A stretch of DNA of 51,091 nt from Cytophagaceae bacterium (lineage in GTDB: Bacteria; Bacteroidota; Bacteroidia; Cytophagales; Spirosomataceae). A model generated the notes under the pieces. The model had not been told where the DNA came from, searched no databases, and was given only the letters and a program-made list of their open reading frames with translations. The stretch is taken from NCBI GenBank assembly GCA_027491195.1, contig JAIXWQ010000002.1, positions 1 through 51,091 on the forward strand. Reading direction: 5' to 3'. This document shows, piece after piece, positions 1 to 51,091 of the stretch; position 1 is the stretch's first letter; each line of letters opens with the position of its first letter. The position numbers were made by a program, and so were the translations under genes.

Positions 1-41
1 AATCGAAAGATACGATCCATTTTACCAACGTTCTTTTTCAT
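1..41 (-). CDS. Partial CDS, first 13 codons of the next cbb3-operon gene
   Basis: An ATG (complement of 39-41) begins two bases after the ccoP stop and reads MKKNVGKMDRIFR before the window ends. The spacing and strand place it in the cbb3 operon. In Bacteroidota the gene after ccoP is often the accessory protein CcoG/FixG or FixH, but 13 residues are too few to decide, so the identity is left open. Confidence 0.45.
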   Translation of the reverse strand, partial: MKKNVGKMDRIFR

Positions 42-43
42 AT

Positions 44-787
44 TTAAGGTGTTTTAGTTTCTGTTCCTTGTGGTTCTTTCGCACCAGGAGGGTTAGTTCC
101 TTGCAGCGTCAGAATATAAGAGGCAACTTTCTGGATTTGCAATGGATTTAACGTCTTATTCCAAGCGATCATTCCCTTTTCTGGAACCCCATGGGTAATC
201 GTCTTAAATAAATCCTTTATATCCCCACCGTGAATCCAAAATTTATCTGTCAAATTTGGTCCCACGCCACCTTGCCCCTTATCTCCATGACAAGCTACGC
301 AATTTGTGGAATAAATTTGTGAGCCCTCTGTTAAATCTTTCCCCTCTTTTACCACCGTAACGTTATCCTCATTCACCGAGTTAGCAAACTTCTTCATATA
401 CTCCTCGCGTATTTTTTCAGCTATAGCTACCTCATTTTTATATTCGGTTTCTTGGATATTGCCATCTTGGTAAACGTGGTAGTAGCCTCCATAAACCAAT
501 GCAAATACGATCGTTAAATAGAACAAATACATAAACCAAGGCGGCGTAGGATTGTCTAATTCTGCGATATCATCGTATGTATGATCCATTAGCAGCTCTT
601 TTTCTTTTTCCAGCGGTTTTAATCCGGTGAAACTATCCCACCAACTTTGTTTTTCAGCGCTAGTTGGAGCTGTTTGATTAACCAGTTTTTTGATGGTCAC
701 CTGTAATTGAAGCGTAACCACTAAAATGACTACCCCTGTCATCAGGATCATACTTACTAACCAAATTTCAAGAACATTCACTGACAT
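44..787 (-). CDS. ccoP: cbb3-type cytochrome c oxidase subunit III (CcoP), one-haem form
   Basis: Membrane-anchored c-type cytochrome that passes electrons to the cbb3 oxidase. The 247-residue protein has a membrane segment at about 8-28 and a second at about 84-102, then a periplasmic cytochrome c domain with one haem motif C163-V-A-C-H167 and a probable axial Met206 (K-G-M-I-A-W). Proteobacterial CcoP carries two haem-binding motifs; here only one is present, which is usual for Bacteroidota. It lies 4 bp after ccoQ in the same leftward operon. The C-terminal tail after about residue 230 is Pro/Thr-rich and probably disordered. Confidence 0.93.
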   Translation of the reverse strand: MSVNVLEIWLVSMILMTGVVILVVTLQLQVTIKKLVNQTAPTSAEKQSWWDSFTGLKPLEKEKELLMDHTYDDIAELDNPTPPWFMYLFYLTIVFALVYGGYYHVYQDGNIQETEYKNEVAIAEKIREEYMKKFANSVNEDNVTVVKEGKDLTEGSQIYSTNCVACHGDKGQGGVGPNLTDKFWIHGGDIKDLFKTITHGVPEKGMIAWNKTLNPLQIQKVASYILTLQGTNPPGAKEPQGTETKTP

Positions 788-791
788 AGTA

Positions 792-980
792 TTACGGATT
801 TAATTGCTCATTTAGATTATTTCCTTCATTGAAAGGCAATTGTTCCATTTCAACAAGGTGCTTTTTGTCCATCCAAATCAAGTAGATGCCCACTAAGATG
901 AAGAAGGTTAAAAAGGTCAAAAGCGAGAAAATCATATAATTATCTGCTCCTGGTATATTGGATATAAATTGCTTGAACAT
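792..980 (-). CDS. ccoQ: CcoQ-like small subunit of cbb3 oxidase
   Basis: A 62-residue protein with one hydrophobic helix (about residues 15-37) followed by a short charged tail, W-M-D-K-K-H. Size, topology and position between ccoNO and ccoP, with gaps of only 4-5 bp on either side, identify it as CcoQ or the FixQ-like subunit, which stabilises the complex. The sequence itself is too short and variable for an independent identification. Confidence 0.75.
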   Translation of the reverse strand: MFKQFISNIPGADNYMIFSLLTFLTFFILVGIYLIWMDKKHLVEMEQLPFNEGNNLNEQLNP

Positions 981-985
981 AGTAG

Positions 986-3112
986 TTATTTTTTAGAGAT
1001 GTCAGTACCTAAACGTTGTAAATAGGCAATCAAAGCAATAATTTCTTTGTCTTGACTCACTTTTATTTTCTCAGCAGCTAAGTTGGCTTGAATGGCTTTA
1101 GCCTGAGTATTCATGTCTTTAACGGCATCATTCACCTCTTGAGTAGAATACGGAACTCCTAATTTTTTCATGGCCGCTACTTTATCCTGTGTTTGAGACG
1201 TATTCAGCGTTTGTTCAAGTAGCCAAGCGTAATTAGGCATAATGGATCCAGGAGACATGCTACTTGGTTCTCTCATATGGTGGTAATGCCAAGAATCTGG
1301 ATATTTCCCTCCTTCTCTATGCAAATCAGGTCCAGTACGTTTAGACCCCCAAAGGAAGGGATGATCATACACAAACTCGCCAGATTTCGAGAATTCGCCA
1401 TAACGTTCTGTTTCACTTCTAAAAGGACGAACTAATTGTGAGTGACAACTAACACAACCTTCACGGATATAAATATCACGCCCTTCTAATTCTAATGAAG
1501 TATAAGGTTTAACCGATTCAATGGTTGCTACGTTTGATTTCACCATAAACGTTGGAATCAATTCGACTAAAGAACCCACCAGGATCATCACTAAAGAGGC
1601 TACCAGTAATTGGATGGGGCGTTTTTCAATCCAACGGTGCCAATGTCCATCGCTTTCGTGTTTTTCCTCTATGATCGCTAATGGTGCGGCTTCAGCTTTT
1701 TCATTAGCTAACAATGTTCCTTTCGACATGGTCTTAAACAAGTTGTAGGCCATTAAAATGGCTCCGGTCAGATATAAGGTGCCTCCAAATGCGCGCATCA
1801 TGTGCATGGGTAATAATTGCAGCGTGGTATCTAGGAAATTACCGTATTGCAAGGTTCCTTCTGCTGTAAATTGCTTCCACATCATTCCTTGCGTGAATCC
1901 TGAGATATACATGGGGATTGCATAGAAGGCGATACCAATGGTTCCGATCCAAAAGTGTGTTTTGACTAATTTTTCTGAATAAATCGTTGTCTGGAAGATT
2001 CTAGGGAAAAGCCAGTATAACATCGCGAAGGTTAAGAATCCATTCCATCCTAAAGCCCCCACGTGTACGTGTGCTACGATCCAGTCGGTAAAGTGGGCAA
2101 TGGCATTGATGTTTTTCAAAGACAACATGGGACCCTCGAAAGTCGCCATACCATAACTTGTAATACCCACGACCATAAACTTCAAAATGGTATTCTCCCG
2201 AACTTGATCCCAAGCCCCTCTCAAGGTTAAAAGGCCATTGATCATACCTCCCCAAGATGGCGCAATTAACATGATAGAGAAAACGACCCCTAGGGATTGA
2301 GCCCAATCAGGTAAAGACGAATATAATAAGTGGTGAGGCCCCGCCCAGATGTAAATGAAGATTAAGGCCCAAAAGTGTAAAATGGATAGTCGGTACGAGT
2401 AAACGGGACGATTCGCCATTTTTGGTAGAAAATAATACATCATGCCTAGGAAAGGAGTCGTTAAGAAAAACGCCACCGCATTATGGCCATACCACCATTG
2501 AATTAAGGCATCTTGAACACCTGCATAAACATAATAGGATTTTAAAAATGAGATAGGTAATTGAACCGAATTAGTCAAGTGTAAAACGGCCACCGTGATG
2601 AAGGTCGCAATGTAAAACCAGATGGCTACATACAAATGACGTTCTCTTCTTTTGAAGATAGTTCCGAACATATTAATGCCAAATGCTACCCAAACCAGTG
2701 TAATGGCAATATCTATGGGCCATTCCAATTCCGCATATTCATGAGAAGTAGTGATGCCTAAAGGTAAAGTAATAGCTGCTGCTACGATAATTAATTGCCA
2801 GCCCCAGAAATGGAAATTGGACAAGAAATCACTAAACATACGGGCTTTTAATAATCGCTGAAGAGAATAATAAACACCTGCGAAAATGGCATTACCCACA
2901 AAGGCAAAAATCACTGCATTGGTGTGCAGTGGACGTAAACGGCCAAAAGTACCATATTGAGTCAAATTCCAAGAGGGGGCAAATAATTGTGTGGCAATAA
3001 TTACACCGACTGTCATTCCGACTACTCCCCAAAGGATTGTGGCAAGGGAAAAATTTCGAACAATTTTATTGTCGTAATAAAATTGCTCTAATGAGGTAGA
3101 TTTTGTGCTCAT
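986..3112 (-). CDS. ccoN: Fused cbb3 oxidase subunits I and II (CcoN-CcoO)
   Basis: A 708-residue fusion of the catalytic subunit CcoN (haem-copper oxidase, about residues 1-470, twelve hydrophobic segments) with the mono-haem cytochrome CcoO (about 500-708). The CcoN part has the expected histidines, such as the H-V-H-V-G-A-L-G-W segment and the G-H-N-A-V-A-F-F segment for haem and CuB. The CcoO part contains E-G-C-V-S-C-H-S-Q near residue 553 and the following G-P-D-L-H region. It reduces oxygen at high affinity in the inner membrane. The start ATG overlaps the ccoS stop (ATGA). Separate ccoN and ccoO genes are the norm in Proteobacteria; fusion is known in Bacteroidota. Confidence 0.95.
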   Translation of the reverse strand: MSTKSTSLEQFYYDNKIVRNFSLATILWGVVGMTVGVIIATQLFAPSWNLTQYGTFGRLRPLHTNAVIFAFVGNAIFAGVYYSLQRLLKARMFSDFLSNFHFWGWQLIIVAAAITLPLGITTSHEYAELEWPIDIAITLVWVAFGINMFGTIFKRRERHLYVAIWFYIATFITVAVLHLTNSVQLPISFLKSYYVYAGVQDALIQWWYGHNAVAFFLTTPFLGMMYYFLPKMANRPVYSYRLSILHFWALIFIYIWAGPHHLLYSSLPDWAQSLGVVFSIMLIAPSWGGMINGLLTLRGAWDQVRENTILKFMVVGITSYGMATFEGPMLSLKNINAIAHFTDWIVAHVHVGALGWNGFLTFAMLYWLFPRIFQTTIYSEKLVKTHFWIGTIGIAFYAIPMYISGFTQGMMWKQFTAEGTLQYGNFLDTTLQLLPMHMMRAFGGTLYLTGAILMAYNLFKTMSKGTLLANEKAEAAPLAIIEEKHESDGHWHRWIEKRPIQLLVASLVMILVGSLVELIPTFMVKSNVATIESVKPYTSLELEGRDIYIREGCVSCHSQLVRPFRSETERYGEFSKSGEFVYDHPFLWGSKRTGPDLHREGGKYPDSWHYHHMREPSSMSPGSIMPNYAWLLEQTLNTSQTQDKVAAMKKLGVPYSTQEVNDAVKDMNTQAKAIQANLAAEKIKVSQDKEIIALIAYLQRLGTDISKK

Positions 3113-3264
3113 AGATTCTTAGTTTTTTCGTCTTCGTGTAAAATGCGCATCGCTGGAGTAATTAAATCCTCTTGTTGTCCAGATCGAATAGACCAAACAA
3201 AGGCTACCACAAACCCAATTGCCATAAAAAGGCTCAATCCGATCATTAGGTACATTATTTCCAT
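3109..3264 (-). CDS. ccoS: CcoS, cbb3 oxidase maturation protein
   Basis: A short gene translated directly from the minus strand: 51 residues beginning MEIMYLMIGLSLFMAIGF, one membrane helix, then a cytoplasmic tail with S-I-R-S-G-Q-Q-E-D-L and T-P-A-M-R-I-L. The helix followed by W-S-(I/V)-(R/K)-S-G-Q-(F/Q)-(E/D)-D-(L/T) and a P-A-x-R-(I/M)-L-x-(D/E)-(D/E) ending is the CcoS pattern. CcoS helps insert redox cofactors into the cbb3 complex. Its stop overlaps the ccoNO start by the ATGA tetranucleotide, and ccoI lies 57 bp upstream. Confidence 0.9.
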   Translation of the reverse strand: MEIMYLMIGLSLFMAIGFVVAFVWSIRSGQQEDLITPAMRILHEDEKTKNL

Positions 3265-3321
3265 TGGGTGTACATTTTATTTGTTGCAATTTCGGGACAA
3301 TGAATCCGCTAAAACCTGACC

Positions 3322-5757
3322 TTAATCAGCTTTTAATCTGATTTTTTGACGTGTTAGTTTTTGCCCTATCCAATTCATACCCACGTTCGCAATGACTAGC
3401 ATACTAATCGAATTCACCGGCATTAAGATGGCGGCAATCAATGGGTATAAATTACCCTGAATGGCATAGCTTAGCCCAAATCCATTATAGACTAAAGAGA
3501 GCAAAAAGCTAGCCTTGATGAGTTTTAACCCAAATTTTGAATAGTTTAAATACGTCCCTAATTGAGCTAATTCCGATCCCTTCAAAATGGCATCAGATGA
3601 GGGGGTAAAATGTAAGTGATCATCTGAAACGGCAATACCTACATTGGCTTGTTTTAAGGCCCCAGCATCATTCAGCCCATCTCCTATCATGGCAACGATT
3701 TTACCCTTTTTTTGAAGCTCTTGAATGTACTCCATTTTCTGCATGGGGCTACATTCGAATTTCAAATGATCTTGATCGTCAAACCAATCTACAAGATGAC
3801 TAGCATGTTCTTTTCTATCCCCTGAAATCAGGTGAATTTCATAGGTATGCCTTAATCGATGTAACAGCGCTTCAATACCTGGCCTATTTTCCCAAGGGAA
3901 CTCTAGAAATCCAATCGATAGATGGTTGATTGATACGAATAAACGCGATTCGGAGCTGATAAATCCTTCAGGTGAAACGAGATGTGTATGGGTGTATTTC
4001 GCACTACCTATTTGGACAAATAATTCTTCAAAATGAGCCTCTAAACCTTTCCCTGTCACTTCTTTGAATTGGGTCAAAGGAAGGATAGCTCGTCCTTGTA
4101 AAAACTTTTTAACTTGTTTTGATAAGGGATGAGTGGATTGAAAAACGAGAGAATAAATGGCATTCCATTCTTTTTCACTTAATTCTCGATTAAAATGGAT
4201 GCTTGGTTCCGTTTTGCCTTGTAAGGTTAAAGTGCCCGTTTTATCGAAAACCAAGGTGTTTACTAAGGCCATTCGTTCAAAAGATTGAATGTCTTTGATG
4301 AAAAATTGGTGTTTTGCTAGCCAGCGAATACCATGACCTAGTGCGAATGGATAAGAGACAGCTAAAGCGCAGGGACAAGCGATTACTAAAATACTCACCA
4401 CAGCATTTGACCATCTATTAGGATCCACGTTATACCAATAGATCCCTGCTGCGGTGGCTAAACTCAACAGAATGATCGTAAAATAGAAGCCCACCTGGTT
4501 TGCGAAATTTTCCCAATTCTCTGATTTGTGGTGAGGATCCTTAAAGGCTTGTTGCTCCCAAAGTTGCGTTAAGTGACTTTGATTCAAGTCTTTACTGATT
4601 TGAATTTCGATAGCTTCTCCTCTATGTTTTCCTCCCGCATAAATAGACTGTCCAGCCTCTATCGAAATGAGTTCACTCTCCCCCGTTACAAAACTATAAT
4701 CCATATCACTTTTGCCTTTTAACAAATAGGCATCCGCCGGAATGATTTCTTGATTTCGAATGAGCAGGCGATCCCCTATTTTGATCTCTTCTAAAGGAGC
4801 AGTTAATTCCTTGCCGCCTACTATTTTGGTTACAACGAGTGGGAAATAGGCCTTGTAATTACGTTCAAAGGAAAGAAAGTCAAACGATTTCTGTTGAAAC
4901 CATTTCCCTATCAATAAAAAGAAAATCAAACCAGAAACTGAATCAATGTATCCGGCGCCCGTATGAGAAAGAATTTCATAGGCACTTCGACCGTAACCTA
5001 CCAGAATCCCTAATAAGATGGGCAGCTCAATAGTCATCTTGCCCAATTTTAGGTGTGCATATACATTGCGGAAATAATCGGATCCGGAATAAAATACAGC
5101 TATCGTACCTAAGGCTAAATTTAGATACCCAAATAGTTGTTGTAGTGAACCATCTTCGATGCCTAAATATTCTGGAAAACTAAATAACATGGCATTTCCT
5201 GCACAAAATCCGGCGATGCCTAATTGTAGGAAAAGGTGTTTTTGGTCGTTTTTTTGTGGTTTTTCCTCCTCATTCGAAATATGCGGTTCGTAGCCTAAGC
5301 GTGATATCAAGCTAGCAAGCGCACCTAAACTAAATTGTTCTTCTTTGAACCAAACGGTTAAATCCTTCTTGCCAAAATTTAAACTAGTTTTTATGATGTA
5401 AGGATTCAGTTTTTGCAAATTCTCTAATAAATACAAGCACGATCTGCAGTGAATGGCGGGTAAATGAAAGCTTACTTTGGAAAACTCTGAATTAGAAAAA
5501 GTGATTAATCGATTACGAAACGCCGTATTATTCAAAAAGTCAAAATTCTTTTCTGTAGGAGAAATGCCAGGATTGATGTCACATGCATAATAGGCTTCTA
5601 GCTGATTATCATTTAGCAGTTCAAACACTTGTTCGCAGCCATGACAGCAAAATGTTTTGTCCTGTTTCTCAATCGGATGTTCACCGCAGGTATCGCCGCA
5701 GTGGTAACAAACCGATGCTTGGTCAACTATAGGCGCTTCTAGGATTTCTGAGTACAT
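3322..5757 (-). CDS. ccoI: CcoI-type copper-exporting P-type ATPase
   Basis: An 811-residue P1B ATPase that supplies copper for cbb3 oxidase assembly. The order seen is an N-terminal Cys-rich domain (C-Y-H-C then F-C-C-H-G-C), an HMA-like domain with C-R-S-C, membrane helices, the ion-binding C-P-C motif in the I-A-C-P-C-A-L helix, the phosphorylation motif D-K-T-G-T, the H-P motif (S-T-H-P-L), G-D-G-L-N-D, and two last helices. The frame is open to 5835, but I prefer the ATG at 5755-5757 because the extra 26 residues are not family-like and the upstream region then holds the promoter and the palindrome at 5828. The gene is first in the ccoI-ccoS-ccoNO-ccoQ-ccoP operon. Confidence 0.93.
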   Translation of the reverse strand: MYSEILEAPIVDQASVCYHCGDTCGEHPIEKQDKTFCCHGCEQVFELLNDNQLEAYYACDINPGISPTEKNFDFLNNTAFRNRLITFSNSEFSKVSFHLPAIHCRSCLYLLENLQKLNPYIIKTSLNFGKKDLTVWFKEEQFSLGALASLISRLGYEPHISNEEEKPQKNDQKHLFLQLGIAGFCAGNAMLFSFPEYLGIEDGSLQQLFGYLNLALGTIAVFYSGSDYFRNVYAHLKLGKMTIELPILLGILVGYGRSAYEILSHTGAGYIDSVSGLIFFLLIGKWFQQKSFDFLSFERNYKAYFPLVVTKIVGGKELTAPLEEIKIGDRLLIRNQEIIPADAYLLKGKSDMDYSFVTGESELISIEAGQSIYAGGKHRGEAIEIQISKDLNQSHLTQLWEQQAFKDPHHKSENWENFANQVGFYFTIILLSLATAAGIYWYNVDPNRWSNAVVSILVIACPCALAVSYPFALGHGIRWLAKHQFFIKDIQSFERMALVNTLVFDKTGTLTLQGKTEPSIHFNRELSEKEWNAIYSLVFQSTHPLSKQVKKFLQGRAILPLTQFKEVTGKGLEAHFEELFVQIGSAKYTHTHLVSPEGFISSESRLFVSINHLSIGFLEFPWENRPGIEALLHRLRHTYEIHLISGDRKEHASHLVDWFDDQDHLKFECSPMQKMEYIQELQKKGKIVAMIGDGLNDAGALKQANVGIAVSDDHLHFTPSSDAILKGSELAQLGTYLNYSKFGLKLIKASFLLSLVYNGFGLSYAIQGNLYPLIAAILMPVNSISMLVIANVGMNWIGQKLTRQKIRLKAD

Positions 5758-5827
5758 ATTTACTGGATAATGTCTCAAATTTCCGATGAATGTAGATTGC
5801 TTTACTTGACAAATACTAGTTTGAAAA

Positions 5828-5841
5828 CTGATCAATATCAG
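5828..5841. promoter_or_regulatory. FNR/CRP-type palindrome CTGAT-N4-ATCAG
   Basis: A perfect 5-bp dyad separated by four bases in the divergent region between ccoI and the cyclic-nucleotide-binding gene. It differs from the FNR consensus (TTGAT-N4-ATCAA) only at the outermost base of each arm. Its centre is about 36 bp upstream of a weak TActTTcG -7-like element (5864-5871), close to where a class II activator would sit for rightward transcription. It may also act on the leftward cbb3 operon. Binding is inferred from sequence alone. Confidence 0.5.
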
Positions 5842-5888
5842 GAATTAAGATGAATAGACCCGCTACTTTCGCATTGTCAATATAGCCA

Positions 5889-6275
5889 ATGAACGATTTT
5901 TCAGATACAGAACGGAAAGTACTAGCGAGTGGAATTGAGCTCCGCTATTTACCTGATGAATATTTATTTCGTCAGGGTCAAAAGGCTGAATTTGTTTTTT
6001 ATCTCCAAGAAGGAAGTCTACTTCTGGAAAGTCCAACAAGTTTCGTGACCATTGAAAGAAAAGGGGTATTTATTGGAATTGAAGAGGCAATTGAAGAGAA
6101 AAAACACCATTTTTCTGCGTTGACATCTAGTTATGCACAGTTTTTGGTTTTTGAACGGAAGTATTTCAAGCAGTTGATCGATGAATTCGATTTAGCACTT
6201 CCCTATTTTGAGTATAAAAAAGCGGAATTAAATGAACTCTTACAAAAGGTTCAAATGAATTACGCTACGGTATAA
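5889..6275 (+). CDS. Cyclic nucleotide-binding-domain protein (Crp/Fnr-like sensor domain without HTH)
   Basis: A 128-residue protein that looks like the N-terminal half of a Crp/Fnr regulator: the beta-roll pattern L-P-D-E-Y-L-F-R-Q-G-Q-K-A-E-F-V-F-Y-L-Q-E-G-S, then a C-terminal helix. A complete Crp/Fnr protein is about 200-230 residues with a helix-turn-helix; here translation stops after the helix that normally joins the two domains. The next 60 bp encode no HTH in any frame and contain a terminator, so this is not a simple frameshift. There are no N-terminal cysteines for an Fe-S cluster. It is divergent from ccoI across about 130 bp. A sensor acting through a partner protein is possible. 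Confidence 0.7.
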   Translation: MNDFSDTERKVLASGIELRYLPDEYLFRQGQKAEFVFYLQEGSLLLESPTSFVTIERKGVFIGIEEAIEEKKHHFSALTSSYAQFLVFERKYFKQLIDEFDLALPYFEYKKAELNELLQKVQMNYATV

Positions 6276-6305
6276 AGGTTTAGAGTGGTATTTAATTGGG
6301 TATGG

Positions 6306-6334
6306 GCTCCCTTTTGCTTTTAGCGGAAGGGAGC
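6306..6334. terminator. Bidirectional intrinsic terminator
   Basis: Arms GCTCCCTT (6306-6313) and AAGGGAGC (6327-6334) flank a 13-base loop, with T-rich sequence on the plus side. It lies between the ends of the convergent cNMP-binding gene and the SDR. Confidence 0.7.
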
Positions 6335-6335
6335 T

Positions 6336-7142
6336 TTATTGTAAGGGGCTATCCTTTTCTTTTTTCAGTGTATTATAGACCAAACGATCCGTAAAACCAT
6401 TCAGCCACTTGTTCAAGAATACAGTTAATTTGCCTTGCAGGGTTAAAACGAGGGTTTTCTTTTTAGCCTCATACGCTGCTGCAATTCGAGAGGCCACTTC
6501 CTCCGCAGACATCATTTTGCCTTCATCCCGCATCGTTTCGCCCGTAATCTTTCCTTCACTATTTAAGGAAGCTGCTCTGATATTTGAAGCGGTAAAGCCA
6601 GGGCATGCAATTAACACATGTACTCCTGTTTCTAATAATTCCGTTCGTAAGGCTTCTAAAAAGCCATTCATGGCGAATTTAGAAGCTGAATAGCCCGTTC
6701 TTACGGGCAATCCTCGGTAGCCAGCAATCGAAGAAATACCAATAATTCCTCCTTTTACAGCTTTAATATAGGGTAATGCAGCATGAGTTGCATATACCGT
6801 TCCCCAAAAATTAATATCCATTACTTGTTTTAAAACAGTCAAGTCAACGGTTTCAAACATCGAACGCATGGATATTCCTGCATTATTGATTAGTAGGTCT
6901 ATGCGACCGTAAAGCTCTACTACCTTGGCAACCATCGTTCTGGTTTGTTCTTCCGAGGCAGAGTCACAAACAATACCTTTAGCGGAGATGCCTTGGGCTT
7001 GTAATTCCGCTTCTGCAGCCAGTAGATTTTGCTCATTTCTACCGGTTATGATGATTTGGGCTCCTTTTCTGCCGTATTCAAAGGCTAAAGCTTTTCCGAT
7101 TCCAGAACTAGCTCCCGTGATGATTACTACTTGATTCTTCAT
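6336..7142 (-). CDS. Short-chain dehydrogenase/reductase (SDR), classical type
   Basis: A 268-residue NAD(P)-dependent oxidoreductase of unknown substrate. The cofactor motif T-G-A-S-S-G-I-G is at the N-terminus, N-N-A-G-I-S follows, and the active site is S-S (in G-I-S-S-I-A-G) with Y-S-A-S-K. The C-terminal 30 residues are basic and hydrophobic, which can occur in membrane-associated SDRs. I start it at the ATG at 7140-7142, directly before N-Q-V-V-I-I-T-G; an ATG 15 bp upstream is the alternative. It is divergent from rlmD. It resembles the DltE/YqjQ-like acyl or sterol SDR branch, but the substrate cannot be told from sequence. Confidence 0.85.
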   Translation of the reverse strand: MKNQVVIITGASSGIGKALAFEYGRKGAQIIITGRNEQNLLAAEAELQAQGISAKGIVCDSASEEQTRTMVAKVVELYGRIDLLINNAGISMRSMFETVDLTVLKQVMDINFWGTVYATHAALPYIKAVKGGIIGISSIAGYRGLPVRTGYSASKFAMNGFLEALRTELLETGVHVLIACPGFTASNIRAASLNSEGKITGETMRDEGKMMSAEEVASRIAAAYEAKKKTLVLTLQGKLTVFLNKWLNGFTDRLVYNTLKKEKDSPLQ

Positions 7143-7186
7143 GTGAATTAATTTCATTGCGAAGTTAAGGTTTTATCTTGAATTGG

Positions 7187-7216
7187 TTGGCTTGCCCACA
7201 TAAAGCCGTATTTTTG
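7187..7216 (+). promoter_or_regulatory. Bacteroidota-type promoter for rlmD
   Basis: TTG (7187-7189), 19 bases, then TATTTTTG (7209-7216) match the TTG/TAnnTTTG promoter known for Bacteroidota sigma-A. The rlmD ATG at 7234 follows after 17 bases, leaving a very short leader. Confidence 0.65.
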
Positions 7217-7233
7217 TGCACATTTTTAGCAGC

Positions 7234-8661
7234 ATGAGTAAGAAAAAAGAAAAGAAAGCCCCGGTGGTGTTGGAACAAATTGCCATTTTGGATTTTGCCG
7301 CAGAGGCAAAGTGTATTGCCAAAGTGAACGATGAAGTGATTTTTGTACAAGGAGCAGTCGCTCCCGGTGATATTGCGGATTTACGCATTTTGAAGTCGAA
7401 GAAAAGTTTCAAACAAGCGCAAGCAATTAATATTCAACCACTTTCAAAGCATCGCACGGAGGTGGCCTGTAGTCACTTCGGTATTTGCGGTGGCTGTAAA
7501 TGGCAACATGTTTCTTACGAATCCCAAACTGCTTTCAAAGCGCAGCAAGTCAAAGATAATCTGACACGTATCGCAAAAGTGAAGTTGCCTGAATTTCAGC
7601 CCATTCTAGGCTCAGAAGAGACTTATTATTACCGCAATAAATTAGAATTCACCTTTTCTTGTGCGCGTTGGCTGACGGAAGATGAAATTGGAAAGGAAGA
7701 TTTAGGGTCGATGAACGCTCTGGGTTTCCACGTTCCGGGTCGTTTTGATAAGATTTTGCCCGTTGATCATTGCTATTTACAACCGGATCCTTCGAATGCC
7801 ATACGCAACGGAGTACGCGATTTTGCAGACGCAAATGGTATCTCCTATTATGAATTGAAAAACCAGCAGGAAGGCGCCTTGCGGAATTTGATCATCCGAA
7901 ACACGGTTACCGACGAATGTATGGTGACAGTGCAGTTCGCCTATGCCACAGAGGATGAAATCAAACTGGTGATGGATTATTTGAAATCTAACTTTCCGAT
8001 GATTACCTCATTGAATTATGTGGTAAACCAAAAAGGTAACGACACCTTCCATGATTTAGAAGTCGTTTGTTACCACGGTAAGCCTTTCATGCTGGAAACG
8101 ATGGAGGATTTGAAGTTCCAAATAGGCCCCAAATCCTTTTTTCAAACCAATGCCAAACAAGCGCTCAAACTATACCAATTAGTTCGTCAATATGCTGACT
8201 TACAAGGCAATGAGGTGGTTTATGATCTATATACTGGAACGGGAACAATTGGCTTATTTTTAGCTAAGTACGCTTCTAAAGTAGTTGGACTTGAATATGT
8301 CGAAATGGCCGTGGAAGATGCACGAATCAACGCGGAAATAAATGGTATTAAAAATGCCACCTTCTTCGCAGGAGATATGAAAAAAGTCTTGACGGAAGAA
8401 TTTATCGCTGTCCATAGAGCCCCGGACGTCATAATCACGGATCCTCCGCGCGCCGGAATGGACCTTGATGTAGTCAACCAAATTCTAACCGTAAAGCCGA
8501 AGAAGATTGTGTATGTTAGCTGCAACCCCGCTACCCAAGCACGTGATCTAGCCTTGTTGGATGTGGCTTACGAGGTGGATGTAGTTCATCCGGTGGATAT
8601 GTTCCCACAAACGCACCATGTGGAGAATATTGTTCGCCTGAAGTTAAAGCACAAAGAATAG
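7234..8661 (+). CDS. rlmD: 23S rRNA (uracil(1939)-C5)-methyltransferase RlmD
   Basis: A SAM-dependent methyltransferase of the TrmA/RlmC/RlmD family that makes m5U in 23S rRNA. It has an N-terminal TRAM-like domain (about 15-70), the Fe-S cysteines C-S-H-F-G-I-C-G-G-C-K-W, a SAM-binding fold with D-L-Y-T-G-T-G-T-I-G, the D-P-P-R-A-G motif, and the catalytic cysteine in Y-V-S-C-N-P-A-T. The start at 7234 is chosen because an upstream ATG at 7216 overlaps the promoter. Which uridine (747 or 1939) is modified cannot be proven by sequence. The last codons (K-H-K-E-stop) are formed by the heptad repeat starting at 8646. Confidence 0.93.
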   Translation: MSKKKEKKAPVVLEQIAILDFAAEAKCIAKVNDEVIFVQGAVAPGDIADLRILKSKKSFKQAQAINIQPLSKHRTEVACSHFGICGGCKWQHVSYESQTAFKAQQVKDNLTRIAKVKLPEFQPILGSEETYYYRNKLEFTFSCARWLTEDEIGKEDLGSMNALGFHVPGRFDKILPVDHCYLQPDPSNAIRNGVRDFADANGISYYELKNQQEGALRNLIIRNTVTDECMVTVQFAYATEDEIKLVMDYLKSNFPMITSLNYVVNQKGNDTFHDLEVVCYHGKPFMLETMEDLKFQIGPKSFFQTNAKQALKLYQLVRQYADLQGNEVVYDLYTGTGTIGLFLAKYASKVVGLEYVEMAVEDARINAEINGIKNATFFAGDMKKVLTEEFIAVHRAPDVIITDPPRAGMDLDVVNQILTVKPKKIVYVSCNPATQARDLALLDVAYEVDVVHPVDMFPQTHHVENIVRLKLKHKE

Positions 8662-8685
8662 AGCATAAAGCATAAATATGGAAGC

Positions 8686-8711
8686 AAAAAGGGCGATTTT
8701 TCGCCCTTTTT
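8686..8711. terminator. Bidirectional terminator between rlmD and dnaB
   Basis: An 11-bp perfect stem (8686-8696 with 8701-8711; core GGGCGA/TCGCCC) with a TTTT loop. T-runs form on both strands, so it can end both convergent transcripts. Confidence 0.85.
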
Positions 8712-8726
8712 GTATTTCAGAAATGT

Positions 8727-8741
8727 ATTCCCGAAGGGAAT
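8727..8741. repeat. GAA-triloop hairpin inside locus A
   Basis: ATTCCC, GAA, GGGAAT: a 6-bp perfect stem with a three-base GAA loop and no T-run. Hairpins with the same loop recur in the other heptad elements (37502-37524, 37542-37558, and 40633-40659 read on the minus strand). Confidence 0.6.
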
Positions 8742-8788
8742 TCCAACTCTGTTCTTTTTGCTTTGTTCTTTGAACTTTATGTTTTAAA

Positions 8789-8803
8789 AATTGCGGAGCA
8801 ATT
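8789..8803. repeat. GGA-triloop hairpin next to the dnaB stop
   Basis: AATTGC, GGA, GCAATT: a 6-bp perfect stem with a three-base loop, one base before the dnaB stop codon (8805-8807). It sits at the outer edge of heptad element A, as the GAA hairpin at 40633 does in element C. Confidence 0.5.
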
Positions 8804-8804
8804 A

Positions 8805-10397
8805 TTAAAACGGAGTGTTCAACGGATCATAATCCTCCGGTGGCAAGTTCATCTTACTCCCTTTAAATACCGCGTCAGAACTCGATTCGAAAGCCGAAGT
8901 TTGATCCCCTAGGGCACTTAAATCAAAGTTTCCACCTTCATTATTAGAGAAAGGTTGGAAGTCTAGGTCACAATATTTCGTGAACTTACCGATGAATTTT
9001 AGCCAGACACTGTCGAGAGATCCGGAACGGTTTTTGGCCATAATAATCTCTCCCATTCCTGTAATTGAATTACCTTGGTCATCCGCCGTAATACCGTAGT
9101 ATTCAGGACGGTAGATGAACATTACCTGATCGGCATCCTGCTCAATGGCTCCAGATTCACGAAGGTCAGAAAGTTGAGGTTTCTTATTCCCTCCACGCGT
9201 TTCCGTAGAACGGTTTAATTGAGATAGTGCAATCACGGGCACATCTAATTCTTTGGCTAATTGCTTTAAGGCACGGGAAATTTGGGCGATTTCTTGTTCA
9301 CGATTACCGCTGGCCCCTTTTCCTGAACTATCTCCTGTCATTAACTGCAAGTAGTCGATGACGATGAGGTCGATGCCTTTTTGTGCTTTTAAACGACGAC
9401 ATTTCGCTCTTAATTCTAGAATTGATAAAGCCGGGGTGTCATCGATAAACATATTTGCTTCGAAAAGCTTATTGATCTTCGTATGTAATTGTTGCCACTC
9501 ATGTGGTTCTAACTTTCCTTTACGGATTTTATCAGCTTCAATTTCTGCCTCAGCTGAGATAATACGATTTACGAGCTGCACGGCACTCATCTCTAGCGAG
9601 AATAGCGCAACAGAGTGGTTGAAATCTACTGCCGCATTTCTACAAGCTGACACGACAAATGCCGTTTTACCCATACCTGGACGAGCCGCGATAATAATAA
9701 GTTCCTGTCTCTGCCAGCCAGAAGTCAAGCGATCTAAATCAGTAAACCCAGATGGGATACCTGTTAAACCACTTTTTTGCAATTGTTTTTTTTCTAATTC
9801 ATCCACCGCTTTCTTCAAAATATCCGACATGCTCTCGTAGTTCTTGCGAATGTTGGATTCAGCGATGGTGAAAAGTTCCTGCTCCATCTTATCTAATAGA
9901 TGAAATACATCCGAAGTATCTTCGTAAGATAATCGTTGGATTTCAGAGGATATTTGGATGAGCTGGCGCTTTAAATATTGCTCAATGATGATTCTGGCGT
10001 GGAATTCAACGTTAGAAGTTGAACTTACGCGAGAGGTTAATTGGGCTAAATAACTAGTGCCGCCTGCTTTTTCTAAGGAGCCATTTTGCTTTAAAAAATT
10101 ATTAACCGTCAATAAATCGACCGGTTGAGATGCCTGAAATAGCCCTTGAATGGCTTCAAAAATCGATTGGTGGCCTTCTTTGTAAAAGGACGCAGGTCTT
10201 AATAATTCGATGACGTTAGCTAAAGGCTCTTTTTCTAACATTAAGGCACCTAACAACGCTTCCTCTAAGTCGACGGCCTGTGGAGGTAATTTCCCAAGTC
10301 CTAAATCGCTTAAACGAGTAGGACCTGCTTGAGAACGAATTCCGGCAGACGTCTGATTTCCTTTTTTGTAAATGGATGAAGGGGTGTTAGATTCCAT
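8805..10397 (-). CDS. dnaB: Replicative DNA helicase DnaB
   Basis: A 530-residue hexameric 5'-3' helicase of the replication fork. An N-terminal domain (about 35-185, P-P-Q-A-V-D-L-E-E-A-L-L-G start) is followed by the RecA-like motor: Walker A A-R-P-G-M-G-K-T at 238-245, Walker B V-I-D-Y-L-Q-L near 340, the arginine/H4 region Q-L-N-R-S-T-E and S-D-L-R-E-S-G-A-I-E-Q-D-A-D. It has a 30-residue N-terminal extension and a 50-residue acidic C-tail beyond the core. No intein is present. It is convergent with rlmD and divergent from phoH. Confidence 0.96.
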   Translation of the reverse strand: MESNTPSSIYKKGNQTSAGIRSQAGPTRLSDLGLGKLPPQAVDLEEALLGALMLEKEPLANVIELLRPASFYKEGHQSIFEAIQGLFQASQPVDLLTVNNFLKQNGSLEKAGGTSYLAQLTSRVSSTSNVEFHARIIIEQYLKRQLIQISSEIQRLSYEDTSDVFHLLDKMEQELFTIAESNIRKNYESMSDILKKAVDELEKKQLQKSGLTGIPSGFTDLDRLTSGWQRQELIIIAARPGMGKTAFVVSACRNAAVDFNHSVALFSLEMSAVQLVNRIISAEAEIEADKIRKGKLEPHEWQQLHTKINKLFEANMFIDDTPALSILELRAKCRRLKAQKGIDLIVIDYLQLMTGDSSGKGASGNREQEIAQISRALKQLAKELDVPVIALSQLNRSTETRGGNKKPQLSDLRESGAIEQDADQVMFIYRPEYYGITADDQGNSITGMGEIIMAKNRSGSLDSVWLKFIGKFTKYCDLDFQPFSNNEGGNFDLSALGDQTSAFESSSDAVFKGSKMNLPPEDYDPLNTPF

Positions 10398-10420
10398 ACC
10401 ACAATTTTACGTTAAATTTT

Positions 10421-10428
10421 CAAAATTA
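10421..10428 (-). promoter_or_regulatory. Candidate -7 element (TAatTTTG) for dnaB
   Basis: The plus-strand CAAAATTA reads TAATTTTG on the minus strand, 23 bp upstream of the dnaB ATG. The nearest TTG (complement of 10454-10456) is 25 bases away, a little longer than usual, so this is a weak call. Confidence 0.35.
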
Positions 10429-10500
10429 TCTTATTCTCGAAGGTATTAAATTTCAAGAATTTCTTATTTTTACCTCTGTACGATTTAAACCCATTTTTAC

Positions 10501-11460
10501 TTGTTAGAAAAAATAATTTCCCTCTCAGAGGTCTCTCTAATCGACTTTTTAGGCGTAGCGAATGTCAATATCAATTTATTGATTCATACCTTTCCCCAAT
10601 CAAAAATCATTGCTCGAGGCGAGCAATTAACAGTTCGTGGATCCAATGATCAAATCGCCTTGGTGGAAGCCATCGTTAACTCCTGCATTGCACATATAGA
10701 GAAGCACCATACCCTTTCCGAAAAACATATGCAGGCCTACATTGATGCGGTATTAAATCCGACTGGAGAGGAAACTTCTCAGCCCTGGGTGGAGGATAAA
10801 GACGTGCTTCTTTTTGGCAATAAAGGAATCGTTATTAAGGCCAAAACTCCGAATCAACGTAAACTGGTCGATGCGGCCACTGAGAACGACATCGTCTTTG
10901 CCATCGGTCCAGCTGGAACAGGTAAAACCTATACAGCTGTGGCTTTAGCGGTAAAAGCATTAAAAAATAAGGAGGTCAAAAAAATCATCATCACGCGTCC
11001 TGCTGTGGAAGCAGGCGAAAATCTAGGTTTCTTACCTGGAGATTTGAAGGAAAAAATTGATCCCTATTTACGTCCTATTTATGATGCGTTGGATGATATG
11101 ATTCCGGCTGAGAAATTGAAGTTCTATTTAGAAAATCGGACAATTGAAATTGCTCCTTTGGCCTATATGCGCGGTCGTACCTTAAATAAAGCATTTATTT
11201 TACTGGATGAAGCCCAAAACACTACCTCCATGCAAATGAAGATGTTTTTAACGCGTATGGGTATTCAATCGAAGACGATTATTACAGGTGATAAATCTCA
11301 AGTTGACTTACCTAAGAACCAAACATCTGGTCTGGGAGAGGCAGAACGTATCCTTTCAGGAATAAATGGAATTTCCTTTGTGGAATTAGATGGATCCGAT
11401 GTGGTTCGTCACCGATTAGTGCGAAAAATCATCGAGGCGTATGGAAAGCAAGATAAATAG
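10501..11460 (+). CDS. PhoH family P-loop ATPase
   Basis: A 319-residue PhoH/PhoH-like ATPase, a family linked to RNA metabolism and in many genomes next to ybeY. It has an N-terminal KH-like region (about 1-85), Walker A G-P-A-G-T-G-K-T at 136-143, R-P-A-V-E-A-G-E, and Walker B F-I-L-L-D-E-A-Q-N near 230. The only start that keeps the N-terminal family sequence is a TTG at 10501; no in-frame ATG exists before residue 77. The acetyltransferase gene overlaps its last 20 bp. The exact substrate is not known from sequence. Confidence 0.9.
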   Translation: MLEKIISLSEVSLIDFLGVANVNINLLIHTFPQSKIIARGEQLTVRGSNDQIALVEAIVNSCIAHIEKHHTLSEKHMQAYIDAVLNPTGEETSQPWVEDKDVLLFGNKGIVIKAKTPNQRKLVDAATENDIVFAIGPAGTGKTYTAVALAVKALKNKEVKKIIITRPAVEAGENLGFLPGDLKEKIDPYLRPIYDALDDMIPAEKLKFYLENRTIEIAPLAYMRGRTLNKAFILLDEAQNTTSMQMKMFLTRMGIQSKTIITGDKSQVDLPKNQTSGLGEAERILSGINGISFVELDGSDVVRHRLVRKIIEAYGKQDK

Positions 11461-11893
11461 GATTATTCAGGCAATCAGCCAGGAAGAAATTGATCAAGTT
11501 TTCGCCATTCGGACAGAGGTTTTTGTCAAAGAGCAAAAGTGTCTTCCTTCCGAGGAATTTGACGAATTAGACGCAGTAGCTAATCATTATCTTTTACTAG
11601 AAAATGAGATACCCGTCGCAACTGGACGTTATCGAAAAACCGAAAAAGGTATTAAAGTGGAGCGCATTGCCACTTTAGAAACAGCAAGAGGCAAAGGTTA
11701 TGCCTCTTTGGTGGTGAACCATATCATTGCTGAAGCCACAACCGCTTATCCTGATTGCAATTATCTCTATCTGCACGCACAGGTTTCCGTGATGCCACTT
11801 TATGCCTCTTTAGGTTTTGTACCCTATGGAGGGAGGTTTGTAGAGGCGGATATTGAGCATCAAGCGATGGGGTTAACAGTCGCTAGTCACTAG
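11441..11893 (+). CDS. GNAT family N-acetyltransferase
   Basis: A 150-residue acetyl-CoA-dependent acyltransferase. The fold is visible as F-A-I-R-T-E-V-F-V-K-E-Q near the N-terminus, V-A-T-G-R-Y-R, V-E-R-I-A-T-L and the acetyl-CoA loop A-R-G-K-G-Y-A-S, followed by Y-L-H-A-Q and L-Y-A-S-L-G-F. This is the ElaA-like branch of GNAT; the substrate is unknown. Its ATG lies inside the phoH 3' end, so the two are probably translationally coupled. Its stop codon TAG (11891-11893) and the three codons before it are made of AGTC heptad repeats. Confidence 0.88.
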   Translation: MESKINRIIQAISQEEIDQVFAIRTEVFVKEQKCLPSEEFDELDAVANHYLLLENEIPVATGRYRKTEKGIKVERIATLETARGKGYASLVVNHIIAEATTAYPDCNYLYLHAQVSVMPLYASLGFVPYGGRFVEADIEHQAMGLTVASH

Positions 11894-12018
11894 TCGAAAG
11901 TCGCTAGTCACTAGTTCAAAATCGTTATTAACACTCAATTAATCATAAAAAAAGCCAGAACGATGTCCCGGCTTTAAATATTTTTCGACTAGTGACTAGT
12001 GACTAGTGACTATCGACT
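11878..12018. repeat. Inverted tandem-heptad element, AGTCNNN family, locus D
   Basis: The left arm (11878-11926) runs in exact 7-bp steps: AGTCGCT, AGTCACT, AGTCGAA, AGTCGCT, AGTCACT, AGTTCAA, AATCGTT. The right arm (11984-12018) on the plus strand is TTCGACT, three AGTGACT, ATCGACT, so its complement is AGTCGAT, three AGTCACT, AGTCGAA. A terminator-like stem lies between the arms. TAG stop codons of both flanking convergent genes lie in the arms. The design matches loci A, B and C, with a different heptad. Confidence 0.75.
11951..11975. terminator. Terminator-like hairpin inside locus D
   Basis: AAAGCC (11951-11956) pairs with GGCTTT (11970-11975) over a 13-base loop, flanked by A-runs on the left and T-rich sequence on the right. 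It is weaker than the other terminators here and may be reinforced by pairing of the flanking heptad arms. Confidence 0.55.
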
Positions 12019-12385
12019 AGAATGGTAAATCATCCCCACTCTCAGCCGCTAATGGAGGGAATTGGTATCCGCCCGCTGCTGGTGTAGGTTCCACTCCTGC
12101 TGGAATTGATCCTGTGCGATCTAAACGATAAGCACGGATTTCGGTATACCAGCGCTCGTTGTATTCTCTTGATTCTACGTTGAATTGAACTTTTACGATT
12201 TCACCTTCTTGAACTGGCGATAAATCTTGTGTTTTATCTCCCCAAACTGACATACAAACCTTCTTAGGATATTGATCTTGTGTTTCGATCACGAATTCTT
12301 GTTTGATCCAGTTGGTACCATTTTTACCTGTTCCTGTAACCTCAGGTAATTTCTTGATTAATTTTCCGCTTATTTCTAAAGCCAT
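12017..12385 (-). CDS. DUF3127 protein, OB-fold/SSB-like with DDLPF tip
   Basis: A 122-residue protein starting M-A-L-E-I-S-G-K-L-I-K-K-L. The body has the DUF3127 pattern: G-T-N-W-I-K-Q-E-F-V-I-E-T, a strand-rich middle with V-C-M-S-V-W-G-D-K, and E-R-W-Y-T-E-I-R-A-Y-R. A Pro/Ala/Gly-rich linker leads to the C-terminus E-S-G-D-D-L-P-F. The acidic, Pro-Phe-ending tail closely resembles the tip of single-stranded DNA-binding protein (D-D-D-I-P-F), which recruits replication and repair proteins. DUF3127 has no settled function; nucleic-acid binding is inferred. The frame stays open 12 codons upstream, but the ATG at 12383-12385 fits the family start. Confidence 0.85.
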   Translation of the reverse strand: MALEISGKLIKKLPEVTGTGKNGTNWIKQEFVIETQDQYPKKVCMSVWGDKTQDLSPVQEGEIVKVQFNVESREYNERWYTEIRAYRLDRTGSIPAGVEPTPAAGGYQFPPLAAESGDDLPF

Positions 12386-12414
12386 TTTACTGATATTTTT
12401 GAGTTCTGTAATTG

Positions 12415-12446
12415 TTGGCAAGTAAGTAAATAATTGGTAATTTTGC
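12415..12446 (+). promoter_or_regulatory. Promoter for tRNA-Leu
   Basis: TTG (12415-12417), 21 bases, then TAATTTTG (12439-12446); the tRNA starts 12 bases further on. This agrees with the Bacteroidota TTG/TAnnTTTG pattern. Confidence 0.6.
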
Positions 12447-12458
12447 TAACCGTTTTTG

Positions 12459-12540
12459 GCGATGTGGTGAAATTGGTAGACACGCTACCTTGAGGTGGTA
12501 GTGCCGTTAAGGTTTGGGAGTTCGAATCTCCCCATCGTCA
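12459..12540 (+). tRNA. tRNA-Leu (anticodon GAG)
   Basis: An 82-base cloverleaf. The acceptor stem is GGCGATG with CATCGTC (one G-T pair) and discriminator A12540. The D-arm is in the G-A-A-A-T-T-G-G-T-A-G-A form typical of leucine tRNA. The anticodon stem is CTACC/GGTAG with loop TTGAGGT and anticodon GAG at 12492-12494, reading CUC and CUU. A short class II variable arm and a T-arm with GTTCGAATC follow. CCA is not encoded. trhO begins 27 bp downstream, so it may be cotranscribed. Confidence 0.96.
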
Positions 12541-12567
12541 CTTAATATTTTGTTTAATCTGTAAATC

Positions 12568-13566
12568 ATGTTGAAGATGAAACCTTACAGTGTATTGCTT
12601 TACTATAACTATACTCCTATCCCGAATCCGGAGGAGTACCGTGTAAAACATCACCTATTTTGTATTGAGAATAACCTATTAGGGCGCGTAATTGTGGCTG
12701 CTGAAGGTTTGAATGGAACCGTTTCTGGGCTTAAAGCGGATTGCGATGCCTACATGAAGTGGTTAGAAAATGATCCCATTTTTGCGGGTACTGATTTTGA
12801 TTTCAAAATCGAAGAAAATGAAGCTCATACGTTTAACAAGTTACACGTTCGTGTGAAGAATGAGATTGTTCACTCGGATTTACCGGTGGACCCCCGTGTC
12901 AGAACCGGGAAACATTTAAAGCCAAAAGAATTCAAGCAATTATTGAAGAATGACCCTGATGTCGTTTTGGTCGATATGCGTTCGAATTATGAACACGAAT
13001 TAGGCCGTTTTAAAGGGGCTTACACCTTTGATATGGAGAACCTACGGGATTTACCTGATCATGTGCAAGAGATTGCCCATTTGAAAGATAAAAAAGTGAT
13101 TACTTACTGTACAGGTGGTATTAAGTGCGAGAAAGCGTCTGCCTATTTAATTGAAAAAGGATTTAAGGACGTTTATCAATTGCACGGGGGGATTATTAAA
13201 TACGGTTTAGAGGAAGGCGGAGAGGATTTTGATGGTTCTTGTTACGTGTTTGATAATAGAGTGGCTACTGCAGTTAATTCCGTGAATCCGGAGGTAATTT
13301 CTGAATGCCATGTTTGCCACACGAAGTCGGATCACATGGTCAATTGTGCGAATCCAGAATGTAATGAGCATTTAGCCATTTGTCCTTCCTGTTTAAAAGA
13401 AATGGAAGGCGCCTGCTCGCAGGAATGCAAAGAACATCCTCGTAAGCGTCCTTATAACGAGAAGGGCTATTATTCCAAAAACTCAGTGGGATATTCTCCT
13501 GAATTAGGATTCAAGTCCTTTAAACGGACAGAGAAGATCGAAAAACAAAAAAAGGCTCAATTATGA
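12568..13566 (+). CDS. trhO: tRNA uridine(34) hydroxylase TrhO (rhodanese family)
   Basis: A 332-residue YceA-type protein that makes 5-hydroxyuridine at the wobble position of tRNAs. An N-terminal alpha/beta domain (Y-S-V-L-L-Y-Y-N-Y-T, E-G-L-N-G-T-V-S-G) precedes a rhodanese domain with the active-site loop C181-T-G-G-I-K-C187-E-K-A. A C-terminal Cys-rich segment (C-H-V-C-H, C-A-N-P-E-C, C-P-S-C) probably binds metal. An alternative ATG lies three codons downstream. The gene follows tRNA-Leu directly, and its final codons are part of the terminator stem shared with the serine hydrolase. Confidence 0.93.
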   Translation: MLKMKPYSVLLYYNYTPIPNPEEYRVKHHLFCIENNLLGRVIVAAEGLNGTVSGLKADCDAYMKWLENDPIFAGTDFDFKIEENEAHTFNKLHVRVKNEIVHSDLPVDPRVRTGKHLKPKEFKQLLKNDPDVVLVDMRSNYEHELGRFKGAYTFDMENLRDLPDHVQEIAHLKDKKVITYCTGGIKCEKASAYLIEKGFKDVYQLHGGIIKYGLEEGGEDFDGSCYVFDNRVATAVNSVNPEVISECHVCHTKSDHMVNCANPECNEHLAICPSCLKEMEGACSQECKEHPRKRPYNEKGYYSKNSVGYSPELGFKSFKRTEKIEKQKKAQL

Positions 13567-13575
13567 GCCTTTTTT
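13548..13575. terminator. Bidirectional terminator holding both stop codons
   Basis: A 12-bp perfect stem (13548-13559 with 13564-13575; core GGCTCA/TGAGCC) with an ATTA loop and A/T tails. The trhO stop TGA (13564-13566) and the serine-hydrolase stop TGA (complement of 13557-13559) are both in the stem. Confidence 0.88.
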
Positions 13576-15059
13576 ACTTCCTTAATATGGTATTCTTGAA
13601 TTAGCGGAGGATTCTCCGGGCTTAGCGTGAAATATACTTCGGCTGAGCCTTTTTCTCCCTCGATGACAAAGGTTCCTCTGAGGTTGTTTTCTGGAACGAT
13701 TTCGTGAATAGTACGAATGGCTCCTATTTTTTCAAATATCGCTTTCGCTTCAGACCGAAGCATCTCTGGGAAATAGTCTAGGAAGAAATTTTCAGCAAAA
13801 ATGCCGGTTTCTGGTGCTTTGTCCCAATTAGGCAATAATTTAACCAATTCTGCTTGTCTACGCTTTAATATCTCAGAAGGTGAAATCTTTCTGGGACTCA
13901 ATTGAACGGAATGAATAAGAGAATCTGCCACTTTTAAGTTGATGAAACTGGCTGGTGCATAAGTTACATTGGCAAAAGAGATAATACCTAAAGCATAATC
14001 TGGGAAAATTCGCCAGTTACTTCCAAAACCTGGTAAGCCACCTGAATGTCCCACGCTGCGCTTTCCTAAGTCATCTTTCATAAAGCTTAAACCATAACCA
14101 TAAGCGGTAACAGAGCTTCCTTTTCTACCGATTGGGAAAATATAAGACGGATTAAAGCCACTCATATTCCAAGGGAATTGCATTTCACGTAAGGAACTAC
14201 GCTTTAAAGGTCCTATTTCTGGAGCATCTCTTTCAGGCCATGCGGCTAAATGCAAGGCAACGTATTTGCTAAAATCTTCTAAGGTAGTGATTAGGCCTCC
14301 CATCGCTCCGTAGGCTCCATCATGCTCCATAGGTTGTTTAACCCAGGCATTGTTGATCCAGCGATACCCATAAGCTAATTTATTGGCGGGGACTTTAGTG
14401 TATTCCCAATAGGTTTGATTCATACCCAGGGGTTTGAAGATGTGGTCAGTAATGTATTTTTGGTAGCTCATCCCACTGACATTTTTGATAATTAAACCTA
14501 ACATCGCAAATCCCATATTGCTGTATTCATAGGTAACCCCTGGATTATTTGAAAAGGTTATTCCCTTTAGAATCATTTTTTTAAAGGTCTCCTCACTGAT
14601 GCCTAATTGGCGATCACCCCAGGGATTGTCTTCTGGAAATCCAGCGCCGTGCATCATTAAATGCCTAACGGTGATAACAGGGGCATCTTTTGTTAATGAG
14701 TTGGTTTGTTTTAATTCAGGGATATACTTCGATGCGGGATCATCTAATTGTAATTTACCCGCATCACGTAGTTGCAGAATGGCCATCGTGGCAAAACTTT
14801 TTGACATAGAAGCGATTCTAAAATCAATGTCTTTTTCTGCTTTAATACCGTTTTCAATTTGCGCTAAGCCTACTGCGTTCGAATGAATGAGACGGCCTTG
14901 GTATACGATTCCATAAACCAAACCTGGCATTTTAGCCATGTTCGCCTGCTCTTTAAATAGCGCGTCAATGGTGGGAATGAAAGATTTGATTTTGTCTTCA
15001 TTGGATTGTGCTTTGGCCGTTAAAACACAGCAAATAAGAAGGATAGATAGGTATTTCAT
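13557..15059 (-). CDS. Secreted serine hydrolase, beta-lactamase/AmpC fold (PF00144)
   Basis: A 500-residue protein with a signal peptide (MKYLSILLICCVLTAKAQ). The class C-type motifs are present: S84-M-S-K87 (nucleophile and base), Y179-S-N181, and H-S-G-G in place of K-T-G. This combination is seen in peptidases, esterases and beta-lactamase-like proteins alike, so neither antibiotic resistance nor a specific substrate can be claimed. About 110 residues after the catalytic domain form a separate C-terminal region. It is last in a leftward four-gene operon; its ATG overlaps the DUF1801 stop (ATGA). Confidence 0.88.
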   Translation of the reverse strand: MKYLSILLICCVLTAKAQSNEDKIKSFIPTIDALFKEQANMAKMPGLVYGIVYQGRLIHSNAVGLAQIENGIKAEKDIDFRIASMSKSFATMAILQLRDAGKLQLDDPASKYIPELKQTNSLTKDAPVITVRHLMMHGAGFPEDNPWGDRQLGISEETFKKMILKGITFSNNPGVTYEYSNMGFAMLGLIIKNVSGMSYQKYITDHIFKPLGMNQTYWEYTKVPANKLAYGYRWINNAWVKQPMEHDGAYGAMGGLITTLEDFSKYVALHLAAWPERDAPEIGPLKRSSLREMQFPWNMSGFNPSYIFPIGRKGSSVTAYGYGLSFMKDDLGKRSVGHSGGLPGFGSNWRIFPDYALGIISFANVTYAPASFINLKVADSLIHSVQLSPRKISPSEILKRRQAELVKLLPNWDKAPETGIFAENFFLDYFPEMLRSEAKAIFEKIGAIRTIHEIVPENNLRGTFVIEGEKGSAEVYFTLSPENPPLIQEYHIKEVKKAHN

Positions 15060-15400
15060 CGTTTCTTTTTGGATAAATTCTCCTGAACTCTAAATAAAGT
15101 GATCTCTTTTATCAGTTCCAAAGGCATAGGCGAATGGTAGGGGAATTTGATTGCCCCCTTAGAACCTTCGTAAGGCGCTAATTCTTGAACAAAATTCTTT
15201 ATCCCACTAGGTGTCGGATAAAAGCCCAAATGGTTGTTCCAGGCCGCAAAATGCACTAAATTTCCATTGAATTTAAAGGTAGGCATGCCATAAGACATCG
15301 TTTCTTCTGTTCCCTCTGGAACCACAGAACGAATTGCATCGCGCACCTCGATCAATATTTTTTGTGTGGCCTCCGGAAAGGTCTTGATATATTCTTCCAT
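15056..15400 (-). CDS. DUF1801 (YdhG-like) protein
   Basis: A 114-residue protein starting M-E-E-Y-I-K-T-F-P. It has the family pattern I-R-S-V-V-P-E-G-T-E-E-T-M-S-Y-G-M-P-T-F-K, L-V-H-F-A-A-W-N-N-H-L-G-F-Y-P and G-A-I-K-F-P. Related proteins in Firmicutes include an iron chaperone-like protein, but the function here is unknown. The frame is open further upstream to 15562, inside the DUF2834 gene; the ATG at 15398-15400 overlaps that gene's stop (TAATG) and gives the family length. Confidence 0.85.
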   Translation of the reverse strand: MEEYIKTFPEATQKILIEVRDAIRSVVPEGTEETMSYGMPTFKFNGNLVHFAAWNNHLGFYPTPSGIKNFVQELAPYEGSKGAIKFPYHSPMPLELIKEITLFRVQENLSKKKR

Positions 15401-15732
15401 TAGTTTTTGGCTAGTTTTTGATGTCTGAAAAATAGAAATAAGGGGAATGCGAACGCAAATCCAATTAAAACGGTCGCTAATAAATACAGGTAGAGGTTTT
15501 TGATTTTGATCCGTAATCCTTCTACTAAAATAAAAAAGGTCCCTGTTATGGCCCCCGTCCAAAAATCACAGCTTAAACTTTTAGCGTAAGGGTTTGATGT
15601 CCAAGTACTTTTAACAAAATCATAGACATCGAATTTTCCATTGTTTAACATCATGCCTTCATAAACATAATAAAAGGTGATGCTTCCCCCTACTAAGGAG
15701 AGAAATAGATAGAAATAGTGTGCGTTTTTCAT
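15400..15732 (-). CDS. DUF2834 membrane protein
   Basis: A 110-residue protein with three predicted membrane segments (about 5-25, 57-75 and 80-101). The DUF2834 signature is visible: W-T-S-N-P-Y-A-K-S-L-S-C-D, then E-G-L-R-I-K and F-A-F-A-F-P-L-F-L. Its function is unknown. Its start overlaps the GreA-like gene's stop by ATGA, and its stop overlaps the DUF1801 start, so the four genes are tightly coupled. Confidence 0.85.
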   Translation of the reverse strand: MKNAHYFYLFLSLVGGSITFYYVYEGMMLNNGKFDVYDFVKSTWTSNPYAKSLSCDFWTGAITGTFFILVEGLRIKIKNLYLYLLATVLIGFAFAFPLFLFFRHQKLAKN

Positions 15733-16166
15733 CGTATTGACTTTATGGTAATTTTCTTCCCTCTCATTTCGACGCTCTCCCCTATCTTTTTTCCTTTTAA
15801 TAGGGCACCTAATGGGGATTCGACCGAGATGGCATAGACGTCGTCCATTTTGCCAAAACCAATCGAAATAAAGTATTTCTCTTGATCCGTTTCCACCAGA
15901 CTCCCTTCGCAGACGACAGCGGCTGCTGCCGAGGGCAGGGATTGTAGTTTTTTTAATGAATTTTCAGTCGTATCGATTAAGGCACTTAATTTGTCCATCT
16001 CGCGCTGCATCATTTCGCGGCCGGTTTCAAACTTATCGCCTGCGCTACTTTTGGTATCTGAATCCCTTGACTCTTTGGCTAATAGATAGTCTCTTCGTGC
16101 TTCTTCAAGCGATTCGGATAAACGGTCACGTAGTTTTGAAAGGATTTCTGACTTTGAGCTGGACAT
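15729..16166 (-). CDS. GreA/GreB-type transcript-cleavage factor-like protein
   Basis: A 145-residue protein with an N-terminal helical hairpin (about 1-75, rich in charged residues) and a C-terminal FKBP-like GreA domain ending S-P-L-G-A-L-L-K-G-K-K-I-G-E-S-V, the same pattern as the GreA C-terminus. True GreA has D-x-x-E at the hairpin tip for Mg2+; here acidic residues (K-E-S-R-D-S-D-T-K, D-K-F-E-T-G-R-E) are present, but the tip motif is not clear. It may modulate RNA polymerase without cleavage activity. It is first in the leftward four-gene operon and divergent from the nucleoside phosphorylase. Confidence 0.75.
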   Translation of the reverse strand: MSSSKSEILSKLRDRLSESLEEARRDYLLAKESRDSDTKSSAGDKFETGREMMQREMDKLSALIDTTENSLKKLQSLPSAAAAVVCEGSLVETDQEKYFISIGFGKMDDVYAISVESPLGALLKGKKIGESVEMRGKKITIKSIR

Positions 16167-16206
16167 GGTCGGCTATTTAATTGGAAAATTATCAATAAAT
16201 TCGCGG

Positions 16207-17073
16207 ATGACCTATTTCTCTCCCACCGACTTAATTATTAATCCAGACGGAAGTTCTTACCATTTGAATTTGCGACCGGATCAAATCCCTGATACGTTGA
16301 TATTAGTGGGAGATCCAGAACGCGTTCCCAAGGTGTCTCAGTTTTTTGATGAGGTCACTGAAATCGTACATAAACGTGAATTTGTAACGCATTTGGGTAC
16401 TTTAAAGGGGAAGCGAATCGCTGTGTTATCAAGTGGAATAGGCGCAGATAATGTGGAGATAGTGATGAATGAGCTGGATGCCTTGGTGAATATAGATTTC
16501 CAAACTCGCCTCGAGAAAGAAGTAAAAAGATCGTTGAATTTAATTCGAATAGGTACCTCTGGAAGTATTCAGGCACACATTCCAGTGGATTCGATTTTAA
16601 TTTCAAATGCAGCTATTGGATTCGATAATCTGGCACAATTTTATGGATTTAACTCTGCCCAATCTATTTCAGCTGCTTCTTTGGAAAAATGGACACAAGC
16701 CATTGATTATCCCTTACCCCTTTACGCGGCGAAAGCAAGTGCCAATTTGCTAGAAAAATTCAAGCCTTTAAACGCTTTCGAAGGAATTACTTTAACGGCA
16801 CCTGGCTTTTATGCACCTCAAGGCAGGACTATTCGTATGCATTCCATCAGACCAGATTTTCTAGAAAAGGTAGCTGGTGCTACATTGGAAGGTCAAGAAA
16901 TTACCAATATTGAGATGGAAACAGCCGCTTATTATGCCTTTGCAGGAGCCATGGGGCATGAAATGATTTCATTGAATGCCTTATTAGCGAATCGAATCAC
17001 GAACGAATTTTCGAAGGATCCAGAGGGACAAATCATGTCCTTAATAGAGAAAGCTATAGGGCTAATCGCATAA
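16207..17073 (+). CDS. Nucleoside phosphorylase (uridine phosphorylase-like)
   Basis: A 288-residue PNP/UDP-family enzyme that splits nucleosides with phosphate in nucleoside salvage. Visible motifs are the phosphate loop V-G-D-P-E-R-V, I-G-T-S-G-S-I-Q, and the ribose-binding N-I-E-M-E-T-A-A near the C-terminus. The frame is open from 16165, but the ATG at 16207 (M-T-Y-F-S-P-T-D-L-I) fits the family; the upstream stretch lies in the 40-bp divergent promoter region. Base specificity (uracil or purine) is not certain. Its last 20 bp overlap the convergent acetyltransferase. Confidence 0.88.
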   Translation: MTYFSPTDLIINPDGSSYHLNLRPDQIPDTLILVGDPERVPKVSQFFDEVTEIVHKREFVTHLGTLKGKRIAVLSSGIGADNVEIVMNELDALVNIDFQTRLEKEVKRSLNLIRIGTSGSIQAHIPVDSILISNAAIGFDNLAQFYGFNSAQSISAASLEKWTQAIDYPLPLYAAKASANLLEKFKPLNAFEGITLTAPGFYAPQGRTIRMHSIRPDFLEKVAGATLEGQEITNIEMETAAYYAFAGAMGHEMISLNALLANRITNEFSKDPEGQIMSLIEKAIGLIA

Positions 17074-17530
17074 CATAATCGTCCATTACGTAGCCATTGC
17101 CTATATCTAGAATCATCTCCCGGTCTTTTGTGAAGCCTTTTTTGTGGTAAAAATCCACCGCTGAATTATACTTATTTACATTCAGTATAATCGATTCTAA
17201 GCCTAAGGCACGAGCCTGATGACTAATTTCGTTGATAATAAAAGTGCCGGCACCTTTTTGCTTCAGCGATGGTCGTAAATACAGTTTATGTAATTTTCCC
17301 TCGGTATCAGTTAGTTTTTCAAAAGCGCAATAACCAATAGCTTTTGCATCGACTTCTAGCATAGAGAAAAGTTCGATTTGTGAGCTAATTAATTCCGTAT
17401 TATACATCATTGGAATCATGTATAAGGTCTGCTCTTCGGTTAAAATATGGCCGTAAGTAGGTCTCCAGGCTTCCTCCGCAATTTCTTGAATGGTGGGAAT
17501 ATCTTCGAGCGTGGCTTTGCGTAAAATCAT
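17054..17530 (-). CDS. GNAT family N-acetyltransferase
   Basis: A 158-residue protein beginning M-I-L-R-K-A-T-L-E-D-I-P. The GNAT features are A-I-G-Y-C-A-F-E-K-L, L-H-K-L-Y-L-R-P-S-L-K-Q-K-G-A-G-T (acetyl-CoA loop) and V-D-F-Y-H-K-K-G-F. The substrate is unknown. The open frame continues upstream to 17701 inside surE on the other strand; the ATG at 17528-17530 is the first that gives the family N-terminus. It is divergent from surE over 36 bp and overlaps the nucleoside phosphorylase end by 20 bp. Confidence 0.87.
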   Translation of the reverse strand: MILRKATLEDIPTIQEIAEEAWRPTYGHILTEEQTLYMIPMMYNTELISSQIELFSMLEVDAKAIGYCAFEKLTDTEGKLHKLYLRPSLKQKGAGTFIINEISHQARALGLESIILNVNKYNSAVDFYHKKGFTKDREMILDIGNGYVMDDYVMRLAL

Positions 17531-17566
17531 GCCCAAAATTTGTAAATTGCAGTCAAAATAACAAAA

Positions 17567-18334
17567 ATGAAGCCACTTATTCTCATCGCAAACGACGATT
17601 CTATCTATTCCAAAGGCATTCGTGTCCTCACTGAAATTATGTCCGAGATGGGCGAAGTGGTGGTCGTTGCTCCAGACACGCATCAATCTGGCATGGGCCA
17701 TGCCATCACGTTAGGCGAACCGCTTCGTGTGGTAAAGACGAATGATTTTGGTGATCATATTCAATCTTATAAGTGTTCAGGAACACCCGCTGATTGTGTG
17801 AAGATAGGAAAACACCAAATATTGAAAGACCGCAAAATTGATTTAGTCGTATCTGGCATAAATCATGGCTCTAATGCATCCATTGCTGTTTTATATTCTG
17901 GTACAATGTCCGCTGCCATTGAGGCTGCCATGGAAGGAATTCCGGCGATTGGTTTCTCTTTGTGCGACTTTGCGGCAGATGCGGATTTTTCGCATTGCCA
18001 CGATTACATTATCAAGATTTGCCAACAAGTTTTAGTACACGGTTTGCCCAAAGGTTTGACCTTGAACGTGAATTTCCCGGCGCATTCTTCGATGCCTTTG
18101 CAAGGGGTTAAAGTGGTAAAACAAGCGAATGCAATCTTTAGAGAGCGTTTTGAAGAGCGTAAAGATCCTTATGGAAAGCCCTATTATTGGATGGATGGGG
18201 ATTTACACAACGAGGATTTGAACAACAATACCGATTTAGATGCGCTTGCTGAAAACTACGTGAGTATTGTTCCCGTTAAATACGATTTAACGGATTATGA
18301 TGAATTAAAGCAGATGCAGAGCTGGGATCTTTAA
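17567..18334 (+). CDS. surE: 5'/3'-nucleotidase SurE
   Basis: A 255-residue metal-dependent phosphatase that removes phosphate from nucleoside monophosphates and helps stationary-phase survival. The metal-site motif I-A-N-D-D-S (residues 7-12) is at the N-terminus, followed by P-D-T-H-Q-S-G-M-G-H and the conserved S-G-I-N-H-G-S-N and Y-S-G-T-M-S-A-A-I-E-A. Its 3' end overlaps the convergent NUDIX gene by 30 bp. Confidence 0.95.
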   Translation: MKPLILIANDDSIYSKGIRVLTEIMSEMGEVVVVAPDTHQSGMGHAITLGEPLRVVKTNDFGDHIQSYKCSGTPADCVKIGKHQILKDRKIDLVVSGINHGSNASIAVLYSGTMSAAIEAAMEGIPAIGFSLCDFAADADFSHCHDYIIKICQQVLVHGLPKGLTLNVNFPAHSSMPLQGVKVVKQANAIFRERFEERKDPYGKPYYWMDGDLHNEDLNNNTDLDALAENYVSIVPVKYDLTDYDELKQMQSWDL

Positions 18335-18859
18335 CAAGGTCAAAACGCTCAACGCATCCGTGATAGTGCCATTTTTCGCCATTTCAATCGCTTCGCCGAG
18401 CGGCAATCTACGTATTTTTAATTGCTCCGTTTCTTCTGGGCAGGCTTGGTGCTGAATGAGGTTTTGGGCTACATACATCACCGCTTTTTCATCACTTACT
18501 GAATTAGACAAGTAGACCTCCCCTAGTTGTGTCCATTCTGCCGCCACTAGGCCCGTTTCTTCGAGTAATTCGCGTTTAGCAGCTTCTAAAGTAGATTCAC
18601 CGAATTCAATAGAGCATCCACCCTCCGGAACTTCCCAAGAATATTCGTTTAAGGTATAACGATATTGCCCCACTAGATAGGTAAATCCCTCTGAATCGAT
18701 CGGAACAATCGAAATAGCGGTGTTTTTAAAGTGTACTTTGCCATAAATTCCTGGATTACCTGCGGGATTTAAAACCTCATGGTGTTCTACTTTTATCCAA
18801 GCATTTTCGTAGGCCGTTTGTTGGCTAATTGTTTTCCAGGGATTGATTTCCTTTTCCAT
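18305..18859 (-). CDS. NUDIX hydrolase (ADP-ribose pyrophosphatase-like)
   Basis: A 184-residue pyrophosphohydrolase. The Nudix box is E-S-T-L-E-A-A-K-R-E-L-L-E-E-T-G-L, with the metal-binding R-E-L-L-E-E core intact. The glycine that usually starts the box is a Cys in the simplest alignment (G-G-C-S-I-E-F-G-E), or the loop is two residues longer. W-E-V-P-E-G-G upstream and the general layout favour ADP-ribose or other nucleoside-diphosphate sugars as substrates. It is divergent from the CDF transporter, 26 bp apart. Confidence 0.88.
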   Translation of the reverse strand: MEKEINPWKTISQQTAYENAWIKVEHHEVLNPAGNPGIYGKVHFKNTAISIVPIDSEGFTYLVGQYRYTLNEYSWEVPEGGCSIEFGESTLEAAKRELLEETGLVAAEWTQLGEVYLSNSVSDEKAVMYVAQNLIQHQACPEETEQLKIRRLPLGEAIEMAKNGTITDALSVLTLLKIPALHLL

Positions 18860-18872
18860 CCGGTAAAAATAC

Positions 18873-18880
18873 TATCTTTG
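18873..18880 (+). promoter_or_regulatory. Candidate -7 element (TAtcTTTG) for the CDF gene
   Basis: TATCTTTG ends five bases before the ATG, so any transcript would be nearly leaderless. The nearest upstream TTG (18844-18846) is 26 bases away, longer than normal. Confidence 0.4.
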
Positions 18881-18885
18881 TCCTA

Positions 18886-19872
18886 ATGAAACAGCGGCTT
18901 GTCCTTCTTTCTTTCGTCTTATCAGTGGCCATTATGGCTGCTAAGTTTTATGTCTACTTTTTAAGTGGATCGACTACTTTGTTAACAGACGCGTTGGAAT
19001 CCATCATAAATGTGGTTGCTGCCAGTTTTGCCTATTATTCGATCTATTTAGCCTCCCTTCCTAAGGATTTAAACCATCCGTATGGTCATGGTAAAATTGA
19101 ATTCTTTGCCTCTGGTTTAGAAGGGGTCCTTATTTTATTGGCATCTGCCTATATTTTCTTGCATGCCTCGCAACATTTGTATGCTTCGCCCGCTTTATCG
19201 AGTTTAGATCTAGGGATGGCAGTTTCCTTCGTATCTGCGGCCATTAATGGATTATTAGGTTATTATTTAGTCCAAAAAGGACGTTCAAGCCATTCCCCCG
19301 CACTTATTGCAGATGGCAAGCATTTGCGTTTAGATGCCTATAACGGAATTTTAGTCGTTGTAGCGCTGGCGATTACGTATTTTACCAATTGGTTTTGGGT
19401 CGATTCCGTCGCCTCCTTTTTGTTTGCAGCTTTTATGTGTTGGCAAGGTATCCACCTGATTCGCGAATCGGTGGCTGCTCTGATGGACGAGACGAATCCT
19501 GCTTTGTTTGAGAAAGTGACGAACTGGGTCGTGTCGAACAAAAAAGCGGAATGGATTGACTTACATAATCTCCGGGTTCAGCAATACGGAGGAGATTTGC
19601 ATATTGACTGCCACTTAACGCTTCCTAGGTATTGGGATTTGAGTAGAACTCACGAGGAGATTCATGAATTCGAAGAGATGTTAGGTAAACTACAAGAAAC
19701 CCACGTGGAGATTTTTGTCCACGCGGATCCTTGTTTAGATGAATGTTGTAATCACTGTACGATAGCCGATTGTGCGATTCGCAAGGCTGCTTTTTCGAAG
19801 AAAATAGAATGGAATAAAATGAATTTGGCCTTAAACCAAAAACATTTCAACGAAACACTAGCTCGTTCTTAA
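18886..19872 (+). CDS. Cation diffusion facilitator (CDF) transporter with C-terminal Cys cluster
   Basis: A 328-residue divalent-cation/proton antiporter: several membrane helices (about 5-210), the CDF landmark N-H-P-Y-G-H-G-K after helix 2, and a cytoplasmic domain (about 215-290). Helix 2 reads T-D-A-L-E-S-I-I-N, so the usual Asp/His metal ligands are partly replaced by Glu and Asn. After the domain comes C-L-D-E-C-C-N-H-C-T-I-A-D-C, a five-Cys cluster that is not part of the basic CDF plan and suggests metal sensing or storage. Which metal is moved cannot be told. Confidence 0.9.
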   Translation: MKQRLVLLSFVLSVAIMAAKFYVYFLSGSTTLLTDALESIINVVAASFAYYSIYLASLPKDLNHPYGHGKIEFFASGLEGVLILLASAYIFLHASQHLYASPALSSLDLGMAVSFVSAAINGLLGYYLVQKGRSSHSPALIADGKHLRLDAYNGILVVVALAITYFTNWFWVDSVASFLFAAFMCWQGIHLIRESVAALMDETNPALFEKVTNWVVSNKKAEWIDLHNLRVQQYGGDLHIDCHLTLPRYWDLSRTHEEIHEFEEMLGKLQETHVEIFVHADPCLDECCNHCTIADCAIRKAAFSKKIEWNKMNLALNQKHFNETLARS

Positions 19873-20556
19873 AGAGCCAATTCCGCCATCTACACCAATA
19901 ATTTGTCCTGTTATCCACGAATTCGCTGGATTCAATAAGAAGGCGGCCAGATTAGCCACATCGTCTGATTGTCCCACACGTCCTAGTGGATGTCTTTTTC
20001 CGCCCGCCTCTATCTTCTCTGGAGAGTTTAATAAAGCTCCGGCTAAAGGGGTTTGAGTTAAAGAAGGTGCAATGGCATTAACTCGAATCTTATTAGCTGC
20101 TAATTCTGCCGCTAAAGAACGTGTTAAACCCTCAATCGCTCCTTTTGAGCTCGCGATAGAAGCATGGAAACCCATACCTGTTTGCACAGCCACTGTACTA
20201 AATAGAACAATAGATGAAGTAGCAGACTGTTTCAATGCTGGTAAAAGTGCTTGAATCACTCGAACTGCGCCTAGCACATTGATTTGGAAGTCTTTTTCAA
20301 AATCAGCTGACGTCAATCGGTGGAAAGGTTTTAAATTAATGCTACCTGGACAATAGGCAATTCCATCGATAGGTCCCGTTACAGAGGCCAATTGAGAGTC
20401 ATCCGCAGATAAAGCATCCCAACTATAATTTTCCACACCAGAAATGCTGGAAGGATTTCTAGAGAAATTAATTACTTCGTGTCCTTCAGCTACCAAAGAT
20501 GACGCAATGGACTCACCAATTCCTTGGCTAGCGCCCACAATTACGTATTTTCCCAT
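19858..20556 (-). CDS. SDR-fold protein lacking the catalytic Tyr, in the pterin cluster
   Basis: A 232-residue short-chain dehydrogenase-like protein. The cofactor motif G-A-S-Q-G-I-G (8-14) is intact, as is the SDR end (I-T-G-Q-I-I-G-V-D-G-G). The active site normally Y-x-x-x-K reads I134-A-S-S-K138, so the catalytic Tyr is Ile; the Ser is S120 or is replaced by T121. It lies 2 bp after folE and next to a PTPS-like gene, so a role in reducing a pterin (as sepiapterin reductase does) is tempting but conflicts with the missing Tyr. It may use another residue, such as H131, or be non-catalytic. Confidence 0.85.
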   Translation of the reverse strand: MGKYVIVGASQGIGESIASSLVAEGHEVINFSRNPSSISGVENYSWDALSADDSQLASVTGPIDGIAYCPGSINLKPFHRLTSADFEKDFQINVLGAVRVIQALLPALKQSATSSIVLFSTVAVQTGMGFHASIASSKGAIEGLTRSLAAELAANKIRVNAIAPSLTQTPLAGALLNSPEKIEAGGKRHPLGRVGQSDDVANLAAFLLNPANSWITGQIIGVDGGIGSLRTS

Positions 20557-20558
20557 GA

Positions 20559-21260
20559 TTAACCTTGGATAGATTGTAAGAATTCTCTTCTAGTAGCGTC
20601 CTCTTGGAATTTACCTCCGTAATAAGAGGTAATTGTTGAGGTCGCTTCGTCTTTAACCCCTCTAGACGAAACGCAAAGGTGTTTAGCATCAATAAAGACA
20701 GCCACGTGATCCGTTTTTAGAACGCGTTGCAAGTGTTTCGCAATTTGCATAGTTAAACGCTCCTGAACTTGAGGTCTTTTCGCGTAATATTGAACAATAC
20801 GGTTCAATTTCGAAAGTCCAATGACTTGACCAGACGATATGTAAGCGATGTGCGTTTTACCTACGATAGGTACAAAATGATGCTCGCAATTCGAATAGAA
20901 CGAGATATTTTTTTCGACCAACATTTCGTAATAACCGTATTTGTTTTCAAACAAGGCTACTTTCGGTTCATTGGCAGGGTTCAAGCCACTGAAAATTTCT
21001 TCAATGTACATCTTAGCTACGCGCTTAGGTGTACCGCGAAGAGAGTCATCCGTCAAGTCTAAACCTAAGGTTAACATGATCTCGCGAAAGTGAGATTCAA
21101 TGATGGCTATTTTCTCTGAATCAGAAAGATCAAAAGCATCCTCCCTCATCGGTGTCTCGATTGAGGTGGCTACATGATTATCTCCAATTTCCTCGTCTGT
21201 TAACAAGAAATGGTCTGAATCAATTAGCAGGGAATTCAACGAAATTTCTTTCTGTTTCAT
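20559..21260 (-). CDS. folE: GTP cyclohydrolase I
   Basis: A 233-residue enzyme converting GTP to 7,8-dihydroneopterin triphosphate, the first step to folate, biopterin and queuosine precursors. The zinc and active-site region is N-C-E-H-H-F-V-P, followed by G-L-S-K-L-N-R-I-V-Q-Y-Y-A-K-R-P-Q-V-Q-E-R-L-T and the last zinc ligand in H-L-C-V-S-S-R-G-V. The N-terminal 55 residues are an extension. The ATG at 21258-21260 overlaps the PTPS-like gene by 41 bp; a later Met at residue 38 would shorten the overlap and cannot be excluded. Confidence 0.95.
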   Translation of the reverse strand: MKQKEISLNSLLIDSDHFLLTDEEIGDNHVATSIETPMREDAFDLSDSEKIAIIESHFREIMLTLGLDLTDDSLRGTPKRVAKMYIEEIFSGLNPANEPKVALFENKYGYYEMLVEKNISFYSNCEHHFVPIVGKTHIAYISSGQVIGLSKLNRIVQYYAKRPQVQERLTMQIAKHLQRVLKTDHVAVFIDAKHLCVSSRGVKDEATSTITSYYGGKFQEDATRREFLQSIQG

Positions 21261-21642
21261 ACAATCTAATTTTTAAATCTAGTTTAGAAGGGAGTTTAGC
21301 CCTCAATTTATTGTAAATAACGATGACGATATTTTCTGCAGAAGGATTTAAATCAGCGAATTCTGGTACGTCTAGATTCAAATTCTTGTGGTCAAACTTT
21401 TTGCACACTTCTGTCTGCGCTAAATCTGATAAAAACTTCGTATCGATTACATAACCCGTTTCGGGGTCAATTGTTCCGGTTACCTGGATAATTATTTCAT
21501 AATTGTGTCCATGGTAGTTCGGATTGTTGCATAAACCGAAAATTTCTTTGTTTTTCTCTTCTGTCCAAAGTGGATTGTGCAAACGATGAGCAGCGTTGAA
21601 ATGCTCTTTTCGGAATACGCTAACGCGTGGGGCTTCAGTCAT
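21220..21642 (-). CDS. 6-pyruvoyltetrahydropterin synthase family protein
   Basis: A 140-residue PTPS/QueD-fold enzyme acting on dihydroneopterin triphosphate from FolE. Zinc ligands H19, H44 and H46 (H-F-N-A-A-H-R, Y-H-G-H-N-Y) and the catalytic C38 (F-G-L-C-N-N-P-N) are present. F-D-H-K-N-L-N-L-D-V-P-E-F-A-D, A-E-N-I and Y-E-T-E-R-N are closer to animal-type PTPS than to E. coli QueD. It may serve tetrahydropterin or queuosine synthesis; neighbour folE supports either. It is first in the leftward pterin operon. Confidence 0.9.
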   Translation of the reverse strand: MTEAPRVSVFRKEHFNAAHRLHNPLWTEEKNKEIFGLCNNPNYHGHNYEIIIQVTGTIDPETGYVIDTKFLSDLAQTEVCKKFDHKNLNLDVPEFADLNPSAENIVIVIYNKLRAKLPSKLDLKIRLYETERNFVEFPAN

Positions 21643-21711
21643 TTTTTCTAAATTCTTATAAAATTAAAGTATTTTCCTTAATTTTCATCTTTATTAACCT
21701 ATTGTTAACCT

Positions 21712-23064
21712 ATGAAAAGAAGGAAGTTTATTTCTGATTCCTTGATGTATACCTCTGGTACCGCTTTATTTCCCACATTTCTGAAACAGATACCTGAAGA
21801 ACAAAAAAAAGTACGTTTAGGTTTTATCGGTGTCGGATTAAGAGGCCAAAATCACCTTGAAATGGCCATGTATCGTCCAGATGTGGAAGTGGTTGCCATC
21901 TGTGATATAGATCCCAAAGCGATTGACATCGCTTTAAAGATGATTTCAGACAAAAGTCGCCCCGCTCCTGCCGTTTACGGAAAGACCGAAAAAGATTTCG
22001 AAAACTTAGCTAAACGCAACGATATTGATGGTGTGGTAATCGCTACTCCTTGGGAATGGCACGTGCCAATGGCCTTGGAAGTGATGAAGCAAGGCAAATA
22101 TGCGGGCGTAGAAGTTTCTGCCACCGTTACTTTGAAGGAATCTTGGGATCTCGTGAATATGTATGAGAAAACGGGTTCTCATTGCATGATTCTGGAGAAC
22201 GTATGTTATCGCCGAGATGTCTTAGCAACCTTAAATATGGTGCGTCAGGGCATGTTCGGTACCTTGAATCACGTACAATGTGGATATCAGCACGATTTAC
22301 GTGAAGTTAAATTTAATGATGGAAAGCAGGCCTATGGCGGTGGAGTTGAATTTGGGGAGAAAGGTTTTTCAGAGGCCAAATGGCGTACCCAGCATTCTGT
22401 CGATCGCAACGGCGATTTATATCCTACGCATGGTTTAGGACCCGTTGCTGAGATGTTAAACATTAACCGAGGAAATCAATTCGCTTATTTAACGTCGATG
22501 GCGACGCCTTCTTTGGGACTACATAATTATATCGTGGAAAAAGGTGGTGTAGATCATCCGAATGCGAAAGTGAATTTCAAATGTGGAGACATTGTTCAGA
22601 CGATGATCAAATGTGTGAATGGCGAAACCATTTTAATTACGCATGATACGAATTCCCCTCGTCCTTATTCTCTAGGTTTCCGCGTGCAGGGAACAAAAGG
22701 ATTGTGGATGGAAGATAATAAATCGATCTATTTAGAGGGTGTTTCGCCTAAAGCTCATCGCTGGGAAGAAGCTAAACCCTATTTAGAGAAATACGATCAC
22801 CCTTTGTGGAAAGCACACGCCACTGATGCAGAGAATGCGGGGCATGGCGGCATCGATTATTTCGTGTTAAGATCCTTTATAGAGGCAATTAAGGCGAAAG
22901 TAGCACCCCCTATTGACGTATATGATGCGGCTGCTTGGTCTGCGATTGCCCCACTTTCGGAGGAATCGATTAAGAAGGGCTCCGCTCCTATTCAAATACC
23001 GGATTTCACCCGTGGAAAATGGAAAACAAATCAACCAATTTTTGCATTAAACGAACAATACTAA
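21712..23064 (+). CDS. Gfo/Idh/MocA-family protein, probable GH109-type NAD-dependent glycosidase, Tat-exported
   Basis: A 450-residue protein with a twin-arginine-like leader (M-K-R-R-K-F-I-S) and a Rossmann domain with G-F-I-G-V-G-L-R-G-Q-N-H-L. The central part has E-V-S-A-T-V-T-L and M-I-L-E-N-V-C-Y-R-R, then Y-P-T-H-G-L-G-P-V-A and L-G-L-H-N-Y. This arrangement is that of GH109 alpha-N-acetylgalactosaminidases, which use bound NAD+. The substrate is inferred from family only. The MFS porter starts 4 bp downstream, suggesting that a released sugar is taken up by it. Confidence 0.87.
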   Translation: MKRRKFISDSLMYTSGTALFPTFLKQIPEEQKKVRLGFIGVGLRGQNHLEMAMYRPDVEVVAICDIDPKAIDIALKMISDKSRPAPAVYGKTEKDFENLAKRNDIDGVVIATPWEWHVPMALEVMKQGKYAGVEVSATVTLKESWDLVNMYEKTGSHCMILENVCYRRDVLATLNMVRQGMFGTLNHVQCGYQHDLREVKFNDGKQAYGGGVEFGEKGFSEAKWRTQHSVDRNGDLYPTHGLGPVAEMLNINRGNQFAYLTSMATPSLGLHNYIVEKGGVDHPNAKVNFKCGDIVQTMIKCVNGETILITHDTNSPRPYSLGFRVQGTKGLWMEDNKSIYLEGVSPKAHRWEEAKPYLEKYDHPLWKAHATDAENAGHGGIDYFVLRSFIEAIKAKVAPPIDVYDAAAWSAIAPLSEESIKKGSAPIQIPDFTRGKWKTNQPIFALNEQY

Positions 23065-23068
23065 ACCT

Positions 23069-24271
23069 ATGAACCAATCAAAAAACGTAAACGGACCTCT
23101 TTTAATTATCGGTATTCTCTTCTTTGTCTTTGGTTTTGTGACCTGGGTGAATTCCGTTTTGATCGCCTTTTTCAAGGATGCCTTTCATCTAAATAACTTC
23201 GACTCGCTCTTAGTCACTTTTGCCTTCTTTATCTCCTATTTCGTCATGGCGATCCCTTCCTCTTGGGTTTTGGCAAGAACGGGCTTCAAGAAAGGGATGT
23301 CATTAGGCCTCTTAGCAATGGCTGTAGGAACTCTTTTGTTTATTCCAGCCGCCCAAATGGAAAATTATCCGATGTTCTTGTTCGGTTTATTTGTAATCGG
23401 AACAGGTTTGGCCCTATTACAAACGGCTTCTAATCCCTATGTTACGATCCTAGGACCTGCTGAATCTGCAGCCCAAAGAATCTCTGTCATGGGTATTTGC
23501 AATAAGGTGGCGGGTATTTTGAGTCAATTTATTTTCGGTGGCTTATTCCTATCAAGTGCGGTGGGAGGTTCTTCGAAATTAGCCATTGTGATTATGCCTT
23601 ATGGCATCATGACGGCGGTTTTAGTGCTTTTAGCGGTTTGGGTGTGGTTTTCGTCGCTACCTGAAGTTGAGGCGGAAGAAACGGTAGAAGAGGCGGGTAA
23701 TGCGAAGTCGAGTGTTTGGGCTTACCCTAGTTTAGTTTTAGGTTTGGTTGCCTTCTTCGTTTATGTAGGTGTGGAAGTGATTGCGGGTGATACGATCATT
23801 AATTATGGTGTATCCCAAGGATTTAGTCAAGATGTTGCGAAGAGCTTTACTACCTATACTTTATACGGTATGTTAGCGGGTTATATCATTGGTATCTTCT
23901 TTATTCCCAAATACTTATCACAACAAAAGGCCTTGAACTATTCGGCTATTTTAGGCGTATTATTTTCGATAGGCGCTATTACTTTCACGGGTTTTATGTC
24001 TGTGCTTTGTTTGGCCTTATTAGGATTAGCTAATGCCTTAATGTGGCCAGCCTTATGGCCATTAGCAATTAATGGATTAGGTAAGTTTACCAAAATCGGA
24101 TCAGCCTTAATTATCATGATGATCTCAGGTGGAGCTTTGATGCCTTTATTGTATGGTAAGATTGCGGACCAAATAGGCAACACACAGTCTGCTTATTTTA
24201 TTTTGATCCCTTGTTATCTTTTTATCTATTATTACGCAACAATTGGTCATAAAAAGAGTTCTTGGAAGTAG
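23069..24271 (+). CDS. Sugar MFS transporter, FucP/GluP-like
   Basis: A 400-residue major-facilitator porter with about twelve helices. The FucP/glucose-galactose family look is in F-G-F-V-T-W-V-N, S-Y-F-V-M-A-I-P-S, G-T-G-L-A-L-L-Q-T-A-S-N-P-Y-V and A-L-M-W-P-A-L-W-P-L-A-I-N-G-L-G. Related proteins import fucose, glucose, galactose or N-acetylated sugars with protons. Cotranscription with the GH109-like gene suggests an amino sugar, but the substrate is not determined. Confidence 0.9.
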   Translation: MNQSKNVNGPLLIIGILFFVFGFVTWVNSVLIAFFKDAFHLNNFDSLLVTFAFFISYFVMAIPSSWVLARTGFKKGMSLGLLAMAVGTLLFIPAAQMENYPMFLFGLFVIGTGLALLQTASNPYVTILGPAESAAQRISVMGICNKVAGILSQFIFGGLFLSSAVGGSSKLAIVIMPYGIMTAVLVLLAVWVWFSSLPEVEAEETVEEAGNAKSSVWAYPSLVLGLVAFFVYVGVEVIAGDTIINYGVSQGFSQDVAKSFTTYTLYGMLAGYIIGIFFIPKYLSQQKALNYSAILGVLFSIGAITFTGFMSVLCLALLGLANALMWPALWPLAINGLGKFTKIGSALIIMMISGGALMPLLYGKIADQIGNTQSAYFILIPCYLFIYYYATIGHKKSSWK

Positions 24272-24278
24272 AAATACC

Positions 24279-24286
24279 TATTTTTG
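24279..24286 (+). promoter_or_regulatory. Candidate -7 element (TAttTTTG) for ispG
   Basis: TATTTTTG ends 15 bases before the ispG ATG. The nearest TTG (24262-24264) is only 14 bases upstream, so the -33 partner is unclear. Confidence 0.4.
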
Positions 24287-24301
24287 TGTTTTAATTCAAC
24301 T

Positions 24302-26287
24302 ATGTCTATTCTTTCCTCGAACACGGATCCTTTAATTGCAAACGGTAATCGCTATGCAACTTCTTTATATGCCTATGAAAGAAGGAAAACGATTCCAGTT
24401 CAAATCGGTGATCTGTATTTAGGTTCTGATTTCCCGATTCGAATTCAGTCGATGACGACGATAGACACGATGGATACGCAGGGATCTATCGAGCAATCCA
24501 TCCGAATGATTGATGCGGGATGTGAATTAGTCCGTATTACGGCTCCCTCCGTCAAAGAGGCGCAGAATTTAGAGAATATTCGCAAAGGATTGCGCGAGCG
24601 CGGTTATACAACGCCTCTCGTGGCAGATATTCACTTTACACCGAATGCGGCTGAATTAGCGGCAAGAATCGTGGAAAAGGTGCGTATTAATCCAGGTAAT
24701 TACGCCGATAAAAAACGATTTGAGACCATCGATTATACCGATGCTTCTTATGCATCCGAATTGGACCGTATCCGAGATAAATTTTTACCATTAGTCAAGA
24801 TTTGCAAGGAATATGGGACGGCGATGCGCATAGGTACGAACCATGGTTCGCTTTCTGATCGTATTTTAAGCCGATATGGGGATACGCCTCACGGCATGGT
24901 GGAATCCGCTTTGGAATTCCTTCGTATTTGTGAGGATGAGAACTATTTCAATATTGTTCTTTCGATGAAATCATCGAACACGCAGGTGATGGTCGAAGCC
25001 TATCGTTTATTAAGTAAGAAGCTAAAGGATGGTGGATTTAAAGACTATCCAATGCACTTAGGTGTGACAGAAGCTGGTGAGGGTGAAGATGGTCGAATTA
25101 AATCGGCAGTTGGTATTGGTACTTTATTAGAGGATGGTCTAGGAGATACGATACGAGTTTCTTTGACGGAAGATCCTGAATTCGAGATTCCGGTGGCACA
25201 AGATTTAGTGCGTCGATATGACAGCCGGGCATCATCTCAAGATCCCATACAGGCTTTTGCAGGTCAATCGGAGGCTTTTGACTCCCCTATTCATCCTTTT
25301 GCTCATACACGCAGAAAGACTACCGAGATTTTTTCGATCGGAGGACATCAAGTACCGCGGGTAATTGCAGATTTTTCTACACGTGCCTCGATATCGATTG
25401 CAGATTTAAAATCTATTGGTCACTTCTATTTGCCAGAGCCAGATAAATGGGCGATGAATGATTTAGGAGCTGATTTTATCTATACGGGTAAGGCTTCGCT
25501 TGACTTTATGCTACCTAACGGTTTACGTCAAATACAAGATGCCTCCGTTTGTACTCCTTCTGATTTCGTTTATCCCTTATTTACTTATACAGAATACCAA
25601 TCCGCATCGACTAAGCATCCGGTGTTGAATTTTGTTTCGGTGGATGCGGCAGAATTGTGTTCAGGGAATGATTCATTCGATCCGACTTGTGTGATTGTTT
25701 TGAAATCATCGAATGCGCATCAGATGCCTGCTATTCGAAGAGGTTTCTTTCATTTGATGCAGAATGAGATCACAAATCCGGTGATCATTCATTTGAATTA
25801 TGGGTCGATTTCGGATGATCAATTCCAATTGTTTGCTCCTACCGATGGTGGAGCCTTATTTATTGATGGATTAGGGGATGGATTACTTTTAAGCTTGAAC
25901 CATTCGAAGAATAAAGAGGCTTTATGTAATACGACGAATTTTGGGACGCTTCAGGCGAGTCGTATGCGTATTTCCAAAACAGAATATATTTCTTGTCCTT
26001 CTTGTGGACGGACTTTGTTTGATTTACAAGAGACGACGGCCATGATTCGCCAAAAAACGGATCACCTAAAAGGGGTTAAAATCGGTATTATGGGCTGTAT
26101 TGTAAATGGTCCAGGTGAAATGGCGGATGCCGATTATGGCTATGTGGGTATCGGAAAAGATAAGATTGCCTTGTACAAAGGGCAAGAGGTCGTTAAAAAA
26201 TCCGTACCAGCAGATTCAGCGGTGGATGAATTAATTCAATTGATTAAAGAACATGGAGACTGGCGTGAGCCGTCTGTAAACGAATAG
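24302..26287 (+). CDS. ispG: 4-hydroxy-3-methylbut-2-enyl diphosphate synthase, long form
   Basis: A 661-residue IspG (GcpE) of the methylerythritol phosphate route to isoprenoids, reducing methylerythritol cyclodiphosphate with a [4Fe-4S] cluster. The N-terminal TIM barrel (I-Q-S-M-T-T-I-D-T, V-A-D-I-H-F-T, G-T-N-H-G-S-L) runs to about 290. The Fe-S domain at the C-terminus has S-C-P-S-C-G-R near 565 and G-C-I-V-N-G-P-G-E near 598. An inserted domain of about 250 residues separates them, as in plant and Bacteroidota/Chlamydiae enzymes; E. coli IspG is about 370 residues. The start is the ATG at 24302; a TTG 18 bp upstream is less likely. Confidence 0.95.
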   Translation: MSILSSNTDPLIANGNRYATSLYAYERRKTIPVQIGDLYLGSDFPIRIQSMTTIDTMDTQGSIEQSIRMIDAGCELVRITAPSVKEAQNLENIRKGLRERGYTTPLVADIHFTPNAAELAARIVEKVRINPGNYADKKRFETIDYTDASYASELDRIRDKFLPLVKICKEYGTAMRIGTNHGSLSDRILSRYGDTPHGMVESALEFLRICEDENYFNIVLSMKSSNTQVMVEAYRLLSKKLKDGGFKDYPMHLGVTEAGEGEDGRIKSAVGIGTLLEDGLGDTIRVSLTEDPEFEIPVAQDLVRRYDSRASSQDPIQAFAGQSEAFDSPIHPFAHTRRKTTEIFSIGGHQVPRVIADFSTRASISIADLKSIGHFYLPEPDKWAMNDLGADFIYTGKASLDFMLPNGLRQIQDASVCTPSDFVYPLFTYTEYQSASTKHPVLNFVSVDAAELCSGNDSFDPTCVIVLKSSNAHQMPAIRRGFFHLMQNEITNPVIIHLNYGSISDDQFQLFAPTDGGALFIDGLGDGLLLSLNHSKNKEALCNTTNFGTLQASRMRISKTEYISCPSCGRTLFDLQETTAMIRQKTDHLKGVKIGIMGCIVNGPGEMADADYGYVGIGKDKIALYKGQEVVKKSVPADSAVDELIQLIKEHGDWREPSVNE

Positions 26288-26290
26288 AAA

Positions 26291-26479
26291 ATGAGCAGAT
26301 TAAGAGAGCAATTCAAAGTAGGCGAAGTATTCACGTATTTTATTCGTGTTTTTCAAAAACCTAAGCCAGGGGCACCCGCTAATTTCAACATCCGTGCGAT
26401 GCATACGATTAATAAGATTTCAATCTTAATGTTTATCGTTTGTTTGATCGTGATGACGTACCGCGCCTTTATACGCTAA
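26291..26479 (+). CDS. Small single-helix membrane protein after ispG
   Basis: A 62-residue protein. Residues 1-40 are soluble and basic (F-I-R-V-F-Q-K-P-K-P, N-F-N-I-R-A-M-H-T-I-N-K-I), then one membrane helix (about 43-59) and a short end. It resembles a short Bacteroidota family of unknown function (DUF6728 is my best guess, unverified). It begins 3 bp after the ispG stop, so it is cotranscribed. Confidence 0.7.
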   Translation: MSRLREQFKVGEVFTYFIRVFQKPKPGAPANFNIRAMHTINKISILMFIVCLIVMTYRAFIR

Positions 26480-27511
26480 TTATTTAGTCCCGTACAGACA
26501 CCAATTCTTTGCTTTCTTCAAAGCAGACGCATCTTTCGTCTTTCCTTTGACATAATCACACAGGAATTGATTTTCCTTAGGCCCTAGCGCACTCGGCATG
26601 GAGTTGATTAATTCGTCAATCACCTTCATAGCTTGTGTGGCTTTACGCTGTTTGAACAACATATCAGATTCCACCATCCAAGTTCTCCGAACAATACTCG
26701 AGCGATCGAGCCCCGTACGCGCCATTTGAGATTTTAATTTCATCAATCCTGCTTCACCTAAACGAGTTGAACGAGAGCTTGTTAACGTGATTTGGAAGAT
26801 ATTCTCATAGATCATTCGTACGGTTGAAGGATCATATATGGAATTATAGTAGTTTAAATTCCGAATGAAATAATCAAATAAACGATTATCTGGGCTCATT
26901 AAGGCCACCTGCATTAAATTGAAGGTAGATTGTGAACTATATTGGGTTGGCTTTAGTAAAGCGATATACGCATTCATTGCTTGTATATTTGCCAATGTAT
27001 CCCCCGTAATTCTAGCATACTCCGCATAATTCACGAGCATTCCCGGATTCTTTTCTCCCGCAGCTAGTCGCTTCGGAAATTGCGCAGCTTGCTCGGCTGG
27101 ATTAGCGGCTTTCGTAGCTAAGGCATTCACCATAGTTACTGTATTTTCTTTTTCTCCAAAGATTCTCGCCTGAACGATTTTCATCGTTTTAGGTTCAAAG
27201 AATACGAATGTAGGTGTCGCATTTACAATGACCCCAGCTTGCTTTAAAGCCATCTGATTTGCTGGATTACGAATATCTAATTGGTAATTTACAAAGTTCT
27301 TATTGTACACCCCACCTACCGCTGCTTGCGTGAATACCCCTTTGAAGGAATTGCAAATGTGGCAATCCGGCGCATAAATTTCCATGAAAAGCAATTTGTT
27401 TTGCTTGATGGCTTCAGCACGGGCTTCCTGCAAAGAATTAACTTGTAGGAAATTAATTCCTTGAGCTGGGCTCAAAAAGGGCAATAGCAGCGTAATTAGG
27501 ATGTATTTCAT
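26480..27511 (-). CDS. Secreted thioredoxin-fold protein
   Basis: A 343-residue protein with a signal peptide (M-K-Y-I-L-I-T-L-L-L-P-F-L-S-P-A-Q-G). A thioredoxin-like domain (about 20-140) has the C-H-I-C active site in A-P-D-C-H-I-C-N-S-F-K and a cis-Pro region (V-N-A-T-P-T-F-V-F-F). The C-terminal 200 residues are helical and look like TPR-type repeats, of the sort found in Bacteroidota thioredoxin-family secreted proteins. It could handle disulfides in the periplasm; the partner is unknown. The ATG overlaps the gldC stop (TAATG), so it is translationally coupled to gldC. Confidence 0.85.
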   Translation of the reverse strand: MKYILITLLLPFLSPAQGINFLQVNSLQEARAEAIKQNKLLFMEIYAPDCHICNSFKGVFTQAAVGGVYNKNFVNYQLDIRNPANQMALKQAGVIVNATPTFVFFEPKTMKIVQARIFGEKENTVTMVNALATKAANPAEQAAQFPKRLAAGEKNPGMLVNYAEYARITGDTLANIQAMNAYIALLKPTQYSSQSTFNLMQVALMSPDNRLFDYFIRNLNYYNSIYDPSTVRMIYENIFQITLTSSRSTRLGEAGLMKLKSQMARTGLDRSSIVRRTWMVESDMLFKQRKATQAMKVIDELINSMPSALGPKENQFLCDYVKGKTKDASALKKAKNWCLYGTK

Positions 27512-27864
27512 TAGTTGTTTCCTTTTTCTGCAGCGACGATTTCCTTCTGCAAATGAGAGGATAAGGTGCGGCAAACGGCTTCTAATTCTTGAGCAAAGAA
27601 GTTATCTCCTGTGGCTTGCAATGACGCATCAGCGACAGTACCCACTACCTCGATGAAAAAGCGCTTCATATCTAACACTTCCATGTCTTTTGTCCAAAGA
27701 GGCAATGTCAAAGTTCCTTTGTGGTAAGGATCCCAAGTAGCTACTAAAATAGCCTTTGTTTCTTCGATGCCTTCGTTCGGATTATCTGTTGCTGACCAAG
27801 AGATTTGCTCGGGGATGTTTTGGTCGTCTAATTGTATCTTAAAATTGATTTCAGAATGTTTCAT
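27511..27864 (-). CDS. gldC: Gliding motility protein GldC
   Basis: A 117-residue protein reading M-K-H-S-E-I-N-F-K-I-Q-L-D, I-P-E-Q-I-S-W-S-A-T-D-N-P-N, L-P-L-W-T-K-D-M-E-V-L-D-M-K-R-F-F-I and A-T-G-D-N-F-F. This is the GldC pattern. GldC is a soluble component of Bacteroidota gliding, linked to GldB/GldC but of unclear mechanism. The frame is open farther upstream over cinA; the ATG at 27862-27864 fits the family. It is divergent from cinA by 43 bp. No other gld gene is in the window. Confidence 0.9.
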   Translation of the reverse strand: MKHSEINFKIQLDDQNIPEQISWSATDNPNEGIEETKAILVATWDPYHKGTLTLPLWTKDMEVLDMKRFFIEVVGTVADASLQATGDNFFAQELEAVCRTLSSHLQKEIVAAEKGNN

Positions 27865-27907
27865 GGATGTAAAATTAATCGTATTTTCGTATAAATTAAG
27901 GAAATTA

Positions 27908-29158
27908 ATGGTCAGGGCTGAAATTATTACCATTGGAGATGAGATTCTGTACGGGCAGATTCTAGATACGAATACCCAATGGATTAGTCTAGAATTAGAT
28001 AAGCTTGGGATCAAAACCGTTCGTAAGTCTTCCGTAGGTGATCAAAAATTAGAAATTCTTCAAATCTTGAATGAAGCCGCACAGCGCGCTGATGTCGTTT
28101 TTATTACCGGAGGATTGGGTCCCACGAAAGATGATTTAACCAAAAAGATTCTAGCAGAATACTTCGACTGTGAATTAGAAATGCATCCAGTTGCCTTGCA
28201 AGATGTGACTGAATTCTTCGCTAAACGCGGCCGTGAATTATCCGATATCAACCGAGATCAGGCTCTATTACCTACAAAAGCCGAATTTGTCCGCAACGCA
28301 CAGGGAACTGCACCCGGTATGTGGTTTAATGAAAAAGGAGTGATTTGGGTTTCAATGCCTGGTGTTCCCTATGAGATGAAGAACATCATGGAGAAAGAAG
28401 TGCTACCCCGTTTAGTCACTCATTTTAAAACGCCTGTTATTTTTCATAAAGTGATCAAGACTGTGGGAATCGGTGAATCCTATCTTTCTGAATTGATAGA
28501 AAGCTGGGAATTGCAATTGCCAGCACACATTAAATTAGCCTATTTACCTTCCATTGGGATAGTCAAATTGCGTTTAACGGCGGTGGGTGATGATTTAGCT
28601 TTGTTGAAGTCAGAGGTTGACGCAGAGTTAGCCAAAGTCAGTCCATTGATTCAATCCTATATTTATGGATATGAAAAAGACGAATTAGCCGAGGTTGTAG
28701 GACGATTATTAGTGGATCGAAAAGCTACTTTAGCCGTTGCAGAGAGTTGTACGGGAGGACATTTAGCCCATCAATTCACGCAAAATCCAGGAAGTTCTGC
28801 CTATTTCGTCGGAGGAATTTTGTCGTATGCGAATCAGGTGAAGATAGATCAATTGGGCGTTTCGGCTTCCATAATAGAAAAAAATGGTGCCGTTTCAGAG
28901 GAATGCATTCAGGCCATGGCTATCGGAGTTCAAAAAAGATTGGGAACTACCTATGCCTTAGCTACCTCTGGTATTGCGGGTCCAGATGGAGGATCGGAGG
29001 AGAAGCCTGTAGGGACGGTTTGGATTGCTTTAGCGCACGAAAATGGTGTGATAACTAGAAAATTAACTTTAGGAGGAACAAGAATGCAAAATATTTATTT
29101 AAGCTCTCTAGCTTGTGTAAATTTGCTGCGTAGATATTTATTAAACGATTTAACCTAG
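27908..29158 (+). CDS. cinA: CinA: competence/damage-inducible protein, nicotinamide-nucleotide amidase
   Basis: A 416-residue two-domain protein: an N-terminal MoaB/MogA-like domain (A-E-I-I-T-I-G-D-E-I-L-Y-G-Q, T-G-G-L-G-P-T-K-D-D) and a C-terminal NMN deamidase domain (A-E-S-C-T-G-G-H-L, S-G-I-A-G-P-D-G-G). It recycles nicotinamide nucleotides for NAD synthesis; a role in transformation is not shown by sequence. The start at 27908 gives the family N-terminus; a longer open frame begins at 27767 within gldC. The E2 gene starts 4 bp downstream. Confidence 0.93.
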   Translation: MVRAEIITIGDEILYGQILDTNTQWISLELDKLGIKTVRKSSVGDQKLEILQILNEAAQRADVVFITGGLGPTKDDLTKKILAEYFDCELEMHPVALQDVTEFFAKRGRELSDINRDQALLPTKAEFVRNAQGTAPGMWFNEKGVIWVSMPGVPYEMKNIMEKEVLPRLVTHFKTPVIFHKVIKTVGIGESYLSELIESWELQLPAHIKLAYLPSIGIVKLRLTAVGDDLALLKSEVDAELAKVSPLIQSYIYGYEKDELAEVVGRLLVDRKATLAVAESCTGGHLAHQFTQNPGSSAYFVGGILSYANQVKIDQLGVSASIIEKNGAVSEECIQAMAIGVQKRLGTTYALATSGIAGPDGGSEEKPVGTVWIALAHENGVITRKLTLGGTRMQNIYLSSLACVNLLRRYLLNDLT

Positions 29159-29162
29159 TCCT

Positions 29163-30419
29163 ATGGCCGTTACAGAGGTGATTATGCCCAAAATGGGAGA
29201 AAGTATCATGGAGGCAACTGTTTTAAATTGGTTAAAACAGCCCGGTGATTACGTGGAAGCGGATGAGTTTATTTTAGAGGTGGCTACCGATAAAATTGAT
29301 ACAGAAGTTCCATCGCCGGTGGCAGGTTATTTACAAAAGATATTAGTTCCTGTCGGATCTGTTGCTACGATTGGAAAGGCCATTTGTGTCATTGATGCGG
29401 TAGAGAGCGGCTCTGCCTCTACTGAGGAGTCTTATTCTTTAGATGAGTCGATCAGCTCTTTAATTGATTTAAGCCTAACTCCTACTGAATTAAGCACGGA
29501 AAAGTCGACGAATCCCTGGATTAGTCCCTTGATTAAGCAGATTTGTCAGTCGGAACATGTTTCCCAAAGAGAATTAAGCCAGATCCCCGGTTCTGGACTC
29601 GATGGTCGCATCACAAAGAAAGATGTATTGAATTACATCGCGGTGCGGAATGCAAAAAGAACTATTTCTTCAGGTACTTTGAGCCAAGGTGCTGGTATGC
29701 GTCTTCCAGGTGATGAGGTAATCGAAATGGATCGCATGCGCAAGATGATTTCGGAGCGTATGCTCGATTCGAAGCGCGTGGCACCTCATGTTACGTCGTT
29801 TTTAGAGGCTGATGTGACGAATTTAGTGACTTGGCGTTCTCAAGTAAAGCAGGAATTCCAAGACAAATACAAGGAAGCCTTAACATTCACTCCACTCCTA
29901 TTTAAAGCGACTGCTGATGCTTTGAAAGACTTTCCTGGAATGCTTATCTCCGTGGAAGGCAACTACATCGTTCAGCATGCGCAAATAAACATTGGAATGG
30001 CAGTCGCTTTGCCTAATGGCAATTTAATTGTTCCAGTCATTCATGAAGTAGATAAGTTATCTCTAGAAGACTTAACGCAGAAAGTTAACGATCTCTCCGC
30101 TAGAGCACGTGCGAATAAATTAAAGCCCGCTGACTTAGAGGGTGGAACTTTCACGATCTCCAATATTGGAGGTTTTGGTAATTTGATGGGCACGCCCATT
30201 ATCGTGCAACCTCAAGTAGGTATATTAGCCTTCGGCGTGATAGAAAAGAAACCTGCTGTCATCACAAATGATAAGGGCGAAGATGTTATTGCTATCCGCC
30301 AAAAGATGTTTATTTCCCATTCTTACGATCACCGGGTGGTGGATGGCTCATTGGGTGGTGGATTTGTAAAGCGTGTGTCAGATTACCTAGAAAAGTTTAG
30401 TTTAGAAACTCAGATATAA
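29163..30419 (+). CDS. 2-oxo acid dehydrogenase E2 (dihydrolipoamide acyltransferase)
   Basis: A 418-residue E2. A lipoyl domain (1-80) with lipoylated Lys44 in V-A-T-D-K-I-D, a linker, an E3-binding domain (about 118-160; S-P-L-I-K-Q-I and G-S-G-L-D-G-R-I-T-K-K-D-V), and the catalytic domain ending Y-D-H-R-V-V-D-G-S. It transfers acyl groups to CoA in a pyruvate, 2-oxoglutarate or branched-chain complex. The single lipoyl domain and sequence are nearest to succinyl or branched-chain types; E1 and E3 are not in the window, so the complex is undetermined. Confidence 0.92.
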   Translation: MAVTEVIMPKMGESIMEATVLNWLKQPGDYVEADEFILEVATDKIDTEVPSPVAGYLQKILVPVGSVATIGKAICVIDAVESGSASTEESYSLDESISSLIDLSLTPTELSTEKSTNPWISPLIKQICQSEHVSQRELSQIPGSGLDGRITKKDVLNYIAVRNAKRTISSGTLSQGAGMRLPGDEVIEMDRMRKMISERMLDSKRVAPHVTSFLEADVTNLVTWRSQVKQEFQDKYKEALTFTPLLFKATADALKDFPGMLISVEGNYIVQHAQINIGMAVALPNGNLIVPVIHEVDKLSLEDLTQKVNDLSARARANKLKPADLEGGTFTISNIGGFGNLMGTPIIVQPQVGILAFGVIEKKPAVITNDKGEDVIAIRQKMFISHSYDHRVVDGSLGGGFVKRVSDYLEKFSLETQI

Positions 30420-30421
30420 AA

Positions 30422-30447
30422 AAAGAGCCTCATTCGAGGCTCTTTTC
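30422..30447. terminator. Bidirectional terminator between E2 and desaturase
   Basis: An 11-bp perfect stem (30422-30432 with 30437-30447; core GAGCCTC/GAGGCTC), ATTC loop and T-run, starting three bases after the E2 stop codon. The A-run on the left gives a T-run for the opposite strand. Confidence 0.88.
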
Positions 30448-30465
30448 ATTTAGGATCATAGTGTC

Positions 30466-31227
30466 TTAAAACTTAGCGTCTTCCGGTTTTACATTCGGAC
30501 GGATGATCTTTAACCAAGTTAATAGTTTAATCATCGGATAAGTTGGGTCAAATTCAAACCATTTTGTGGCAAAATTAATGCGATTTGGTAGTTTGTGGTG
30601 GTTGTTTTGGAACAACTCGCCCATCATCACTACGTCAAAGATTAAGGAGTTCTTCGAGTGATCATGGTTGTCATAGTTTTGGTAACCATACTTGTGCCCT
30701 GACCAGTTAACAATCGCTCCGTGTACAGGTCCCATTAAGAAATGCACAGGTAATAGGAAGAAAAAAACCCAGTGCATATCGAAATACATGAATCCAACGA
30801 TGTACAGAGAAGAATAAGCAACTCCCCAGCCAATACGCGAAATCCAAGAATCACCAATTTTTTCAATGGTTTTAGATACAGGATAATCATGCTCAAAGCG
30901 CTCTTCTACCGTTTGTTTTCTATTCAATACCGCATTATAGATGTCTTTAGTCTTCCACATCATCGTGAATACGTTGCTCGAGAACATCGGTGAGTGTGGA
31001 TCTTTCTTTGTATCAGAGAACGCGTGGTGCATTCTGTGTAAAATAGCGTATGCTCTTGGGCTTAAGAAGGAAGAACCTTGCGATAAGTAGGTCAAGAAAT
31101 AGAAGAATTTTTCCCAAAACTTGCTCATCAAAAACATCTTGTGAGCGGAGTAACGGTGAAGGAAAAAAGTTTGGCTAAACAAAGAAACATACCAGTGTAT
31201 GAAGAAAGCCGGAAGTACTAATTGCAT
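30466..31227 (-). CDS. Fatty acid desaturase (acyl-CoA delta-9 type)
   Basis: A 253-residue integral membrane di-iron desaturase that makes unsaturated fatty acids for membrane fluidity. Three His boxes: H-R-Y-S-A-H, H-R-M-H-H and N-N-H-H-K. Hydrophobic segments at the N-terminus and middle match the family. It lacks a fused cytochrome b5, so electrons must come from a separate ferredoxin or similar donor. The ATG overlaps no other gene and lies 85 bp from the rsmE end. Confidence 0.93.
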   Translation of the reverse strand: MQLVLPAFFIHWYVSLFSQTFFLHRYSAHKMFLMSKFWEKFFYFLTYLSQGSSFLSPRAYAILHRMHHAFSDTKKDPHSPMFSSNVFTMMWKTKDIYNAVLNRKQTVEERFEHDYPVSKTIEKIGDSWISRIGWGVAYSSLYIVGFMYFDMHWVFFFLLPVHFLMGPVHGAIVNWSGHKYGYQNYDNHDHSKNSLIFDVVMMGELFQNNHHKLPNRINFATKWFEFDPTYPMIKLLTWLKIIRPNVKPEDAKF

Positions 31228-31255
31228 AATAGAAGGAGTAATTTTAATGTTTTAA

Positions 31256-31263
31256 CAAAAGTA
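31256..31263 (-). promoter_or_regulatory. Candidate -7 element (TActTTTG) for the desaturase
   Basis: Plus-strand CAAAAGTA reads TACTTTTG on the minus strand, 28 bp upstream of the desaturase ATG. No clear TTG partner was found. Confidence 0.35.
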
Positions 31264-31312
31264 CGAAGCAAAAGTTTCTAATTTAACCTGAATTCGCATT
31301 AAATAACTGATT

Positions 31313-32017
31313 TTAGTCAATATTTAGGATGTGAAGCCCGTGACAAACAGCTATTCCAGCCGTCTCTGTCCGTAAAATGGATTTTCCCAGACTAAATGGT
31401 TTCCAATGATTATTTTTCAATGTGGCAGATTCATCTGAGGTGAAATCTCCTTCGGGACCTACTAGCACGTGGTATTCCTTCCCCTTTAGGGCAGTTTTTG
31501 ATAATACGGCCACGGGTGGATTCGAAATGAAGGCAAACAACTTCTCCTCACCTTTTTTGGCAGAAATTTCTTTAAACGTGTGTAATCCTGTGATTTCAGG
31601 TAAATATAAATTCTTCGATTGCTTTAAGGCTGAAATCGCTGTTTTCTCCAAACGATGCAGTTTAATCTCTTTCCGTTCCGAGTTTTTCGAAGCAAAGAAA
31701 TGAATTCCATGAATTCCAAACTCCCCACATTTCTCCACCATCCATTCCATGCGTTCCATTTGTTTCGTAGGGGCCACATATAAATGAATCGTATAGGAAG
31801 GCTTTGGTTCAGATTCGATTAATTCCAATGCTCCGAATGATACTTTTTTGCCTTCTATGGCAGAAATTTTAGTGGCATACTTTGAGCCCCGACCGTCCAA
31901 TAGGTGAATGACCTCTCCTACTTTTAATCGCAATACCCGTATAGCATGAAAGGATTCCTCTTCAGATAAATAAGAGAAATCCTTTGCATTAGGAGCATAA
32001 AAAACAGCTATACTCAT
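31313..32017 (-). CDS. rsmE: 16S rRNA (uracil(1498)-N3)-methyltransferase RsmE
   Basis: A 234-residue SPOUT-class methyltransferase making m3U1498 in 16S rRNA. An N-terminal PUA-like domain (A-I-R-V-L-R-L-K-V-G-E) precedes the knot domain with V-E-K-C-G-E-F-G-I, the SAM-binding V-G-P-E-G-D-F-T-S-D-E and L-G-K-S-I-L-R-T-E-T-A. It is last in a leftward GSIII-acidic protein-rsmE set, with 2 bp to the previous gene. Confidence 0.95.
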   Translation of the reverse strand: MSIAVFYAPNAKDFSYLSEEESFHAIRVLRLKVGEVIHLLDGRGSKYATKISAIEGKKVSFGALELIESEPKPSYTIHLYVAPTKQMERMEWMVEKCGEFGIHGIHFFASKNSERKEIKLHRLEKTAISALKQSKNLYLPEITGLHTFKEISAKKGEEKLFAFISNPPVAVLSKTALKGKEYHVLVGPEGDFTSDESATLKNNHWKPFSLGKSILRTETAGIAVCHGLHILNID

Positions 32018-32019
32018 TT

Positions 32020-32595
32020 TTATTCTTCGTCGTCCTCGTCCTCATCATCTGAGTTAAAGGTATACAGCGATGGATCTAGGCTTAATGTATTGCCATTGAA
32101 GTCTGCCACAAATTGCGATAACATGTCGTCATCTAAAGCAGGCACGTATAAAGCGGCCTCAATACTAACACCATAATCGAATTCAGGATCGATTTCAATG
32201 TATTCCGCTACTTTGATTTCTTCGTTCTCTTCTAAGTCTTCAATCACCTCTAGGATCAACATTTCTACCTCTTCGTCTAATTCTTCATTAGGCTCGTAGT
32301 TCTCATCGCGATTTTCCAAAGGAACATATAATGGATACTGCTGAATGATTTCGCGTTCAGCAGCTTCGTACAATAAGCTCGAATAATGCAATTGAAGTGT
32401 ACAAACGATGGCATCGTATATCACTTCTTGCTTCTCATATTGACCCACAAATTGAATGTGGACCATTTCTCTTTCATTTCCAGAGGGCAAATCTTCGTCT
32501 AAAATGTAGACAAATGAGCGATTCTCTGCTTCACATTGCTTTTTTAGGCTGGCTATTTCAGCAGGATCAAACCCTGGATTCGTGGTTTTTGACAT
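32020..32595 (-). CDS. Acidic protein of unknown function between GSIII and rsmE
   Basis: A 191-residue protein I cannot assign. It starts M-S-K-T-T-N-P-G-F-D-P and has a compact first half (V-Y-I-L-D-E-D-L-P-S, V-H-I-Q-F-V-G-Q-Y, Y-D-A-I-V-C-T-L-Q-L-H-Y) of mixed strand and helix. A very acidic middle (E-E-L-D-E-E-V-E, E-D-L-E-E-N-E-E) and the acidic end S-D-D-E-D-E-D-D-E-E follow. No signal peptide or membrane segment is seen. It lies 7 bp after glnN and 2 bp before rsmE, so it is cotranscribed with both. Confidence 0.75.
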   Translation of the reverse strand: MSKTTNPGFDPAEIASLKKQCEAENRSFVYILDEDLPSGNEREMVHIQFVGQYEKQEVIYDAIVCTLQLHYSSLLYEAAEREIIQQYPLYVPLENRDENYEPNEELDEEVEMLILEVIEDLEENEEIKVAEYIEIDPEFDYGVSIEAALYVPALDDDMLSQFVADFNGNTLSLDPSLYTFNSDDEDEDDEE

Positions 32596-32602
32596 GTTTT
32601 GT

Positions 32603-34810
32603 TTATTTAATTAACAGTAATTCACGGTATTTTGGTAATGGCCACTCATCATCGTCAATGATTAACTCTAATTTATCGACGCTGTAACGAATCTCTTCGA
32701 AGAAACCTTTCACTTTCGTACTGTATAAAACAGCTCTTTCTTCTAAGTCTTCGATGTTATTTGCTTCCTTGCGAGCTTCTGTCATGCCATTCTGTAATCG
32801 AACAATAGACGAAGTGTATTCTGAGATTTTCTTAATCATCTCGATCGTAGGCGCATAATATTGCGGGTCGATTCCGATTTCTTTTTGGCCCTTCACATTC
32901 TCCACTAATTGCGTCTGGTACTTCAATGAAGTAGAAACGATGTGGTTGATTGCCATATCTCCGATAACGCGTGACTCGATTTGAATCTTCTTTACGTAGT
33001 TCTCTAATTCGATTTCGTGGCGTGCGTGCATCTCCTCTTTCGAGTAAATGCCGTGCTTCGTGAATAATTCAATCGATTCTGGACGAGCATAGACGGCTAA
33101 AGCCTCAGGTGTTGTCTTTAAATTAGACAATCCGCGACGTGCCGCTTCTTCCACCCACTCCTCTGAATATCCGTTTCCTTCAAAACGAATGTTTTTCGAC
33201 TCTTTCACGTAGCGCTTCAACACTTCCATGATGGCTAACTCCTTCTTCACTCCTTTTTCCAACACCTCTTCCACCTCTTTGCGGAATTTGATTAATTGGT
33301 CTGCTACGATTGTATTTAAAACAGTCATCGGTGCAGCCGAATTCGCAGAAGAACCTACCGCACGGAATTCGAATTTATTCCCCGTAAAGGCGAATGGAGA
33401 CGTTCTATTGCGATCGGTATTATCTAAAATCAACGAAGGGATCTTGTTGATACCTAATTTAAGGTACACATTATCCCCTTTTTCTAATTGAATTTCGTCC
33501 AAGCCGTCCATGTTTTCCATGTCATCTAAAACTTGACTCATCGTACTGCCCAAGAAGGCCGATACAATCGCTGGAGGCGCTTCATTTGCTCCCAAACGGT
33601 GTTCGTTTCCAGCAGATGCAATAGATGCACGCAATAAATCTGCGCGATCGTGAACTGCTTTAAGTGTATTCACAAAGAAGGTTAAGAAACGTAGATTCTC
33701 CTTTGGTTTAGAAGACGGTGCTAATAAATTAATGCCTGTATCTGTAGCTAATGCCCAGTTGTTGTGCTTACCTGAACCATTAATGCCGGCGAAGGGCTTT
33801 TCGTGGAAAAGGACTTTAAACTTGTGTTTCGATGCTACTTTGGACATTAAATCCATCAATAAGGCATTGTGATCACAGGCTAAGTTCGCTTCCTCAAAAG
33901 TAGGCGCCACCTCAAACTGTGCCGGAGCCACCTCATTGTGACGTGTTCTTACCGGCATACCTAATTTAAGCGCCTCGATTTCGAAGTCTACCATGAAGGC
34001 ATTCACGCGGTTTGGAATAGATCCAAAATAGTGATCTTCTAATTGCTGTCCTTTCGCTGGAGCATGACCGAAAACGGTACGACCCGCCATTACTAAATCA
34101 GGGCGTGCATTAAATAAAGCTTCGTCAACGACGAAATATTCTTGTTCCGCACCTAAAGTAGGAATAACCTTACTCACATCGCGGTTAAAGAATTCTTTAA
34201 TCACGGCTGTGGCAGCTTTATCCACTAATTCGATGGATTTTAATAAAGGTGTTTTATAATCGAGTGCTTCTCCAGTGTAAGAAACGAATACAGATGGAAT
34301 ACATAAAGTAGCTGTACCTGCTGCATTTTCCATGATAAAGGCAGGTGAAGAGGGGTCCCAACCCGTGTACCCACGTGCCTCAAAAGTAGAGCGAATACCT
34401 CCATTCGGGAAGGAAGACGCATCGGGTTCCTGTTGAACTAAAGCAGATCCTTTGAATTTCTCAACGGCTTTGCCATTACTTAAATCAATGTCAAAGAAGG
34501 AATCGTGTTTCTCTGCGGTAGTTCCCGTTAAGGGTTGAAACCAGTGCGTGTAGTGGGTTGCTCCTTTTGAGATAGCCCATGATTTCATCGCTGCTGCCAC
34601 CTCGTCTGCTGCATCGCGGTCTATTCTAGAACCGGTTTGAATCGCAGTATTAATCTTTAAATAGGCTTCAGGAGACAAAAGAGACCGCATTACTTCATCA
34701 TTGAAGGTCATGCTGCCATAATAATCCGAAACTTTCTCAGTAGGAAGTTTCACTGGTGTTCCAGTGCGGGATTGAGCTAATTCTAAGGCTTTAAAACGAG
34801 TGATTGCCAT
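32603..34810 (-). CDS. glnN: Glutamine synthetase type III
   Basis: A 735-residue GSIII, the large dodecameric glutamine synthetase common in Bacteroidota, joining ammonium and glutamate with ATP. The GSIII-specific N-terminus (Y-Y-G-S-M-T-F-N-D-E-V-M-R) is present, with G-A-E-Q-E-Y-F-V, T-R-H-N-E-V-A-P-A-Q-F-E and G-S-G-K-H-N-N-W in the active site. The C-terminal 200 residues are helical. Divergent from the GSII gene through a 243-bp control region, it is likely nitrogen-regulated. Confidence 0.96.
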   Translation of the reverse strand: MAITRFKALELAQSRTGTPVKLPTEKVSDYYGSMTFNDEVMRSLLSPEAYLKINTAIQTGSRIDRDAADEVAAAMKSWAISKGATHYTHWFQPLTGTTAEKHDSFFDIDLSNGKAVEKFKGSALVQQEPDASSFPNGGIRSTFEARGYTGWDPSSPAFIMENAAGTATLCIPSVFVSYTGEALDYKTPLLKSIELVDKAATAVIKEFFNRDVSKVIPTLGAEQEYFVVDEALFNARPDLVMAGRTVFGHAPAKGQQLEDHYFGSIPNRVNAFMVDFEIEALKLGMPVRTRHNEVAPAQFEVAPTFEEANLACDHNALLMDLMSKVASKHKFKVLFHEKPFAGINGSGKHNNWALATDTGINLLAPSSKPKENLRFLTFFVNTLKAVHDRADLLRASIASAGNEHRLGANEAPPAIVSAFLGSTMSQVLDDMENMDGLDEIQLEKGDNVYLKLGINKIPSLILDNTDRNRTSPFAFTGNKFEFRAVGSSANSAAPMTVLNTIVADQLIKFRKEVEEVLEKGVKKELAIMEVLKRYVKESKNIRFEGNGYSEEWVEEAARRGLSNLKTTPEALAVYARPESIELFTKHGIYSKEEMHARHEIELENYVKKIQIESRVIGDMAINHIVSTSLKYQTQLVENVKGQKEIGIDPQYYAPTIEMIKKISEYTSSIVRLQNGMTEARKEANNIEDLEERAVLYSTKVKGFFEEIRYSVDKLELIIDDDEWPLPKYRELLLIK

Positions 34811-34905
34811 TCTTTTGTTGATTTAATTTCTTAAGTAAAAGTAAGGAATTGTGCCGGGATAAAAAATGGGGAAAAAGGAAATTTACGATTCAATTTTTCG
34901 ATTTT

Positions 34906-34934
34906 AATTTGGATTTTTTGGATTTTTCCAAATT
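34906..34934. promoter_or_regulatory. Inverted repeat in the GSIII/GSII control region
   Basis: AATTTGGA (34906-34913) and TCCAAATT (34927-34934) form an 8-bp dyad with a 13-base spacer. A second pair, GGAAATTT (34877-34884) and AAATTTCC (34930-34937), overlaps it. These could be operator sites for a nitrogen regulator or local structure in A/T-rich DNA; no known site is recognised. Confidence 0.4.
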
Positions 34935-34971
34935 TCCCGATTGTTTTTGTAGGTTTTTTTGGCTTAAACTA

Positions 34972-35001
34972 TTGTTTTTCCTAAAAAGAGGTTTATTTTT
35001 G
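34972..35001 (+). promoter_or_regulatory. Promoter P1 of the GSII gene
   Basis: TTG (34972-34974), 19 bases, TATTTTTG (34994-35001). A fully matching Bacteroidota promoter, 52 bases before the ATG. Confidence 0.65.
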
Positions 35002-35030
35002 CTATACGAATTCCTAAAAAAGTATTTTTG
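34999..35030 (+). promoter_or_regulatory. Promoter P2 of the GSII gene
   Basis: TTG (34999-35001), 21 bases, TATTTTTG (35023-35030), 23 bases before the ATG. Its TTG is the end of the P1 -7 box, so the two promoters are tandem and overlapping. Confidence 0.6.
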
Positions 35031-35053
35031 TTTCAAAATCAAGTATAAAAATC

Positions 35054-36067
35054 ATGGCTAAATCAAAATTAGAGTACATTTGGTTAGATGGCTACAAGCC
35101 AACGCAAAGTTTACGTTCTAAGACTAAAATTGAGAACAATTTTAGCGGCAAATTAGAAGACCTAGATATGTGGTCTTTCGATGGCTCATCAACTCAGCAG
35201 GCTGAAGGAGGTTCTTCTGACTGTTTATTGAAGCCAGTTTATGTTTGTCCAGATCCAGCACGCCGTGATGGTTATTTAGTTATGTGTGAAGTATTGAACG
35301 CAGACGGAACTCCTCACGAGTCTAACGGTCGTGCTACAATCGATGATGATGATAACGATTTTTGGTTCGGTTTTGAGCAAGAGTATTTCCTTTGGGATCC
35401 AGAAACAAATAAGCCTTTAGGTTTCCCAGCAAATGGATACCCAGAGCCTCAAGGACCTTACTACTGTTCAGTAGGTGCAAAAAATGCATATGGTCGTGAG
35501 ATTATTGAAGAGCATATGGACTTGTGTATCGACGCAGGTTTAAATATCGAAGGTATCAACGCGGAAGTTGCTGCTGGTCAGTGGGAATTCCAAATGTTTG
35601 CGAAAGGTGCGAAACAAGCAGGTGATGAAATCTGGTTAGGTCGATACATCTTAGAGCGTTTAGGTGAGAAATACGGTGTTGCAATTAACTGGCACTGCAA
35701 GCCTTTAGGCGAATTAGATTGGAATGGTTCAGGAATGCACGCAAACTTCTCTAACACGGTATTGCGTACAGCTGGAAATAAAGAAGCATATGATAAAATT
35801 TGTCAATCATTCGCTCCGTTCGTGAAAGAACACATCGAAGTGTATGGTGCAGATAACCACATGCGTTTAACAGGTAAGCACGAGACGGCTTCGATTCACG
35901 ATTTCTCTTATGGAATCTCTGATCGTGGTGCATCGATTCGTATCCCTATCGCAGCAGTAGAAAAAGGATGGAAAGGTTGGTTAGAAGACCGTCGTCCGAA
36001 CTCAGCGGCAGATCCATACAAAGTGGCTGCGCGTATTATTAAGACGGTTAAAACAGCCAAATTATAA
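35054..36067 (+). CDS. glnA: Glutamine synthetase, type II (eukaryote-like)
   Basis: A 337-residue GSII, short like plant and animal enzymes (bacterial GSI is about 470). Visible are L-E-Y-I-W-L-D-G, W-S-F-D-G-S-S-T, F-G-F-E-Q-E-Y-F-L, G-P-Y-Y-C-S-V-G, N-A-E-V-A-A-G-Q-W-E-F-Q, N-W-H-C-K-P-L-G-E-L-D-W-N-G-S-G-M-H and the C-terminal D-R-R-P-N-S-A-A-D-P-Y. No adenylylation tyrosine loop of GSI is present. It is divergent from GSIII, so two different GS forms are under one control region. Confidence 0.95.
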   Translation: MAKSKLEYIWLDGYKPTQSLRSKTKIENNFSGKLEDLDMWSFDGSSTQQAEGGSSDCLLKPVYVCPDPARRDGYLVMCEVLNADGTPHESNGRATIDDDDNDFWFGFEQEYFLWDPETNKPLGFPANGYPEPQGPYYCSVGAKNAYGREIIEEHMDLCIDAGLNIEGINAEVAAGQWEFQMFAKGAKQAGDEIWLGRYILERLGEKYGVAINWHCKPLGELDWNGSGMHANFSNTVLRTAGNKEAYDKICQSFAPFVKEHIEVYGADNHMRLTGKHETASIHDFSYGISDRGASIRIPIAAVEKGWKGWLEDRRPNSAADPYKVAARIIKTVKTAKL

Positions 36068-36104
36068 TACATTTATTAAGCATTTATATACTTTTATAGA
36101 CAAG

Positions 36105-36128
36105 ATGGCGGGTTTTCCCGCCATTTTT
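36105..36128 (+). terminator. Terminator of the GSII gene
   Basis: ATGGCGGG (36105-36112), TTTT loop, CCCGCCAT (36117-36124), then TTTT. A strong intrinsic terminator immediately before the mtaB promoter. Confidence 0.88.
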
Positions 36129-36132
36129 GTTT

Positions 36133-36140
36133 TACCTTTG
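36133..36140 (+). promoter_or_regulatory. Candidate -7 element (TAccTTTG) for mtaB
   Basis: TACCTTTG ends 16 bases before the ATG, a typical distance here. No TTG lies at 17-23 bases upstream because the GSII terminator occupies that place. Confidence 0.45.
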
Positions 36141-36156
36141 CAACCTGATTTCAGGT

Positions 36157-37476
36157 ATGAAAAAAGTCGCTTTTTACACGTTAGGATGCAAATTGAATTT
36201 TGCAGAATCTAGTTCGATCGCTCGGTCTCTTGAGCCGATGGGATTTGCGCGCGCAGAATTTCAGGATAATCCAGATTTATTCGTGATTAATACCTGTAGC
36301 GTCACCGAGCAGGCAGATAAGAAGTGTAAGAAAGTCGTTCGGGAGGCGAAGAAAGTCAACCCTGCATCCACAGTTGTTATTATAGGTTGTTATGCTCAGT
36401 TAAAGCCGGAGGAAATTTCGGCCATTCCGGGTGTTGATTTAGTTTTAGGTGCGAATGAAAAGTTCCAATTGCCAGAACTGCTTCCCCCCTATTTAAATCG
36501 CGTTTCAGCTGATCTTCCTAAATTAATAGCTTCTGAAATTCGATATGATTTAGATTATCATGCCTCTTATTCTGTGAATGATCGCACTCGCACCTTCTTG
36601 AAAGTGCAGGACGGCTGCGATTATCCTTGCTCCTATTGCACGATTCCACTAGCACGTGGTCAGTCTCGTTCAGATACCGTTGAGAAAGTGTTAGGTTTAA
36701 TTGAGGAGATCTCTGCCAAAGGTGTAAAGGAAATTGTCCTTACTGGAGTGAATATTGGGGATTTTGGTATTCAAAATGGGAAAAGAGTGGAGACCTTTTT
36801 TCAATTAGTTAAGGCGATTGAAGAAAAGTCGAGTATTCAGCGTTTCCGTATTTCGTCTATCGAGCCTAATTTATTGACTTCGGAGATGATCACCTTTTTA
36901 GGTGCTTCGAAGAAGTTTGTTCCGCATTTTCATATACCGCTTCAATCTGGATCTAATTCGGTATTGCGTTTGATGAAACGTCGGTATCAACGTGAATTAT
37001 ACGAGGATCGAGTGACTTCAATTAAGGAGGTGATGCCCAATGCTTGCATTGGGGTCGATGTGATCGTGGGTCATCCAGGTGAAACACCTGAATTGTTTTT
37101 GGAGACTTATGAGTTTTTGAACTCGCTGGATATTTCGTATTTACACGTTTTTCCTTATTCTGAGCGTCCTAATACCTATGCGGTAGATATTAAGCCGAAA
37201 GTGGATGGGATGCAAAAAGCGGAACGTTCTAAAATGCTTCATATTCTGTCGGATAAAAAACGCCGCGCCTTTTATGAGTCTCAAGCTGGTTTAAAAGGTC
37301 AGGTTTTATTTGAAGAATCAGCCGTTCCTGGAACGATGGAAGGTTTCTCAGAGAATTATGTACGCGTGGTGGTTCCTTTTGACCCTTTGCAGATTAATAC
37401 CATTCAAGAAGTGAGGTACAAGACCGTGAATGAGAATGGGGAAATGAGTGGCGTGGTATTGGAGTATAAAGCATAA
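36157..37476 (+). CDS. mtaB: tRNA t6A37 methylthiotransferase MtaB
   Basis: A 439-residue radical-SAM enzyme that adds the 2-methylthio group to t6A37 of tRNAs reading ANN codons. An N-terminal UPF0004 domain (Y-T-L-G-C-K-L-N-F-A-E-S, I-N-T-C-S-V-T, G-C-Y-A-Q) carries the second Fe-S cluster, then radical SAM C-D-Y-P-C-S-Y-C, then a TRAM-like end. The length and L-G-C-K-L-N favour MtaB over MiaB. The ATG at 36157 gives the family start; the frame opens 30 bp earlier. The last codons Y-K-A-stop come from heptad repeats. Confidence 0.93.
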   Translation: MKKVAFYTLGCKLNFAESSSIARSLEPMGFARAEFQDNPDLFVINTCSVTEQADKKCKKVVREAKKVNPASTVVIIGCYAQLKPEEISAIPGVDLVLGANEKFQLPELLPPYLNRVSADLPKLIASEIRYDLDYHASYSVNDRTRTFLKVQDGCDYPCSYCTIPLARGQSRSDTVEKVLGLIEEISAKGVKEIVLTGVNIGDFGIQNGKRVETFFQLVKAIEEKSSIQRFRISSIEPNLLTSEMITFLGASKKFVPHFHIPLQSGSNSVLRLMKRRYQRELYEDRVTSIKEVMPNACIGVDVIVGHPGETPELFLETYEFLNSLDISYLHVFPYSERPNTYAVDIKPKVDGMQKAERSKMLHILSDKKRRAFYESQAGLKGQVLFEESAVPGTMEGFSENYVRVVVPFDPLQINTIQEVRYKTVNENGEMSGVVLEYKA

Positions 37477-37501
37477 AGCACAAAGAATAAAGTTTGATTT
37501 C

Positions 37502-37524
37502 AAAAAGCGGCGAAGCCGCTTTTT
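37502..37524 (+). terminator. GAA-loop terminator of mtaB
   Basis: AAAAAGCGGC (37502-37511), GAA, GCCGCTTTTT (37515-37524), then more T. A 10-bp perfect stem closed by the GC-GAA-GC loop, with a long T-run. Confidence 0.85.
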
Positions 37525-37541
37525 TTTGTTTCTGAAGAGTT

Positions 37542-37558
37542 AATCGGCGAAGCCGATT
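37542..37558. repeat. Second GC-GAA-GC hairpin in locus B
   Basis: AATCGGC (37542-37548), GAA, GCCGATT (37552-37558): a 7-bp perfect stem with the same loop and closing bases as the hairpin 40 bp upstream, but with no T-run, so it is not a typical terminator. Confidence 0.65.
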
Positions 37559-37625
37559 CCATCTTTATGCTTTATTCTTTGTGCTTTATACTTTTACTTT
37601 TGTTTTTGATCATCATCGCAAAACA

Positions 37626-37658
37626 AAAAAGTCGAAAGCTAATAGCCTCCGACTTTTT
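37626..37658 (-). terminator. Terminator of amt
   Basis: AAAAAGTCG (37626-37634) and CGACTTTTT (37650-37658) pair over a 15-base loop. Read leftward, the stem is followed by T-rich sequence. It lies 52 bp beyond the amt stop. Confidence 0.7.
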
Positions 37659-37709
37659 GATTGAAACAAAACCACAAGAACCATTACTTGCGGCTTTGCT
37701 GTTGTTGAA

Positions 37710-39056
37710 TTACTCAGCTAACGACTCATCGTGTTGTGAGATATCCAAACCTAATCTTTCTTCTTCCTCGTTCACACGTAACGGAATGATTTTGTCCGTA
37801 ATGATCAAAAGGATATAAGATAAGCCAAAAGCAAAAGCCGAAACGATTGCTAAAGCTAATAAGTGCTTTAAGAATAAAGAGGTTTCGCCGTAGAACAAAC
37901 CTTGCTCTGCTACTGCTGCGTTTACAGCTGATGTGGCGAAAATACCTGTCATCAACATACCTACCATACCACCTAAACCATGGCAAGGGAATACGTCTAA
38001 TGTATCATCTAGGTTAGAAGAAGCTCTCCAGTGTGCAGCAATGTTAGAAACAATCGCAGCAACTACACCGATGAAGATCGCTACTGGAACAGTTACAAAA
38101 CCTGATGCTGGTGTAATAGCTACTAAACCTACTACCGCACCGATACAGAAACCTAAGGCAGAAACTTTCTTGCCACGAGTTACATCAAATAAGATCCAAG
38201 ATAAACCAGCCGCTGCTGCTGCTACGTGTGTAGTAGCGAAAGCTGTTACTGCTAAACCGTTAGCTCCTACTGCAGAACCTGCGTTAAAACCAAACCATCC
38301 GAACCATAATAAACCTGTACCTAATAATACGTAAGGGATGTTAGCTGGAGGCAAGATGTTAGACTCGATGTGAGACTTACGGCGACGTAAGTACAAAGCA
38401 CCTGCTAATGCAGCCCAACCTGCAGACATGTGAACTACGGTACCGCCTGCAAAATCCAATACACCTAAGTTGAATAAGAATCCATCTGGGTGCCATGTCC
38501 AGTGTGCTAATGGAGCATAAACCACGATGCAGAAAAGAACCATGAATAAAACGAATGCACGGAAGTTAATACGCTCAGCTAAGGCACCAGAGATTAACGC
38601 TGGAGTGATAACGGCGAACTTCATTTGGAAAAAGGCAAATAAAGCGAAAGGGATAGTGAACTTTAATTGATCAGCTGATCCTAAAGATAATTTGTGATCA
38701 AATACGCCATTGAACATGAAGAATGTTCTAGGGTCTCCAATCCAGCCACCTAATGAATCACCGAAGGCTAAAGAGAAACCGAATACAATCCAGATCACTG
38801 AGATAACTCCCATAGCGATGAATGATTGCAACATTGTAGAGATCACGTTTTTGTGATTCACCATTCCACCGTAGAAATACGCTAATCCAGGTGTCATTAA
38901 TAGAACTAAGCCAGAGGCTACAATCATCCAGGCTGTATCACCTGTGTCTAACCCTTCTGTCGGCATTGTGCCAGGCACAGAAGTAGTGAACAATGCAAGG
39001 ACGGCTACCGCTAATAAAACTAATAACGGGATCCAAGTTGGTTTTTGTGTCGTCAT
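37710..39056 (-). CDS. amt: Ammonium transporter Amt
   Basis: A 448-residue Amt/MEP/Rh protein with about eleven helices. The family signature D-F-A-G-G-T-V-V-H-M-S-A-G includes the pore His, and T-T-H-V-A-A-A-A is the second. A hydrophobic signal-like segment (about 9-28) precedes the first helix. The tail D-E-S-L-A-E is acidic. It lies 28 bp after the porin gene in the same orientation. No PII (glnK) gene is next to it in this window. Confidence 0.95.
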   Translation of the reverse strand: MTTQKPTWIPLLVLLAVAVLALFTTSVPGTMPTEGLDTGDTAWMIVASGLVLLMTPGLAYFYGGMVNHKNVISTMLQSFIAMGVISVIWIVFGFSLAFGDSLGGWIGDPRTFFMFNGVFDHKLSLGSADQLKFTIPFALFAFFQMKFAVITPALISGALAERINFRAFVLFMVLFCIVVYAPLAHWTWHPDGFLFNLGVLDFAGGTVVHMSAGWAALAGALYLRRRKSHIESNILPPANIPYVLLGTGLLWFGWFGFNAGSAVGANGLAVTAFATTHVAAAAAGLSWILFDVTRGKKVSALGFCIGAVVGLVAITPASGFVTVPVAIFIGVVAAIVSNIAAHWRASSNLDDTLDVFPCHGLGGMVGMLMTGIFATSAVNAAVAEQGLFYGETSLFLKHLLALAIVSAFAFGLSYILLIITDKIIPLRVNEEEERLGLDISQHDESLAE

Positions 39057-39084
39057 GTTTTTTAAATGTTAAGGGTGGATATAA

Positions 39085-40227
39085 TTAAAACTTATAGATG
39101 AAGTGCATTCCTAAGGTTGTTTGCGATTTTTGGTCCTTACCATCTCCATCAACGAACTGAGCTGTCTTGTAAGAATCCGTACGTAATTCTGGTTTGATTA
39201 ATAAGTGACCTTCTGCTGCAGTGAATGTCGCTGTTAATGTAAATGAGCTAACATCGGTACCTGATCCATCTGCTGCACGTAAAGCACGAGCTCCTGATGT
39301 ATTATCGAATACTTCGTAACGACCACCTACGCTGAATTTATCTGTGAAAGCATAGTTAGAGTACAAGGCAACGCCACCCCAAGTTTTGCTATCTCCTACG
39401 TTTCCACCACCTTGGAAATCACCTGTTTGTGATCCGTATGCTGCGTTTAAACCAAGTAGGTATTTAGGAGTGATTTGGTATGAAGTCGTTAAGTCTAACA
39501 AGTTGTAGCTACCTGAATCATCTTTTCCGCTTGATAAAGGAGCAGACTCGTTAGAACTAATTCCATTTACGTATAGATTCCAACCCGCTGCTGGCGAAGT
39601 AAATACTTGGTAAATGAATCCTTTAGAAGCGTTGTTGTCATTTAAATTATCCACATTGTTGACCAATCCAACCATGGCAGAAAATTTGTCAGAGAATGCG
39701 TAATTCGCTTTAGCACCAATATGATAGAACGGTCCATTATTGAAGAGGTTAGAAAGTGAATAGTTGTAGTTAACTGGAGCATCGATTACTTCGTATCCGA
39801 TATGTGTTCCAAATTGTCCGGCAGTGAAAGTTAATTTATCACTTGCTTTCCAGTTGAAGTAGGCTTGTTTGATGGCCAAAGCAGTACTTGCTTTACCTGC
39901 CCCTAAAGGACCTACTACGTTTCCATACTGACCAAGGTCTGCGTTAGGTCCAAATGTTAAATCAACTACTACATCTGCCGATTTAGTTGCATACCCAAAT
40001 TTCGTTTGAACTAATCCTAATGAAAATTGGCTTGACTTCTGGTCGAATGCTCTTTCGTATCCAGATGCACCTAAGTTACTTCTGCTAGACGGGCTATTGA
40101 AATTCAACATATAGTATGAATCAATGTAACCTGAAAAAGTGAACTTCGGAGCTTCCGCTTCTTTTTCTTGGGAAAATCCACAAAATACTGTTGCGGCAAA
40201 TAGGGCTGTTAGGATCGTTTTTTTCAT
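39085..40227 (-). CDS. Outer-membrane beta-barrel porin, ammonium-linked
   Basis: A 380-residue protein with a signal peptide (M-K-K-T-I-L-T-A-L-F-A-A-T-V-F-C-G-F-S-Q) and alternating hydrophobic strands rich in Tyr, Gly and Ala throughout (F-S-G-Y-I-D-S-Y-Y, K-Q-A-Y-F-N-W-K). It ends M-H-F-I-Y-K-F, with a terminal Phe as barrel proteins have. It fits the Bacteroidota porin family often labelled BBP2/DUF1597. Its position directly before amt suggests it lets ammonium or another nitrogen source into the periplasm; this is inference from context. Confidence 0.85.
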   Translation of the reverse strand: MKKTILTALFAATVFCGFSQEKEAEAPKFTFSGYIDSYYMLNFNSPSSRSNLGASGYERAFDQKSSQFSLGLVQTKFGYATKSADVVVDLTFGPNADLGQYGNVVGPLGAGKASTALAIKQAYFNWKASDKLTFTAGQFGTHIGYEVIDAPVNYNYSLSNLFNNGPFYHIGAKANYAFSDKFSAMVGLVNNVDNLNDNNASKGFIYQVFTSPAAGWNLYVNGISSNESAPLSSGKDDSGSYNLLDLTTSYQITPKYLLGLNAAYGSQTGDFQGGGNVGDSKTWGGVALYSNYAFTDKFSVGGRYEVFDNTSGARALRAADGSGTDVSSFTLTATFTAAEGHLLIKPELRTDSYKTAQFVDGDGKDQKSQTTLGMHFIYKF

Positions 40228-40465
40228 GTGGGTAATTGTTTAAGAGTAAAAAATGCTTGATTACGATTCAAAGATGGAGCCTTAAATTGTACTTTCCAAA
40301 TATTATGGACAAAATTTTAACCTATTTTTCAATATTTTGCAAAAAAATCATGAAAAGTGGTTGAAAATCAAACCTAAAAATGAAGATTTTGCAAAAATGA
40401 AATAAAATGAGAGTCAAATTTAAACTTGAAATTTAAAATATTGGAAAAGTATAAAATTAATCGAG
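40228..40465. other. A/T-rich region upstream of the porin-amt operon
   Basis: No gene of plausible length is present. On the minus strand, CAAACCTA (40369-40376) reads TAGGTTTG, a possible -7 element with a long 140-base leader and no well-spaced TTG. The region has many A and T runs and probably holds the porin-amt promoter and operators. Confidence 0.4.
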
Positions 40466-40486
40466 AGTCGCTAGTCGGGAGTCGAT
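40466..40486. repeat. One-armed AGTCNNN heptad remnant, locus E
   Basis: AGTCGCT, AGTCGGG, AGTCGAT in exact 7-bp steps. These are the same family as locus D at 11.9 kb. No opposing arm was found nearby; it lies 18 bp before the AAAG-type element at 40504. Confidence 0.6.
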
Positions 40487-40539
40487 TGACTTATTTTGAG
40501 AATAGAGCATAAAGCATAAAGAATAAAGAATAAAGTAGG

Positions 40540-40556
40540 TATCACCTGTGGTGATA
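40540..40556. repeat. TGT-loop hairpin in locus C
   Basis: TATCACC (40540-40546), TGT, GGTGATA (40550-40556): a 7-bp perfect stem with a three-base loop and no T-run. Confidence 0.55.
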
Positions 40557-40582
40557 ATCTCATGAAATGTTTGGATATAAAA

Positions 40583-40602
40583 AATGGGGCCTAAGCCCCA
40601 TT
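40583..40602 (-). terminator. Leftward terminator in locus C
   Basis: AATGGGGC (40583-40590), CTAA loop, GCCCCATT (40595-40602). On the minus strand the stem is followed by a T-run (complement of the A-run before 40583), so it can back up termination of the ferredoxin transcript. Confidence 0.7.
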
Positions 40603-40632
40603 CAATATTTATTCTTTATGCTTTATTATTTA

Positions 40633-40659
40633 GAATAAAAAAGCTTCGCTTTTTTATTC
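40633..40659 (-). terminator. GAA-loop hairpin terminator overlapping the ferredoxin stop
   Basis: A perfect 12-bp stem (40633-40644 with 40648-40659), three-base loop TTC (GAA on the minus strand), the core being AAAAAAGC/GCTTTTTT. The ferredoxin stop codon (complement of 40654-40656) lies in the stem. Confidence 0.7.
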
Positions 40660-41001
40660 CGCATGCAACCACGCCTTCTTCGCCAATAACGTTTCGTTAT
40701 CTTCTTCGCGATCTGGATCTGGTACGCAGCAATCTACTGGGCAAACCGCAGCACATTGTGGCTCCTCGTGGAAACCAGTACATTCTGTACACTTATCTGG
40801 AACGATATAATAGAATTCGTCTGAAACAGGTTCTACTGGTGTTTTCGCATCCATGGTAGATCCATCTTCTAATTCAATTTCAGTTAAGGCTGTCCCTCCT
40901 GCCCACGTCCATTCTACACCACCTTCATAGATAGCTGTGTTCGGGCATTCTGGTTCACAGGCCCCACAGTTAATACATTCGTCTGTTATGATAATTGCCA
41001 T
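40654..41001 (-). CDS. 2[4Fe-4S] ferredoxin with insert
   Basis: A 115-residue electron carrier. The first cluster motif is [12 protein letters not shown] near the N-terminus; the second is [19 protein letters not shown] 40-residue insert rich in acidic and aromatic residues separates them, and the extended spacing in the second motif is as in Allochromatium-type ferredoxins. The tail is acidic (E-E-D-N-E-T). It is divergent from the acyl-CoA reductase across 112 bp. Confidence 0.92.
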
Positions 41002-41113
41002 ACCAATGTTTTTGTTTGTAGCCGCAATTTACGAACATAAATTTGAATAGTATATAATTTATATGGACTAACCGAAAATTTTTCGACCTTTGTGAGGTAA
41101 AATCTTTATTTAT

Positions 41114-42109
41114 ATGCCCAAGGCTTCTTTTTTGCAACTTATCTCCTATCTAAAGCAATTCTTCTCGGATGAATCGAATCGAGAAAAAATAGAATTATTT
41201 ATAGATAAGTCCGTAAATGAGAATCCTTGGTTTTCCGAAACCTTGGTTCGTCATGCGATGCAAGCCATCGAGGAGCAGTTTTTTTCTGTTGAAGCTTGGG
41301 AAGCATTTTACGAAAATCATCCGGGTCAAGTTGCCACATCCAAAAAGGTAGGGATAGTATTAGCTGGAAATTTACCGGCTGTTGGATTGCATGATGTTTT
41401 AATGGTATTGGCTTCTGGAAATGAAGCCTATTTGAAATTGAGTTCTCAGGATAAAGCCTTGATGCAATTATTTGTGTTGGCGATGCAATCTTTTGATTCA
41501 GCTATTCCGGTACACATTATTGATCGTTTGCAAGGGATGGATGCCGTCATTGCGACGGGAAGTGATTTTTCTGGCGGTTATTTTGCACATTATTTTTCGA
41601 CTATTCCTCACATTATACGTAAGAATAGAAGTTCTTTAGCGGTGTTAAAGGGAAATGAAACGATAGCCGATTTCAAGGGGTTAGCGCAGGATATCTTTAC
41701 GTATTATGGATTAGGTTGCCGAAATGTGTCTACACTAGCTGTGCCTACCACGTATGATTTGACCCCATTATTTGACGAATTGACGAAGGAAACTTGGGTG
41801 TTAGATCATTCTAAGTATTCGAATAATTTTCAATACCACCGCACTTTGTTCTTATTGAATCAGATTCCGCATTTTGATTTAGGTAATCTGCTCGTGACAG
41901 AAAATGATGATTTGGTTTCTCCTGTGGGTGTTTTATATGTTCACCGGTATATGGATGAGGCTTCTTTACAGGCTTGGATTTCTGAGCGTGAAGAGAAGAT
42001 TCAGTGTAAGGTAGGTTTGGAGATTGGTTTTGGCCAAAGTCAACATCCAGCCCTCGATGACTTCGCGGACGGAATCGATACTTATGACTTCTTGATTAAT
42101 CTTTCATAG
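41114..42109 (+). CDS. LuxC-type acyl-CoA reductase
   Basis: A 331-residue protein of the LuxC/acyl-CoA reductase family (PF05893), which reduces acyl-CoA or acyl-enzyme to aldehyde with NADPH. The segment G-I-V-L-A-G-N-L-P-A-V-G-L-H-D and the catalytic C202 in Y-G-L-G-C-R-N-V-S match. Standard LuxC is about 480 residues, so this is a shorter Bacteroidota form. No LuxAB or LuxE genes are nearby, so bioluminescence is not implied. The product could feed wax, lipid or pigment chemistry. Its end overlaps the convergent PAP2 gene by 28 bp. Confidence 0.85.
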   Translation: MPKASFLQLISYLKQFFSDESNREKIELFIDKSVNENPWFSETLVRHAMQAIEEQFFSVEAWEAFYENHPGQVATSKKVGIVLAGNLPAVGLHDVLMVLASGNEAYLKLSSQDKALMQLFVLAMQSFDSAIPVHIIDRLQGMDAVIATGSDFSGGYFAHYFSTIPHIIRKNRSSLAVLKGNETIADFKGLAQDIFTYYGLGCRNVSTLAVPTTYDLTPLFDELTKETWVLDHSKYSNNFQYHRTLFLLNQIPHFDLGNLLVTENDDLVSPVGVLYVHRYMDEASLQAWISEREEKIQCKVGLEIGFGQSQHPALDDFADGIDTYDFLINLS

Positions 42110-42627
42110 AGTAGAAATAATCCCCACGCTCCTACTGATCCTACTAGAGCACCTACGATTACATCTAAAGGATAATGCGCTCCCAGGTATATTCTGCTGT
42201 AGGAAATAAGCGATGCCCATAGAATCATAGCTAGGCCAGCGAACTTATTCTTAGTCAATAAATAATAGCCCACTGCAATTGCAAAAGAGTTCGCCGCGTG
42301 TGAGCTGCAAAATCCAAACATCCCTCCGCATCCTGCTGGCAAGTGAATCCACGATTGAAATTCCTCTACGTGGCATGGTCGTAAGCGTTTAAATAAGGGC
42401 TTTAAAAGACTCGAACTGAATTGATCAGCTAAAACCACCGTTGAAATTAAATAGATGATTGCTTTCCAGCAGGCCGACTGATAGCGTCTGAATAAATAGT
42501 AGATTAATACTCCGTAGAGAGGAATCCAGGTTAGTTTGCCTGAAATGATTTCCATAGGGCCATCAAGCCAAGGCTGATGTGCCTCGTTTATAAACCTGAA
42601 AAGATCGGAATCCCAAGCTGGAAACAT
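42082..42627 (-). CDS. PAP2-family membrane phosphatase
   Basis: A 181-residue membrane phosphatase with about five helices. The three family motifs are K-P-L-F-K-R-L-R-P (K-x6-R-P), S-S-H-A (in place of P-S-G-H) and S-R-I-Y-L-G-A-H-Y-P-L-D. Such enzymes dephosphorylate undecaprenyl pyrophosphate, phosphatidate or similar lipids; which is not determined. The ATG lies 3 bp after the trpS end. Confidence 0.9.
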   Translation of the reverse strand: MFPAWDSDLFRFINEAHQPWLDGPMEIISGKLTWIPLYGVLIYYLFRRYQSACWKAIIYLISTVVLADQFSSSLLKPLFKRLRPCHVEEFQSWIHLPAGCGGMFGFCSSHAANSFAIAVGYYLLTKNKFAGLAMILWASLISYSRIYLGAHYPLDVIVGALVGSVGAWGLFLLYERLIKKS

Positions 42628-42630
42628 AGG

Positions 42631-43602
42631 TTAAAATTTGAATTCTGCTCGAATACGGGCAATTGTTGCTTCGGCGATGGGTTGTACTTTTTGTTCCCCT
42701 ATCGCTAATTTTTCTTCAATGATTTCTGGGTGCGCGATGAAGTAGTCAAACTTCTCTCTCGCCTCTTTGAAATAGCCTAACATTAATTCGTGTAAGGCTT
42801 GCTTTGCGTGTCCATACCCATAGCCACCTGCTACATAATTAGTGCGCATTTCCGCCACCTGAGCTGGAGAGGCCATCAATGAATAAAGCTTGAAGGTGAT
42901 ATCGTTGTCTGGATTTTTGGGTTCCTCTAAAGGAGTCGTATCAGTCACAATTTTCTTGATCTGCTTCAATAAATCCTTTTCAGGCAAGAAGATATCAATA
43001 TAGTTGTTCAAGGATTTGCTCATTTTAGCTCCGTCTAGACCTGGAATGGTCATGACGTCTTCGTTAATTCGAGCCTCAGGTAAGACAAAAATATCTTTGT
43101 TGTAGCGCTTATTCACCGAATTCGCGATGTCGCGGGTCATTTCAATGTGCTGTCTTTGGTCCTTACCCACCGGGATAAGATGTGCATCATATAGAACGAT
43201 GTCAGCGGCTTGTAAAACAGGATAGGTAAAAAGGCCGGCATTCACATCCGATAACTTATCCGATTTGTCCTTGAAACTGTGCGCATTCGCTAGCATTGGG
43301 AAGGGTGTGAAGCAATTTAGGTACCACATTAATTCGGTGTGGTAGGCAGCTAATTTAGATTGACGATAGAAGAAGTTTTTCTCGGTATCAAAGCCAAAAG
43401 CTAACCAGGCAGCGGCTATAGATAAGGTATTCGCTCGAATGCTATCCCCGTCTTTTAAAGAAGTAAGGGTGTGTAAGTCAGCAATAAATAAAAAGGATTC
43501 GTTGCCTGCCTGCTTTGAAAGCTCGACCGCTGGCATGATCGCCCCTAAAATATTTCCTAAATGGGGCTTTCCTGAAGCCTGAATGCCCGTTAATATACGC
43601 AT
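42631..43602 (-). CDS. trpS: Tryptophanyl-tRNA synthetase
   Basis: A 323-residue class I synthetase charging tRNA-Trp. The HIGH-type motif is G-K-P-H-L-G-N near the N-terminus (Q-A-S-G-K-P-H-L-G-N), the KMSKS motif is A-K-M-S-K-S-L-N-N, and D-L-H-T-L and Q-H-I-E-M-T-R-D are the usual contacts. The ATG at 43600-43602 is chosen; the frame extends eight codons upstream. It is divergent from the DUF2461 gene. Confidence 0.95.
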   Translation of the reverse strand: MRILTGIQASGKPHLGNILGAIMPAVELSKQAGNESFLFIADLHTLTSLKDGDSIRANTLSIAAAWLAFGFDTEKNFFYRQSKLAAYHTELMWYLNCFTPFPMLANAHSFKDKSDKLSDVNAGLFTYPVLQAADIVLYDAHLIPVGKDQRQHIEMTRDIANSVNKRYNKDIFVLPEARINEDVMTIPGLDGAKMSKSLNNYIDIFLPEKDLLKQIKKIVTDTTPLEEPKNPDNDITFKLYSLMASPAQVAEMRTNYVAGGYGYGHAKQALHELMLGYFKEAREKFDYFIAHPEIIEEKLAIGEQKVQPIAEATIARIRAEFKF

Positions 43603-43721
43603 AGCTTGTTTTAATAATTTATGCAAAAATCAGTAAAATAGACCATAACTCCAAAGGATTTGCGCTTGGGCATTCGAGCTAAATTCGCTAAATTCGTTTT
43701 TACAATTACACTCCTTTTTCG

Positions 43722-44405
43722 ATGTCCCTCTCTCCTAGCCTTTTGGCCTTTTTGCGTGATCTCCGTGTTAATAACACCCGGGAATGGTTTGCGGAAAATA
43801 AGGCGGTTTATGAGAAAGAGAAAAAAGGTTTTGATGCCTGGACTACTGAATTGATTTCGGAATTTGCGGATTTCGAGAATATGGATGGCGTGTTATTGAA
43901 ACATTGCTCTTACCGAATCTACCGAGATGTCCGCTTCTCTAAAAATAAGGAACCTTATAAGACCTGGTTTTCGGCGAGTTTTTCAGAGGGAGGTCGTAAG
44001 TCTGATTTGATGGACTATTATGTGCACATTGAGCCTAATGGAGCCTCTTTTTTAGGTGGAGGTATGTATTCACCTACCCCTGAACAATTAGCTGCCTTTC
44101 GCCAAGAAGTAGATTATAATGCGGCAGGATTGCGTAAGATTATTAAGGATCCTACGTTTGCATCCGTTTTTGGGGAGGAAGTGGGTGAGAGTCTAGTCAG
44201 AATTCCGAAGGGATTTGATGCCGATCATCCGGATGCCGAATTACTGAAGAAGAAACAATTGTTTTTCTGGAGGAAATATACCGACCAACAAGTTGCGTCC
44301 CCTGATTTTACCCAACAGTTGATATCTGATGCGAAGGTATTAAAGCCTTTCTTAGATTTCTTGAATGCTGTATTTTTTGAAAAAGAACCTTTTATAAAAG
44401 AATAA
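43722..44405 (+). CDS. DUF2461 family protein
   Basis: A 227-residue protein of the DUF2461/TIGR02453 family with function unknown. The pattern is F-L-R-D-L-R-V-N-N-T-R-E-W-F-A-E-N-K, H-C-S-Y-R-I-Y-R-D-V-R-F-S-K-N-K-E-P-Y-K-T and L-G-G-G-M-Y-S-P. No signal peptide or membrane helix is seen. It lies 6 bp before dnaE and may be transcribed with it. Confidence 0.88.
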   Translation: MSLSPSLLAFLRDLRVNNTREWFAENKAVYEKEKKGFDAWTTELISEFADFENMDGVLLKHCSYRIYRDVRFSKNKEPYKTWFSASFSEGGRKSDLMDYYVHIEPNGASFLGGGMYSPTPEQLAAFRQEVDYNAAGLRKIIKDPTFASVFGEEVGESLVRIPKGFDADHPDAELLKKKQLFFWRKYTDQQVASPDFTQQLISDAKVLKPFLDFLNAVFFEKEPFIKE

Positions 44406-44411
44406 GCCTCT

Positions 44412-47400
44412 ATGCAGTTTTCGCATTTGCACAATCATTCCCAGTTTTCTCTCCTAGATGGTGCGTCTAAGATTTCGTCTATGTTCAAGAAGGCGAAAGC
44501 GGATAATATGCCCGCTGTAGCGATTACAGATCATGGGAATATGTTTGGGGTGTTTCAATTTGTGGCAGAAGCGGGAAAGCAAGGGGTGAAACCGATTGTG
44601 GGTTGTGAGTTTTATTTAGTGAATGACCGCCATAAGCAGGTTTTTACCAAAGACTTAAAGGATAAGCGCTATCACCAGTTATTTCTAGCGAAAAATCCAG
44701 AGGGATATCAGAATTTAGTGAAGTTATGTTCTCTTGGATTTATGGAGGGCATGTATTCCAAATACCCTCGAATTGACAAAGAACTCGTATTAAAATACCA
44801 CAAGGGCTTAATCGCGACGACTTGCTGTTTAGGTGCTTCGGTTCCTCAGGCTATTTTACGAGATGGTGAGGAAGCGGCGGAGAAGGAATTTAAGTGGTGG
44901 TTGGATTTGTTTGGTGAGGATTATTATATCGAGGTCCAGAATCACTTCATTCCGGAGCAGCAGACGGTGAATGAGGTATTATTGCGCTTCGCGAAGAAGT
45001 ACAATGTGAAGGTGATTGCGTCGAATGATAGCCATTATTTGGACCAAAAAGACGCCAACGCCCACGATATTCTTCTTTGTATCAATACCGGCGAAAAACA
45101 GGCCACTCCTACCTACAAAGATATTGAAGGTGATTTTGACATGAAAGGAAAGCGTTTTGCGTTCTATAATGATCAATTCTATTTTAAGACGACGGAGGAG
45201 ATGACAAAATTATGGTCCCATGTTCCGGAGGCCATCGATAATACTAATGAAATCGTAGGAAAAGTAGAAACCTTGAAATTAACCAAGGATGTGCTTTTGC
45301 CTAATTTCCAAATACCATCGACTTTTCTAAGTCAGGACGATTATTTGGAGCATATCACGATGGAAGGCGCGAAAAAGCGTTACATCGATATTGATCAGGT
45401 GGTAGAAGAACGTTTGCGATTCGAGTTGCATACGATCAGAACGATGGGTTTTGCCGGTTATTTCTTGATTGTTGCTGATTTCATCCAGGCGGGACGTGAC
45501 TTAGGCGTTTATGTGGGGCCAGGTCGTGGTTCTGCCGCGGGTTCAGTAGTCGCTTATTGCCTTGGAATTACGAATATCGATCCGATTAAGTACAATCTCC
45601 TTTTTGAGCGTTTCTTAAATCCAGATCGTAAGTCATTACCCGATATTGATACGGACTTTGACGATGAAGGTCGTCAAAAAGTAATTGATTATGTCGTGGA
45701 CAAGTACGGTAAAAACCAAGTGGCGCATATTGCTACCTATGGAACCATGGCGGCGAAAATGTCAATTAAAGACGTTTCTCGTGTATTAGACCTCCCCTTA
45801 CAGGAATCTAATGCGTTAGCTAAATTGGTTCCGGAGAAACCGAAAATCACGCTAGATCGTATTTTCAATGCGGCTTTGACGGGAGATAAGAGCTTAGCGG
45901 ATAAAGAAGGCTTGAATCCAGAAGAATTAGAGCAAGTAAAAGAATTGCGTCGGATTAAAGAGGCGGGTGGTTTACCGGCTACAGTGATTGAGAATGCGCT
46001 CGTTTTAGAGGGTTCTGTTCGCGGTACGGGTATTCACGCGGCAGGTATCATCATCGCTCCTTCTGATTTGACCGATATCTTGCCCGTGGCGACTTCAAAG
46101 GATGTAAATCTCTTGATAACGCAATACGATGGCTCAGTGATTGAGAATGCGGGGGTAATTAAAATGGACTTTTTGGGCCTAAAAACCCTCTCTATCTTAA
46201 AGGAAGCGGTTCGATTAATTAAGCAGAATCATAACGAGGATATCATTTTAGATGATTTGCCTCTAGATGATAAAACGACTTACGAGTTATACCAAAGAGC
46301 GGAAACAAACGGAACCTTCCAGTTTGAATCCCCGGGTATGCAGAAGCACTTACGTGACCTGAAGCCCGATCAGTTCTCCGATTTGATTGCGATGAATGCC
46401 TTGTTCCGTCCAGGACCGATGGTGTATATCCCGAATTACATTGCGCGTAAACACGGTCGCGAGAAGATTGAATACGATTTGCCAGAAATGGAGGAGTATT
46501 TAAGTGATACCTATGGTATTACGGTCTACCAAGAGCAGGTAATGCTACTTTCCCAAAAGCTTGCGAATTTCACCAAAGGTGATGCCGATGTGCTTCGTAA
46601 AGCGATGGGTAAAAAGGACAAAGCGACCATCGATAAGATGAAGAGCAAGTTCATGGAAGGCGGAGCGGCGAATAATCATCCGACAGATAAGTTGGATAAG
46701 ATATGGACGGACTGGGAAGCTTTTGCTCAATACGCCTTTAACAAATCGCACTCAACTTGCTATGGTTTAGTGGCTTACCAAACAGGCTATCTGAAAGCAA
46801 ACTACCCTCCTGAGTTTATGGCGGCGGTGCTTTCGAACTCTTTGGGTAACATTGAGAAGATTACCTTCTTCATGGACGAGTGTAAACGGATGGGCTTGAG
46901 TTTATTAGTTCCAGACGTGAATGAATCTTCTCGTTCGTTTGCGGTGAACAAGAAAGGCCAAATTCGTTTCGGCTTAGGCGCTATCAAAGGCGTGGGTGAT
47001 GCAGCGGTGGATGCGATAGTGGAAGAGCGTCAGAAAAATGGCGAATACAAAGATATTTTCGACTTCGTTTCGCGGATTAACGTGCGTCAAGTAAATAAGA
47101 AGAGTTTAGAGTCCTTAGCTTTAGCGGGTGCTTTTGACTGTTTCCCTGAGGTGCAGCGTTCACATTATTTTGCGCTAGATCCACAGGATAATACGAATTT
47201 TATTGAGAAAATCGTGCGTTATTCCTCTCGCATGGCTGAATTGAAGGCGGAAGCAACGGCATCTTTGTTCGGCGAATTAGGAGCTGGAACGGGGAATGAC
47301 ATTGCTCAGCCTCGTATTCCTACGGCCGAGCCTTGGTCTGTGATGGAGCAATTGAAGAATGAGAAAGAAGTGGTGGGGGTCTATATTTCTGGACATCCTT

Positions 47401-47978
47401 TGGACGAATACAAAACAGAGATTTCGAACTTCTGTAATTCAAATACAGGTCAATTAGAATCACGTCCTAACGTAGCCCAGACCTTTGCAGGTATCGTCAC
47501 GAAAGTCAACGTCAGAACATCTGCGAACGGAAATCAATTTATGATCTTCACCATTGAAGATTATGCAGGAAATTATGAATTTGCTTTATTCTCTAAGGAT
47601 TACATCCAGTTTGAGCGATTTATAGCCTTAGATCGACTACTATTTATCAATGGTTCTTACCAGTTGAAGAATCGCCACATGGATCAAATGGTCTTTAAGA
47701 TTCAGTCCATCGAATTATTGTCTGAGATTTTAAGTGACAGAACGAAAGAAATCAAATTACGTTTAGATTTGAATCGACTAAAACCAGCCTTATTAGATTT
47801 ATTGCAAGAGACTCTTGAACGCAATAAGGGAGATAAAAAATTGACCATCGAGGTATATGATGAGCAGGAGAAAATGGGAATGGACTTTTTATCGCGTAAA
47901 ATGCAGGTTTCGATAACAAAAGACTTGATTTCCGAGTTGAAAGAGCTTGACAATGTGGGCTTTAAATTAATTTCTTAA
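44412..47978 (+). CDS. dnaE: DNA polymerase III subunit alpha
   Basis: The 1188-residue catalytic subunit of the replicative polymerase. An N-terminal PHP domain (H-L-H-N-H-S-Q-F-S-L-L-D-G, A-I-T-D-H-G-N) is followed by the polymerase region with P-D-I-D-T-D-F-D-D-E-G-R and G-R-G-S-A-A-G-S-V. The fingers carry F-N-K-S-H-S and R-K-A-M-G-K-K, then a helix-hairpin-helix region (G-L-G-A-I-K-G-V-G), and an OB domain near 1000. No C-terminal proofreading domain is fused. It is the DnaE1-type, not PolC. Confidence 0.96.
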   Translation: MQFSHLHNHSQFSLLDGASKISSMFKKAKADNMPAVAITDHGNMFGVFQFVAEAGKQGVKPIVGCEFYLVNDRHKQVFTKDLKDKRYHQLFLAKNPEGYQNLVKLCSLGFMEGMYSKYPRIDKELVLKYHKGLIATTCCLGASVPQAILRDGEEAAEKEFKWWLDLFGEDYYIEVQNHFIPEQQTVNEVLLRFAKKYNVKVIASNDSHYLDQKDANAHDILLCINTGEKQATPTYKDIEGDFDMKGKRFAFYNDQFYFKTTEEMTKLWSHVPEAIDNTNEIVGKVETLKLTKDVLLPNFQIPSTFLSQDDYLEHITMEGAKKRYIDIDQVVEERLRFELHTIRTMGFAGYFLIVADFIQAGRDLGVYVGPGRGSAAGSVVAYCLGITNIDPIKYNLLFERFLNPDRKSLPDIDTDFDDEGRQKVIDYVVDKYGKNQVAHIATYGTMAAKMSIKDVSRVLDLPLQESNALAKLVPEKPKITLDRIFNAALTGDKSLADKEGLNPEELEQVKELRRIKEAGGLPATVIENALVLEGSVRGTGIHAAGIIIAPSDLTDILPVATSKDVNLLITQYDGSVIENAGVIKMDFLGLKTLSILKEAVRLIKQNHNEDIILDDLPLDDKTTYELYQRAETNGTFQFESPGMQKHLRDLKPDQFSDLIAMNALFRPGPMVYIPNYIARKHGREKIEYDLPEMEEYLSDTYGITVYQEQVMLLSQKLANFTKGDADVLRKAMGKKDKATIDKMKSKFMEGGAANNHPTDKLDKIWTDWEAFAQYAFNKSHSTCYGLVAYQTGYLKANYPPEFMAAVLSNSLGNIEKITFFMDECKRMGLSLLVPDVNESSRSFAVNKKGQIRFGLGAIKGVGDAAVDAIVEERQKNGEYKDIFDFVSRINVRQVNKKSLESLALAGAFDCFPEVQRSHYFALDPQDNTNFIEKIVRYSSRMAELKAEATASLFGELGAGTGNDIAQPRIPTAEPWSVMEQLKNEKEVVGVYISGHPLDEYKTEISNFCNSNTGQLESRPNVAQTFAGIVTKVNVRTSANGNQFMIFTIEDYAGNYEFALFSKDYIQFERFIALDRLLFINGSYQLKNRHMDQMVFKIQSIELLSEILSDRTKEIKLRLDLNRLKPALLDLLQETLERNKGDKKLTIEVYDEQEKMGMDFLSRKMQVSITKDLISELKELDNVGFKLIS

Positions 47979-48018
47979 ATTTTTATCCGGGGAACTAATT
48001 CTTCTGCCGGTTTTGTTT

Positions 48019-48026
48019 TAATTTTG
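48019..48026 (+). promoter_or_regulatory. Candidate -7 element (TAatTTTG) for trxA
   Basis: TAATTTTG ends 23 bases before the trxA ATG, the same distance as in GSII P2. No TTG at the normal distance is seen. Confidence 0.4.
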
Positions 48027-48049
48027 AATTTTATAAAATATATCAAACA

Positions 48050-48373
48050 ATGGGAAAATACGTAGAGGCAACAGATGCTAATTTTCAAGAGTTAATCGGC
48101 ACTGATACACCAGTTTTAGTAGATTTTTGGGCAGAGTGGTGTGGCCCATGTAAGATGATCGGACCGATCGTAGAGGAGTTAGCAGGAGATGTAGAAGGTC
48201 AAGCGATTGTAGCAAAAATGAATGTAGACCAAAATTCAGCGGTACCTGCTTCTTTAGGTATTCGTTCAATTCCTACTTTAATGGTATTCAAGAAAGGTGA
48301 AATGGTAGAGCGTTTAGTGGGTGGAAATATCCCTAAGTCTGTTTTAGCTGAGACTTTATTGAAGCACGCTTAA
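48050..48373 (+). CDS. trxA: Thioredoxin
   Basis: The 107-residue cytoplasmic thioredoxin, a disulfide reductase. Active site W-C31-G-P-C34-K, V-L-V-D-F-W-A-E-W before it, the cis-Pro in S-I-P-T-L-M and G-G-N-I-P-K at the end. Length and motifs are standard. The stop overlaps the convergent aminotransferase stop by four bases, and the trxA terminator lies inside that gene. Confidence 0.96.
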   Translation: MGKYVEATDANFQELIGTDTPVLVDFWAEWCGPCKMIGPIVEELAGDVEGQAIVAKMNVDQNSAVPASLGIRSIPTLMVFKKGEMVERLVGGNIPKSVLAETLLKHA

Positions 48374-49575
48374 ATTTTAAGTGCATAAACTTTATCCATA
48401 GCCTGTAACAAAATGTTGCAGGCTATTTTTATTTCCTCCTCTGTGATCGTTAACGGAGGTGCAATTCGTAGTGAATTATCGCAGAATAGGAACCAATCTG
48501 TTATCAAACCGTTCTTAATGCATTCATCAATGACGGCTTTCACGGTCTTGAAGTCTTTCATTTCCACAGCTAACATAAATCCGATACCTCGTACTTCCTT
48601 AATGATGGGATGAGCTAAGAGGCTATGGAATAATGCGCTTTTTGCTGGAATTTGCTCCATTAAGTTTTCATTCACTATATAATTCAAGGTGGCCAATGAA
48701 GCTGCACAGGAAACGGGATGTCCACCAAAAGTCGTGATATGGCCTAAAACCGGCTCAAAACTCAAGGTTTTCATCAATCTTTCATTCGCTATAAACGCTC
48801 CAATGGGCATTCCGCCACCCATTCCTTTCGCGGTTAACAAGATATCAGGCACAATTTCCATGGCTTGAAATGCCCAGAAAGTTCCAGTTCTACCAAAACC
48901 CGATTGGATTTCGTCAACAATTAACAGAGTCCCCGTTTCATCACATCGCTTTCGTAAGGCTTGAAAATAGGCTTTAGTAGCTGTTTTAACTCCAGCCTCC
49001 CCTGCTACCATTTCGATGACAACGGCTGCAGTTCGCTTGGTTATCTTTTTTAGATTCCCTATACACCCGTGGTGAATATGCTGAATATCGGGTAATAAAG
49101 GGCGAAAAGCGTTTTTGAAGTTCTCATCCCCTGCGATTGACAAAGCACCTTGACTGGCGCCGTGGTAGGCATTGAAACAAGAAATGAATTCCGTTCTACC
49201 CGTATAGCGTTTTGCTAATTTCATAGCTCCTTCTACCGCCTCCGTGCCTGAATTCGTGAAATAGACTTGATTTAAGGTGTCTGTTCCGGTGGACTTAACT
49301 AGAGCTTGGGCTAGTTTTACTTGCGGGCTTTGGATATATTCCCCGTAGACCATCAAATGCATGTAGTTGTCAACTTGGTCTTTAACGGCTTTTACAACGG
49401 CTGGATTACAATGCCCCACATTAGATACGGCGATTCCGGAGATTAAATCCATATAGGATTTGCCTGCCGTATCATATAGGTATACTCCTTCTGCTTTGGT
49501 AATTTCCAAAGCCAATGGCGCATCCGAGGTGGGCGCCATAAATTTTTGAAAGAGTTGTCTATGTGTGAATCCCAT
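48370..49575 (-). CDS. Class III PLP aminotransferase (acetylornithine/ornithine type)
   Basis: A 401-residue pyridoxal-phosphate enzyme. The PLP lysine is K250 in T-A-K-G-M-G-G-G-M-P; V-D-E-I-Q-S-G-F-G-R-T-G, N-S-G-T-E-A-V-E-G-A and H-I-T-T-F-G-G-H-P match class III. The sequence resembles acetylornithine, ornithine or 4-aminobutyrate aminotransferases; no arginine-pathway gene is adjacent, so the substrate is not settled. The ATG at 49573-49575 is preferred; a TTG three codons upstream is possible. Confidence 0.88.
   Translation of the reverse strand: MGFTHRQLFQKFMAPTSDAPLALEITKAEGVYLYDTAGKSYMDLISGIAVSNVGHCNPAVVKAVKDQVDNYMHLMVYGEYIQSPQVKLAQALVKSTGTDTLNQVYFTNSGTEAVEGAMKLAKRYTGRTEFISCFNAYHGASQGALSIAGDENFKNAFRPLLPDIQHIHHGCIGNLKKITKRTAAVVIEMVAGEAGVKTATKAYFQALRKRCDETGTLLIVDEIQSGFGRTGTFWAFQAMEIVPDILLTAKGMGGGMPIGAFIANERLMKTLSFEPVLGHITTFGGHPVSCAASLATLNYIVNENLMEQIPAKSALFHSLLAHPIIKEVRGIGFMLAVEMKDFKTVKAVIDECIKNGLITDWFLFCDNSLRIAPPLTITEEEIKIACNILLQAMDKVYALKI
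48398..48430 (+). terminator. trxA terminator, antisense inside the aminotransferase gene
   Basis: A 13-bp stem (48398-48410 with 48414-48426; one T-G pair; core AGCCTG/CAGGCT), a three-base AAA loop, then TTTTT. It lies in the last 60 bp of the aminotransferase coding sequence, on the opposite strand. Confidence 0.8.
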
Positions 49576-49652
49576 AAGCCGCAAAATTACGTTAATTCTT
49601 GTTAATCATTCGCCGTTTATCAAATTATTCAAGCCGTATCCATCGATTCGTT

Positions 49653-49660
49653 TATTTTTG
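49653..49660 (+). promoter_or_regulatory. Candidate -7 element (TAttTTTG) for the DUF5686 gene
   Basis: TATTTTTG ends four bases before the ATG, suggesting a nearly leaderless transcript. No TTG at the normal distance is seen. Confidence 0.4.
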
Positions 49661-49664
49661 CTTT

Positions 49665-51091
49665 ATGAAAGTAGTCATACTCCTCTTCCTCACTTGTTTT
49701 AGCCTTCAGGCTCAAACGCTTTCCGGTACTATTCGCTCGAATAAAGGTGAATTAATGCCTTTTGCAACGATTTGGATCAATGATCTGAACAAAGGTTCAT
49801 TAGCTAATGAAGAAGGAAAGTATGCGATTAATTTGTCTAAAGGTGAGCACGAAGTCGTCTTCCGATTTTTAGGTCACACGCCTAAAGTGCATAAAATTTC
49901 CATGGCGGGAGATCAGTCTTTAGATGTCGTTTTGTCTGAAGAGGCTGTGACGCTTCAAGATGTGAATGTGGGAGGTTTAAAAGAAGATCCGGCGATCGGT
50001 ATGATGCGTCGTATGATTTCAATGGCTCCGTTTCATTTAAAAGAAATTGATCGGTATACTGCCAAAGGCTATGTCAAAGGCGCAGGTAAAATCACCTCCA
50101 TCTCGAAGGTCATGAATGCACTGGTGGGAAAGAAAATGGAGAAAGAGGCCGGTATAAAGGTGGGTTCTACCTATGTTTTGGAAGGTATTAATCAGATTAC
50201 GTATACTCGACCTAATAAAATAGAAGAAAAAGTGCTTTCGAATCGCAATAACTTACCTGCTGTGCTTCGAAATTCAGGAGCACCTAATTTACGTATTACG
50301 CAAACGAATTTTTACCAGCCTAAAGTTTGGGGTGGCCTGATTAGTCCCTTATCTCCTTCCGCTTTCTCTTTCTATAAGTTTGCTTATATCGGTAGCTTCC
50401 AGTTGAATGGACAAACCGTTTCTAAGATTCAGGTTAAGCCGAAAACAACCGCAGATGATTTATTTGAGGGTACCTTATCTATCGTAGAGGACACCTGGAG
50501 TATTTACTCCTTTAGTTTAGCATTCCGAAATTCACAGGGCTATTATACGTTTCAGCAACAGAATGCCTTATTTCAGGGTGTTTGGATGCCCATTAATTAT
50601 GATGTGAATGTGAATTTTGATGCGATGGGCTTTGGCGCGACGTTTCGCTACATTACGCAGGTAAAAGAATATGCGATTAAAGTTAATCCAACGTTTGTCG
50701 TAAAGCCTACCATTATAGAGGAGCGCTTACACAAAGATTGGGCGAAAGAAATTAATAAGGAAAAAATAGCCACGCCTAAATTAGCCCTCGGGAAAGAATT
50801 GACACGTAAAAAGCTTCGTCAAGTATTGAAACAGGTGGAGAAAGAGGATAAAAAAGAACAGAAAGAGGAGTTTAGTTCGGATTACACAATAACGGTAGAT
50901 TCGAGTGCGGGATTAAAGAAGGAGTCTTTTTGGGAGGCGGAACGCCAGGTTCCACTAACGGAGGCTGAGGTGAAAGGCTACCAGGAGGCTGATAGTTTAT
51001 CTGTGCAAGATGAGAAGAAACGACTGAAGGATTCGATCAATGCTTTACCTCGTTTCCGATACAACGATCTATTTAATGCTAGAACCTATAC
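49665..51091 (+). CDS. DUF5686/carboxypeptidase-regulatory-like secreted protein (partial)
   Basis: The first 475 residues of a gene that runs off the window. A signal peptide (M-K-V-V-I-L-L-F-L-T-C-F-S-L-Q-A-Q) is followed by a CarboxypepD_reg-like domain (about 18-105: T-L-S-G-T-I-R-S-N-K-G-E-L-M-P-F-A-T-I-W-I), then the DUF5686 region (R-R-M-I-S-M-A-P, G-Y-V-K-G-A-G-K-I) with strand-rich sequence. A charged helical stretch (about 370-470) follows. Full members are about 800 residues and end in an outer-membrane barrel, so this is probably an outer-membrane protein of unknown function. Confidence 0.87.
   Translation, partial: MKVVILLFLTCFSLQAQTLSGTIRSNKGELMPFATIWINDLNKGSLANEEGKYAINLSKGEHEVVFRFLGHTPKVHKISMAGDQSLDVVLSEEAVTLQDVNVGGLKEDPAIGMMRRMISMAPFHLKEIDRYTAKGYVKGAGKITSISKVMNALVGKKMEKEAGIKVGSTYVLEGINQITYTRPNKIEEKVLSNRNNLPAVLRNSGAPNLRITQTNFYQPKVWGGLISPLSPSAFSFYKFAYIGSFQLNGQTVSKIQVKPKTTADDLFEGTLSIVEDTWSIYSFSLAFRNSQGYYTFQQQNALFQGVWMPINYDVNVNFDAMGFGATFRYITQVKEYAIKVNPTFVVKPTIIEERLHKDWAKEINKEKIATPKLALGKELTRKKLRQVLKQVEKEDKKEQKEEFSSDYTITVDSSAGLKKESFWEAERQVPLTEAEVKGYQEADSLSVQDEKKRLKDSINALPRFRYNDLFNARTY

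Follow-up and report, generated by a model that had tools for sequence, protein, structure and literature searches.

Inward-pointing arrays of 7-bp repeats at gene ends in a Cytophagaceae genome: shared sites, changing words and a hairpin module linked to AAAG arrays

Heptanucleotide tandem repeats lying between genes are reportedly known from cyanobacteria as STRR heptads and small dispersed repeats, described by Mazel in 1990 and Elhai in 2008. In Xanthomonas, GGGAATC heptads form convergent pairs near the 3' side of ORFs, and their function is given as unknown (PMC4692102). Direct repeats of TAACTGA occur in Beggiatoaceae, Cyanobacteria and some Bacteroidetes, and the main genome described carries 169 direct sets as against one indirect repeat (PMC4679880). 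A proposal that 7 nt fits the polymerase is reported in both papers, which leave unanswered why the unit is 7 nt, why the arrays are paired and how they spread. REP and BIME elements, together with the literature on RAYTs (PMC2817692) and REPINs (PMC8049555), form a further point of comparison. The genus considered here comprises dozens of genomes, so that sites, repeat words and an associated hairpin module can be traced junction by junction, which makes the question testable.

The window, i.e., the whole stretch of DNA that was analyzed, is 51,091 nt long and comes from a source genome (G000) of 2,488,393 bases (2.49 Mb) in 14 contigs. At the 3' end of mtaB, hereafter locus B, it carries the following features.

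37468..37492, + strand: left heptad array, AAAGCAT AAAGCAC AAAGAAT AAAG, overlapping the end of mtaB (sequence, tandem-repeat search)
37474..37476, + strand: TAA stop of mtaB (ORF 36127-37476), within the array (ORF reading)
37502..37527, + strand: terminator-like hairpin, AAAAAGCGGC GAA GCCGCTTTTT, and T run (inverted-repeat search)
37522..37566, - strand: degenerate 45-nt module, AAAGWWGGA-hairpin-spacer-GAAATGTTT, in which GAAATGTTT is not intact (R1 alignment; as one of the 26 R1 training sequences, this copy belongs to the model by construction)
37542..37558, - strand: module hairpin, AATCGGC TTC GCCGATT, with a GAA triloop on the + strand (sequence)
37563..37594, - strand: right heptad array, inverted, CTTT five times every 7 bases (sequence, tandem-repeat search)

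Re-reading of the sequence, together with repeat and inverted-repeat searches, bore out the repeat design set out in the first-pass annotation. The left arm steps in 7-nt register, CTTT stands at 37563, 37570, 37577, 37584 and 37591 in the right arm, and 18 nt of the left arm (37475-37492) match the reverse complement of 37570-37587 exactly. The arms enclose two GGC-GAA-GCC hairpins, at 37502-37524 (with the T run reaching 37527) and 37542-37558, and the repeat forms the final codons and the stop of mtaB (TAT AAA GCA TAA, ending at 37476). The best-scoring arm pair spans 25 nt at 96%, and Tandem Repeats Finder reports a period of 7 for both arms. The same design had been noted at 8646, at 11878 (with a different heptad) and at about 40504, and is indeed present at all three loci, the right arm of the last being degenerate.

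8645..8676, + strand: left array at the 3' end of ORF 7216-8661, which ends ...KLKHKE* within the array (sequence, tandem-repeat search)
8706..8750, - strand: 45-nt hairpin module adjoining the right array, an R1 training member (R1 alignment)
8754..8778, - strand: right array, reading AAAGTTC AAAGAAC AAAGCAA AAAG on the - strand (sequence)
11878..11915, + strand: left array of a second word, AGTCGCT/AGTCACT (sequence, tandem-repeat search)
11987..12020, - strand: right array of the second word, GACTAGT (sequence, tandem-repeat search)
40466..40485, + strand: short array of AGTC-type heptads, outer to the AAAG array (sequence, junction comparison)
40503..40537, + strand: left AAAG array where two tandem (-,-) genes meet (sequence, tandem-repeat search)
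40532..40576, + strand: 45-nt hairpin module with intact motif TGAAATGTTT, an R1 training member, E 6e-5 (R1 search)
40606..40632, - strand: degenerate right array (sequence, tandem-repeat search)

The only Rfam match at gathering score in the window is a tRNA gene at 12458-12540 (53 bits).

Locus B is one member of a large family of 7-bp arrays with a mosaic make-up. A run of three AAAGNAN units (AAAGNANAAAGNANAAAGNAN) has 78 + 70 = 148 matches in G000, compared with 0 + 0 for the reversed pattern, and the heptads are therefore far above chance frequency. A de novo scan for tandem periods of 4-15 in 139 kb from 31 loci of the genus returned 16 arrays of period 7, 6 of period 14 and none of any other period, a tally in which some arrays are counted twice since L071 and L072 apparently derive from the same genomes as L158 and L163; on stretches of G000 the same scan also returned two period-15 arrays. 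Period 7 was again the commonest (9) in 700 kb of loci from other Bacteroidota, with 7 arrays of period 14 and 0-3 of each other period. As in the heptanucleotide LSSR/STRR class, 7-nt tandem units are thus over-represented relative to other unit sizes and are mainly intergenic, with 17 of 158 raw array calls falling within ORFs drawn by a simple ORF caller.

Besides AAAG, the words found in the genus include TAGTCAC, GGTAAGA, AAGAGTG, AGACGTT, TTAGGGA and AGAATGT. Whole-genome counts of triples in G000, G007, G008 and G030, respectively, were 148, 27, 32 and 85 for AAAG; 1, 57, 116 and 1 for CAGTA; 11, 19, 11 and 0 for AATGGT (for which the reversed control is an unclean null, because TGGTAA is also present in these arrays); and 27, 6, 2 and 0 for TAGAG. 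A clean lineage-specific vocabulary consequently holds for AAAG and CAGTA in the comparison of G000 with G007, fails for TAGAG and is weak for AATGGT. Nor do AAAG arrays mark the entire phenomenon, as several genomes without them carry other words. CAGTA and AATGGT recur far outside the clade (CAGTA 55 times in G038 and 26 times in G052; AATGGT 27 times in G055 and 20 times in G005), and such recurrence in other families of the order could reflect either transfer or a limited set of workable words. Spread of the AAAG word into G038, a member of another family, was considered and discarded: AAAGTAA arrays account for most of its 92 matches and the module was not found there, so that another word is the more likely source. 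Arrays of other words were also seen in Pedobacter, Rufibacter, Hymenobacter and further Bacteroidota, the Rufibacter locus (word TAGTTGT) being again a facing pair. In G022 (L188:2270-2371), about 14 CTCTTAC units lie between two - strand genes and touch a stop, and no second array was found nearby. Arrays of other words in these Bacteroidota lie as follows.

L085:5438-5483, strand not given: heptad array
L104:3690-3986, strand not given: heptad array
L111:3033-3161, strand not given: heptad array
L119:9175-9214, strand not given: heptad array
L121:8310-8350, strand not given: heptad array

Neighboring arrays point inward. Among 67 pairs of neighbors less than 200 nt apart in one gap (G000 and G007, five words), 40 face each other, 27 point the same way and 0 diverge, the sign of each word having been set by hand from left arms (five binary choices); the result is a mosaic of inverted units between genes, as in REP/BIME. 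A word-blind rule (more G than C) gave 21 facing, 11 same-direction, 2 diverging and 1 undecided in G007, where the two diverging cases are, by word, one facing and one same-direction. It gave 6 facing and 1 same-direction in the genus outside the clade, and 3 and 4, respectively, in other Bacteroidota, while in G038 (word AAAGTAA) a count by reading of clusters within 500 nt gave 12 that face and none that diverge. Diverging neighbors do exist beyond 200 nt, for example at a distance of 486 nt in G007 and of 717 nt in G000, and the inward rule is therefore limited to close neighbors.

Relative to genes, the word is in sense in 72 of the 74 arrays at 3' ends in G000 and G007 (more weakly in other Bacteroidota, with 10 sense versus 3 antisense), and arrays at 5' ends point away from the gene in 21 of 25 cases. 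Since the inward rule holds at 5' ends too, polarity belongs to the gap rather than to transcription alone. Arrays lie a median of 7 nt from the stop (lower quartile -2; n = 74, all within 60 nt); because they overlap or hug stops in this way, the C-terminal residues of MtaB and of the product of ORF 7216-8661 are encoded by the repeat. By a strict criterion, the window and 20 stretches of G000 contain 26 facing pairs and 11 singles, some of which (e.g., 40511) have a degenerate partner; the stretches were taken from among the AAAG matches listed, and their array counts therefore favor the AAAG word. Genes flanking the 26 pairs, as delimited by the simple ORF caller, are convergent in 18 cases, ++ in 4, -- in 2 and -+ in 2. 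In 916 kb of G007, arrays are densest in convergent gaps (30 in 13.2 kb) and rarest in divergent ones (9 in 21.3 kb).

Orthologous 3' ends, which the first-pass annotation had suggested comparing, are often occupied by arrays at the same sites, yet often with different words, which it had not foreseen. The window is syntenic with eight relatives (G014 and G008 over part of it only), and array junctions differ between species. Where its 42 gene junctions could be compared, arrays occur only at junctions 3, 5, 8 and 32 (convergent) and 34 (--). Those at junction 3 are confined to G015 and G033; this convergent gap measures 60 nt in G000, 401 nt in G015, with more than 30 facing AGAATGT/ATTCTAC units (L215-L217), and 205 nt in G033. 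Locus B is junction 32, which carries AAAGCAT in G000, TAGAGAG/TATAGAT-like words in G014, G008 and G002, CAAAGTT/CAAAGAG in G019 and G027, AGTCCGG in G007, and a left arm AGTCGCT with a right arm GGTAAGAG in G012; G015 and G033 have no array there, in a gap of about 100 nt. Four words thus occupy locus B across the clade: AAAGCAT, its relative CAAAGTT, TAGAGAT and AGTCCGG. At junction 34, AAAG arrays (on both sides or the left), module and terminator are kept in four of five clade members, the left arm in G014 being AAAG and the right arm ATCTATA/CTCTACT. The right arm of this junction reads, in register over five species, CTTTATG, CTCTATG and CTCTACT, with length differences of whole units, and in G019 the array and module are tandemly duplicated.

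The same holds on a larger scale. Thirteen of the 37 G000 rows, two of which are one junction, are directly comparable with 916 kb of G007, and 11 of the 13 have another word or repeat there. Of 181 junctions, 62 are comparable between the two genomes: 11 are occupied in both, 4 in G000 only, 0 in G007 only and 47 in neither (p = 2.7e-9). Both genomes thus have arrays at 11 of the 15 occupied junctions; at the four where only G000 has them, inspection by eye shows weaker arrays or other kinds of repeat in G007. None of the 20 divergent junctions is occupied. The 11 doubly occupied junctions have the same word set in 3 cases, one common word in 2 and no common word in 6. Word turnover thus separates what is kept (place, period and polarity) from what is not (sequence and exact pairing), which argues against a simple selected stem and points toward a copying process.

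Just inside many AAAG arrays, and in register with them, lies the 45-nt module, consisting of AAAG, a WWGGA-like stretch, a hairpin of the form AT-CGCC-TTC-GGCG-AT in many variants, about 8 nt, and TGAAATGTTT, which begins near position 28 after AAAG. Some array loci have hairpins on both sides, and in some a terminator hairpin replaces one of them. In alignment A1 (26 rows, i.e., 28 detected minus two judged false), 20 cells are changed on both sides of the stem compared with 5.1 in shuffles, a count biased by the selection of rows for a perfect stem; AAAG-N28-GAAATGTTT was therefore searched independently of the stem. In the 10 module-bearing genomes this pattern matched 31 times (reversed control 0), and 30 of the matches hold, by reading, a hairpin between the flanks; these hairpins comprise several sequences and include one with a mismatched pair and one with a 4-nt loop, and the only match without a hairpin is G019:C1:357223. 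Both results indicate a palindromic hairpin kept by compensatory changes, as in REP/BIME. The 49 other genomes gave 20 matches (reversed control 25), none with the module. Four of those 20 (G024, G033, G020 and G015) share a common terminator, AAAGGGCCTC..GAGGCCCTTTTTTTAT, followed by CGAAATGTTT, possibly through orthology or by chance.

Model R1 identified at least 210 modules, all in 10 of the 59 genomes searched, and none in the other 49; as scoring was limited to 106 candidates in each genome and the filters were strict, a weak copy elsewhere could have escaped. The counts, which are lower bounds, are 44 in G000 (up to 26 of them by construction), 7 in G002, 11 in G007, 6 in G008, 15 in G014, 27 in G019, 13 in G021, 34 in G023, 18 in G027 and 35 in G030. 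Within the genus, the R1 carriers are exactly the genomes with more than one AAAG-pattern match. Seven of the nine other carriers have a full-length MtaB at 92-95% identity (G021 and G030 gave no full-length match), as against at most 85% in the remaining genus members, and the module therefore marks one subclade. A hairpin inside the arrays of every word, conceived as a GNA triloop, was rejected: with AAAG it is found at 32 of 57 inner and 12 of 57 outer ends, compared with 4 of 84 inner and 8 of 84 outer ends for the other four words. Separately, the centers of several array pairs (G007 blocks; L042, L043 and L044) contain AGTCCGAAGGAAATG, a small repeat of about 15 nt, and AGTCGGCTTCGCCTTAGTC-type hairpins, both of which look like further interspersed families.

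The first-pass annotation had offered three readings, namely a REP/MITE-like mobile unit, a strong structured 3' end and replication slippage, and each of them, like its interpretation as a whole, finds partial support. Our own preference, which we hold tentatively, is for a BIME-like mosaic in which sites persist while their words are renewed through slippage and copying between loci. The family would then be a genome-wide mosaic of inward-pointing 7-bp arrays, densest between the stops of convergent genes, with sites that are long-lived and inherited and words that are shorter-lived. Units may expand, contract and homogenize in 7-nt steps by slippage, and words and inner contents, such as the 45-nt module, may be copied between loci, most likely by short-homology template switching or gene conversion initiated within arrays. 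Under such exchange the inner part would be swapped, with the gene flank outside it and the inward direction preserved, which would account for close neighbors that do not diverge, for lasting sites with changing words and for mosaics of several words. No direct exchange with donor and recipient was caught, and recent copying within G000 is not supported by the module copies, which are only moderately similar (mean column identity in A1, 69%). This reading is also weakened by a vocabulary that is not cleanly lineage-specific, by the recurrence of words in distant genomes and by the sharing of words between arms in G007. Since locus B can form a long hairpin that encloses a terminator, it probably affects 3' ends mildly, and for the family we would expect a mild function or none.

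A possible, though on balance unlikely, alternative is a MITE-like element, in which a transposase would act in trans to move both inverted arrays together, whether or not they include the module; it would prefer gene ends or the centers of older pairs, and the different words would be families of elements nesting in one another. The annotation's mobile unit is favored by the dispersed palindromic mosaic with its hairpin module, the latter present in 10 species. The right-side module at junction 5, present in G000 and G019 and absent in G007, the tandemly duplicated array and module of G019, the mosaics of several words, the sharing of a word by both arms in 14 of 23 G007 regions and the identical words in distant genomes all fit such an element as well. 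Transposition of whole pairs would explain dispersal and the distant recurrence of words, but it predicts empty sites and side-by-side pairs. The latter would give a diverging order, which was seen in 0 of the 67 close neighbors, and the two species have arrays at the same junctions (p = 2.7e-9) rather than at random ones. Neither a target-site duplication nor a fixed outer end was seen by eye in comparisons between species, the outer ends being fuzzy. The tetranucleotides of REP/BIME are likewise scarce, with GTAG at the foot next to the array in 6 of the 26 aligned modules and CGTC in none. For the Y1/RAYT transposase that accompanies the GTAG class, a search with PF01797, the sole family searched, found no match in the 10 carriers, which are 73-99% complete (six below 90%); matches occur in 27 of the 59 genomes, and many non-carriers of the genus also have none. 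Transposition by Y1/RAYT is accordingly unsupported.

A selected 3'-end device appears doubtful. Here the G-rich strand would be sense after the stop and the C-rich, G-poor strand would face read-through, the array acting as a stem, a 3' stabilizer or a Rho loading site that halts transcription into the neighboring gene. Rho loading sites are C-rich and G-poor. The density between convergent and rarity between divergent genes in G007, the 72 of 74 arrays in sense at 3' ends and the retention of sites while words change are in keeping with such a device, although depletion from divergent gaps is expected of neutral insertions too, and a rule based on transcripts predicts nothing for the 5' ends, where 21 of 25 arrays also obey the inward rule. 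Locus B folds at -57.1 kcal/mol (z -9.4), which lends the annotation's structured 3' end some support; a facing pair of one word is, however, bound to fold into a strong hairpin. The annotation further placed the arrays around a terminator, which is true of locus B and, by a script rule, of 11 of the 26 pairs, i.e., fewer than half, compared with 11% of 1500 random intergenic 75-mers; the other 15 pairs have no terminator-like hairpin. Its view of exact complementarity as a trait of the locus did not hold: in G000, arms score 19.3 with their own partner and 19.1 with permuted partners (26 pairs, p = 0.33), so that partners within a locus match no better than arms taken from separate loci and locus-specific pairing is rejected there, with no sign of selection for exact pairing. 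In G007, a well-matching pair of arms is present in 14 of 23 regions (p = 0.013; neighbor pairs p = 0.015) and absent in 9, and mosaics occur, for instance with AAAG followed by AATGGT on the left and CAGTAG on the right; this weak sharing of words within loci would also suit paired insertion or selected pairing.

A bolder and improbable reading supposes that gene ends contain a slot governed by fixed rules, namely units of 7 nt, inward polarity and a G-rich strand directed away from the gene, and that the words in it are rewritten at many loci as lineages diverge. If true, it would imply dedicated machinery, tuned to the 7-nt period, that copies or reads the slot, as a parallel in bacteria to the concerted evolution of satellites; this would be either a transposition/gene-conversion cycle without a Y1 transposase or factors whose changing binding words drag the sites along. 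Finally, purely local slippage at gene ends, with independent loci and arms made alike by template switching across the central hairpin, is very improbable, since the 7-nt register, the whole-unit length differences between orthologues and the published polymerase proposal fit it but slippage alone does not put the same word at dozens of loci per genome, where a relative has other words at many of the same loci, nor does it give a common inner module, and arms in G000 are no more alike within than across loci.

Compared with known systems, the family belongs to a known kind, since paired inverted heptads have been described in Xanthomonas (PMC4692102). In the literature searched (titles and abstracts, with most subscription journals outside its scope), we found no report of word replacement at orthologous junctions, nor of inward polarity counted across words or of a hairpin module linked to AAAG arrays. 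The Xanthomonas heptads are of one G-rich word capable of forming G-quadruplexes, whereas here several words per genome replace one another at junctions, inward polarity extends across words and a module accompanies one of them. The TAACTGA repeats resemble the present family in being heptamer arrays, patchy over phyla, and in that most indels separating two close strains are 7-nt steps; they differ in that the main genome has one word, mostly just upstream of start codons and unpaired around gene ends (PMC4679880). REP/BIME elements are similarly dispersed small palindromes that form mosaics and inverted pairs, chiefly in gaps flanked by convergent or unidirectional ORFs, and the CGTC class of REPs is likewise described as having no dedicated transposase (PMC3733652). 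The family at locus B differs from them in its few GTAG and absent CGTC tetranucleotides, in the lack of a Y1/RAYT match in its carriers and, above all, in consisting largely of tandem heptads whose word changes.
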